A DNA stretch of 40,111 bases. It comes from Acidobacteriota bacterium (lineage in GTDB: Bacteria > Acidobacteriota > Terriglobia > Acidiferrales > UBA7541). A model generated the notes under the pieces. That model had not been told where the DNA came from. It did not search any database and was given only the letters and a program-made list of their open reading frames with translations. Numbering within the stretch: the first letter of the stretch is position 1; the number at the start of each line of letters is the position of its first letter. The DNA lies in NCBI GenBank assembly GCA_003224085.1, contig QHYK01000109.1, positions 1 to 40,111 on the forward strand, in the 5' to 3' direction. This document shows, piece after piece, positions 1-40,111 of this stretch. The position numbers were made by a program, and so were the translations under genes.

Positions 1-224
1 AGGATGCTTTCGCGGATCTTGGGGCGGCGCAATGCGGCTATTGCACTCCCGGGATTCTCGTGACGGCGAAAGCGCTGCTTGACGCAAATCCCCATCCGAG
101 CCGCGATGAAATCCGGAAGGCGCTTTCAGGGAATCTTTGCCGCTGCACGGGCTATCTCCAGATATTCGAGGCTGTGGAAGCGGCGATGGTCAAGACAACC
201 AAGCAGGGAAAACAGGGTTGCTGA
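1..224 (+). CDS. Molybdenum hydroxylase [2Fe-2S] subunit, C-terminal part
   Basis: This is the 3' end of the small iron-sulfur subunit of a xanthine dehydrogenase-family enzyme; the gene begins before the window (reading frame codons start at base 3). The sequence shows QCGYCTPG and then NLCRCTGY, the two Cys pairs that hold the second, helical [2Fe-2S] cluster passing electrons between molybdenum and the other cluster. The protein ends with a Lys-rich tail and a TGA at 222-224. The Mo-binding subunit starts 27 bases downstream, so the genes run small, large, FAD subunit, as one operon. Family assignment is secure from the Cys motifs; the substrate is unknown, although the third gene points to the 4-hydroxybenzoyl-CoA reductase branch. 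Confidence 0.93.
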   Translation, partial: DAFADLGAAQCGYCTPGILVTAKALLDANPHPSRDEIRKALSGNLCRCTGYLQIFEAVEAAMVKTTKQGKQGC

Positions 225-250
225 GGATTGCCTCGCGCTGGCTGAGAGAG

Positions 251-2767
251 ATGATGCCGGAGCAAAAGGAAAAATCTAAGCCGCCGGTCGCGGGCTCCGA
301 TTCAAACCGCGAAGGCTTGCGCGTTATCGGGACGCCTCGTCGGCGTGTGGACGGCCGCGCAAAGGTGACGGGGCAGACGCGCTTTGCCGACGACATTTTC
401 CTGCCGCGCATGACGCACTGCAAACTTCTGAGGTCTCCCTATCCTCATGCAAGCATCCGAAAAATCGACGCCTCCCGAGCGCTAGCGCATCCCGGCGTCT
501 ATTTGGTTCTCACCGGGAAGGATCTTCCGATTCAATACGGCATTCTCCCAGTCAGCCAGGATGAGCAGGCTCTTTGCATGGATCATGTGCGGCACGTGGG
601 TGATCCGATTGCGGCGGTCATCGCCCGCGAAGAACTAACGGCATTTGAAGCGCTGGATTTGATCGACGTGGACTACGAAATTCTTCCGACTATCTCCAAT
701 CCGGAGGAAGCTCTGGTAACGCGCGAACCCCGCATCCACGAATACGGTGAAGAAGGAAACATTCATAAGCTAGTTGCCTTGGAATTCGGAAACGTCGAAC
801 ACGGGTTTGTGGAAGCGGACGAAATCTTCGAGGACACCTTCTTTTATCAGGGCAGCACGCATCTTCCTATCGAGCAGCACGCCTCGGTGGCCATTAAAGA
901 TCCCGATGGCAAGCTGACCATCTGGTCGAGTACGCAGACGCCGCATTATCTCCATCGCGCCTTGGCTAAAGTGCTCGAGATGCCGCCGGCACACATTCGC
1001 GTGATCGCCACGCCAAATGGCGGCGGGTTTGGGGGCAAGAGCGATCCGTTCAATCACGAAATTGTCGTGGCGAAAGCCGCGCTGCTCCTCGACCGGCCGG
1101 TCAAGATCTGCTTGACGCGCGAAGAAGTTTTCTACTGTCACCGCGGGCGCCATCCAGTGCTTATGAAATTCAAGACCGGCGTGAAAAAAGACGGCGCGAT
1201 CACAGGCATGCACCTACAGACACTGATTGACGGCGGCGCCTACGGTTCGTACGGCGTTGCAAGCACGTATTACACCGGAGCGCTTCAGACGACGACCTAT
1301 CATATTCCGCGCTATCGCTTTGAGGGCTGCCGAACGTTCACCAACAAGCCCCCCTGCGGGCCCAAGCGCGGGCACGGTACTCCGCAGCCTCGCTTCGGCC
1401 AGGAGGTACAACTCGACAAAATCGCCGAGAAACTCCAAATCGACCCTGCGGATTTGCGCCTGCGAATCACGGAAGCTCCAAACACGGTGACCGCCAATTT
1501 TCTGCGGCTGGGCACGGTAAATCTCAGTGAGTGTATTCGCCGAGTTGTAAGGATTTCGGACTGGAAAAACAAATTCCGCAAGCTCCCCGAAGGCCGCGGC
1601 GTGGGGCTGGCTTGTTCCGCGTATTTGAGCGGGGCTGGTTTGCCCATCTATTGGAACAAGATGCCGCACTCGGGCGTGCAACTGAAATTTGACCGCGGGG
1701 GCGGGGTCAGCATTTTCTGCGGAGCGACAGAAATCGGCCAGGGCTCCGATGACGTTCTTGCGGGCATCGTCGCGGAAGTGCTCGGCATCGATCCCTTTGA
1801 CATACGCCTGTTTACCGGGGACACGGATTTGGGTCCTGTGGATTTGGGATCGTATTCCAGCCGTGTCACGTTGATGGCGGGCAACGCGGCGTTGCAAGCA
1901 GCAGAACGCGGAAAAGCGCTTCTCGCTGAAGCCGTTGCACTGAAATTAGAAGTACCCAGAGAAAGATTGCGCTTCGCTGGCAGGCGCGTCTTCGATTCCA
2001 CTGCGCCGGAGAGCGGGGTCAGCTTCGCGGAAGCGATTTGTCTTGCTGAAGCACGCTTTGGAACGGTCGGTACGGTTGGTTCCTACACGCCCCCGAAATC
2101 CCCCGCTCTTTACAAAGGCGGCGGCGTGGGGCCGTCGCCAACCTATTCTTACTCGGCTGCCGTTGTCCAAGTCGAAGTAAATCCCGTGACCGGCTGGGTG
2201 CATGTGCCCAGAGTGTGGATTGCCCATGACATAGGTCGCGCGCTCAATCCAACGCTGGTGCGCGGCCAGGTGGAAGGCAGCGTTTACATGGGCCTCGGCG
2301 AAGCGCTGATGGAAGAGCAGGAGTTTCGCCGTCTTCCCAAGAGGCTTTCGCATGCTCTGGTGCACAAATTCCCCTCGATGCTCGAATACAAAAGCCCCAC
2401 TTCGCTGGACATGCCGGAAGTGGTCACAGAGCTGGTAGAAGATCCTGACCCTCGCGGCCCCTTTGGCGCAAAGGAGGTCGGCCAAGGCCCGCTGCTGCCG
2501 ATTATGCCCGCGGTAGCAAACGCCGTATACGACGCCGTCGGCGTGCGGATTGACGAGGTTCCCATCACGCCGGAAAAACTTATGAAGGCGCTGGCGGAGA
2601 AGAAAGCAGGCCGCGAGGCGCGCTTTGGCCCAGATCATTTCCCGCGCGTGAATTGGCCCGAGGCACTGCGGATTCCGCCACCGTGGGAAGGTGGCGATGG
2701 CAACGCCGTGAACGACGTTCATCGCGAAAAGCCGCGTTTGTCGAAAGAGAAGGTCCTCGCGCCATGA
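251..2767 (+). CDS. Molybdenum hydroxylase large (Mo-pterin binding) subunit
   Basis: Catalytic subunit, 838 residues, of the xanthine dehydrogenase / 4-hydroxybenzoyl-CoA reductase family, which binds the molybdopterin-cytosine dinucleotide cofactor and hydroxylates or dehydroxylates an aromatic or aldehyde substrate. Visible motifs are the N-terminal hammerhead domain (from VIGTPRRRVDG), the pterin loop NGGGFGGK near residue 256, and KPPCGPKRGHGTPQ near residue 368. I chose ATG 251 (a second ATG follows at 254) because GAGAGAG precedes it; the frame is open back to 137, but that would overlap the upstream gene. The C-terminal active-site segment reads GAKEVGQGP, so residue 745 is Gln where bovine xanthine oxidase and most relatives have the catalytic Glu. 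The stop overlaps the next start as ATGA. Substrate cannot be read from the sequence. Confidence 0.92.
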   Translation: MMPEQKEKSKPPVAGSDSNREGLRVIGTPRRRVDGRAKVTGQTRFADDIFLPRMTHCKLLRSPYPHASIRKIDASRALAHPGVYLVLTGKDLPIQYGILPVSQDEQALCMDHVRHVGDPIAAVIAREELTAFEALDLIDVDYEILPTISNPEEALVTREPRIHEYGEEGNIHKLVALEFGNVEHGFVEADEIFEDTFFYQGSTHLPIEQHASVAIKDPDGKLTIWSSTQTPHYLHRALAKVLEMPPAHIRVIATPNGGGFGGKSDPFNHEIVVAKAALLLDRPVKICLTREEVFYCHRGRHPVLMKFKTGVKKDGAITGMHLQTLIDGGAYGSYGVASTYYTGALQTTTYHIPRYRFEGCRTFTNKPPCGPKRGHGTPQPRFGQEVQLDKIAEKLQIDPADLRLRITEAPNTVTANFLRLGTVNLSECIRRVVRISDWKNKFRKLPEGRGVGLACSAYLSGAGLPIYWNKMPHSGVQLKFDRGGGVSIFCGATEIGQGSDDVLAGIVAEVLGIDPFDIRLFTGDTDLGPVDLGSYSSRVTLMAGNAALQAAERGKALLAEAVALKLEVPRERLRFAGRRVFDSTAPESGVSFAEAICLAEARFGTVGTVGSYTPPKSPALYKGGGVGPSPTYSYSAAVVQVEVNPVTGWVHVPRVWIAHDIGRALNPTLVRGQVEGSVYMGLGEALMEEQEFRRLPKRLSHALVHKFPSMLEYKSPTSLDMPEVVTELVEDPDPRGPFGAKEVGQGPLLPIMPAVANAVYDAVGVRIDEVPITPEKLMKALAEKKAGREARFGPDHFPRVNWPEALRIPPPWEGGDGNAVNDVHREKPRLSKEKVLAP

Positions 2768-3795
2768 TGCGCCTGCCGCTATTCGAATTTCGCGCGCCGC
2801 GGTCTATTGCAGAAGCCGTGCGCATTCTCGACGGCGAAGGACCGCAGGCCATGCCACTCGCAGGTGGCACAGATCTGTTGCCCAACATGAAGCGGCGGCA
2901 ACAGGTTCCCAAGACCTTGATGAGCCTGAACCGCATTTCAGAATTGCACGGTACGGAGTTGAACGATTCGAGCTCGCGACTCGGCGCCTGCGTCACACTT
3001 TCTGAAATCGCCGCCGACTCACGTTTTTGCAATGGTATGACCGCCCTCGCGCAGGCCGCTTCTTTTGTTGCCACACCTCAAATCCGGAACATGGCTACGC
3101 TCGGCGGAAATCTTTGCCTCGACACGCGCTGCAACTATTACAACCAGAATTATGAATGGCGAAAATCCATCGGCTTTTGTTTGAAAAAAGATGGCGATAC
3201 CTGCTGGGTTGCTCCGGGCAGTTCCAAGTGCATGGCCGTTTCTTCGACGGACACGGCTCCGGCATTGATGGCCCTCGGCGCGCGCGTCCGGCTAATTTCG
3301 CGATTGGGCGAACGCGAAGTTCCACTCGCCGAGCTTTATCAAAACGATGGCATTCACTACATTAGGCGACAGCCCAATGAGCTACTGACAGAAGTGCTCC
3401 TGAATCCTCTGCCCGGCTGGAAGAGCGCGTATTGGAAGCTGCGCCGCCGCGGCTCTTTCGATTTTCCGGTGCTGTCGGTGGCCGCAGCCGCGAGGCTATC
3501 CGCCAACAATATGGTTGAAGAATCTCGCATTGTAGTTGGCTCGGTGGCGTGCCTCCCGCTCGTGGCCGCCGAAGCTTCAAAATTCCTGGTGGGCCGGCCG
3601 CTGAACCAAGATTCCATCGCTGCAGCGGCGATGCTGGCCGCACGCATCGCCAAGCCGCTGGACAACACGGATTTCGACATGACCTGGCGCAAACGCGTGA
3701 CCGCGGAATTCGTGACCTATGCGCTCCGCGAGCTACGCGGGGACGACATGCGGGGAGAGCGTCTCCTCCTGACGCGTCACTCCTCCGGCTTTTGA
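2764..3795 (+). CDS. Molybdenum hydroxylase FAD subunit with extra [4Fe-4S] loop (HcrB-like)
   Basis: FAD-binding subunit, 343 residues, translationally coupled to the large subunit by the ATGA overlap. The FAD-binding signature is PLAGGTDLLP (residues 31-40) and TPQIRNMATLGGNL (about 104-117). After that an insertion carries four cysteines, C123, C139, C147 and C156, spaced C-x15-C-x7-C-x8-C. This is the spacing known from the beta subunit of 4-hydroxybenzoyl-CoA reductase (HcrB), where it holds an additional [4Fe-4S] cluster; ordinary xanthine and CO dehydrogenase FAD subunits lack it. I infer a four-cluster enzyme that could work in the low-potential reductive direction. The C-terminal CO dehydrogenase flavoprotein domain follows. 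Symbol withheld because the substrate is not proven. Confidence 0.9.
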   Translation: MMRLPLFEFRAPRSIAEAVRILDGEGPQAMPLAGGTDLLPNMKRRQQVPKTLMSLNRISELHGTELNDSSSRLGACVTLSEIAADSRFCNGMTALAQAASFVATPQIRNMATLGGNLCLDTRCNYYNQNYEWRKSIGFCLKKDGDTCWVAPGSSKCMAVSSTDTAPALMALGARVRLISRLGEREVPLAELYQNDGIHYIRRQPNELLTEVLLNPLPGWKSAYWKLRRRGSFDFPVLSVAAAARLSANNMVEESRIVVGSVACLPLVAAEASKFLVGRPLNQDSIAAAAMLAARIAKPLDNTDFDMTWRKRVTAEFVTYALRELRGDDMRGERLLLTRHSSGF

Positions 3796-3971
3796 TTTGG
3801 CTTTAGGATTTCGTGGAGACGTGTCCGAGGTTGTCGCGGCGGCTAAAAAGTCAAGATTTGGCTCCGGAGGCTTCGTCCAAGGTCGCAATCTCATCGGGAT
3901 TCAAGGAGAGAGTGGACATCAACTACAACTTTGGGCGAGGGCATGAGCAGTCCCTCGGCATAATCCTAGGC

Positions 3972-4520
3972 CTATTGATCGGGATTCGAAGATTTAAGCA
4001 GTGACTTCAAATCAGCGTCAAAAACATCCGTGTATTCAAATCCGATTACCTTCTTGCGTAGGACTCCTTGCCGGTCAAAGAGCATCGTGGTTGGCAAGCC
4101 TTCGATTCCTCCGAACTTCCGCTTCAAATCGTCGGACGCGACTGCCAGTGGATAGCGGACGCCAATCTTTCTGGCGAAGGAGAGAGGGTCTTCCGTGTCC
4201 ATCATTGTGTCAAACTTGAATCCAATGACGGCGAATCCGCGAGCGGCATACTTATCGAGGAGTTTTTGATAACCGGGCATCTCCTTCTTGCACGGCTGAC
4301 ACCATGTAGCCCAAAAATCGATGAGCACTACTTTGCCGCGCAGATCCGCCGCGGAGATGTCCTTCCCTCGCAAATCCTTCACAGAGAATTCCGGCAGGCT
4401 CGAACCAACTTCGCCTGGTGCAATGGCCTTTTCTTGTGGGGTGGCGGGACTCAATGGCCTAGCGCATGCGAACAGCCCCACCAAAGCGAAATTCAGTAAG
4501 ACAAAGCAACGCCTTCGCAT
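3972..4520 (-). CDS. TlpA/ResA-like thioredoxin-fold lipoprotein
   Basis: Thiol-disulfide oxidoreductase of 182 residues. An N-terminal hydrophobic segment ends in LFAC (Cys19), a lipobox, so the mature protein is probably lipid-anchored and faces the periplasm. The thioredoxin fold begins around residue 42 (LPEFSVKDLRGK); the active site is FWATWCQPCKKE with C74 and C77; the cis-Pro loop is GLPTTMLFD. TlpA/ResA proteins reduce disulfides of apocytochromes or metal-site proteins outside the cytoplasm. It begins directly after the TAG stop of the HMA gene (no intergenic bases), as last gene of a four-gene operon, so the HMA protein is its likely redox partner (inference). It ends in TAG like the rest of the cluster. 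Confidence 0.9.
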   Translation of the reverse strand: MRRRCFVLLNFALVGLFACARPLSPATPQEKAIAPGEVGSSLPEFSVKDLRGKDISAADLRGKVVLIDFWATWCQPCKKEMPGYQKLLDKYAARGFAVIGFKFDTMMDTEDPLSFARKIGVRYPLAVASDDLKRKFGGIEGLPTTMLFDRQGVLRKKVIGFEYTDVFDADLKSLLKSSNPDQ

Positions 4521-5048
4521 CTATTCCTTCCTCTGTATCTCCAGAATCAACAGCTTCAACGGAGCCGAAGTATCGGGTTTCGTCCTTTTCTTGCCTTCAG
4601 ACTTTTTGTACAACTGGCCGCGAATCGTTATGGTTGCTTGGTTGTTCGCGAGTGGCTCCAACTCCTTCGACAAGTCATTCGGCGAAATCAGGAACGATTG
4701 ATTCGGACTGACGCTGAGGGTGAGGTGGCCTGAGCTATCTCTGACCACTTTGCCTTGCGCGGTGATTTCCATCTCCGCGACGCTGACACCACTGTCGTAC
4801 ACGGCCTTGAGAAGCTGCGGAGGATCAATTCGGCCGTCCTTTTTAGGAGCGATCTCGACCTTCCCATCAATCAGACTGACATCAACGCTTTGAACGCCAG
4901 ACTGGCGTCCGAGGTGCTGTTTCACCCCGTAGGCTCAAAAGTTTCAAGTCATGCCTTCGACGCGCATTTCAATGTGCTTGATTTGCGCTTGCGAGACCGG
5001 CGCGACCGTGAGGCCCAGCAACAACAGCAAGGCGATTTTCGCGTTCAT
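4521..5048 (-). CDS. Periplasmic HMA-domain protein with two in-frame TGA codons: candidate UxxU selenoprotein
   Basis: One frame of 176 codons runs from ATG 5048-5046 (GGGAGGA just upstream) to TAG 4521-4523. It encodes a signal peptide (MNAKIALLLLLGLTVAPVSQA), then an HMA/MerP-like domain: IEMRVEGMT-x-NF-x-AYGVKQHL, then GVQSVDVSLIDGKVEI. Both x codons are TGA (4944-4946, residue 35; 4937-4935, residue 38), exactly replacing the two Cys of the GMTCxxC metal-binding motif. The frame stays open for 137 further codons with good HMA character and a C-terminal beta-rich domain of unknown family. I read both TGA as selenocysteine. Random nonsense mutation hitting precisely these two codons, without any other lesion, is much less likely. 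Two hairpins follow at once. The neighbouring TlpA-like lipoprotein and barrel protein suggest a soft-metal or thiol/selenol role. Gene finders would miss the first 38 codons. Confidence 0.85.
4892..4929 (-). promoter_or_regulatory. Candidate bacterial SECIS: two tandem hairpins after the TGA codons
   Basis: On the coding strand, CGGGGUG (4929-4923) pairs with CACCUCG (4916-4910) around loop AAACAG, with one G-U pair. Next, GGACGCCA (4910-4903) pairs with UGGCGUUC (4899-4892) around GUC, eight pairs with one G-U. If the closing A-U opens, the second loop is AGUCU, resembling the AGGUCU loop of the E. coli fdhF SECIS. The first loop starts 22 bases after the first TGA; the second starts 33 bases after the second TGA. 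Bacterial SECIS elements lie inside the coding region at roughly these distances. SelB binding is inferred; the two stems share base 4910. Confidence 0.5.
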
Positions 5049-5060
5049 CGTTCCTCCCTT

Positions 5061-6029
5061 CTAAAGGTGCAAACGAAATTGCTGCGTGATTCCAAAGCTG
5101 ACGTGGCGGCGAACCGGCATAAACATCGCGCCGGAAGAATGGGCCACGCCCCAGTCCGCTCCGACCCAAACATGCAGGCCAGGACGCAAGCCCGCATAAC
5201 TCGTGATTCCGGCGAGGAACACGCCACCGCCACTTCCGTTCTGAGTGATTCCGGCGATGCGGCCGTTTTGCATATGGAGCCAAGTAAGTGCCGGTCCTAT
5301 GAACCATTCGCGCGCAACGTTCTTCGATTCATAAGGTCGGTACGACAGCCAGAAGCGCGATTCGATATCAGAGCCGAGTCGTGTCTTCTGCGTGCCCTGA
5401 GAGCACAGAAGCGAATGGAAATCCTCGTCAGCGACGAGCCGTCTGATGTTGAAAAGTCCTGTGTAGGTCCAGTTTGCGGCTACGAAGAAATCAGTCGAGC
5501 CTGAACCGGGTTGCAGACTGGCGGGAAGCAGCGCTCCGTTTGCGGTCGCCAGGCTTGTGCTCCCCGTTGGAAGTTTCGGGCCAAAGGTAAGCGAGGCCTG
5601 GGTGGTGCCTCGTTCGGAATCGCGGCGGTAAAAGCGGTATTTGACGAGGAGCGTTATGTCGCCTAAACCTGTTCCGCCGACCGTTGGGCTGGTTGTCGGT
5701 GGCGCAAGGTCAAAACGATTCGTCGCGACAGGCACGAGGACAGTTAGATCGAAATCTGGATGAAAGCCCCAGGTGAAATTGAACAGCCCCTCGTGCGAAA
5801 AGGTGGGGCGAGCGGCGTTTGGAATGCTGCCGGGAGGAGCAACGAACATGCCACGCGTGACGAAAACGGAGTTATAGGAAACCAGAGCGCCACCGGGGAA
5901 GAGTGGCGGGGCGGTTTCGGGCGCCGCGCCCTGAGCTCCTGCCTTAGGTGCACAGACAGCTAGAATCAAACCTAGCAAGCCGACCGTACCTGCGCGGTAC
6001 AAAAGTCCTTTGTGCGAAGCGATATCCAT
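5061..6029 (-). CDS. Outer-membrane transporter-like beta-barrel protein
   Basis: Secreted protein of 322 residues with an N-terminal signal (hydrophobic run GLLGLILAVCAPKAGAQG). The body alternates short amphipathic strands ending in aromatic residues (YNSVFVTRG, FNFTWGFHPDFDLTVLVPVATNRF, GDITLLVKYRFY, ASLTFGPKLPTG, FFVAANWTYTG) and finishes on a C-terminal aromatic-rich strand with terminal FRLHL, typical of a beta barrel of the outer membrane. It resembles proteins annotated as 'transporter' in the phenol-degradation meta-pathway barrel family; the substrate is unknown. It lies 12 bases upstream of the HMA gene, in the same operon, and ends in TAG. By context it may admit or export a metal or small thiol compound, which is inference. 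Confidence 0.7.
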   Translation of the reverse strand: MDIASHKGLLYRAGTVGLLGLILAVCAPKAGAQGAAPETAPPLFPGGALVSYNSVFVTRGMFVAPPGSIPNAARPTFSHEGLFNFTWGFHPDFDLTVLVPVATNRFDLAPPTTSPTVGGTGLGDITLLVKYRFYRRDSERGTTQASLTFGPKLPTGSTSLATANGALLPASLQPGSGSTDFFVAANWTYTGLFNIRRLVADEDFHSLLCSQGTQKTRLGSDIESRFWLSYRPYESKNVAREWFIGPALTWLHMQNGRIAGITQNGSGGGVFLAGITSYAGLRPGLHVWVGADWGVAHSSGAMFMPVRRHVSFGITQQFRLHL

Positions 6030-6102
6030 TTCAGTTCCTTTCAGCAGAAAGCTGGTCCAGGGACACCAATGCGTCTCGCGGGATGCGCTGCTGAAAGGTG
6101 AT

Positions 6103-6453
6103 CTAGATGCGGATAGGGGTAGCGATCGGGGGGCTTGTACCGGGAGGCGCGAAGTGGGATGGAACGGTATCCCAGGCAGCAGAATCGCTCCTCGGAGACT
6201 CTTGAAAGATTGAAATTACCGCGATCACGTCCGCCGCGAACGAGAGTTCGTGAGCGGAGGGCGACTGAACGAATGGCGCACGCATCTGCGGCATTGTCTT
6301 GCAGCACTCTTGGCCATGCCCGGACGAGGAACAGGGCATGGACTGATAGCACTTCATTGCTTCGTCAGGCGTTGTCATGCCGGAGCAATCCACGACATAC
6401 GCTGCCAGCGCAGCCCCGATGAATGCGACCAAAAGTGCTCTTGAAAAACGCAT
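6103..6453 (-). CDS. Small secreted Cys/Met-rich protein, first gene of the metal cluster
   Basis: A 116-residue protein of no recognised family. It starts with a signal-like segment (MRFSRALLVAFIGAALAAYVV), followed by a soft-metal-ligand-rich region of about 35 residues: DCSGMTTPDEAMKCYQ, SMPCSSSGHGQECCKTMPQM. That is five to six cysteines plus Met and His, suited to copper, mercury or similar ions. The C-terminal half is low in Cys and Pro-rich near the end. The barrel gene starts 73 bases downstream on the same strand. The ATG at 6453 has only a weak RBS (GUGGAAUAG region). It ends in TAG. I infer a metal chaperone or scavenger; an alternative is a metal-responsive leader protein. Confidence 0.7.
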   Translation of the reverse strand: MRFSRALLVAFIGAALAAYVVDCSGMTTPDEAMKCYQSMPCSSSGHGQECCKTMPQMRAPFVQSPSAHELSFAADVIAVISIFQESPRSDSAAWDTVPSHFAPPGTSPPIATPIRI

Positions 6454-6463
6454 TTCTATTCCA

Positions 6464-6492
6464 CGTTAAAACGCGAGCGCCATTCGAGTCAA
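6464..6492 (-). promoter_or_regulatory. Possible sigma-70-type promoter for the metal/selenoprotein cluster
   Basis: On the minus strand TTGACT (6492-6487) is followed after 17 bases by TTAACG (6469-6464), ending ten bases before the ATG at 6453. The -35 box is good, the -10 box is weak, so a regulator of the MerR type, which tolerates odd spacing or boxes, cannot be excluded. No clear operator dyad was found. Confidence 0.3.
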
Positions 6493-6652
6493 GTGCTCGG
6501 GCGAGACGGCGAGACGGAATCTCTACAGGGGATCGCGAACAGCATCGGTCGGAAATACCCGAAATCAGTACGGTTGGCCTATTGGCCAATTCAAGCGTGA
6601 TCTGAAATTCGTAAGTGACGCCAAAGCAACGACTTGTGATTTTCACCCGCAG

Positions 6653-6694
6653 CTGTTAACCGAAATGTTGGAGGTTCGACTCCTCCCCGGGGAG
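6653..6694 (+). repeat. 3' fragment of a tRNA-Asn(GTT) gene; likely attachment-site remnant
   Basis: The segment follows the 3' part of tRNA-Asn: anticodon loop CTGTTAA (6653-6659), stem CCGAA (6660-6664), variable ATGTT, T stem GGAGG, T loop TTCGACT, CCTCC, acceptor CCGGGGA (6687-6693) and discriminator G. The matching 5' half, D arm and TTCGG stem are absent upstream. Tyrosine recombinases commonly cross over in anticodon or T loops and leave such 3' tRNA copies. It stands exactly where accessory genes begin, so it marks an island boundary. Confidence 0.75.
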
Positions 6695-7122
6695 GATTTT
6701 TCGCGGCTTCCCATCAGATAGCCCCGCTTTCATGGACCTGGCCGCCAAGGGAATGGCCGTCCCGTTCGGCCGGCGCCACGTTGTCCGGAACTCCCGGTCG
6801 TAGGTCCATACCTTCAGATCTTTGTCGCGTCCGCCCAATCCGGCTCATGGTTTGCGGACTTCGTGAGCCAGTCGAGCACCTCCAGGAAGAAGTCGCGCTC
6901 GTACATGACCGGAATTGGCTGCGCGATGAGATCGTGCAGCAAAGCCCGAAGCCGCTGCCGCTGGTTTCGATGCGGGAGGTGAAAGCACGTTTCCGTCAGC
7001 ACGGCATCGCAGACCGCGAACTCATCGGCGGCTAGCGACTCAAGATGCTTCATTGCCGTCCGGTGCTTCGAGTCGCGTGCATCGCACAGCGCCACCAACG
7101 GGGTCGTGTCGATCAGAATCAC
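6656..7122 (-). pseudogene. VapC-type PIN-domain toxin, frameshifted
   Basis: From GTG 7122 the frame reads MILIDTTPLVALCDA, with the first PIN aspartate, through ETCFHLPH to DWADA, the conserved acidic block, then stops at 6814 after TKI. The expected continuation lies in another frame: DKDLKVWTYDREFRTTWRR, a typical PIN C-terminus. A small deletion with frame change at about 6835 therefore splits the gene. The shifted tail runs on into the tRNA-Asn fragment and ends at 6656. PIN toxins are Mg-dependent RNases that cleave tRNA or rRNA. As it stands the protein is truncated before the last strand and helix and is probably inactive, unless the shift is an assembly error. Confidence 0.65.
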
Positions 7123-7392
7123 CGCCGGAAGGTCCGGAGCTTACGGAGAATCGCCACACGCGCTGCGCGCCGATCGTAGACGTCGTAGTCGCGGGGCGGC
7201 AGGGTCTGGAGGATCGGGATATTGCTCGAATATCTGTCGGACGATCGTTCTGACATCGGGCGGGGACTCGGACCTACGCAGCGCCGCAAACCGTTCGTCA
7301 ATCGCCTCACGCACCACATCCGACAGGGCCATGCCACGCGCACGAAGCGTCTGTGCCTTGCGAAGTCTATCGGCCAACACTGTCAAGGCCAC
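7119..7392 (-). pseudogene. Antitoxin partner of the PIN toxin, probably frameshifted
   Basis: Starts at GTG 7392. The N-terminal half (LADRLRKAQTLRARGMALSDVVREAIDERFAAL) looks like a short ribbon-helix-helix or related DNA-binding antitoxin. After EQYPDPPDPAAP the frame changes character and stops at 7141. In the next frame the sensible continuation RDYDVYDRRAARVAIL ends at TGA 7121-7119, overlapping the GTG of the toxin as GTGA, the usual antitoxin-toxin coupling. A one-base shift near 7200 would restore one protein of about 90 residues. Together with the broken toxin this is a decayed VapBC-like pair; family naming of the antitoxin is tentative. Confidence 0.5.
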
Positions 7393-8404
7393 GCGCTCTC
7401 CATGCGCTCACTGTGTTCCCGGAGATCACTCCAACCAGGCGCAACCTGGACCGATCACATGCAATCCTGGACTCAGGAAGTACTTGATGTGCGTTACCGA
7501 CGGTTGGCCAGCACGCGCATGTTCAGCACCATGCTGCTCCAATCCGACGCAGTCGCCAAAGCATGCCGGATGATCACCTGTATGCGCGACTTCGGCGCGC
7601 AAGGTTATTTCGTCAATATCCCCTCGGAAGTCATTGTCATTCAGCCCGACGGCAAAACGTTCTGGCGCTGCTAGAGCGACAATTTCACGAAGTCCTGGCT
7701 CGGCACGCGCTATCCGACCAACCCTCCCGGCAGCCGCCATGCTCTCTGCCTTCAGCAAGCGCTTTCCGGTGGCACCCACATGCGACACCGGGAGCCGTGC
7801 TGCTGAAAATGCACTTCATCCGTGGCCCACAGATCTACCGCCTCATTCTGCATCAGCATTCGGAGTTTTTTTATTTTACGACCTTCTGCCGTTCGGGATC
7901 AGCCCGGGACGGAAAATCGGCCCTGCTGTTCCACACAACGAAGGGCACACCGACATCTCTATGGCAACCTCGAAGACCGCAGGCTTACGCCCCGACCCGA
8001 CTTGTTCAGCTGGGAGTGGAGGAAGGGGGGATGGGCTGGCACTCTTTTAAACGCTGCCGCAAAACGTGGTTACGGGGGGCGCGCTGTTTGGAAGATATCA
8101 ACAACTCCTGGATGGCTGCACAAGCCGCAAACCATGTCCGAGCTTTACTCTCACCTTCACGAGGAGTTGGAACTGCGCCTCGCATAAGCAGAGCGGGTCT
8201 CTGGCGAATTGATACGGTGATAGTGAAACGATCGGATCCGCAAAACGCACTGCAAACGATAAGCTCTTTCGACGAATGCATCGGCGCGAAGAAATCCACG
8301 AAAATGTCAAGGCTGCTTCGCTATGCAGAGTACCGAGGCCTGCTTCAGATTGGTTGGCTAGAGCGACGTCGCGCTGGCTCAGGGCTGTTTCGATGAGGGG
8401 AAGG
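7393..8404. other. 1-kb stretch without a convincing gene; possible recombinase scrap
   Basis: Frames are open in places, but none has a believable start, family motif or codon pattern. On the plus strand the frame ending at 8187 finishes with TMSELYSHLHEELELRLA, similar in style to the C-terminal Tyr-containing tail of tyrosine recombinases, so a worn integrase end may lie at about 8040-8187. I see no RNA gene, no terminal inverted repeats and no CRISPR-like repeats here. Confidence 0.3.
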
Positions 8405-8434
8405 TTGACAGTTGACGACAATTGTCGCTATTAT
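8405..8434 (+). promoter_or_regulatory. Promoter with embedded palindrome for the Xre/RES pair
   Basis: Consensus -35 TTGACA (8405-8410) and near-consensus -10 TATTAT (8429-8434) are 18 bases apart. The spacer holds the 12-base perfect palindrome CGACAATTGTCG (8416-8427), a natural operator for the Xre antitoxin. Transcription would begin about 8441-8442, two or three bases before the antitoxin ATG at 8444, so the message would be leaderless. Confidence 0.65.
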
Positions 8435-8443
8435 GGACGACAT

Positions 8444-8881
8444 ATGGTGGACGAATTACAAGCAGTAGTTGAGGGGTTGGGGGGCAGGCAAACCCTTGGG
8501 CGTGCGTTTTCCAGCGTGGACGACATGCGCGAGGCGATCCGGAAAGGCTTCCCTCCCGCAGTGGTCGAGGAGTTGATGCGCGCCTCTGGGCTAACACTAA
8601 AGGAACTCGCCGACGCACTCGATCTTTCCGCACGAAGCCTGCAGCGCCACCGTCGCACGGGAAGGCTGGCGCGCTATGAGTCCGATCGGCTTTACCGCCT
8701 CGCTCGCATTGTGGCCCTCGCTAACGAATTCCTTGGCGACCACGAGCGGGCGATCCGCTGGCTGAAGCGGCCCAACCGCACGCTTGGCGGTGTCCCCCCC
8801 TTCACGGCGCTCGACACTGAATTGGGCGCACGCCAGGTTGAGAACATCCTGGGCCGAATTGGCTACGGCGGCATCAGTTGA
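8444..8881 (+). CDS. Xre/MbcA/ParS-type antitoxin
   Basis: Antitoxin of 145 residues. The N-terminal part has a helix-turn-helix (LTLKELADALDLSARSLQRHRRTGRL, about residues 47-72); the C-terminal MbcA/ParS/Xre toxin-binding domain (RLARIVALANEFLGDHERAIRWLKRPNRTLGGVPPFTAL) matches the domain that blocks RES toxins. ATG 8444 sits just behind a strong promoter, with no Shine-Dalgarno sequence, suggesting leaderless translation and autoregulation through the palindrome in the promoter. The stop TGA (8879-8881) overlaps the TTG start of the toxin gene. Intact, unlike the neighbouring VapBC-like pair. Confidence 0.93.
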   Translation: MVDELQAVVEGLGGRQTLGRAFSSVDDMREAIRKGFPPAVVEELMRASGLTLKELADALDLSARSLQRHRRTGRLARYESDRLYRLARIVALANEFLGDHERAIRWLKRPNRTLGGVPPFTALDTELGARQVENILGRIGYGGIS

Positions 8882-9372
8882 GCCGTGTCTACCGGGTGCT
8901 GCGGAAGAAGTACGCCCGCAGCCCTTTTGACGGGGAAGGCGCATACCGGTATGGTGGTCGCTGGTCAAGCCCTGGCATCCGTTTGAGCTACACGTCAGAG
9001 CATCAATCGCTGGCCCTGCTGGAGTATTTCGTACATCTCGACAAGGACGATGCCCCCGCCGATCTTGTCTTGGCTGTGGCGGAAGTTCCCGACGAAATGA
9101 CCGGGGAACGAGTCGACGGCCAGTTACCTGCAAATTGGCGCGACCCGGCAGCACCGCCGGAGCTCACCCGAATCGGCGACGAATTTGTGCGAAAAGGAGA
9201 GAACTGCCTGCTAGTGGTGCCTTCTGTCCTTGCCCCGGACGAGAACAACTGCCTAATCAATCCAGAACATCCTGAGTTCAGGAGAATCGTACTAGGACAG
9301 CCGGAGCCACTCGCCTACGACCCACGTATGTTCGGAAGGCGGCGCGGCCAGCGCAAACGGCCAGGGAGTTGA
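8878..9372 (+). CDS. RES-domain toxin
   Basis: Toxin of 164 residues starting with TTG at 8878, overlapping the antitoxin stop (TTGA). The RES fold is visible: an N-terminal RVYRV strand, then YRYGGRWSSPG with the conserved Arg, LALLEYFVHLD with the conserved Glu, and a later Ser in LLVVPSVLAP. RES toxins of characterised systems (for example MbcT, Res) break down NAD+ and arrest growth. The rare TTG start plus overlap would keep toxin synthesis low and coupled to the antitoxin. The C-terminus is basic (GRRRGQRKRPGS). No lesion seen, so the pair should be functional. Confidence 0.93.
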   Translation: MSRVYRVLRKKYARSPFDGEGAYRYGGRWSSPGIRLSYTSEHQSLALLEYFVHLDKDDAPADLVLAVAEVPDEMTGERVDGQLPANWRDPAAPPELTRIGDEFVRKGENCLLVVPSVLAPDENNCLINPEHPEFRRIVLGQPEPLAYDPRMFGRRRGQRKRPGS

Positions 9373-9460
9373 TCCCCTGACAGTGCTGAACCTCTGAAAC
9401 AAGGGTCCCGCTGTAGGTGCCGCAGACTACCAGGACAGCCCGGTTGACACCACGCGCGAA

Positions 9461-9949
9461 GTGCGAGAACTGGTTGCTATGTGCCTGTGGGACGTGTTCT
9501 CGAACGAAAACGACGTCGGCGACCGGGATGGCCGGCTGGTGCACATTGGTTCCTGGCGTGGCGCCGCAGGATTCCTAGCCGAACAGCTGAATCGCGAGAC
9601 CGCGGAGCGGGAGTATGACTATATGCATTTCTACATGGGAAGTTTCTGGGTCTCCGAGCGCGCCGACTTGACGCCCGTGTATGAAATGATCTTCCGCCGA
9701 TTGAAGGATAGGTTGTTGGATTGGCGGTATCGTCTTCCGCGAATGCACTTGATCGAGTTTCCTTCCGATAGACCGGACGGTCGAAGGAGTTATGAGCTCG
9801 AAAAAATGAGAGCTGAACTCGAACAGGCGCACCACGAGGCCATGGACGATTTAAAGCACAAGCCCGTACCCGCGATCGTGCTTGCGTACAGCAATATTTA
9901 CGGCGCCCTTTCCCCGTGGTTGGCCGCCATGGGAGTTCAACGAGCGTGA
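9461..9949 (+). CDS. Conserved-looking hypothetical protein, 5' end uncertain
   Basis: Up to 162 residues from GTG 9461; the frame is open back to a TGA at 9395-9397 and the residues before the GTG (DSPVDTTREVRELV) read as protein, so the true N-terminus may lie upstream or have been lost. The sequence is acidic and aromatic-rich (CLWDVFSNENDVGDRDGR, HIGSWRGAAGFLAEQLNRE, YDYMHFYMGSFWVSERADLTPVYEMIFRRLK) with a helical C-terminal half. I do not recognise a domain. It sits between the RES toxin and a transposase remnant, inside the accessory island. The codon use is that of a real gene. Confidence 0.6.
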   Translation: MRELVAMCLWDVFSNENDVGDRDGRLVHIGSWRGAAGFLAEQLNRETAEREYDYMHFYMGSFWVSERADLTPVYEMIFRRLKDRLLDWRYRLPRMHLIEFPSDRPDGRRSYELEKMRAELEQAHHEAMDDLKHKPVPAIVLAYSNIYGALSPWLAAMGVQRA

Positions 9950-9951
9950 CG

Positions 9952-10189
9952 ATTGAGCTTGTGGTTCCGTGCGTCGGGGATGAGGCGCCAAAAATTTCTC
10001 CAGCCAACGCCTAGCAGGCTCGGGATTCCGCGGAGCCCGTGTCATCCACCGGGCGATCGTCCGCCCGGAAACGTCAAATCCGAGCATAAGCAGCTCGCCA
10101 TGAATGCGCGCCGCTCCCCAGGTTGGGTTGTCAGCGACCATCCGGAAGACGCGATGCGCGAACTTGCTTGGAAGCCGGTCTTCTTCCAA
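9952..10189 (-). pseudogene. Fragment of an integrase-core (DDE) transposase
   Basis: The minus-strand frame from about 10189 reads VFRMVADNPTWGAARIHGELLMLGFDVSGRTIARWM and then ARRWLEKFLA. This is the helix-turn-helix segment just before the catalytic core of IS3/IS481-type transposases with the typical WGA-RIHGEL motif. No D-D-E residues follow; after about 60 codons the sequence runs into unrelated bases. N-terminal and catalytic parts are missing, and no inverted repeats are visible, so it is a dead scrap marking the right edge of the island. Confidence 0.75.
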
Positions 10190-10444
10190 TCGGTCGTGGC
10201 AGCCGCTGGTGAAGTGAGGTGATTTCCTCTAGTATCCTCCTCCGTCAAGCCCGCTCCCCAGTTCGCCGCGTAGGGGGACCAGCGTTTGTAACTGCGGTCC
10301 TAAGGTCGACTCGTTCCGTTGGGAAGGAAACCTGAAAATCCGCCACGCCGTCTCACTAAATGCAAGGCTGCTGATCGTCAACTCCGCATCGCCCTTGCAG
10401 CTTTGAAGACGAGTTGCGGCGCCGTTTACGGATCGGAGGGGCTT

Positions 10445-11185
10445 ATGATTCTGCGCGCGGCCGTACTTTCCGGTTTCCTCCTGCTCGCTGGAATCGCTTT
10501 TGCCCAACATCCTCACGAGAACGGATCGCCGCAGCCTCCCCCGCCGCCACCACCTCCTCCCGCTAGCCAGCACGCGGCGCCTTCGGCTCCTCCGCCGACC
10601 GCCACCCCTTCGCCGAACCCTTCACCGAGTCCCATCACCCCGCACAGCACCTCTTCCGGTATTTCACCGACAACGGGTCCATTTTCGCCGCCTGCGCACC
10701 GGTGGCGATCCCAATCCCCTTCGGCTGAAGCGGGAACCCCCGCCGGAGCTGGGCCGAAGCATTGCAAACGTGAGCCATGCACCCAGCCCCCGCCTACCGA
10801 TCCGGTCGGAGGGAACGCACAGCCCGCGCGACCCTGGGCCGCAGCCGCCCCTGCGCAACCATGTCCGCGGGGGCAAACCCCGCAAGGAAGCGGGTGCGTG
10901 CCCGCAATTGTCGGGCAATGCCAGCCGGGCCAAGTATGGAACGGCATGGCCTGCGACCAGCCTGGGGATAAGTGCACCACGTTTCGATCTAGGGCGGAAA
11001 CGATCAGGACCGAAGCCTTCGGTGTCAGTTCACAAATGAAAACTGCCTGCATGAAAAACCCTAACGGCAAAGCGTGTACGGCGCTGACTCAGGAGCACGA
11101 CCTGATCGTCTTACGTTATCGATCATTGTTGAACGAAGCTCCGGCTGCTTGCCGGGCGACGCTGCCCGATCCGCTGACGCTGTAG
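10445..11185 (+). CDS. Secreted proline-rich, Cys-containing protein of unknown function
   Basis: 246 residues. ATG 10445 is preceded by GGAGGGG. A signal peptide (MILRAAVLSGFLLLAGIAFAQ) leads to a low-complexity Pro/Ser/Thr segment of about 90 residues including nine consecutive Pro, probably an extended linker or wall-spanning region. Then come Cys-containing short repeats (PCPRGQTPQGSGCVPAI, QCQPGQVWNGMACDQPG), a style found in many acidobacterial and myxobacterial secreted proteins. A final 70-residue helical domain has four more Cys (TACMKNPNGKACTAL). No enzymatic motif. It stands alone between the island and the kinase operon. Confidence 0.75.
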   Translation: MILRAAVLSGFLLLAGIAFAQHPHENGSPQPPPPPPPPPASQHAAPSAPPPTATPSPNPSPSPITPHSTSSGISPTTGPFSPPAHRWRSQSPSAEAGTPAGAGPKHCKREPCTQPPPTDPVGGNAQPARPWAAAAPAQPCPRGQTPQGSGCVPAIVGQCQPGQVWNGMACDQPGDKCTTFRSRAETIRTEAFGVSSQMKTACMKNPNGKACTALTQEHDLIVLRYRSLLNEAPAACRATLPDPLTL

Positions 11186-11568
11186 GACGGCTCGAGGCTT
11201 CCTCTCAACACCTCACCACGGCCGGTTCTGTAAGTCGGCGCTGCCAACGAATCAGGGCGCCAGTGGAGAATTCCTGGTTGAATTTGCGGATCGTATTCCA
11301 ACGTTCGCGAGCGGGAAATCACCTTATTTTTGGGCGGATGAGAGTTTGGCGAAGGACAGACGTTCTCTCGCCCACGTACTGACATAGGATCACCCATCTC
11401 GCGTACGCCGGTCCAATCGTTGGTGTCGAGTAGCGGGCGTTGCCCTGACCTCTCGAGTCCAGCAGCTGGATGGCACCGTGGTACAGACATGGTTAGAGAC
11501 AAGAGACGAGCAACGGACTCGCCTGACAGCCTGCCCGCGCTAGCCGTTTCTTGCCGCTGCCTTGGACA
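11186..11568. other. Intergenic stretch, nothing recognised
   Basis: Between the proline-rich protein and the small Cys protein. Frames on both strands lack a plausible start or family signal; no repeat, tRNA or clear terminator hairpin was seen. Confidence 0.5.
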
Positions 11569-11781
11569 TTAGTGGCCTGGGCAGGGCTTGCTGGGGCACA
11601 CGTAGACTACGAGCGTCGTGTGCGGCACGTTGCAGGGCTTTTTGCCGCAATCGCATGCCCAGCCAATCTCGACTCTGTCCTTGTCGCGGTCGAAAGTGAT
11701 TGTAAGATGATCCTTCAGTGTTATCCAATCATCTGGTCGGATTTCTTGTCGGCCCTTTGCTGTCCCTGTTGCCTCGTTCAT
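11569..11781 (-). CDS. Small Cys-rich protein downstream of the kinase
   Basis: 70 residues, starting at ATG 11781 with a strong AAGGAGG seven bases upstream. Sequence: acidic N-terminus (MNEATGTAKGRQEIRPDDW), a beta-like stretch (LTITFDRDKDRVEIGW), then ACDCGKKPCNVPHTT and YVCPSKPCPGH, five cysteines and two histidines that could bind a metal. It is separated by 23 bases from the kinase stop and is probably co-transcribed as a partner or substrate, which is inference. No known family recognised. Confidence 0.7.
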   Translation of the reverse strand: MNEATGTAKGRQEIRPDDWITLKDHLTITFDRDKDRVEIGWACDCGKKPCNVPHTTLVVYVCPSKPCPGH

Positions 11782-11804
11782 GATTGCCTCCTTTTTGTGG
11801 TGGT

Positions 11805-14708
11805 TCATCTCTGCAGGGAAACCGTGTTGTTCCGGTCTGTGGGCGCGGTGAGCGTGGCAGCCAAATGGTCGCGCTCCGCCCGAGCTTCCTGTACGACTTG
11901 CAGGTCGGGATCCGCATAGGCCCACAGTTTCAAGAACTCATCGTAAGACTCGAGCGCCTGCTTTGTTTCTCCGGCTTTCGCAAGAGAGCGGGCCAGCGCG
12001 AGATGTGCCAAAACCCAGCTTGAGGGGGAGTCGTCATCGAAAATCTCTCCCTTGAAACCCAAGTAGCGTTGGTAGGACTCAACGGCATTGTGCCATTCGT
12101 TATTCGTTGCGTACCCGCTTCCAAGGCCCGACTGCGCCTGATAGGAAGGGAAGAACAAAATGGCGCGGCGTTGGTTTTCGATGGCGGACATGGCGTTGCC
12201 TGACGCCAGGTCCACCGCACCCTTTAAATTGTGATAGCAACTCCGAGTGTAGCCGCTGTCCCGTTGTGCAGCCAACTCACTCAGCCGACTTAGAAGCTTC
12301 CGCGCGGTATGTAAATCCCCCATCTGCACAGCCATCAGGCCCCCGCGCCGCAGCTCCTGTTCCTGAAGTTGGGCGCTGGCCTCTGCCGCAACCCGGCGCA
12401 TCTCTGCGCGGGCTTCGGTCAAGCGCCTGCGGGTCCACAACACCTGGCCCAGCAAATATCGTTGTCCCGGGATCCACGTCTCGCTGTGGAGCTTCTCCCC
12501 GAGGACTAGGCCTGGACGCAACGCTTCCGTGGCTTCTCGCAGCCGGCCCTCGTACATCAACACTTTTGCAGTATAGAGGGCCGACAAGCTCTGGTCGTAA
12601 GCGTCGCCTTCTTTTCGCAGCAGCTCGAATTCTCGCCGCGCCGCTTGCGTGTCGCCCTTGCCCAAGTACGCCAGACCCGCGCCCCAGTGCAACCGGGGGC
12701 TCCGGATCTGCCGCGCTTGGGCCGCTTGAAATTCCGCGAGGGCATCGGAAAAACGATTGAGCCGAACCAGATAAAAAATCAGGAATCGGTGGTCGATTGG
12801 ACTATTGGGATTCAGTTTGAGAGCTTGTCTCTCGGCGGCCACGCCCTCTTCGGCGCGGCCAGACCAAACCGACGCTTCCGCGAGGCCGCGGTGTCCTTCC
12901 AGATCGTCCGGATAAACTTCTGTAAGCAATCGGTACTGTTCGGCGGCCTTCTCGTACAAACCCTGGAACTCGTAACCCGTTGCCAGAATTAGGTAGCGCT
13001 CCCGCTCAGTCACGCGGTCAAGATGCAGTCGCGCCTGATCCATCTCCTGCGCCGCGCTTGCGTCATCCCCCCGCCACTCGAAGACGCGGGCCAAATAGAG
13101 ATGCGCCATGCCGAAGCCGGGATCGAGTTCCGTGGCGCTTTTTGCCAGGGGCAAAAAGCTGTCGTAATCGGCAGCGGCGTAAAACTCCATGGCCCGGGAA
13201 TAACGCTGCAGAGCATCGAGCGAGGGTGTGGTTACTTTCTCGAGGGGCCGGCTTTCTTGATTCACTTGCGCCAGCGATTCACCAAAACGCTTGCGCAAAC
13301 TTTTTGCCAGATTGTCCACCGTGGTGTAGAGCTCAGAAGGGGACCTGAGCATCGCGGCTTGCGTTAGCAGAGGCGCGCCTTCCCGCGGATCCGTGAGCTG
13401 GATAGTGAGCAAGTACACGCCGCCCGCCGAAGCGATGCGTCCCGTTAGCAGAGCTCGATAATTCTCGCGCCGGGCGAGCTCTCGTCCCAAAGCCATGTCC
13501 ACCTGCGAGACGTTTCTGCGTCCCATGCGTTTGGTCGCCTCAAGCACCTGGGACTGCGGGACAAGGCGAACGTAGCGTGATTGTGCCAGAGCCTGCCGCA
13601 GCGCCTCGGTCACCGTTTGGTCGAACAGTTTTTCCCCCGTCTGGTTTTCAACATCAGTGAGTAGCACGGGAGCGTGTTCAGCCAGGACAGGCCGATTGGA
13701 GTAGCGATAGAGCGAAGTAGCCGCTACGGCAACACAGAGTGCCCCCGCAAGGACGATCAAGGCATTCCGAGACCGCCCGCGCCGCGAGGGCTCTTCGTTT
13801 TGCCGGCGGGACGGGGTGTGCTTTGGAAACAAGGATTGCCGGAGCGCTGTAAGGTCCACGGCAAGATCGCCTGCGCTTGAGTATCGCTGGGTTGGATCCT
13901 TGGCCAGCATTTTCGAGACAATGCGCCCCAGTTCGCTGGGGACTTCCGCATTCCGTGCACGCAAGGGGAGCGGATCCTCCTGTAGAATGCGGTTGCAGGT
14001 GGCCAGAAAGCCTTCGGCCCGGAACGGATTGCCGCCAGCAATCGCCTCGTAAAACACAACGCCGAGCGAGAAGATGTCTGCCCGGGCGTCGGATTCTTTC
14101 TCTTGAACCACCTCGGGAGCCATGTACGGCAAAGTACCAGCAAACTGCGGCCCTGACCGCGTGCTCTCAGTTGTGGTGCTGGGATCACGGGGGAGGTTCT
14201 TTGCCACGCCAAAATCCAGAACCTTCACTTGTCCCGAAGACGTCAGCACGATGTTTTCCGGCTTGACGTCACCATGCCGGAGGCCAACCTGATGGGCACA
14301 GGCCAGCGCCATCGCGCAGTCGATGGCGATGCGAAGGAATTCCTCGATGGTGAACGGCTTGGCCAGACGGCGGCGCAGTGTCTGGCCTTCCACGTACTCC
14401 ATCACAATGAAGAGTTCATTCTCTACCTCGATCACATCGTAGACGGCGGCGACATGAGGATCATTCAGGCGAGAGGCGCATTCTGCTTCTTTCCAAAGGT
14501 GCCGGCGGGTGTGCTGGTCAGCGTGCAGAGCGGGTGAGATGCGCTTAAGAGCCACCTGACGCTTCAGGCGCGTGTCCTGGGCTCGGTAAACCTCACCCAT
14601 GCCGCCCCGGCCAAGCAATTGCTCAACGGCAAAGCGGCCCACCGTGGTTCCGCTGAGGTCTGTAAAAGAGGAGGAGGCCGGCTCGAATTGCATGCGCGGT
14701 TCAGGCAT
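11805..14708 (-). CDS. Membrane Ser/Thr protein kinase with TPR sensor domain
   Basis: 967 residues from ATG 14708 (another ATG at 14693). The Hanks-type kinase domain is about residues 24-290: glycine loop LLGRGGMGEVY, Lys55, catalytic HGDVKPEN with Asp147, DFG 165-167, and YMAPEV. The usual HRD Arg is Gly here (HGD), so activation-loop control may differ from RD kinases. A basic linker and one transmembrane helix (about 315-334) follow. The outer part begins with a TolB/FlgO-like segment (VLLTDVENQTGEKLFDQTVTEAL) and ends in about ten TPR-like helices (for example PGFGMAHLYLARVFEWRGDDASAAQEM). This architecture is frequent in Acidobacteriota. It would sense an outside signal or assemble complexes; the ligand is unknown. 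Confidence 0.93.
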   Translation of the reverse strand: MPEPRMQFEPASSSFTDLSGTTVGRFAVEQLLGRGGMGEVYRAQDTRLKRQVALKRISPALHADQHTRRHLWKEAECASRLNDPHVAAVYDVIEVENELFIVMEYVEGQTLRRRLAKPFTIEEFLRIAIDCAMALACAHQVGLRHGDVKPENIVLTSSGQVKVLDFGVAKNLPRDPSTTTESTRSGPQFAGTLPYMAPEVVQEKESDARADIFSLGVVFYEAIAGGNPFRAEGFLATCNRILQEDPLPLRARNAEVPSELGRIVSKMLAKDPTQRYSSAGDLAVDLTALRQSLFPKHTPSRRQNEEPSRRGRSRNALIVLAGALCVAVAATSLYRYSNRPVLAEHAPVLLTDVENQTGEKLFDQTVTEALRQALAQSRYVRLVPQSQVLEATKRMGRRNVSQVDMALGRELARRENYRALLTGRIASAGGVYLLTIQLTDPREGAPLLTQAAMLRSPSELYTTVDNLAKSLRKRFGESLAQVNQESRPLEKVTTPSLDALQRYSRAMEFYAAADYDSFLPLAKSATELDPGFGMAHLYLARVFEWRGDDASAAQEMDQARLHLDRVTERERYLILATGYEFQGLYEKAAEQYRLLTEVYPDDLEGHRGLAEASVWSGRAEEGVAAERQALKLNPNSPIDHRFLIFYLVRLNRFSDALAEFQAAQARQIRSPRLHWGAGLAYLGKGDTQAARREFELLRKEGDAYDQSLSALYTAKVLMYEGRLREATEALRPGLVLGEKLHSETWIPGQRYLLGQVLWTRRRLTEARAEMRRVAAEASAQLQEQELRRGGLMAVQMGDLHTARKLLSRLSELAAQRDSGYTRSCYHNLKGAVDLASGNAMSAIENQRRAILFFPSYQAQSGLGSGYATNNEWHNAVESYQRYLGFKGEIFDDDSPSSWVLAHLALARSLAKAGETKQALESYDEFLKLWAYADPDLQVVQEARAERDHLAATLTAPTDRNNTVSLQR

Positions 14709-15056
14709 CGGTGCTACGGGCCGGGGTACCGTGCGCCTGGCCTTCGCACAGCAGCGTAAACAGAAAGAATACCGCCAGTTGTCGAAACGTATTAGTAGGC
14801 TGCCGGGCCGGCCCTTGGCAGGCATCTTACTCCGGGCCCAGGAGGGAAGCAATCCTTTAGGGTTGTCGTTTTTCGGGTGGGGAAATCCTGCTCGGGCGGA
14901 GCCCGGGAAAGGTCACTCGATGCTTCGAAGGACCTGAACCTTGGATGACACACCGGTGCCAAGATCCCCTCGAAGTTGCATTACAGACTCGATGGATTGG
15001 AGGCGCCATACATGCCTAACAACGAAAAACCGAGGAATACGTGGCGCAAGGGATGA

Positions 15057-15628
15057 CGCAAGAAGAGGCGGTACGGCGGTTGGAATTGGGTATACGCGTT
15101 CCTCAGTCAGCCGCCCGGCCCCGGCGACTCCAGCGATCCAGGTGGTGGGTGTAACGGACCAGCATGCAAAGAAGCTTTACGAAGGATCTTGAATGATGAA
15201 AAATGCAGAAAGTTCATTGAGAAGCTGCTTAAAGACCTGTGGGCGGCGAGGACGGAAGCTGAAGAAAACAGTGGCGTGTTCCCGGGCACAAAAGTGAAAC
15301 AAGCCCGCGCTGAAGCATCTACCGCGCAATGGTTTGCCGACAAGCTAAGCAGCGCAAACATCAAGTACTCGAAAACGCAACCAAAGGATTTGCCCACGTT
15401 GAAGGAAGCGGCGGAGTAAACACCATTTGGCTAGACCCTCATGGGGCGGGCGGTGACAGATCTCTCGACCTCATCCATGAGACTTTTCACATCGATCCTC
15501 CAGGGTTCTCGGACATCGACATAGCCCATACGTTCATGAAAACTGCAAAATTCGCCAGCGAGGCTTCAGCGTCCTCTTGGTGGAGTCACCATGTGGACGA
15601 CAATTGCGGGGGGCAAAAGAAACAATGA
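15057..15628 (+). pseudogene. Frameshifted C-terminal part of a secreted toxin-like protein with HExxH motif
   Basis: One frame (15057-15419) reads a Gly/Pro linker (LSQPPGPGDSSDPGGGCNGPACKEAL) followed by NDEKCRKFIEKLLKDL. Around 15375 the coding character shifts to the next frame: GFAHVEGSGGVNTIWLDPHGAGGD, then LDLIHETFHIDP, an HExxH zinc-metalloprotease-like motif, to TGA 15626-15628. No start is visible, so only a tail is present. The style resembles the variable C-terminal domains of Rhs or polymorphic toxins, which is inference. Its stop overlaps the ATG of the next gene (ATGA), a sign of an originally coupled pair. A sequencing indel would also explain the split. Confidence 0.5.
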
Positions 15629-16797
15629 AGGCACCTACGCTTGGAGTTCTCTCGGCGCTAATCACCTTCGTACTTTGCACGGTCCCTGCTGTGGAAGGCT
15701 CTGACGAGTGTTGTCGCCCAATAGCGAAAACAATCTGGTATCAGCAGCCCATCCACGACTTGACGCCGCAGGACGAAGCGGACGTTCTGAGAGTAGACGA
15801 CCAAAACGGGAGACCCGTTCTTGTGATTCACACATCGAAAAAAGCACGTGTTCGAACTTCAGGTTCATCTGAGTATCACGTGGCTCGGTCAGATGACGGG
15901 GGAAAGACACTAGAGCCTGTCACGCAGGATGTTCCTACGCCGTTCCTTACAAAAGACAGCGGATTCCTGGAAGCTCCCTCGCATCCTAGCGTCCTGTACC
16001 GCTATGTAAGCGAACTCGGGTTCTACGTGAGATCAGAAAACGGAGGTTTATCCTGGACAATACCCACCCATTTAATTAATGGAAAAACGCGAGAGAGCTT
16101 CGCGCTCGACCTTGGGGGAAGTACCTTTGACACAGTGAGATTCGATATCGTCGCGATTGACCCCGTGAGCCCGCTTACAATATTTGCGAACCTAACCGTG
16201 TCTCCTTGGACAGCGGTCACCTTTTACTACCCCGACTTCAAGCACACTGAAAGCATCGAAGATGTGAAGCAGCCTGAGAATACATTTGTTTCGCATGACG
16301 GTGGCGAAACCTGGAAGGAGTTTACTTCCGCGCTGCGACGCGGGGAGGCCTTGGGGATTAGCCCATCGGACCCAAAGGTGCTCTACGGCCACGGCCGAAG
16401 TGGAGTGGTCAAATCGATAGACGGCGGCATAACCTGGGAGCCTGTTGGCCAGCAGCGGGAACTGGAACTTCGCCCTTTGACAAGAGCAGATAAAGATGAG
16501 CAGACGCGATTGCTGAAGGGGCCAGTAGACTTACGCATTCGCCAGATTCTCGTCGACCCCGTGAACGAAAACATCGTTTATCTGGTCTCTAATAAGGGGC
16601 TAATCCGCTCGGTAGACGGTGGAGCAACATGGTGTCTCCTGAATCTTGGAGTTGATCAGATAGATTCTGCCCGTTCGATAGGCGTTAATCCTGCGCGACC
16701 ACGAGAGATATATGTTGGGACGACTCGGGGAGTCTTCTTTTCTTCAGACCGCGGATGTCATTTCTCCAAGATCTATCCGGCGGCCGGAGCATCCTAA
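15625..16797 (+). CDS. Secreted BNR/Ycf48-like beta-propeller protein
   Basis: 390 residues with a signal peptide (MKAPTLGVLSALITFVLCTVPAVEG). Repeated motifs of the type S-x-D-x-G-x-T-W mark propeller blades: VARSDDGGKTLEP, VRSENGGLSWTIP, VSHDGGETWKEF, VKSIDGGITWEP, IRSVDGGATWCLL, FFSSDRGCHFSKI. Each is followed by a strand containing VDP or SPSDP. Such BNR repeats occur in sialidases, Vps10-like and photosystem-assembly proteins, and in many acidobacterial secreted proteins; the sialidase catalytic residues are not evident. The ATG overlaps the upstream toxin-like tail, so it may once have been its partner, perhaps for immunity or binding (speculative). Confidence 0.85.
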   Translation: MKAPTLGVLSALITFVLCTVPAVEGSDECCRPIAKTIWYQQPIHDLTPQDEADVLRVDDQNGRPVLVIHTSKKARVRTSGSSEYHVARSDDGGKTLEPVTQDVPTPFLTKDSGFLEAPSHPSVLYRYVSELGFYVRSENGGLSWTIPTHLINGKTRESFALDLGGSTFDTVRFDIVAIDPVSPLTIFANLTVSPWTAVTFYYPDFKHTESIEDVKQPENTFVSHDGGETWKEFTSALRRGEALGISPSDPKVLYGHGRSGVVKSIDGGITWEPVGQQRELELRPLTRADKDEQTRLLKGPVDLRIRQILVDPVNENIVYLVSNKGLIRSVDGGATWCLLNLGVDQIDSARSIGVNPARPREIYVGTTRGVFFSSDRGCHFSKIYPAAGAS

Positions 16798-16806
16798 ACG
16801 CTATAA

Positions 16807-17031
16807 TGTCAATTCCCCGGCACATGCGTTACAGACTCAACCCGACAGGCGTTTGAGCTGGCGGGCGGCCCAGACGCTTCAGTCATCTGCCCGAACAACA
16901 ACTGCACCGGTATCCAAGCCTTCTTAGGCCAGGGCGGCACCACTGTGATTCAACGAGACTGGAAACCAAGCCTTTTCAATACGTTTGAGATTTTGACCAC
17001 ACGCGCGTATTCGATGGACCTGGATTTTTGA
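16807..17031 (+). pseudogene. Orphan C-terminal protein fragment
   Basis: A 74-codon open frame without a start codon, reading QFPGTCVTDSTRQAFELAGG, then SVICPNNNCTGIQAFLGQGG and ending in TRAYSMDLDF before TGA. The composition and paired Cys look like a real secreted protein, but the N-terminal part is missing and a TAA lies just upstream. I do not recognise the family. It is one of several gene ends left between 15057 and 21094. Confidence 0.45.
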
Positions 17032-17093
17032 AGGTGTTCGCCAAGGAGCGCGCAGCCTGACTCGCTACAGAGGGGGCATGGCTGGTTTCGGGC

Positions 17094-17775
17094 TCAGGAT
17101 TGGAGAGCAATACGGGAGCATCGCCTGATGTCACCGGTCAAGTTTGCCTTTAACATCCGGGCTACAGAACTCTGGTTTTTGAAATAGTTCGCGTAGGTTA
17201 ATTCCTGTCCCTCTCGCCTTGAGTAGCTTCGTGATTCCCTTTTGAAAGCCACTAGAATTTGGTCAATGCAGGCTTTCGTAAGTTTGCGCCACTTATTGAA
17301 GTGGGTCGGATAGTACTCCGGCCACTGTCCGTGTAGTTGCGCACTCAGATCGGGATCACCCCACTTTGCGCCGACCTCCGTTAAACCGCGAACAACGAGG
17401 CTGAATAGTGCGAAGTATTCATAGGATTTCAAATTTCGGATGTAAAGCTTATCTCCCGCCAACTTGCTTCTGCCTTCCCACAACGCCACATCAAGAAGGT
17501 AAAGCTGAAAAGCCAGTTCTACCGGCGCTTCACGAATCCTTTCGTAGCGCTCACCTTCGAATAAATCCGCCACGTTTTTTGCAACGGCGGGACCTAAGCG
17601 CGGCTTGGACCAGTAGAAACTCGCAATTAACTGCGTAAGCCATTTAATGCTCGTCCCGTACTTAATGCCGACGCTACGCAATTCGCGGCTCCGCTGCTTC
17701 CACTCGCGGTTTCGGCGCTCATAGAAGAATCCTTTGTTACGAAAGAAGCGGCCCCAGCGTGAGTGCTGGAGGATC
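17094..17775 (-). pseudogene. C-terminal remnant of an AIPR-like (abortive infection) protein
   Basis: The minus-strand frame from about 17775 reads FRNKGFFYERRNREWKQR, then WLTQLIASFYWSKPRLGPAV and YEYFALFSLVVRGL, to TGA at 17094-17096. The FFYERR-x-x-EW block followed by a helical segment with a buried aromatic run is how the end of AIPR family proteins (phage-abortive-infection, usually over 500 residues) looks. Only about 225 residues remain; farther upstream the frame continues as antisense of the integrase without protein character. The break coincides with the start of the integrase gene, so the insertion probably removed the N-terminal half. Family call is from memory and moderate. 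Confidence 0.5.
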
Positions 17776-17810
17776 CGCGGTACCCTCAACTGCAATGGGA
17801 GATCAGAACA

Positions 17811-19205
17811 ATGGGCACAACTACCGAGACGAAGGAAACGGGACAAAGTAAAAGAGACCCCGGCAGAGGTTCCATATACAAGCAGAAATATCGAACCTCT
17901 GACGGGGAGCTGCAAGAAAGTCGCTTCTGGTCGATCAAGTACTACAAGCACGGCGTGCCGTTTCGCGAAAATTCCCACTCGCAGAAGTGGGGCGTTGCAG
18001 AGCGTCTGCTCCGGAAACGGCTCGGCGAAATTGACGCTGGTGTGTTCGTTCCTCCGGCTGCCGAGCGGTTGCTTTACAAGGATCTGAGAGTCGCTCTGTT
18101 TGCCGATTACCGCGCGAACGTCCGAAAATCTCTTCTGAAGCACGCTGACGGAACGGAGTATATCTGTGGTGTCTCTGCGCTGGATGATTTTTTCGCGGGC
18201 GACCGCGCGGCAGAGGTCACGACTCCGCGCATCCGCGAATTCATTGCCAAGCTGCAGCGCCAGAGATCACCGAATGCCACCATTAACCGCTCCCTCGCCT
18301 TGCTCCGTCGCATGTTCAGGCTGGCCTTCGAAGACGGCAGCTTGCGCGTGGTTCCGCACTTTCCGATGCTAAAGGAGAGCAACGTGCGGAAGGGGTTCGT
18401 TGTTCACGATCAATACTCGCTGTTGCGTGACGCGCTTCCCGACTACCTAAAACCGGTTCTTTCGATGGGTTATTACACGGGCATGAGGCAAGGAGAAATT
18501 CTTCCCCTGCGCTGGGACCAAGTAAACTTCAGAGACGGCCAAGTTTTGCTCGACCCGGGAACGACCAAGAATGACGAGCCCCGAATCGTTCCTCTTACGG
18601 GCGACCTGCTCGCGATCCTCGAAATGCAATTTGATCGCCACAAACTGGAATGCCCGCAATGTCCGTTTATCTTCTTCTATCGGGGAAGGAAGATCGGAGT
18701 GTTTCGGAAGGTATGGCGGAACACCTGCGTCCGTCTCGGGCTCGCTCGCTTTGTTTGCGTGCACTGTGGAAAATCAACGGTCGGGACCAAACAGTGTGCT
18801 CCATGTTCAAAGCTAGGGAAGCAAAACAAGCGGCGCTACGAGGGTTTGCTGTTTCACGATCTACGACGCACTGGGGTGCGCAACTTAGTCCGCGCTGGCG
18901 TTCCGGAACGGGTTGCCATGGATGTCTCCGGCCACAAGACCAGAGCCGTGTTCGATCGCTACAATATCGTGAACGAACGCGACCTCAGAGACGCGGCCCA
19001 GAAGCTGAGTCGGTATCTCTCGGCCGAGTTTGGGCATAGTTCGGGCATAGGAGCGATCCGTAAGGGGAAATCGGAATTGGAGGAAAACGGCAAGTCCTTC
19101 TCCGGCAAGGCGAAAGATTGGCTGGGAGGCCTGGACTCGAACCAGGATAGCCAGATCCAGAGTCTGGAGTCCTACCAATTGGACGACCTCCCAAAACCCG
19201 CATAA
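17811..19205 (+). CDS. Tyrosine recombinase (integrase) with zinc-ribbon insertion, 3' end overlapping tRNA-Gln
   Basis: 464 residues from ATG 17811 (GGGAG upstream). The N-terminal arm/core-binding domain is followed by the catalytic domain: YYTGMRQGEILPLRW (Arg I), then HDLRRTGVRNL (His and Arg II), SGHKTRAVFDRYN (His and the nucleophile Tyr). Between boxes I and II lies an insertion with CPQC and CVHC-x9-CAPC, a probable zinc ribbon. Site-specific recombinases of this type insert elements at tRNA 3' ends. The last 25-28 codons (from GGLDSNQDSQIQSLESYQ) are simply the antisense of the tRNA-Gln gene, so the gene end belongs to the attachment site. It reads toward the tRNA, with the element lying to the left. 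Confidence 0.93.
   Translation: MGTTTETKETGQSKRDPGRGSIYKQKYRTSDGELQESRFWSIKYYKHGVPFRENSHSQKWGVAERLLRKRLGEIDAGVFVPPAAERLLYKDLRVALFADYRANVRKSLLKHADGTEYICGVSALDDFFAGDRAAEVTTPRIREFIAKLQRQRSPNATINRSLALLRRMFRLAFEDGSLRVVPHFPMLKESNVRKGFVVHDQYSLLRDALPDYLKPVLSMGYYTGMRQGEILPLRWDQVNFRDGQVLLDPGTTKNDEPRIVPLTGDLLAILEMQFDRHKLECPQCPFIFFYRGRKIGVFRKVWRNTCVRLGLARFVCVHCGKSTVGTKQCAPCSKLGKQNKRRYEGLLFHDLRRTGVRNLVRAGVPERVAMDVSGHKTRAVFDRYNIVNERDLRDAAQKLSRYLSAEFGHSSGIGAIRKGKSELEENGKSFSGKAKDWLGGLDSNQDSQIQSLESYQLDDLPKPA
19119..19193 (-). tRNA. tRNA-Gln (anticodon CTG)
   Basis: A complete cloverleaf on the minus strand: acceptor TGGGAGG/CCTCCCA, D arm GTCC-AATTGGTA-GGAC, anticodon arm CCAGA-CTCTGGA-TCTGG with anticodon CTG, short variable CTAT, T arm CCTGG-TTCGAGT-CCAGG, discriminator G and encoded CCA (19121-19119). 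All stems pair. The whole gene lies inside the 3' end of the integrase coding frame on the other strand; its 3' end faces the integrase, the usual arrangement for an integrated element at a tRNA attachment site. The tRNA remains intact. Confidence 0.95.
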
Positions 19206-19219
19206 ACAAAGGCTATTCG

Positions 19220-19892
19220 CTACTTTCTCGCTCTGGAAGCATGTCGCACTTGACCCGTTCTTGACCCGTTGAGAGCCTTTGTGAGCCTTGACCCGACCTT
19301 CGCAACTGCGGCGGTCTTGTCGGCTTCAATGACGATGTTGTATCGCTCAAACACTTCCCTCGTTTTGTGACCAGGCAAGCTCATTGCGACGCCTTCACTG
19401 ATTCCTTCCTCCCGCAAATTTCGAACTGCCGAACGGCGCAAGTCATGAATATGCAAGCCACTGTACTTCCCGTATCCGCCGTTAATCTTGGCGTTTTCTC
19501 CTGTCTTGTCGAGTGTTCCCAATCCCGCATGAACGCAGGCAGTTTGCCACGCCTTGCGAAAATTCCCTACTGGAAAAATTGCGCCGACGGGCTCCTTCTC
19601 AGGAACCACTGAGAGCCGCTCAAAAACTTCGCCGGAAGGGGAAATCGTTCGCGCTCTGTCGTTCTTTGTCTATGCGGCACTCACGCGAATCATTCGCGCC
19701 GACCAATCGACTTGCGACCATTTGCAACTTCTTCGCCTCACCAAGACGGCATCCATCAGTGTACAAGAAAAGGGCGAGTCCGCGTAGACGCTCGGGCAGT
19801 TCTGGCAGTTCTTTGAACAGGTTGACGAACTGCTCTGGCGTGCAGACACCTCGACGCGCGTCCGCCCAATGCAATACTGGAAAGCGCTGCAC
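19220..19892 (-). pseudogene. Second tyrosine recombinase, truncated and frameshifted
   Basis: The 3' part (19609-19220) has GLHIHDLRRSAVRNLREEG and LPGHKTREVFERYNI, holding the His-Arg, His and Tyr of the active site. The 5' part (about 19870-19625), in another frame, has FTPEQFVNLFKELPELPERL-type sequence and LYTDGCRLGEAKKL with the first Arg; the sequence between them (CRIDKERQSANDF) is out of frame. The N-terminal arm-binding domain is missing. Residues differ clearly from the intact integrase at 17811-19205, so it is a separate, older element. It reads toward the 5' side of the tRNA-Gln gene, so the two integrases converge on the tRNA. Confidence 0.75.
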
Positions 19893-19926
19893 CGTAGATT
19901 GCGAGTACGTCAGTTGTGCCTATCAT
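19870..19926 (-). pseudogene. 5' stub of a small membrane protein
   Basis: From ATG 19926 the frame reads MIGTTDVLAIYGAALSSIALG and then passes into off-frame integrase sequence. The start of a one-helix hypothetical protein seems to be cut at the recombinase remnant's edge. Very short, so only tentative. Confidence 0.3.
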
Positions 19927-20288
19927 GAGCTCGATTGTTATGTTACCGGAAGGAATTGAGCCTAAAGCATTTAGCGGCGAACCCTTTCGCAGCCCCGCGA
20001 CGAATAAGCGGGCACACCACGCGTGAGTGAGTGCCGAAGCGCGAGAAATACCCCAACCGCGGAGAAGGAGCGCTCCTTTCTTCAAGTTCCTATTGCTGCC
20101 GGAACCCCGTCCTAATCTGGCGGTGGCGGAAGAGTCTGTCTGATTCAGTCTCTCCATTAGCATCTACTCTTCGTCGGAAGTTTGAAACCGTCGTCCGGCC
20201 CGGGCGGGGTGCTCCGCGACCATCCGAAAAGTAGCGATTGAACGCGTAGGCTTCGCACGATACGCTTGCCCGCATCGGAGTCAATTCC
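19927..20288. other. Intergenic stretch, nothing firm
   Basis: Upstream of the secreted protein at 20289. A minus-strand region near 19960-19990 has a GGCTCAATTCC element slightly reminiscent of a tRNA T arm, but no cloverleaf could be folded. No gene recognised. Confidence 0.4.
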
Positions 20289-20828
20289 ATGCGAAAAATG
20301 TTGGTCCTCATGGTCATTGTGAGCGTGACCGCTTATGCCCAACAACCCGCCGGTTTGGAAGATACTTTGGTGTGGATGCACAATTTTGTAGCTGACAACG
20401 GAAGCCAGTTCACTGGGCAGAGAAATACTGATAAGGGAGCATGCAAGCTGGGTACGCCAAACTGCGAGCCGCGCCATGATGTTACAACTTTCGATAGTCA
20501 CGGTTGTCTCGCTACGATAAAGTGGTCAGTTGCTTTGAACTATAAAGATGTCGGCACCCACACCTACCGCTTTTCGCTGAAAGACCTTGACCCCAATAGC
20601 GTAGCTTCGGTGAAAGACAATCCCTTCGAGAATGCCGTAGTCGTGGAAACAACAAATAGCGAAAAAAGGGTCACAGAATCTTTTACTCTGCCGAGTGGAA
20701 AGGCCGAAGAAGGGAACAAACACACGCGGGTTGAACTTGTCTTTGATAAGGGAGATAACGCCAGACGTTTCGTGAAAGCTTTCAAGCAAGCGATTCAACT
20801 CTGTGGGGGAAAACCGTCCGTATTTTAG
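20289..20828 (+). CDS. Secreted hypothetical protein
   Basis: 179 residues starting at ATG 20289 with GGAG nine bases upstream. A signal peptide (MRKMLVLMVIVSVTAYAQQ) is followed by a compact alpha/beta-looking domain with two likely disulfide Cys pairs (GACKLGTPNCEP; SHGCLATIKW) and a last Cys (IQLCGGKP). Motifs such as GTHTYRFSLKDLDPNSV and THTRVELVFDKGDNARRFVKAFKQAI suggest a beta sheet closed by a C-terminal helix. No family recognised; such proteins are common in acidobacterial genomes. It is the one intact cargo-like gene to the right of the integrases. Confidence 0.7.
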   Translation: MRKMLVLMVIVSVTAYAQQPAGLEDTLVWMHNFVADNGSQFTGQRNTDKGACKLGTPNCEPRHDVTTFDSHGCLATIKWSVALNYKDVGTHTYRFSLKDLDPNSVASVKDNPFENAVVVETTNSEKRVTESFTLPSGKAEEGNKHTRVELVFDKGDNARRFVKAFKQAIQLCGGKPSVF

Positions 20829-20834
20829 GTGGTT

Positions 20835-21005
20835 ATGGGACCTGCTGTTAGCATCATCATCTGCGGCCTAATCGCAATTGCAGCTGGCGTGCGAGGAAAG
20901 GACAACTCAACGAAGACGGGGTTATCCTGGAAAATCATTGGAACGGTCCCGGCGGAAGGCGCGAATGTCTGCCCGTTCTGCCCGTTCTCAACGCGAGAAA
21001 TGTAA
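20835..21005 (+). CDS. Small membrane peptide, possibly truncated
   Basis: 56 residues from ATG 20835, seven bases after the previous stop, with AGGTGG upstream. It begins with one hydrophobic helix (MGPAVSIIICGLIAIAAGVRG) followed by KTGLSWKIIGTVPA. The last residues (NVCPFCPFSTREM) are the antisense of the XRE gene fragment, so the original 3' end is lost. Too small to classify. Confidence 0.35.
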   Translation: MGPAVSIIICGLIAIAAGVRGKDNSTKTGLSWKIIGTVPAEGANVCPFCPFSTREM

Positions 21006-21094
21006 GGCCGGACAAGCCCGGCCGCCCGTTCGATATCATCCTGACTCAAGTTCTTTGCGTCGCGGATTTCCCGGAGTCTTTGACCAATAATCAT
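20975..21094 (-). pseudogene. 5' fragment of an XRE-type helix-turn-helix regulator
   Basis: The frame from ATG 21094 reads MIIGQRLREIRDAKNLSQDDIERAAGLVRPYISRVENG, a standard XRE DNA-binding domain. After ENG the expected threshold helices (VPSVETLEKMARALEVPL in relatives) are absent; the frame continues as antisense of the neighbouring small membrane gene to 20825. The gene is therefore cut around 20975-20990 and fused to foreign sequence. The remaining 89-residue frame could still make a DNA-binding peptide. Confidence 0.65.
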
Positions 21095-21104
21095 GTGAGA
21101 CAGA

Positions 21105-22007
21105 CTACTTTCCGTTCCATAGATCCCAAAACTGTTTCACTGTCGCCGGTGCGTGCCCCGAGTAGTGGTTGTTCGCAAACGCAAAGATTTTTCGGATACG
21201 CTTATCTTCCACAAGACGCCGCAGCACGACTACCCAACTTCTAAGGTCGTTCTGCCTGTCGATCACTGTCCTGTCCCAAGTCGTCGTTTGTTCCTCAATG
21301 TCCTTGCGATTGCCGAGCCAGCGGACATAGGCAAAGTCGGCAGTGACCAAATCCAGAGCGCCCTTCATCTCCCACGGCCTGGGCATGAACGACGTGTCAG
21401 TCAACGCCAGGGCAACGTTGTGGTCGCGGAGCACATCCCTCAGCCGGGCGTCGAGCCAGTCTTTGTTGCGAACCTCTACGGCGAAGCGACCAGCCTTCGG
21501 GTCCGCCGCTCGTTTGAAGAAGGACTGCAAACGACCGCGAAACTCATCGGGACTCTTAAGGACCCACTTATCGAATTTTGGGAATTGCAGCAGCATTGGG
21601 CCGAGCTTGTCTCCCAACAGGTGCATTCTCTCGATGAACTCATCGAACTCTGGCTGACAATCCACAAGGACTTTTTCATGCGTAATGACCTGGGGAATCT
21701 TCACCGCGAAGATGAAATCTCTTGGGGTCTTCCCGTTCCAATTTGTGACCGTCGAAGCAGCGGGAGTGCCGTAGAACGTGCTATCGATCTCGACCGTTTG
21801 AAACTGAGTGGAATAGTGACGGAGAAAATCCTTCGACCGCATGCCTATCGGATAGAAGGAGCCTTCCCAACCTGCCGCAGTGAAAGAGGAAGTTCCGAGA
21901 AAAATGCCGGGCAGACAGAAGGGGCGGTCCGGTCTTGCCGGTTCCGCAGCTTCCATCTGAAATAGGGTCGGCTGGCGTATCGGTTCGACTTCCGGGCGCT
22001 TCGTCAT
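21105..22007 (-). CDS. DUF72 (YecE-like) protein
   Basis: 300 residues from ATG 22007 (a TTG lies two codons upstream). The DUF72 TIM-barrel signatures are clear: FLGTSSFTAAGWEGSFYP, then FLRHYSTQFQTVEIDSTFYGTP, FIFAVKIPQVITH, LGPMLLQFP, FAVEVRNKDW and the C-terminal FANNHYSGHAPATVKQF. The biochemical role of the family is still unclear; nuclease-like or sugar-isomerase-like TIM-barrel activities have been proposed. Single gene, no partner on the same strand nearby; a 900-base stretch separates it from hpnI. Confidence 0.93.
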   Translation of the reverse strand: MTKRPEVEPIRQPTLFQMEAAEPARPDRPFCLPGIFLGTSSFTAAGWEGSFYPIGMRSKDFLRHYSTQFQTVEIDSTFYGTPAASTVTNWNGKTPRDFIFAVKIPQVITHEKVLVDCQPEFDEFIERMHLLGDKLGPMLLQFPKFDKWVLKSPDEFRGRLQSFFKRAADPKAGRFAVEVRNKDWLDARLRDVLRDHNVALALTDTSFMPRPWEMKGALDLVTADFAYVRWLGNRKDIEEQTTTWDRTVIDRQNDLRSWVVVLRRLVEDKRIRKIFAFANNHYSGHAPATVKQFWDLWNGK

Positions 22008-22921
22008 GAGCAAAGTATAGGTAGGAATTCGACTCCGCTCAACGACGGTCGGGGCCCTGGGGAGGTTCTGCTAGTGCCAACCTTTCCGATTAGCGCGTTT
22101 GGACGTAGCCGCCCGGCGGCGGACGCTTCGCGTGGCTGGTGTTGTTTTTTTTTTTTTGCCCTTGGGATGAGATGGCGGTTATTACTTCCGGAGGTTACGA
22201 TACTTATATAAGCTAGTAATCGTGGCAAACGGACGCTGGGTGCTGGGTGTTAGTGGAAATGAATGCTGGTGCAGAAACTGCAGCTTTCCAAACGCTCCGC
22301 CAAATGCATTCCAGAATGCGTCCAGAACCGACCAACACCAACAAGAGTATCCAGACGCCTTACCCTCGATGAGCCTCTCTCCCTACGCACAGAAGTATTA
22401 CCGGTTCAAATATATTCCGAGGCGTTGTGCAGCCGGAGAGACTGTCGGCGACATCATCCAAGCCACTCCGGCGCGGCGCGACTGCGATTTTCACAGGAGC
22501 TTTACGATTACGGATGATGGCCGAGTCTTCTGGACATTGGAGCCGCGAGCAGCCACTCTCACCGACATTCAAACGATTAGTCCGCAAGCGGGACGTGTTG
22601 CTCCGAGTACCCACTTGTCCGGGAACCCCGCTTTGTCACAGTGCTTGTCCGAACGCATTCCGCAGAGGACTGCTGGCGATGACCTTCGTATCACCTTTCG
22701 TAAAATCTTGTACTTCTGGAACCCAAGTTTTCTGAGCCCCATTTCTAATTTTGGAACAATTTCCCGAATAACTCTGGTCTGGCAGGTCCTTTGGCAAAGC
22801 TAGCCACAATGCTTGTTTCCTCGATCCAGGCCCAACAAAAAACTCCAGGCGCCTATCGCTGTCCCGGTAGAAAAGAACCGGCACGCCGTGGCAACTCGCT
22901 TCCGCCAGCGGCATAAACGAA
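22008..22921. other. 900-base stretch without a recognised gene
   Basis: Contains a 13-T run at 22145-22157 and several short open frames without family signal. Just behind hpnI on the minus strand a 41-codon frame (MIRLCRWRKRVATACRFFST...) begins with ATGA overlap to the hpnI stop and holds one hydrophobic helix; it may be the truncated start of a further operon gene. hpnK, often near hpnI, is not found here. Confidence 0.4.
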
Positions 22922-24097
22922 TCATCTCGCTGGTTTTACGCCTCCGCCAATCGGCACCATTTGCCCCCGGCGGATGGTGTAATCCACCGAGTTCCACCGG
23001 ACGCGGTTGGAAGCGAAGCTTGCGAGCCAAACCAAAAAATAAACAGCGTCCCGCGCCGGCACCAACCAGAGATTTCGCTTCAGGACCTCGTCCCCGACTC
23101 CCCAAACACCCACCGTCCAAGCCATGGCCAATCGCAGGACCAGGTAGGTGGCGAAATATGCGCCGGCGATCCACGGCGCCGGCGCAAGCAGAACTGCCAG
23201 CACGGTCCACGGAAGCCCCTGCGTAAAGAGCAGCCCCAAGTAGGATAGAGGCCTACACAACCGCACCGTACGCGCCCAACGCAATTGATGCTCCCAGAAC
23301 CCGCGCAAAGTTTGTGCCGGATACATGGTCCAAACGGTCTCTTGCGAAAGGACAATTTCTCCACCGGCTTTGAAGATTCTCAAGCCAAGTTCGTAATCAT
23401 CCGCCAGGGTATCAGCGAGGGCTTCGAACCCTCCCATTTTCCGGACCCACTCTTTCGTTGTGACAATGGAGGCTCCCAGCACGAAGCGGACTCCTTCTTT
23501 CCATCGCGCCATCAACACCCCCGCGAAGAAATCGCTGGCGGCTCCGATCGCTTCCAGTTTTGCGCCGAGGTTTTCCTGTGCGATCGCACGATAGAAAGAA
23601 GTCACAGCGCCGATTTTTTTCTCACTTAGCGGGGCGACAACGCCGCGAAGATAGTTTGGCCCGACCCGTACATCTCCGTCTGTGAGCACTAGCACGTCGT
23701 ACCGTGCTTCCCGGGCCAGCATCGCTAGTTTGCTTACCTTGCGGTTCGCGCCGAGATTGGTCGAGTTGGCGAACAATCGGATTTTTCGTTGGGGAAATTC
23801 CGCCGTGATTTCGCGGATGAGCGGAACGGCCGGATCGTTCTCATCATTCACGGCGAAAAGGATTTCGTATTCCGGATAATCCTGTTTGCAGAAACTCACG
23901 AAGTTCTCATAAGAACCGAAGTCCATGCCGCGCACGGGCTTGAGCAGGCTCGCGGGCGGATGATATTCCGTGGGTGTTTGCCCCTGTTTCCTTCCGAAAA
24001 ACCCGAGGGCTGCCATAATGGAAAGGAAGTAGTAAACGAACGGCGCTGTCGCCAAGAGCAGCACCAGGCCACGCCACAGAGCGGAATAAGAAGTCAT
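22922..24097 (-). CDS. hpnI: HpnI: hopanoid (bacteriohopanetetrol) GlcNAc-type glycosyltransferase
   Basis: 391 residues of the GT21, ceramide-glucosyltransferase-like family. An N-terminal transmembrane helix is followed by the GT-A domain: PPASLLKPVRGMD, YEILFAVNDENDPAVPLI, VLVLTDGDVRVGPNYL (the D-x-D region), LADDYELGLRI, and the acceptor-site motif HQLRWARTVR (Q-x-x-R-W). Two or three C-terminal membrane helices follow. HpnI transfers N-acetylglucosamine to bacteriohopanetetrol, leading to BHT-glucosamine and then, through HpnK and HpnJ, to BHT cyclitol ether. Presence of hpnJ three genes upstream in the same direction supports the assignment. The spacing to the upstream transporter is 42 bases. 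Confidence 0.9.
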   Translation of the reverse strand: MTSYSALWRGLVLLLATAPFVYYFLSIMAALGFFGRKQGQTPTEYHPPASLLKPVRGMDFGSYENFVSFCKQDYPEYEILFAVNDENDPAVPLIREITAEFPQRKIRLFANSTNLGANRKVSKLAMLAREARYDVLVLTDGDVRVGPNYLRGVVAPLSEKKIGAVTSFYRAIAQENLGAKLEAIGAASDFFAGVLMARWKEGVRFVLGASIVTTKEWVRKMGGFEALADTLADDYELGLRIFKAGGEIVLSQETVWTMYPAQTLRGFWEHQLRWARTVRLCRPLSYLGLLFTQGLPWTVLAVLLAPAPWIAGAYFATYLVLRLAMAWTVGVWGVGDEVLKRNLWLVPARDAVYFLVWLASFASNRVRWNSVDYTIRRGQMVPIGGGVKPAR

Positions 24098-24139
24098 GAA
24101 AATCGGCTCATGGTAATGGAGAAGTTCGGAGATTTCGGT

Positions 24140-24514
24140 TCAGCCCGCGGCGACCAACGCGACGCCTACACAAACGAGGATGACGCCGACCCAGCGCGCA
24201 ATGCTCACGTCTTCATCCAAAATGAATTTTGCGCCCAATGTTCCCACAACATAGCTGAGCGCAGAAGCTGGAATCACCAGGGTGATCGGCGCCCAGGACA
24301 GCAAAAGAAGCAGGGCAAAGAACGACAGCGCCATCAGCGGCACGCCGGTCCAAAACCACCCATTGCGCACCGCGCGCGCCAGGAACTGCAATACAGCTTT
24401 CGGCCGAAGCCGCGACGGCTCCTCCACCGCCTTCATCCCGCGCGTGATGGCGATCTCCCCGCCCGTGCTGCCTAAAATTAAAGCCGCAAGCCCCGCGATA
24501 AACTGAAGGTGCAT
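24140..24514 (-). CDS. Small EamA/SMR-type membrane transporter, second of a pair
   Basis: 124 residues with four predicted helices: LQFIAGLAALILGSTGGEI, WFWTGVPLMALSFFALLLLLSWA, ITLVIPASALSYVVGTLGAKF, and RWVGVILVCVGVALVAAG. The pattern (half an EamA fold, with P-A-x-A-L-S-Y and a final GV-L-x-C-x-G-V) is that of EmrE/ArnE-like proteins. Its ATG overlaps the stop of the preceding, similar gene (TGATG), so the two are made together, probably as a heterodimer. Located between hpnJ and hpnI. Confidence 0.85.
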   Translation of the reverse strand: MHLQFIAGLAALILGSTGGEIAITRGMKAVEEPSRLRPKAVLQFLARAVRNGWFWTGVPLMALSFFALLLLLSWAPITLVIPASALSYVVGTLGAKFILDEDVSIARWVGVILVCVGVALVAAG

Positions 24515-24942
24515 CACGCCGCTGCCTCGCTTGGCACTTCCGTAGTTCGCGGCCGCGTTTGCCCCACCAGCAAAACGCCAACGCAGATCAGTACTACGCC
24601 CACCCATCGCCGCGGCGAAACCGGTTCATGCAGGAAAACGACCGCCAGGAAAGTGAGCGCCGCGTATCCAAACGCTCCCGCCGGCATGACGTAGCTATAA
24701 TCCGCCCAGCTCAGCACCGTCATGTAGCTGACCATAAATCCGCTGAGGAAAAAAATAGCCAGCCAAATGACCGGGCTCGTAACGGTCTGCCAGAAAGCCT
24801 GCGAAAGGCCATGCGCGGTCAACTCGACAGTGCCGACCTGTACCATACCGTACTTCAGCAGCAGGTCTCCTGCGTTGGCGCACACGATCATGGCGAAGAC
24901 CATGACCAGCGTCTTGATTCGCAGCCGTTTTTCGCTTGGCAT
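24514..24942 (-). CDS. Small EamA/SMR-type membrane transporter, first of a pair
   Basis: 142 residues from ATG 24942, eleven bases after the hpnJ stop. Four helices: KTLVMVFAMIVCANAGDLLL, PVIWLAIFFLSGFMVSYMTVL, YVMPAGAFGYAALTFLAVVFL, and RRWVGVVLICVGVLLVGQ. The DLLLKYGM and RRWVGV-LICVGV motifs link it to ArnE/ArnF and EmrE-like half-transporters. With the overlapping downstream paralogue it could form a flippase for a glycosylated lipid or precursor of the hopanoid pathway (inference from position). Confidence 0.85.
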   Translation of the reverse strand: MPSEKRLRIKTLVMVFAMIVCANAGDLLLKYGMVQVGTVELTAHGLSQAFWQTVTSPVIWLAIFFLSGFMVSYMTVLSWADYSYVMPAGAFGYAALTFLAVVFLHEPVSPRRWVGVVLICVGVLLVGQTRPRTTEVPSEAAA

Positions 24943-24953
24943 CTTTGGGGAAG

Positions 24954-26447
24954 CTAATCGTTTCCAGACGCAGAGCTTGTGCCGGGAACGGAGACCATAG
25001 GTTTGTTGTAGTCCTTGCCGCCTTGACGGACCCACTTCAGACGCTCGGCGCGCAATTTCAAGAATTCCGTCGCTTCGGCATAGAGCCGCTTCCGCTCGTG
25101 GCTGTCCCACAGCGCGTCTTTCACGATGCGCCAAACGACTCTGGGCCTAAAGTAGTACTCATCGTAGAAGCGGTTCACACCATCCATCATTTCCGCTTTC
25201 GACAGGTGAGGGTACTCGATGTGCGGAAGCTGATGCCCGCCGGAGTCCGCCAGGGCTTCCACCTTCAAGAAGCCCTGTGCCGCCATGGTGTCGTGAAGTT
25301 CCGTACCCGGCATGGCGTGGGCCAGGGAAACCTGAATCGTTTCGCAATCCAATTCCTTGGCGAAGTCAATGGTCTTCTGGATGGTTTCCTTGGTCTCGCC
25401 CGGCAGACCGATGATAAAATCGCCGTGCACTTTGATCCCGTACTTGCGGCAATGCTTGCGGAAGTTGCGGGCCATCTCGAGCGTTGCGCCCTTCTTGATG
25501 TTCTTCAGGATTTGGGCGTCGCCCGATTCGAATCCCACGATGAACAGCCGCGCTCCGGATTCGGCCATCGCCCGGACTGTTTCTTGATCGCTGTGCACGC
25601 GCGCCGTCGAAGACCATTGAAACTTCAGCGGCTTGAACTTCGCGCACAGCTCCAGCACGCGGTCCTTACGGATGTTGAACGTATCGTCGTCGAAGAAAAT
25701 CTCTTTCATTTGCGGGAAATAGCCAAGGGCTTGTTTGACTTCCCTTGCCAAGTTGTCGGCCGAACGCGTCCGCCAGGCATGACCCGAAATCGTTTGCGGC
25801 CACATGCAGAAGGTACAAAGCGCTGGACATCCGCGCGTCGTATAGAACGAAATAAAGGGATGCAAAAGGAAGGGCACGTTGTAGCGCTCGATTTCCAGAT
25901 CGCGCTTGTAGATGTCCGACGCGAACGGCAGCGCGTCCAGCTCTTCTGTGTGCAGTTGTGGCCGCTCCGGGTTGTGAATGATCTTGCCGTCTTTGCGATA
26001 ACTCACGCCCTGGATCTCGCTAAGGGGCTTCCCGTGCGCGTACTCGGTCACCGAGTGGTCAAATTCTCCGCGCGTGACGAAGTCGATGTCCTCACTGGCC
26101 TTCAGCGTTTCGTCCGGCTTGATGTGTCCGTGCGGCCCGACGAAGGCAATCTTCATGTCCCGGTTCGCTTCTTTGATCTTGCGAATCAGCTTGATGTCGC
26201 TGTGCAGCCCGACGGTCGAAGTGAACAGCACCAGGAATTCGTAGTCTTTGCAGATTTCAACGGTCTGCCGCCAGTTTACTTTGTGGGGAGAAGCATCCAG
26301 CAACCGGCTACCCGGAATCATCCCGGCCGGGTAGGTCAGCCAAACCGGATACCAGTAGGATTCAATCTCGCGCGTCGCGGGCCACCGCGAACTGGCTCCG
26401 CCGTCAAAATTCTCAAAACTCGGCGGGTTCAACAATAGAGTTTTCAT
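24954..26447 (-). CDS. hpnJ: HpnJ: hopanoid-associated B12-binding radical SAM enzyme
   Basis: 497 residues from ATG 26447, the start that gives the family N-terminus MKTLLLNPPSFE; GGAAG lies five bases upstream (an ATG at 26459 adds four residues). Residues 1-150 form a cobalamin-binding-like domain; the radical SAM core has GCPALCTFCMW, the C-x3-C-x2-C triad C207, C211, C214, with FFDDDTFNI and FIIGLPGETKETI following. HpnJ is known for the ring contraction that makes the cyclitol ether head group of BHT from the glucosamine form. First gene of the operon hpnJ, two transporters, hpnI. Confidence 0.92.
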   Translation of the reverse strand: MKTLLLNPPSFENFDGGASSRWPATREIESYWYPVWLTYPAGMIPGSRLLDASPHKVNWRQTVEICKDYEFLVLFTSTVGLHSDIKLIRKIKEANRDMKIAFVGPHGHIKPDETLKASEDIDFVTRGEFDHSVTEYAHGKPLSEIQGVSYRKDGKIIHNPERPQLHTEELDALPFASDIYKRDLEIERYNVPFLLHPFISFYTTRGCPALCTFCMWPQTISGHAWRTRSADNLAREVKQALGYFPQMKEIFFDDDTFNIRKDRVLELCAKFKPLKFQWSSTARVHSDQETVRAMAESGARLFIVGFESGDAQILKNIKKGATLEMARNFRKHCRKYGIKVHGDFIIGLPGETKETIQKTIDFAKELDCETIQVSLAHAMPGTELHDTMAAQGFLKVEALADSGGHQLPHIEYPHLSKAEMMDGVNRFYDEYYFRPRVVWRIVKDALWDSHERKRLYAEATEFLKLRAERLKWVRQGGKDYNKPMVSVPGTSSASGND

Positions 26448-26752
26448 CACTTCCGGCATTCATCACCCTCAGTGTCCGCTTGAAACAAGTTTGCTCGTGC
26501 AATTCTTCTGGGCTAAGCATCCGGGCAGTCAGCCCACCAGGGCTTCGATGACACACGACCCGCTGCCCAATGCGTAGATTCCAGTGTACCTGACTTTGTT
26601 GCACCTCCTCAAATCTTTCTCCGAATGGGCCGAATGGGTGTTTCCGGGCCGTGAACCGCCCAATCCCGCATTAAATGGTGTCCTCGGGCATGCTACCAGG
26701 CCGCCTAATCGCCAATGTTCGCGATCCATTTGTAACTTTCCATTTTCTACTT
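26448..26752. other. Gap between hpnJ and the decarboxylase
   Basis: About 300 bases, containing a short tandem CGAATGGGC/CGAATGGGT pair near 26620. It should carry the hpnJ promoter, but I could not pick convincing boxes. Confidence 0.4.
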
Positions 26753-28174
26753 TCAGTCTTGGGCGGGACGTCTCATGACCTGGGAGGTAGCCCCAGAAAG
26801 CAATCCCCATATGCGCTCCACCCAATCGAGGTGTTCCGCCTTCATCAACACCGAACGCAGGCATGTGAGTGTTTCGCGGTCGCGTTTCATTCCTCCAAGA
26901 TGCTTCTTCCAGAAATGGGCAGGCAATTCCGCCACTGCCAGATGCAGGTCGCGCTTGGCCGCGGCGTCAAAGATCTTCCGGCTCAACGCGGAAGATTCGC
27001 TCACGCTGTCCCCACGCGGCGCAAACACCAAAATGTCCAGCTCCGGCGCAAACGCGGTAATAAAGCGCGAGTCCGCTTTCAGTTTTTCGAACATTCCCCG
27101 CGCTGCCTTCCTGCCCTTTTCTAAGCCTCGCGCGAATTCTCCGCCCTTTTTTAGCGGCAGCAACTTCTGAGTCGCCCAAAGCGCTGCTGCGGACGCACCC
27201 GGCCGGGAGCATTCTAAGCTGATCTCCCCCAAATGTAATTCCGCAGAACTGAAATACGTATACGGCGAATCGTGCTTGTATAGCCGCCCGACCCCCGGAT
27301 CGCGAAACAAGACGCAGCCGCACCCGTACGGCTGCAATCCGTGTTTGTGCGGATCGATGACAATGGAATCAACTGTTCCTATTCGTTCGAAAGCGGATCT
27401 GGCATTCTGATCGAGATTCTCTGCCAAAACGAAATATCCTCCGTACGCAGCGTCCGCGTGCACCCGGAATCCATGTTTTGCGCGCAACTCCAGAATTTCT
27501 GGGAGCGGATCCACCGAACCGGTTGCCGTCGTGCCCATCGTCGCCACGACTGTTCCCACGTCTCCGCGCTCCAGCCGCTTCGCAAGCGCGTCCACGTCCA
27601 TGCGCCCAAGCGTATCCGTAGACAAAGACTCGAATGGCAATTGCAACACGCCGCTGATTCTCCCGTGCGTGTAATGCGCCTGTTTGCTCGCCAGGATTTT
27701 TTTTCCAGGATGAAGCTGCCCCGCAACCCACAGCGCTTCGAGGTTTGCCATCGTTCCGCCGCCGCACAAGTGCCCGAGAAAATCCTTCCACCCGAACATG
27801 CCGGCAATCTCGGCGACGGCTTCTTTTTCCATCGCCGACGTGGCGCGCCCGCCATCCAGCGCATGATTGTTGGGATTGATCCACATGGCCAGGGTGTAGG
27901 CCAGGTGTGCTACAGGGTGGGGCGGTTTCAGCATCTGGCCTGCATAAAGCGGATGAAAGTAAGGGTAGTTGTCCCTCAACCGTTCCGCCGCGGCCGTCAG
28001 CACTTCCGCAAGACGCTGTATTCCGGGGGCACTGGGCTCAAATTCCGGCAACTTGGCAAATCCGGCTTCCAATCTCCGCACCGCCTGCAAAAGCACCCCC
28101 AGGCTTTCTTGGTCCAGCAGGCCCCCGTCTCGGCGCTCTTGAGCTCTCCATACTCCCTGTTTGCCGTCTGCCAC
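26753..28174 (-). CDS. Group II PLP-dependent decarboxylase
   Basis: 473 residues starting with GTG 28174 (AAGGAAAAGCA upstream). Family features: PLYAGQMLKPPHPVAHLAY, then LCGGGTMANLEALW, QAHYTH with the PLP-stacking His167, HADAAYGGYF (Asp241) and SIVIDPHKHGLQPYG with the Schiff-base Lys277. Relatives remove CO2 from aspartate, glutamate, tyrosine, DOPA or related amino acids. The exact substrate cannot be told. It starts nine bases after the TolC-like gene stop, last in an efflux operon, hinting that the amine product is exported by the pump (inference). Confidence 0.92.
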   Translation of the reverse strand: MADGKQGVWRAQERRDGGLLDQESLGVLLQAVRRLEAGFAKLPEFEPSAPGIQRLAEVLTAAAERLRDNYPYFHPLYAGQMLKPPHPVAHLAYTLAMWINPNNHALDGGRATSAMEKEAVAEIAGMFGWKDFLGHLCGGGTMANLEALWVAGQLHPGKKILASKQAHYTHGRISGVLQLPFESLSTDTLGRMDVDALAKRLERGDVGTVVATMGTTATGSVDPLPEILELRAKHGFRVHADAAYGGYFVLAENLDQNARSAFERIGTVDSIVIDPHKHGLQPYGCGCVLFRDPGVGRLYKHDSPYTYFSSAELHLGEISLECSRPGASAAALWATQKLLPLKKGGEFARGLEKGRKAARGMFEKLKADSRFITAFAPELDILVFAPRGDSVSESSALSRKIFDAAAKRDLHLAVAELPAHFWKKHLGGMKRDRETLTCLRSVLMKAEHLDWVERIWGLLSGATSQVMRRPAQD

Positions 28175-28183
28175 TGCTTTTCC

Positions 28184-29527
28184 TTATTGCCAAACCTTGT
28201 CCAACTGCCCGGCTGTCTTGAGCAAGTCCAATTGCGCTTGCTGCTTCTGAAAATTCGCGTCCAAATACGCCATCCATTTGTCGTTTTCTTCCAACCGCGC
28301 TTTTTCCATGTCCCGCAAATTCAGTTTCCCTTCGCCAAACTGCGCTTGCAGAACAGCCACGTTTTGCTGCGCAAGTTGCCATTCGAGCCGCGCCACTTCT
28401 TTCGCCGCATCCATCTCTCGCAAGCGCCGAGTTTTCTGACGTACGTCCGCGGTCAGCTCGGCCCTCTTGTTCGTCAAGCTGGCCTTTGCCGCATCCAGAT
28501 TCACCCGCGCCAAGCCAATGTTCGCTTTTATCTGTGCGCTGAAGATCGGCACGTGCATGTCAATCCCCGCATTGTAGTTATTCCGCTGAAAGTGATTGAA
28601 AAACTCCGAATAATTGTTGAACTTTGCCAGCACGCTATAAATGCTCACCAGCTCTAGGGTGGGGAAATAGCCGCGCCGCTCGCCCTTCAGCCGAAATTCT
28701 TTCGCTCGCACGTCGGATTCCGCCAATCGCAGTCCCGTGTTGTTCGCGAGCGCTGCGGCCACCAAATTATCGCCCGCCAACTCAGCCTCTCCGGGCAAAT
28801 CTTCTGGCGAAACTTCGATCGCCTGCGTCTCGGGCAGTCCTAGTTGGTACTTCAAAAAAACCTCCAATTCGTCTTCCCGCTCTTCCAATCGCAGGATGTG
28901 CTGTACCACGCGCGCCTTGATCAGCTGCGCCTTGGTCACTTCCACCGGCAATTCGAATCCTTGGCTCTGCCGTTCCTGCGTGACCTGAAGAATTTTCTCC
29001 GCGCTATCCTGTTCCGCCCGCAAGAGCTCCAGCGAATGTCGCACCTTTCCAAGTTCCAGGTAGGCCATCGCGGTCCGGCTAATGACGTTGCTTTTCGCCT
29101 CTTCCAGCGCGATCTTCTGAGCCTTGGCCTGCTCTTGCATTTCCTTTGATTGACCGCGAAGAGGCTCATTGAGAACCTGCTCGGTATAGGTCAGGTTGAA
29201 TACTGATGGCGCTCGTCCTCCCGGCGTTTCCGGTATGCCATTCGTATACCCGGCGCCCGAACCGGCATAGAGATTGGGCATGAACTGCGCCTTTGTGATT
29301 TGTGCGGCGTGATCCGCCACGCTGGCTTGAATTTTCGTCACTTGAATCTCTTTGCTGTTTTGCAGCGCCAGTTCGATGGCACGCTTCAACGACACCGCGA
29401 CAGGCGCGGGACTCGTCGCCTGCGTGTTAGGCCCTGCAGGTTTCTGCGCGAGGTGCTCTTGTGCTCTCGCGCCACTACACAGGGTCGTCAATGTCACTAC
29501 ACCCAAAGCGGTCCGAAGCAGTCGCAT
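28184..29527 (-). CDS. TolC-family outer membrane efflux protein
   Basis: 447 residues from ATG 29527 with AAGGAG nine bases upstream. Signal peptide MRLLRTALGVVTLTTLCSGARAQ. Two internal repeats of long coiled helices (LKRAIELALQNSKEIQVTKIQ..., ALANNTGLRLAESDVRAKEFRLKGERRGYFPTLELVSIY..., RVNLDAAKASLTNKRAELTADVRQKTRRL) and short beta strands follow the TolC/OEP plan. It would form the outer-membrane channel of the tripartite system whose adaptor and permease lie just upstream in the same operon. Confidence 0.92.
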   Translation of the reverse strand: MRLLRTALGVVTLTTLCSGARAQEHLAQKPAGPNTQATSPAPVAVSLKRAIELALQNSKEIQVTKIQASVADHAAQITKAQFMPNLYAGSGAGYTNGIPETPGGRAPSVFNLTYTEQVLNEPLRGQSKEMQEQAKAQKIALEEAKSNVISRTAMAYLELGKVRHSLELLRAEQDSAEKILQVTQERQSQGFELPVEVTKAQLIKARVVQHILRLEEREDELEVFLKYQLGLPETQAIEVSPEDLPGEAELAGDNLVAAALANNTGLRLAESDVRAKEFRLKGERRGYFPTLELVSIYSVLAKFNNYSEFFNHFQRNNYNAGIDMHVPIFSAQIKANIGLARVNLDAAKASLTNKRAELTADVRQKTRRLREMDAAKEVARLEWQLAQQNVAVLQAQFGEGKLNLRDMEKARLEENDKWMAYLDANFQKQQAQLDLLKTAGQLDKVWQ

Positions 29528-29594
29528 TTTCCAGCTCCTTAGCTGCAATTCGAAGGATCTCTACGGCCTAATCCCCAACCCCTAAACCCCATGT

Positions 29595-30791
29595 TCACTC
29601 GTACCGCAATGACTCCACCGGCTGCAGGCTTGCTGCTTGGTTTGCCGGCAAATACCCGAAGAACAGGCCCGTCGAGCAGGACACCACGAAGGCAATCACC
29701 ACGCTCAAGCTCGACACGGGCACCCTTAAATTTCCCGGCAGAAACGACTGCGTGGCCACAGGGATGGCAATCCCGATCAAAATGCCAACCACGGCTCCGC
29801 CGCCGCTAATCAAGAAAGATTCCACCAAAAATTGGCACAGGATCTCGCGCCTCGCGGCCCCGATGGCCTTACGGATCCCGATCTCCCGCGTGCGCTCAGT
29901 CACCGTCACCAGCATGATGTTCATGATGCCGATTCCGCTGATCAGCAGCGCGATGGCCGCTATAATGATCAGCACGATCGTCAGCCCCAGCGAAATACTC
30001 CTCGCCGCCCCCAGAATCGCCGTCAGCGTTTGCACCTTGTAATCGGCTTCCGCCGGATGCCGGCTTTGCAGCAATAGGGCCAGCTGCCGCGCAACCGATG
30101 GTACGTCATCGGCGGTGTCTGCTTGCACATCCAGCAAACCTAAATATTCCGTGCCCGTGTCATACTTGATCAGCGTGAAAGGGATGAGCACAGAATTTTC
30201 TTGAATGTCAGACAGGCCAAAAGTTTCCACGCGCTCCCGGAAGACTCCGATCACCGTAAACGTCAGCTCGCCCATGCGAATCGTTTTTCCAACTGGATTC
30301 TCTTGCCCGAAAATTCTCTCGGCGAGCTGCGTGGTGACCAGGCAGACCTTGCTGCGCATTTCCATGTCCCCGGCGTCAAAGTACCGCCCGCGAAGAATGA
30401 GTAGCCGCCGAATAGTTTGGTAGCCATCGGTCACGCCGACCAAGTTGACTGCGCGTTCCACGCCATCTACGGTCATGGACATCGGGTGTTCGCGCGTCCC
30501 CGCCACCGCTATCACGTGAGGAATGGATTTTGCAGCTTCCATGTCCTCCAGCGTCAACTCGTAACTGAGCGGCGGCGCTTTATCCGGCCTCTGCACCAGT
30601 TCCACCCACACCAGGTTGGAACCCACTGCTTCGATCTGCGAAAGCACGAATTTCCGGCCCGTCAGCGCCACCGTAACCACGAGGACGATGGAGGCGCTGC
30701 CGATGATTACCCCAAGAGAGGTCAGGGCCGCGCGCAGCTTGTTCGCGCGCAGCGCGTCAATTGCCACCGTCAAAGTCTCTCGGATATCCAT
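29595..30791 (-). CDS. MacB-type ABC transporter permease
   Basis: 398 residues from ATG 30791 (a GTG at 30815 adds eight). An N-terminal helix (RAALTSLGVIIGSASIVLVV) leads into a large periplasmic MacB_PCD domain (GSNLVWVELVQ, PHVIAVAGTREHP, TVIGVFRER). Three C-terminal helices follow: SLGLTIVLIIIAAIALLISGIGIMNI, the FLISGGGAVVGILIGIAIPV segment, and VVIAFVVSCSTGLFFGYLPA. The coupling motif REIGIRKAIGAARREIL is present. MacB-like permeases need an ATPase; none is encoded in this operon and this protein has no fused nucleotide-binding domain. Confidence 0.92.
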   Translation of the reverse strand: MDIRETLTVAIDALRANKLRAALTSLGVIIGSASIVLVVTVALTGRKFVLSQIEAVGSNLVWVELVQRPDKAPPLSYELTLEDMEAAKSIPHVIAVAGTREHPMSMTVDGVERAVNLVGVTDGYQTIRRLLILRGRYFDAGDMEMRSKVCLVTTQLAERIFGQENPVGKTIRMGELTFTVIGVFRERVETFGLSDIQENSVLIPFTLIKYDTGTEYLGLLDVQADTADDVPSVARQLALLLQSRHPAEADYKVQTLTAILGAARSISLGLTIVLIIIAAIALLISGIGIMNIMLVTVTERTREIGIRKAIGAARREILCQFLVESFLISGGGAVVGILIGIAIPVATQSFLPGNLRVPVSSLSVVIAFVVSCSTGLFFGYLPANQAASLQPVESLRYE

Positions 30792-30845
30792 GGCCGCCTG
30801 TCGCTGCTGGACCACTTCAAATCAACGAAATGCAGGAGAAAAGCC

Positions 30846-31835
30846 CTACTCCTTCTTGAGTTTCCTCGATTCTTCCTGCGCTATCTTGTTTTTGGGATCC
30901 AGCCGAAGAGCGTTTTCAAATTCTTTCTTCGCCCCTGCCATTTCGTCTTCGCCTTCATACAGCCTGCCCAACCAAGCGTGTGCTGCGGCAGGAGAAGGGT
31001 AGCCGCTCCTTTTGGGAGCTCTTTGTGCGTACTCTTGCAACAAGTGCTCCGCTTGCTCCAGATTTTCCTTTTTCAGGATCAGGCCCACCGCGCGGTAAAA
31101 CTTGCCCCGCGGATCTCTCGGCGCTGCGCGTTCCCCCGCCTCGGCCACGGCCATCAACCGCTCGTTCTGCCCCCGCTTCAGCGCATAGTCGCCGATGTCG
31201 TAAATCAGTTCCGCTGATTTTGGGCGGCTCTCCAGCGTTTTCGTGAATTCCTCGTCCGCCGTGGCAAAATCCTTTTTTTGACGCCGGCAGTTCCCCGCTG
31301 CGTAGTGGCCTTCCGCAGGATCCAGCTCCATCAATTCTCTGATGTGCGGCTGCGCTTTCTCTTCTCCTCCGCCGACCATTCCGGGGGCGCTGCAATCAAA
31401 TTCGATCAGCGCCTGGCGCGCCGATAAGTTCCTGCCGTCCAATTCCACCGCGGTTTGAAACTCTTTGCGCGTTTTCTTGGCCAGCGAAATCGCGGAAAAC
31501 CATCCGGCGTGGTCTGCCTTCTCCCCAAACGCCCTTCCCAGCCACTCGTGATAAACCGAACTTTTGGGATCGAGCGTCACGGCTTTCTCCGCGCTGTGGA
31601 TGGCCGCATCATGTTGCTGTAGTTCCAAGTAGCTTTTCGCCAGGAGCAGCTGGATGTCGCCGTTTCTCGGATCTTTGGCAGCCGCTTCTTGCAGGAGCTG
31701 GATGGCTTTTGCGTAGTCGCTTGCCTCGTAAGACCGGCGCGCCTCGTCCAGGCTCTCGTCACGCCTGACGGTAGCGACTGTGAGCGCCGCACCCGCGAGG
31801 AACACCATTCCAAATGTCAGTTTGCCACCAGCCAT
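30846..31835 (-). CDS. TPR-repeat protein of the efflux operon
   Basis: 329 residues from ATG 31835 (a TTG at 31859 lies in the HlyD gene end). An N-terminal hydrophobic segment (GKLTFGMVFLAGAALTVATV) anchors or exports it. TPR helices follow: ARRSYEASDYAKAIQLLQEAA, GDIQLLLAKSYLELQQHDAAI, AVGLILKKENLEQAEHLLQEY, HAWLGRLYEGEDEMAGAKKEF. It probably serves as a periplasmic scaffold for the tripartite pump, between adaptor and permease genes; no catalytic motif. Confidence 0.85.
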   Translation of the reverse strand: MAGGKLTFGMVFLAGAALTVATVRRDESLDEARRSYEASDYAKAIQLLQEAAAKDPRNGDIQLLLAKSYLELQQHDAAIHSAEKAVTLDPKSSVYHEWLGRAFGEKADHAGWFSAISLAKKTRKEFQTAVELDGRNLSARQALIEFDCSAPGMVGGGEEKAQPHIRELMELDPAEGHYAAGNCRRQKKDFATADEEFTKTLESRPKSAELIYDIGDYALKRGQNERLMAVAEAGERAAPRDPRGKFYRAVGLILKKENLEQAEHLLQEYAQRAPKRSGYPSPAAAHAWLGRLYEGEDEMAGAKKEFENALRLDPKNKIAQEESRKLKKE

Positions 31836-31845
31836 TAATTTTTCT

Positions 31846-33111
31846 CTAATAGTTCGCAACGGAGGTGTTCACTACAATGACTTGCATGCCGTCTCGCAAG
31901 TCGACGTCTCCCGGCAGCGCCACCAGTTCGCCTTCCTGCAGCCCGCTCACCACTTCGTAGTTCGTGGCGTCCGCGATACCCACACGAATTTCCCGCTTTT
32001 CCAGCGTGGACTTGACCCCGAGCTGATTCGATTTCACCACGTACACGTAGCGCCGCCCGCCTTGCGCCTCCACCGCCCCTCGCGGTACGGACAACACACC
32101 CAGGCGCTCCCGCGAGTTAATGCGCACGTTTACATTGATATTGGGCAGCAGTTCCAGCTTGTCGTTGTTAACCGAGCACAGCAGTTCGCCTACGCTTCGC
32201 GTATTTCGCTGCACCACCTGTTTTGGAATGCTTTCGGTTTTGCCGGGCCAGGTCTTGTTTGGCAGGGCGTCCCAGGTGATTCGTACCGGCTCATTCTCTT
32301 CCAGCCCGCCCAGGTCTGGTTCGTCAATGAACGCCCGCACCCGCACCTTGCGCAAGTCCGCCATCTCCGCCAGGGATTCGCCCACCTTTACAAAATCATG
32401 GGTCTTTACCGGAAGGGAGTACAAGGTTCCGTCGGCTGGCGCAGTGATGCGTCCCTGCTTAACCTTTTCCTCAAGCGCGGCTACTTCGTTTTTCAGTTGT
32501 TCCACTTGCAATGCCACCTGGTCGCTCTCCAGTTTCTTGCTGCGGTCGAATTCCTGCTTTGCCGCAGTGAGCCGCGTGACTTCCGCTTGCGCTTTGGTCA
32601 AATCCAAATCGTTGGCGGCTAGCTCATCTCGCGTGGCCGCTTGCTGGGCGGTCAGACGGAGCAAGGCGTCATGATTCTTTTGCAGACGGTCCCTTTCGGC
32701 CTGCGCCTTGGCCAAGTCGCCTAGGACTCTCGCCACCTCGTCCGGCCTTCCTCCGGCCTTGGCGGCCCGCAAATCGTCCTCTGCTTTCAGCAGCTTCCCG
32801 CGCGTTTCCGCCAGCCGCGCCGCGGCGTCTTTCACATCCAACTCCATCAGCAACTGCCCTTTTTTCACTTGTTGCCCTTCGCTGACGTACACCTTCTCGA
32901 GGAAGGTATCGAGCTCCGCGCGCATTACATAGGGCGAAATGGGTTCCACTTTTCCGTTGCTGCTGATGGACGAAATCAGGTTCTCCCGCACCGGCGTCAC
33001 TGCCGAAATTTTCGGCGCCGGCTTTCGCCCGCTCAGCTTAATCAGGCCGATCACCAACACCACTGCCAAGAGCAGCAAAAGCAGAATCCGATTTCTCAGC
33101 TTTCGGTCCAT
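31846..33111 (-). CDS. HlyD/MacA-type periplasmic adaptor
   Basis: 421 residues. Signal-anchor helix RILLLLLLAVVLVIGLIKL, then the lipoyl half-motif (VSEGQQVKKGQLLMELD), a long coiled-coil hairpin (about residues 95-215, rich in Leu/Lys/Glu/Ala heptads), the second lipoyl half (ITAPADGTLYSLPVKTHDFVKVGE) and beta-barrel/membrane-proximal domains (RVRAFIDEPDLGGLEENEPVRITWD, VSGLQEGELVALPGD). First gene of the efflux operon, followed by TPR protein, permease, TolC and decarboxylase. Its first codon lies 357 bases from the divergent zinc-ribbon gene. Confidence 0.93.
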   Translation of the reverse strand: MDRKLRNRILLLLLLAVVLVIGLIKLSGRKPAPKISAVTPVRENLISSISSNGKVEPISPYVMRAELDTFLEKVYVSEGQQVKKGQLLMELDVKDAAARLAETRGKLLKAEDDLRAAKAGGRPDEVARVLGDLAKAQAERDRLQKNHDALLRLTAQQAATRDELAANDLDLTKAQAEVTRLTAAKQEFDRSKKLESDQVALQVEQLKNEVAALEEKVKQGRITAPADGTLYSLPVKTHDFVKVGESLAEMADLRKVRVRAFIDEPDLGGLEENEPVRITWDALPNKTWPGKTESIPKQVVQRNTRSVGELLCSVNNDKLELLPNINVNVRINSRERLGVLSVPRGAVEAQGGRRYVYVVKSNQLGVKSTLEKREIRVGIADATNYEVVSGLQEGELVALPGDVDLRDGMQVIVVNTSVANY

Positions 33112-33467
33112 AACGTCATGTTTCGTGCGTTCTCGCCCCTCGCGCTAGGTGGGCGTAACAATCCCCTTCTCTGGCGCAATGCCCCCAAGTTGTCCGTGGC
33201 TAGCGTACCCTTGCCTGGAAGCTTCCAAGATACTTCATTCTGGCCACCGCCGCGCAGCTTTCTCGGGGTTCCATGCCTTAGGTGAACACACCTGAAAAAC
33301 CAGCAAGTGCGCAGAATCCTTGCGTTTATTCTCACCGCAAGGAACGGTTCGGTCTGGAGTCACGCCGCATCCCTCACAAAAAGAAGATGCCCCTGCCCCG
33401 CATGGGGATGCCGAGGATGCCGAAGGCTTCCTTGGTCGCCGAGCCCAGGACGTGCTACCATGGGGCC
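33112..33467. other. Divergent intergenic region
   Basis: Lies between the efflux operon (leftward) and the zinc-ribbon/ABC genes (rightward), so it should hold both promoters. I saw no strong -35/-10 pair, operator dyad or RNA element. Confidence 0.4.
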
Positions 33468-33641
33468 ATGGCTGAAACCGCCAACGCGCAAACCGCTTCT
33501 ACTGCCCCCAAGGGCTCGCCAAAACTGGCGCCCGTCTCCACCACGGTTCTTCATCGCGTATGCATCCAGTGCAATAACATGTTTCGCGTTACTCCCGATA
33601 AGTTTGATGCCAAACAGTGCCCGGCCTGTCACAAGAGCTGA
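33468..33641 (+). CDS. Small zinc-ribbon protein
   Basis: 57 residues. An Ala/Thr/Pro-rich leader of about 30 residues precedes VCIQCNNMFRVTPDKFDAKQCPACHKS, a CxxC-x14-CxxC zinc ribbon. Such mini-proteins are common and often of unknown role. ATG 33468 has only a weak Shine-Dalgarno sequence (GGGG). The ABC transporter genes follow after 104 bases. Confidence 0.7.
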   Translation: MAETANAQTASTAPKGSPKLAPVSTTVLHRVCIQCNNMFRVTPDKFDAKQCPACHKS

Positions 33642-33745
33642 ATCAGGCTAACCGTCTTACTCTTCGGTAATTTTCGGCAGCGCCAGCGTAGTACACCGAA
33701 GAAGCCTCTGCGTCCGGCATTGGAAATCTCTAATCGGGGTCGCTG

Positions 33746-34498
33746 ATGATCGAAGCTCGAAGTTTGTCCAAGCGGTTCCAGGACAAGAAGCGCGGCGAAA
33801 TTCGCGCCGTAGATAACGTCAGTTTCACCTGCCAGCCCGGCGAAATCTACAGCCTGCTTGGAGCCAACGGTGCCGGCAAAACCACCACACTTCGTATGCT
33901 CGCCACCATCCTCGAACCCACCGACGGCACCGCTGTCATCTGCGGCCACGATGTCATTGAAGAACCAGAAAAGGTTCGCGCCAATGTCGGCTTCCTTTCC
34001 ACCGCTACTGCTCTCTACCCCCGCCTTACTGCCCAAGAACTGGTCGAATACTTCGGCCGCCTCAATGGCCTCGACGAGCTCACCCTGAAAAAGCGTGTGG
34101 ACGATATTTTCAACCGCCTGGACATGAACGGATTTCGCGACCGCCGCTGCGACAAGCTGTCCACAGGCATGAAGCAGAAAACTTCCATCGCCCGCACCCT
34201 CGTTCACGATCCCCCGGTCATGATTTTCGACGAGCCCACCACCGGCCTCGACGTCATGACCGCCCGTACTATCATCACTTTCATTAGCGACTGCCGCGAC
34301 CGCGGCAAGGCCATCATCTTTTCCACGCACATCATGAGCGAAGTGGAGCGCCTCTGCGATCACCTTGGCATCATTCATGACGGTAAGCTCCTTGCCCATG
34401 GCACTGTCCCGGAACTCCGCGCAAAATACGGCGAACACAATCTCGAAGAGATCATCGTCAAGGTAGTCGGCCCGCTTCTGAACAATGCGGAGGCCTGA
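33746..34498 (+). CDS. ABC transporter ATPase, NatA-like
   Basis: 250 residues. Walker A GANGAGKTT (39-47), signature LSTGMKQK (138-145), Walker B VMIFDEPTTGLD (158-169), H-loop STHIMSEVERLC. The sequence resembles NatA and other drug/sodium export ATPases. Followed after three bases by the permease gene, with which it forms an exporter. The substrate is not evident. It cannot be assumed to power the MacB-type permease of the divergent operon, since the partner folds differ. Confidence 0.95.
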   Translation: MIEARSLSKRFQDKKRGEIRAVDNVSFTCQPGEIYSLLGANGAGKTTTLRMLATILEPTDGTAVICGHDVIEEPEKVRANVGFLSTATALYPRLTAQELVEYFGRLNGLDELTLKKRVDDIFNRLDMNGFRDRRCDKLSTGMKQKTSIARTLVHDPPVMIFDEPTTGLDVMTARTIITFISDCRDRGKAIIFSTHIMSEVERLCDHLGIIHDGKLLAHGTVPELRAKYGEHNLEEIIVKVVGPLLNNAEA

Positions 34499-34501
34499 GT
34501 C

Positions 34502-35707
34502 ATGAACTTTCGCAACATCGGGATTGTTTATGGCAAAGAATTAACGGAGTGGCTCCGCGACAAGCGCACACTCATCTCCACCGTCCTCGTGCCTCTGCTG
34601 GCATTCCCTATCCTCATGGTCGGCATGACTTCCCTTATGACCGTGATGATCGGCAGGGCCGAGAAAGAAACCGCGAAAATCATGATTATTGGCGGCGAAG
34701 ATTCGACTCAAGTGCTCGAAAAGCTTCGGCGAGTGAAAGACCTGGAAATCGTACCCTACGCGGACGACTGGATGAAACGCATTTCCGAGAAAGAGATCCG
34801 CGCTGCAGTGGACGTCCCCAAAGGCTTTGACTCCGCTCTCGGGCAGGGCAAGGAACTAACCGTTAAGATCTATTTCTACCAGGGAGAGATCAAATCTTCC
34901 TTTGGCGCAAATCACCTCGAAAAGTTCTTCGACGATTATCGCGATTCGGTCATTTCCAGCCGACTAGCGGCCCGGAACCTTCCTACCGCCATCATCAAGC
35001 CCTTTGCGGTCAAGCAGGAAAACGTGGCCCCCCCGGAAAAAGTCAGCGGCGCCGCTCTCGGCGGCCTTCTTGGCTATATGGTCATCCTTCTTTCCATGAC
35101 CGGGGCCATTTATCCTGCCATCGACCTTACCGCGGGCGAGAAAGAACGCGGGACGATGGAGACCATTCTCTCCAGTCCGCTGTCGCGCGTCGATCTTGTT
35201 CTCGGCAAATTCTTTCTCGTACTGTCCGCTTCTCTCTCCACAGCAATTCTCTCCATCATTTCCATGGGCACATCTTTCTACCTTGTAGGCCATTCGGGCG
35301 CGATGGCCAAAAAGGATGCGGCCGCGTTCCAGCTCCATATTGGATTACCTGCGGTTCTGTCTGTTTTCCTCATGGCTCTCCCCTTGGCCGTGCTCTTCGC
35401 CGCTGCCTTGCTGACCATCGCCCTGTTCGCCAAGAGTTACAAGGAAGCGCAGAGTTACCTGACACCGATGACTTTTATCGTGGTCATTCCGGCCGTCGCT
35501 TCTCTTCTGCCCGGCTTCGATTTGAATCCCAAACTTGCCCTCGTTCCCATTCTCAGCACCAGCCTGGTTTGCAAAGAAATCGTCGCAGGAACTTTTCACT
35601 GGAACTATATCCTGCTCATCTTGCTCTCCAGCAGCGTTTACGCCGCTGCCGCACTCTTTATTGCTGTCAAAATGTTCCAGCGCGAGTCTGTCCTCTTCCG
35701 CTCCTGA
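34502..35707 (+). CDS. ABC-2 type permease, NatB-like
   Basis: 401 residues with an N-terminal membrane helix (LISTVLVPLLAFPILMVGMTSL), a large extracytoplasmic domain (about residues 45-180) and five to six C-terminal helices. The conserved LTAGEKERGTMETILSSPLSR coupling region is present. This layout is that of NatB, the partner of NatA in Na+ or drug export. Starts three bases after the ATPase stop. Confidence 0.93.
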   Translation: MNFRNIGIVYGKELTEWLRDKRTLISTVLVPLLAFPILMVGMTSLMTVMIGRAEKETAKIMIIGGEDSTQVLEKLRRVKDLEIVPYADDWMKRISEKEIRAAVDVPKGFDSALGQGKELTVKIYFYQGEIKSSFGANHLEKFFDDYRDSVISSRLAARNLPTAIIKPFAVKQENVAPPEKVSGAALGGLLGYMVILLSMTGAIYPAIDLTAGEKERGTMETILSSPLSRVDLVLGKFFLVLSASLSTAILSIISMGTSFYLVGHSGAMAKKDAAAFQLHIGLPAVLSVFLMALPLAVLFAAALLTIALFAKSYKEAQSYLTPMTFIVVIPAVASLLPGFDLNPKLALVPILSTSLVCKEIVAGTFHWNYILLILLSSSVYAAAALFIAVKMFQRESVLFRS

Positions 35708-35874
35708 CGCGTCTCGCTGCTGACTGTTTTTGCCGGTACGCGAGGGGATTTTTCCTCGTCCCGGCGCACTCTTCGGGACTCAGATACAATGCTTCCCTTG
35801 TGCCGTTCCAACCTTTCTCGCCAGGGCCAGGTCGACTCACGCGGCGCAAGTTGAAATAGCAATTCGGAGGGCGC

Positions 35875-37671
35875 ATGCCAAATTCTCGCAGGCAGTTCCT
35901 TGCAAAAACGTCGCTCGGTCTGCTCGGCGCTGCCGTCGCCGCAACGTCGGAAGCGCAAGAACCTTCGCAACTTCCTCCTGGCGCGCCCTCCGCTTTCGGC
36001 ACCGGCCCCGCCGTCGGTCCCGAAGTTTCTCCCAACACTTTCGCCGAAGCCGAAAAGCTCGTTCGTGTTCAACTCACCCCCGCCGAGCGCGCCCAAGCCG
36101 CCAACTCCTGGCGCGTGGACATGGCCGCACTTCTCGAGCCACGTACCGGCCCTCGCAGCGTGGCTATCGAATCCACGGTTGCGCCGTTCTCGCGCTATGA
36201 GTCGGTTCTTTCCGGCCAGCGCCCCGCCGCGGTGCGCGACCGGTTCGTCCGCACGAACTCCGATCCTGGCCCGCTCCCTTCGAACGATAAGGACATCGCC
36301 TACGCCCCGGTCACCAAGCTTTCGCGCTGGATCGAGCAACGCAAACTCACGTCTGAGCGCCTCGCCAGCATTTATCTCGGGCGCATTGAGCAATTTGATT
36401 CGAAACTCCGTAGCGTCATTACTCTCACGCGCGATCTCGCTCTCGCCCAAGCGAAGAAAGCCGACGCTGAAATCTCCTCCGGCAAATATCGCGGGCCCCT
36501 TCATGGCATCCCCTGGGGCGGCAAAGACCTTCTCGACACCGCTGGAATCCCGACCACTTATGGCGCGGAGCCTTTTCGCCACCGCATCCCCGCGCAAGAC
36601 GCCACCGTCGTCCAACGCCTGCACGACGCCGGCGCGGTTCTCCTTGCCAAGCTCAGTCTTGGCGCGCTCGCGCTCAACGACATCTGGTTTGGCGGCCAGA
36701 CCATGAATCCCTGGCTGCTCGAAGAAGGCGCTTCCGGCTCCAGCGCCGGCCCCGGCGCGGCCACCGCTGCGGGGCTGGTCGGCTTCTCCATCGGCAGCGA
36801 AACCGGCGGCAGCATCGTCAGCCCCAGCATGCGCTGTGGCGTCACCGGCCTTCGCCCCACCTATGGCCGCGTTCCGCGCACTGGCGCGATGACGCTTTGT
36901 TGGTCCCTTGACAAGCTCGGCCCCATGACGCGCTCCGTTGAAGACGCCATCCTCGTCCTGCAAGCCATCACCGGCCCCGACCCTGGCGACGTTTCCAGCG
37001 TGCCAAGCCATCTCGACTTCGAAGCCGCCGGCCCCCTCAAAGGCCTTCGCGTCGGGTACTTTCCAAAATGGATGAAAGAGCCTCCCGCCACCGAAGTCGA
37101 CCGCGCCGCTCTCGAAACCGTCCGCCAACTCGGCATGCATCCCGTCGAAGTCTTTCTCCCCGATTGGCCTTACGGCTGCCTCAATCTCAATCTTTTCGCC
37201 GAGGGTGCTGCATCTTTCGAAGAGCTCACGCTTTCTCACGGCGTCGACAAGCTCAAAATGCAGACACACGACTCCTGGCCGAATCTCTTCCGCCAGGCTC
37301 GCTTTCTCTCCGCTGTGGATTTCGTTCAGACCGACCGCTTTCGCCGCAAAGTCTGCCAGGAAATGGCTCGCATTTTTTCTGACGTGGACTTGCTTCTTGT
37401 TCCTTCGCTACGCGACGAAATGCTCACCATCAGCAACAACACCGGCCATCCTTCACTCACTCTCCGCGCCGGCTATGTCGAAGTTTCGCAGGCGCGCTCC
37501 GATTGGGCGCCCGACCCGCAGCATCCTTTGCCCAAATTTTCCCCGCCGCGCCGCGTTCCTCACGGCGTCACTTTGATTGGCCGCCTCTTCGACGAAGGAC
37601 TGCTCTGCCGCGTCGGCATCGCTCTGGAACGCGCCTTCGCCGTCGCCTCCGAGCATCCCCCCGCCTTCTAA
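35875..37671 (+). CDS. Tat-exported amidase (amidase signature family)
   Basis: 598 residues from ATG 35875 with GGAGG upstream. A twin-arginine signal (SRRQFLAKTSLGLLGAAVAAT) shows folded export to the periplasm. Amidase-signature residues: Lys217 in WGGKDLLD, cis-Ser289 in GASGSSAGPG and nucleophile Ser313 in SETGGSIVSP; the 24-residue gap between the two Ser matches GatA. Relatives hydrolyse amide bonds of diverse small molecules; it is not the tRNA amidotransferase subunit, given the signal peptide and the extra 140-residue N-terminal region. Single gene, convergent with the YncE-like gene. Confidence 0.93.
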   Translation: MPNSRRQFLAKTSLGLLGAAVAATSEAQEPSQLPPGAPSAFGTGPAVGPEVSPNTFAEAEKLVRVQLTPAERAQAANSWRVDMAALLEPRTGPRSVAIESTVAPFSRYESVLSGQRPAAVRDRFVRTNSDPGPLPSNDKDIAYAPVTKLSRWIEQRKLTSERLASIYLGRIEQFDSKLRSVITLTRDLALAQAKKADAEISSGKYRGPLHGIPWGGKDLLDTAGIPTTYGAEPFRHRIPAQDATVVQRLHDAGAVLLAKLSLGALALNDIWFGGQTMNPWLLEEGASGSSAGPGAATAAGLVGFSIGSETGGSIVSPSMRCGVTGLRPTYGRVPRTGAMTLCWSLDKLGPMTRSVEDAILVLQAITGPDPGDVSSVPSHLDFEAAGPLKGLRVGYFPKWMKEPPATEVDRAALETVRQLGMHPVEVFLPDWPYGCLNLNLFAEGAASFEELTLSHGVDKLKMQTHDSWPNLFRQARFLSAVDFVQTDRFRRKVCQEMARIFSDVDLLLVPSLRDEMLTISNNTGHPSLTLRAGYVEVSQARSDWAPDPQHPLPKFSPPRRVPHGVTLIGRLFDEGLLCRVGIALERAFAVASEHPPAF

Positions 37672-37697
37672 TTTCGAATTTCGTGTTTCGAATTTCG
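37672..37697. repeat. Tandem 12-base direct repeat between convergent genes
   Basis: TTTCGAATTTCG occurs at 37672-37683 and again at 37686-37697, separated by two bases, with TTCGAA palindromes inside. It fills the 33-base gap between the stops of the amidase and the YncE-like gene. It could be a bidirectional transcription end or a leftover of replication slippage. Confidence 0.6.
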
Positions 37698-37704
37698 AAT
37701 TCGC

Positions 37705-38736
37705 TTATTTCCCGTACACCAGCACGTGAAACGTCCCCAGCACTGGCTGCGGCCGCTCGGTACCGGCGGTGGCTGCAAAATCCGCCGTATCCACGAAGAT
37801 GTTGTGCGTCTTCGTGTCCAGCCCCATCGTCTTCGCGCCCAACTCGGTCTTCACCTTTTCGACCTCACTGTATTTGTCCGGCGTATCTTCGTGGAAGATG
37901 TGCACGAACCCTTCGCGGGTCGAAACGTACAACATTCCTGTCGCCGGCTCGAACACGGCGGCATCCACTCCCGCCGTAATCGGGAACGACTGAATCACTT
38001 TTCCGCTGTGCGCATCCAGCACCACCAGGTTCTGCGGCTTGCGCCCTGCGCTGAACAACCTCCGGTGCGCCGTGTCCATCGCCAGCGCCGTGGGCGTTCC
38101 CGCTGGCGCCAGCGGCCAGCGCGACTTGATCTTTAGCGTGTTCGAATCAATCGCCACCACCTCGTTTTTGTCTTCCATATTCACGAACATTGTCCCTTTG
38201 CCGTCGGCCACCGCGAACTCCGGCCCGCCGCCGAGCGCAATCGTCCCAACCACGCTGCCGCTCTTGGCATCAATCACCGTCGCACTGTTCGGGTCCCCAT
38301 TCATCACGAAAACTCGCTTGGACGCCGGATCGTACGCCACGCTGTCCGCATCCTTGTCCGCCTTCGCCTCGCCGGTGACCTGCAGCGTCTTCAAATCAAA
38401 AATGATTGCCTTCCCTTGCGCTCCATCGGTGATGAACCCGCGCCCAAACTCGTCCGCAATCGCCACTCCGTGCGCCTGCTTCAAGCCGCCAATGGTGCCC
38501 ACGACGCTGCCGTTGTCCGCGTCGATAACTTTGATTTCTGTGCCGTGCGACAGATACACGCGCCGCGCCGCCGAATCCACCGTGATGTAGTCGAAATACT
38601 CCCGCGTGCTACCTTCCGCCTGCCCGATCGAGTATTTCTTCAGCAGGTGATAGCCCCCCGCCGCCCACGCCATCGCCATCCAGCCCGGCACCAGCACACC
38701 ACCGCACAAAATTCCGCCTATTCTCGAAAGTCTCAT
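37705..38736 (-). CDS. Secreted YncE-like beta-propeller protein
   Basis: 343 residues from ATG 38736 with GGAGGAG five bases before (a GTG at 38742 overlaps that RBS). Signal peptide with GGILCGGVLVPGWMAMAWA. Seven-bladed propeller repeats of the YncE type: ITVDSAARRVYLSHGTEIKVID, VAIADEFGRGFITDGAQGKAIIFD, VAYDPASKRVFVMNGDPNSATVID, ALAMDTAHRRLFSAGRKPQNLVVLD. Such proteins bind ligands or other proteins in the periplasm; the function is unknown. Confidence 0.9.
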   Translation of the reverse strand: MRLSRIGGILCGGVLVPGWMAMAWAAGGYHLLKKYSIGQAEGSTREYFDYITVDSAARRVYLSHGTEIKVIDADNGSVVGTIGGLKQAHGVAIADEFGRGFITDGAQGKAIIFDLKTLQVTGEAKADKDADSVAYDPASKRVFVMNGDPNSATVIDAKSGSVVGTIALGGGPEFAVADGKGTMFVNMEDKNEVVAIDSNTLKIKSRWPLAPAGTPTALAMDTAHRRLFSAGRKPQNLVVLDAHSGKVIQSFPITAGVDAAVFEPATGMLYVSTREGFVHIFHEDTPDKYSEVEKVKTELGAKTMGLDTKTHNIFVDTADFAATAGTERPQPVLGTFHVLVYGK

Positions 38737-38950
38737 AGTCACTCCTCCACAAGAAATCTTGCACGCAAACTACCACACAACAGATAAACGTTGCATGAAT
38801 ACACCCCCTCACGGTGCATCCGCAACCGCCCAACTCCTCATCTCCTGCGTTGGCTGCAGGGGCACGGGCTATTCGGCAAGGTGGAACCCGGCGGCCGTTC
38901 TAAACGTACCTCTATGGGAGACCCTCCATGCATGGCCGGCTTGAGCGCCC

Positions 38951-39925
38951 ATGAGCAAAAGACTGATTCGCATCGCCCTGATCCTGCTGCTCTTGCCCCC
39001 GATCCTTGCGGCGTTGGCCGGCTGGCTCGTCGCGCCGGCGTATCTTCATCCTATTCGCCGGGAACTCACGCCGGATTTGATCCGCGAAGCTGATACCTTC
39101 TTTTCCGTCACGCATGCGGACCCCGAGGAGTTTGACGTCCGCGCTCCCGATGGCGTGCTGCTGCGCGGCTGGAAGGTCACGCCGCGCCATCCCAACGGCT
39201 CGTGGGTCCTGCTTTTCCATGGCGTGGCCGACAACCGCGTTGGCGTTATCGGCCAGTCAGAATTTCTGCTTCGCGCCGGTTACAGTGTGCTGATGATGGA
39301 CGTTCGCGCCCACGGCGCGAGCGAAGGTCGCATGGCAACGTACGGCTGGCTCGAGCGCAACGACTCGCGCGCGGTCATTGACGCGCTGTTCCACGACGCC
39401 CAACAGCGTTGCCTCTCAATTCCATACCACGGCGGCAACCCCTGCCCGCCGCCGCGGCACATCTTCGCGCTCGGCGAATCCATGGGCGCCGGCATTGCGC
39501 TGCAATCCGCTGCTGCCGATCCGCGCATGGAAGCCGTGGTCGCCGAAGCTTCGTTTGCGAATCTCCGCGAAGCGGCCTACGACTACGCCGGGTTGCGCAA
39601 ATCACCGTGGCTTGGCAAAACGCTGCTGCGTCCCTTCGCGTGGACGCTGCTCTATCGCGGGGAGAAGATCACCGGGTTTCCGCTCGCGGAAATTTCGCCG
39701 GTGAAGGCGGCGGCTTCGCGGGCTTTTCCGGTGCTTCTAATCTGCGATGAAAAAGACGAGGCCTTGCCGTGCCGCCACACGCGCATGATCTATGCCGCCG
39801 CGCGCGGGCCGAAGCAGCTGTGGGTCGTCCCCGGCGCGTACCACACCGCGGCGCTGGGCTTCTACCCGGAGGAATTTCAACGCCGCGTGCTGGCCTTTTT
39901 CGGCACTTACCGAGGGGAGCCGTAA
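38951..39925 (+). CDS. Membrane-anchored alpha/beta hydrolase
   Basis: 324 residues. N-terminal helix (IRIALILLLLPPILAALAGWLVAP), then the hydrolase fold: oxyanion strand VLLFHGVADN (about 86-95), nucleophile elbow GESMGAG with Ser177, acid CDEKDEALP (Asp266 or Asp269), and His298 in GAYHTAA. It belongs to the serine aminopeptidase/BAAT-like lipase branch. Substrate unknown. The short cysteines CLSIPYHGGNPCPPP form an insertion before the nucleophile. Confidence 0.92.
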   Translation: MSKRLIRIALILLLLPPILAALAGWLVAPAYLHPIRRELTPDLIREADTFFSVTHADPEEFDVRAPDGVLLRGWKVTPRHPNGSWVLLFHGVADNRVGVIGQSEFLLRAGYSVLMMDVRAHGASEGRMATYGWLERNDSRAVIDALFHDAQQRCLSIPYHGGNPCPPPRHIFALGESMGAGIALQSAAADPRMEAVVAEASFANLREAAYDYAGLRKSPWLGKTLLRPFAWTLLYRGEKITGFPLAEISPVKAAASRAFPVLLICDEKDEALPCRHTRMIYAAARGPKQLWVVPGAYHTAALGFYPEEFQRRVLAFFGTYRGEP

Positions 39926-40024
39926 GCCCCTTGCCTTCAGATTTCTGAGGAATGCTGTCAAGGAGAAATTGACTTTCCACAGGAAAATTCACCCCCCCTC
40001 CTGCACAGTTTTCAAACACGTTTC

Positions 40025-40111
40025 TCACAACGCCACCGCTTTCGTTGCTGCCACCAGCGGCGAGTTGTGTTTGGCCAAGGCCGCCAGGTAGACGTTCTCG
40101 TTGTACGCCAC
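40025..40111 (-). CDS. C-terminal end of a gene running out of the window
   Basis: The last 28 codons read AYNENVYLAALAKHNSPLVA and end with KAVAL before TGA (40027-40025). The sequence looks like a helical protein C-terminus; too short to name. Confidence 0.45.
   Translation of the reverse strand: MAYNENVYLAALAKHNSPLVAATKAVAL

Follow-up and report, generated by a model that had tools for sequence, protein, structure and literature searches.

Most discussion of selenocysteine (Sec, U) concerns redox catalysis, and its presence in HMA-type metal proteins, the UxxU form included, is already known. The closest described systems comprise NF041115, a UxxU protein with two Sec residues that is entered as "metal-binding protein / putative mercuric reductase"; Sec is listed alongside it in a mercuric transport protein and in a cation ATPase (PMC13188914, PMC9312934), and Sec-containing MerT and MerP have been listed from metagenomes (PMC2398784). 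In this study, we analyzed a window of 40,111 nucleotides, the whole of the stretch examined here, from an Acidobacteriota bacterium (GCA_003224085.1, contig QHYK01000109.1), in which the gene at 5048-4521 (minus strand) almost certainly encodes a double-Sec HMA protein, judging from its codons and those of its relatives. A second domain, a conserved gene cluster of its own, and the existence of UxxU, UxxC and CxxC forms whose hairpins match set it apart from the known UxxU family. No description of this UxxU-HMA family was found in the literature, of which our coverage was incomplete, and an earlier account may exist.

The frame begins with ATG, runs for 175 codons and closes with a TAG stop at 4523-4521 (Table 1). 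A sequence-only reading of this DNA had claimed a single frame interrupted by two TGA codons alone, and this was borne out: in-frame TGA occurs solely at codons 35 (4946-4944) and 38 (4937-4935), nine bases apart from first base to first base, which are both Cys positions of the HMA motif GMTCxxC. With U written for TGA, the translation around the motif reads ...HIEMRVEGMTUNFUAYGVKQHLGRQSGV.... An AGGGAGG ribosome-binding site lies directly 5' of the ATG, and the N-terminus is hydrophobic and, judged by eye, of the signal-peptide type. The same reading had expected automatic annotation to call a shorter, motif-less protein from 4925, and plain ORF calling indeed gave a 134-aa GTG-start remnant at 4521-4925 from which the motif is missing. 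The family is therefore likely hidden in annotated genomes, and ORF calling likely truncates the UxxU and UxxC relatives too.

Table 1. Positions of the features of the selenoprotein locus within the window.
Feature	Position	Strand	Basis or remark
Predicted double-Sec HMA selenoprotein gene, 175 aa	4521..5048	-	PF00403 E 4e-7; TGA conservation in homologues
UGA-1, putative Sec35, first Cys position of GMTCxxC	4944..4946	-	TGA in 19/19 distinct rows
UGA-2, putative Sec38, second Cys position of GMTCxxC	4935..4937	-	TGA in 19/19 distinct rows
HMA domain, residues about 22-88	4785..4985	-	Pfam match 28-83; AF2 model with MerP/CopZ fold
C-terminal domain, residues 90-175, OB-like in model	4524..4781	-	Common to UxxU, UxxC and CxxC relatives; tentative
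Hairpin HP1, stem GGGGUG/CACCUC, loop AAACAG	4911..4928	-	Possible SECIS for UGA-1
Hairpin HP2, stem GGACGCCA/UGGCGUUC, loop GUC	4892..4910	-	Fits bSECIS loop and spacing rules
TlpA/ResA-like thiol-disulfide oxidoreductase, CQPC motif	3972..4520	-	Below ResA and TlpA cut-offs
Probable outer-membrane beta-barrel protein, upstream gene	5061..6029	-	Related by tblastn to HMA-adjoining genes
Small Cys-rich secreted-looking protein, first gene of presumed operon	6103..6453	-	14/17 close homologues

At E <=1 the window protein matched 14 NCBIfam models, and in every case its score was below the cut-off. It resembles NF041115 (UxxU_metal_bind), likewise small and metal-binding with Sec for both Cys of the motif, and matches its profile locally over residues 21-67 in the HMA part; however, the score of 37.4 bits falls short of the cut-off of 95, the model spans 74 positions whereas the window protein, with its signal-like N-terminal stretch and additional domain, has 175 aa, and no match above the NF041115 cut-off was found across the whole host genome. 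With MerP (TIGR02052; 1osd) and CopZ (PF00403) it shares the HMA fold and the site positions of GMTCxxC, and the signal-peptide-like N-terminus of MerP resembles its own, but it has Sec at both ligand positions and an additional C-terminal domain, and it reached 26.9 bits with TIGR02052, whose cut-off is 92.55. NF045683 (MerT_CopZ_Se) and the Sec-containing MerT and MerP are likewise Sec-bearing heavy-metal transport proteins; here, in contrast, the MerT part is absent and the NF045683 score was 26 bits, the cut-off being 375. Membership of NF041115, MerP and MerT_CopZ_Se was rejected because the scores lay below the cut-offs. With the bacterial bSECIS selenoproteins the locus shares Sec/Cys exchange at one column, a hairpin with a loop G and the Sec genes, but differs in having two closely spaced UGAs and two hairpins in tandem.

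A search of relatives together with the own genome gave matches in 39 of 101 genomes. Twelve of these, the own genome among them, form a close set whose other eleven members show 67-71% identity, and exactly two TGA codons lie inside the gene in all twelve. Scanning the contigs of named genomes yielded 14 loci, all reading GMTUNFU, eight of which duplicate sequences of the first set. The close homologues belong to Acidobacteria, gp1/gp2 acidobacteria, Acidobacteriales and Candidatus Sulfotelmatobacter, their sequences come from metagenome assemblies among others, and several records mention palsa or sampling depths; the habitat of the host is probably soil. The codon alignment contained 19 distinct rows, namely the window gene, 17 homologues at 65-72% identity and one more distant member at 47% (L038). 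Codons 35 and 38 were TGA in every row, with no stop elsewhere in any of them, and Cys stands at these positions in other relatives. The view that a TGA pair placed in this way lies beyond accident was thereby sustained, as was the proposal of a UxxU selenoprotein of HMA fold, for which the Sec machinery described below also speaks.

The low dN relative to dS showed protein-level selection on either side of the TGA pair: median dN was 0.0 and dS 0.50 for residues 22-34, 5' of UGA-1 (18 comparisons), and 0.216 and 1.70 for the part 3' of UGA-2 (18 comparisons, with dS computable in 17). Within that part, dS for residues 39-66 was 0.63 vs 1.70 across its entire length. In addition, the UxxU relatives L040-L042, at 32-36% identity in the matched stretch, carry TGA in the same columns. 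Two in-frame stops within one gene might be read as the mark of a dead gene, or as assembly errors or nonsense mutations, but the identical stops recur in all 19 rows from different assemblies and in those distant columns, dN is low on both flanks, and a hairpin is retained, which together leave that reading next to no probability. Since related bacteria have the gene with both odd codons, a genuine selenoprotein gene is very likely here, and not a broken one. Pseudogene and assembly error were rejected on account of the conserved TGA pair. Separately, two weak distant HMA matches (G415:C29:45576-46004 (-) and G429:C1:2783762-2784097 (-)) contain TAA or TAG besides TGA and are possibly broken.

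The host assembly, of 6.8 Mb and 97% complete, contains selA, selB, selD and tRNA-Sec. SelA scored 462 bits (Pfam cut-off 22.8), SelB 353 bits (cut-off 242) and SelD 345 bits (cut-off 125), and the tRNA-Sec has the anticodon tca. A genome-wide code change, with UGA read as Trp or another ordinary amino acid, found no support: beside the dedicated tRNA-Sec and SelA, SelB and SelD, one tRNA-Trp that was observed has the anticodon cca, and homologues from genomes without Sec genes carry Cys at these positions. We regard such a change as extremely improbable, and it was rejected because of the tRNA-Sec and the Sec genes in the genome. The host selD is itself spread over two contigs with overlapping ends (L014:1447-1680 (+) and L012 (-), contigs C18 and C89). 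Its N-terminal part reads AAGUAAK with TGA in frame, so that the host SelD is a selenoprotein too, and this N-terminus would be lost under plain ORF calling.

SelB above cut-off was present in 31 of the 34 genomes whose TGA-bearing locus was read. G063 had two SelB fragments, both below cut-off; G206 had SelA and no SelB above cut-off; G361, which is 72% complete, carried a UxxU gene with neither SelA nor SelB, and G384 of the same genus had SelA and a SelB piece below cut-off. G079, represented by a hit row only with one TGA, had SelA and no SelB above cut-off. Five CxxC-only genomes of one genus (G095, G190, G243, G259 and G475) were without SelA and without SelB above cut-off, and a UxxC gene together with SelB was found in another genus of the same family (G305). 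Many genomes with CxxC members are SelB-positive as well; thus the Sec genes do not predict Sec in the HMA protein.

A profile search of 396 Acidobacteriota genomes gave matches in 99, many of which are ordinary HMA domains of larger proteins; from some 130 match rows we read 30 loci, the own included. The full-length architecture, with a signal-like stretch, the HMA domain and about 85 more residues, occurs in UxxU, UxxC and CxxC form. A tree of 56 distinct rows, from which rows below 60 bits or with fewer than about 110 model positions were left out, comprised 28 UxxU, 10 UxxC and 18 CxxC rows, so that Cys occupies in 18 of 56 rows both ligand positions that the window gene retains as TGA. 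The Sec/Cys states required 6 changes on this tree vs 23.7 in shuffles; many of its inner branches are weak, and we claim no ancestral state among the three forms. L039, which lies at a contig end and gave a stretch without the motif, was left out of the counts. In alignment A1 (30 rows) only A21, G32, C/U35, C/U38 and G99 were invariant. These natural C-C, U-C and U-U swaps at a metal-chelating pair make the role of selenium testable with matched proteins. At one locus (L101/L075; genome G470) a CxxC member at 4115-4639 has a UxxC paralogue just upstream within a mer-like cluster, and the adjoining paralogues form a natural Sec/Cys pair in one genome. A broken CxxC copy, its halves in different frames, was seen at L099 (G259), whose genome is without SelA or SelB above cut-off.

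According to the published model, a bSECIS has a loop of 3-9 nt, a stem of 4-16 pairs, a G in loop bases 1-2 and a distance of 16-37 nt from UGA to loop, and some genuine selenoprotein genes fail this model (PMC13188914). With UGA-1 as bases 1-3, the UxxU genes show two adjacent hairpins, HP1 at bases ~18-37 and HP2 at 37-55. In the window gene, HP2 has 8 pairs and the loop GUC, and its stem, loop and spacing lie within the bSECIS ranges for UGA-2: the loop begins 32 nt after UGA-2, inside the 16-37 range, and 41 nt after UGA-1, outside it. A G stands within the first two HP2 loop bases in 30/30 UxxU genes, and the HP2 register was paired in 231 of 240 cells over these 30 genes vs 69 of 168 in 21 CxxC genes and 37 of 80 in 10 UxxC genes. 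The 30 UxxU genes include 19 closely related ones, the close relatives of the window gene, and so do not count as 30 independent cases; rows below 40 bits or lacking the motif pattern (e.g. L049, L054, L055) were left out of the hairpin sets. From UGA-1 to the start of the HP1 loop the distance is 21 nt, and from UGA-2 it is 12 nt. Counted per gene, at least 5 pairs of the HP1 stem form in 29/30 UxxU vs 4/21 CxxC genes; the fixed-register count, 146 of 180 cells in UxxU, is weaker because the position of the stem differs by one base from subgroup to subgroup. Of the 19 closest UxxU genes, 15 have no loop G in HP1, the window gene among them.

Taken jointly, HP1 and HP2 were paired in 377 of 420 UxxU cells, and sliding one arm by 1-3 bases lowered this to at most 214 of 420. 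Stem pairs changed on both sides numbered 3 of 14 vs 1 to 5 in the slid controls; as such changes are no commoner than in the controls, the hairpin argument is one of retained pairing and not of covariation. The RNAalifold consensus energy was -12.9 for UxxU, -0.3 for UxxC and 0.0 for CxxC. Measured against synonymous recodings over the stretch set for UxxU, mean z was -1.98 in the 30 UxxU, -1.00 in the 21 CxxC and -0.92 in the 10 UxxC genes; the hairpin stretch of the window gene was not significantly stabler than its synonymous recodings (p 0.084). In this test p was >0.05 for 9 of the 30 UxxU genes. Base identity in the hairpin stretches is partly due to protein conservation. In UxxC genes a distinct single hairpin occupies bases 15-31 with the arms CACGC/GCGUG, fully paired in 7/10 genes; its register was paired in 48 of 60 cells over the 10 UxxC genes vs 44 of 126 in CxxC, and the remaining three (L052, L075, L081) showed no pairing in it. 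The UxxC branch of L043, L045, L047, L050, L074, L076 and L083, which has its own hairpin, is apparently a further selenoprotein group. At gathering scores, Rfam gave only a tRNA over the window and the SelA locus.

With C substituted for U, PF00403 matched residues 28-83 at 30.6 bits (cut-off 24.8). AlphaFold2 on the family alignment gave a mean pLDDT of 88, and the HMA model superposed on 1osd, 6ff2 and 4a48 with Z of 8.2-9.0 and rmsd of 1.3-2.0 over 67-72 residues (Z 8.2 over 72 residues for MerP 1osd; Z 8.5 over 67 residues for CopZ 6ff2). The C-terminal domain, modelled alone, reached a pLDDT of 79. Against OB folds its Z was at most 7.8 (VIA), and the comparison with SilF, a metal protein of the CusF/SilF type (Z 7.1, rmsd 3.0, 69 aligned residues), was tied with unrelated OB proteins. 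Foldseek gave no match for this OB-like domain at E <=0.001, the best being 4.4e-3; with that value and a Z of at most 7.8, we claim no relative for it. In its own numbering only G10, G18, G55 and L77 are invariant or nearly so, with no obvious ligand set.

The barrel gene upstream and the TlpA/ResA-like gene downstream accompany the selenoprotein gene on the same strand in 17/17 distinct close homologues, and both are retained in L038. The Cys-rich gene is present in 14 of the 17, and one of the remaining three loci ends at a contig end. Farther relatives often, though not always, have the barrel or TlpA within the ~3 kb examined. The barrel protein (5061-6029) gave no Pfam match and the Cys-rich protein (6103-6453) neither a Pfam nor an NCBIfam match; relatives of the barrel stand beside HMA genes in distant relatives, and one of these (in L079/L103) is PF13557. 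The other three genes of the window cluster include no MerT, MerR, MerA or P-type ATPase, so the metal is deduced from distant relatives only. Among these, L101 has a MerTP of 214.6 bits (cut-off 180), whose HMA parts pass the NF041115 and MerP cut-offs; it also has a PF13557 barrel, two MerR-like regulators below cut-off, and a flavoprotein resembling glutathione reductase/MerA that is below every cut-off. L103 (CxxC) combines a MerT of 65.1 bits (Pfam cut-off 32.9) with a PF13557 barrel; L100 (UxxU) a PF13557 barrel with a MerR-like regulator and a MerT-like gene, both below cut-off; and L102 (UxxC) a MerA-like flavoprotein and a MerR-family regulator, each below cut-off. The MerA-like neighbours scored 310.6 and 264.7 bits vs a cut-off of 454.45. 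NHL-repeat (propeller) genes (L107:201-1256 (-) and L108:7333-8298 (-)) also adjoin UxxU members and may encode a partner.

The best explanation, to which we give reasonable though not high confidence, is that the double-Sec UxxU protein acts as a periplasmic soft-metal carrier, which is favored because some distant relatives adjoin MerT or MerTP genes. By analogy with these relatives, the handling of a soft metal is more likely than not, mercury or copper being the likeliest. A serious competing possibility, though less probable in our view, is that the same selenoprotein uses UxxU as a redox catalyst, a diselenide/selenol couple passing electrons to and from the TlpA/ResA-like protein as its partner, metal binding being secondary or absent. 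The TlpA/ResA-like gene directly adjoins in all 17 close homologues, and some relatives have Sec at the first Cys only, a common arrangement in redox motifs; against this, the fold is HMA and not thioredoxin, MerT or MerTP genes lie beside some distant relatives, and no TlpA relative was found in the short stretches of many farther loci. It also speaks for a redox role that many listed UxxC and UxxU selenoproteins are thioredoxin-like redox proteins (PMC13188914, PMC9312934).

The TlpA/ResA-like gene starts one base past the selenoprotein stop, at 4520, and its translation could therefore depend on read-through. This arrangement would suit a selenium-sensing switch, in which most ribosomes stop at codon 35 and only ample selenium lets the complete protein be made; UGA recoding in vivo of 30-40%, varying with selenium supply, has been reported (PMC4513850). 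However, the Sec codons fall exactly at the metal-ligand positions and the Cys forms retain both, neither of which a pure sensor would need, and we consider a switch very improbable.

For a soft-metal carrier, the following course of events is the one we favor. First, the ribosome very probably decodes both UGAs as Sec by means of SelB, tRNA-Sec and the downstream hairpins. HP1 is spaced right for UGA-1 and HP2 for UGA-2, so that one hairpin per codon is possible: in such a tandem SECIS, HP1 would serve UGA-1 and be unwound as the ribosome arrives at UGA-2, which HP2 would then serve. A hairpin pair after close UGAs would represent a compact natural case of double Sec insertion per message. 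Second, the protein would be exported to the periplasm, and in its mature form a diselenol U-x-x-U replacing the CxxC of HMA would be followed by the small OB-like domain. Third, UxxU would chelate a soft metal, either Hg(II) or Cu(I), through its selenolates; very strong binding of Hg or Cu and a very low redox potential are the chemical expectation for such a site. The pKa of a selenol, 5.2, is far below the 8.3 of a thiol (PMC13188914), and a UxxU site would therefore remain charged at acid pH. Moreover, the adjoining TlpA/ResA-like protein might keep the UxxU site reduced or restore it, and the outer-membrane barrel might belong to the same route, whether of uptake or of export.

Sequence comparison across genomes shows the gene cluster, the signal for recoding and the exact codons at which it acts. 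More tentatively, and with greater doubt than for the carrier role itself, we suggest a phylum-wide class of secreted Acidobacteriota HMA chaperones in which a diselenolate UxxU would serve soft metals in an acid periplasm and a tandem SECIS would provide one hairpin per UGA. On the downstream side of the window cluster, genes for a molybdopterin dehydrogenase large subunit (137-2767) and its FAD subunit (2653-3795), both on the plus strand, converge on the selenoprotein cluster, and on the other side 6814-7122 (-) and 7141-7392 (-) resemble what we take to be a PIN-type toxin and antitoxin gene.
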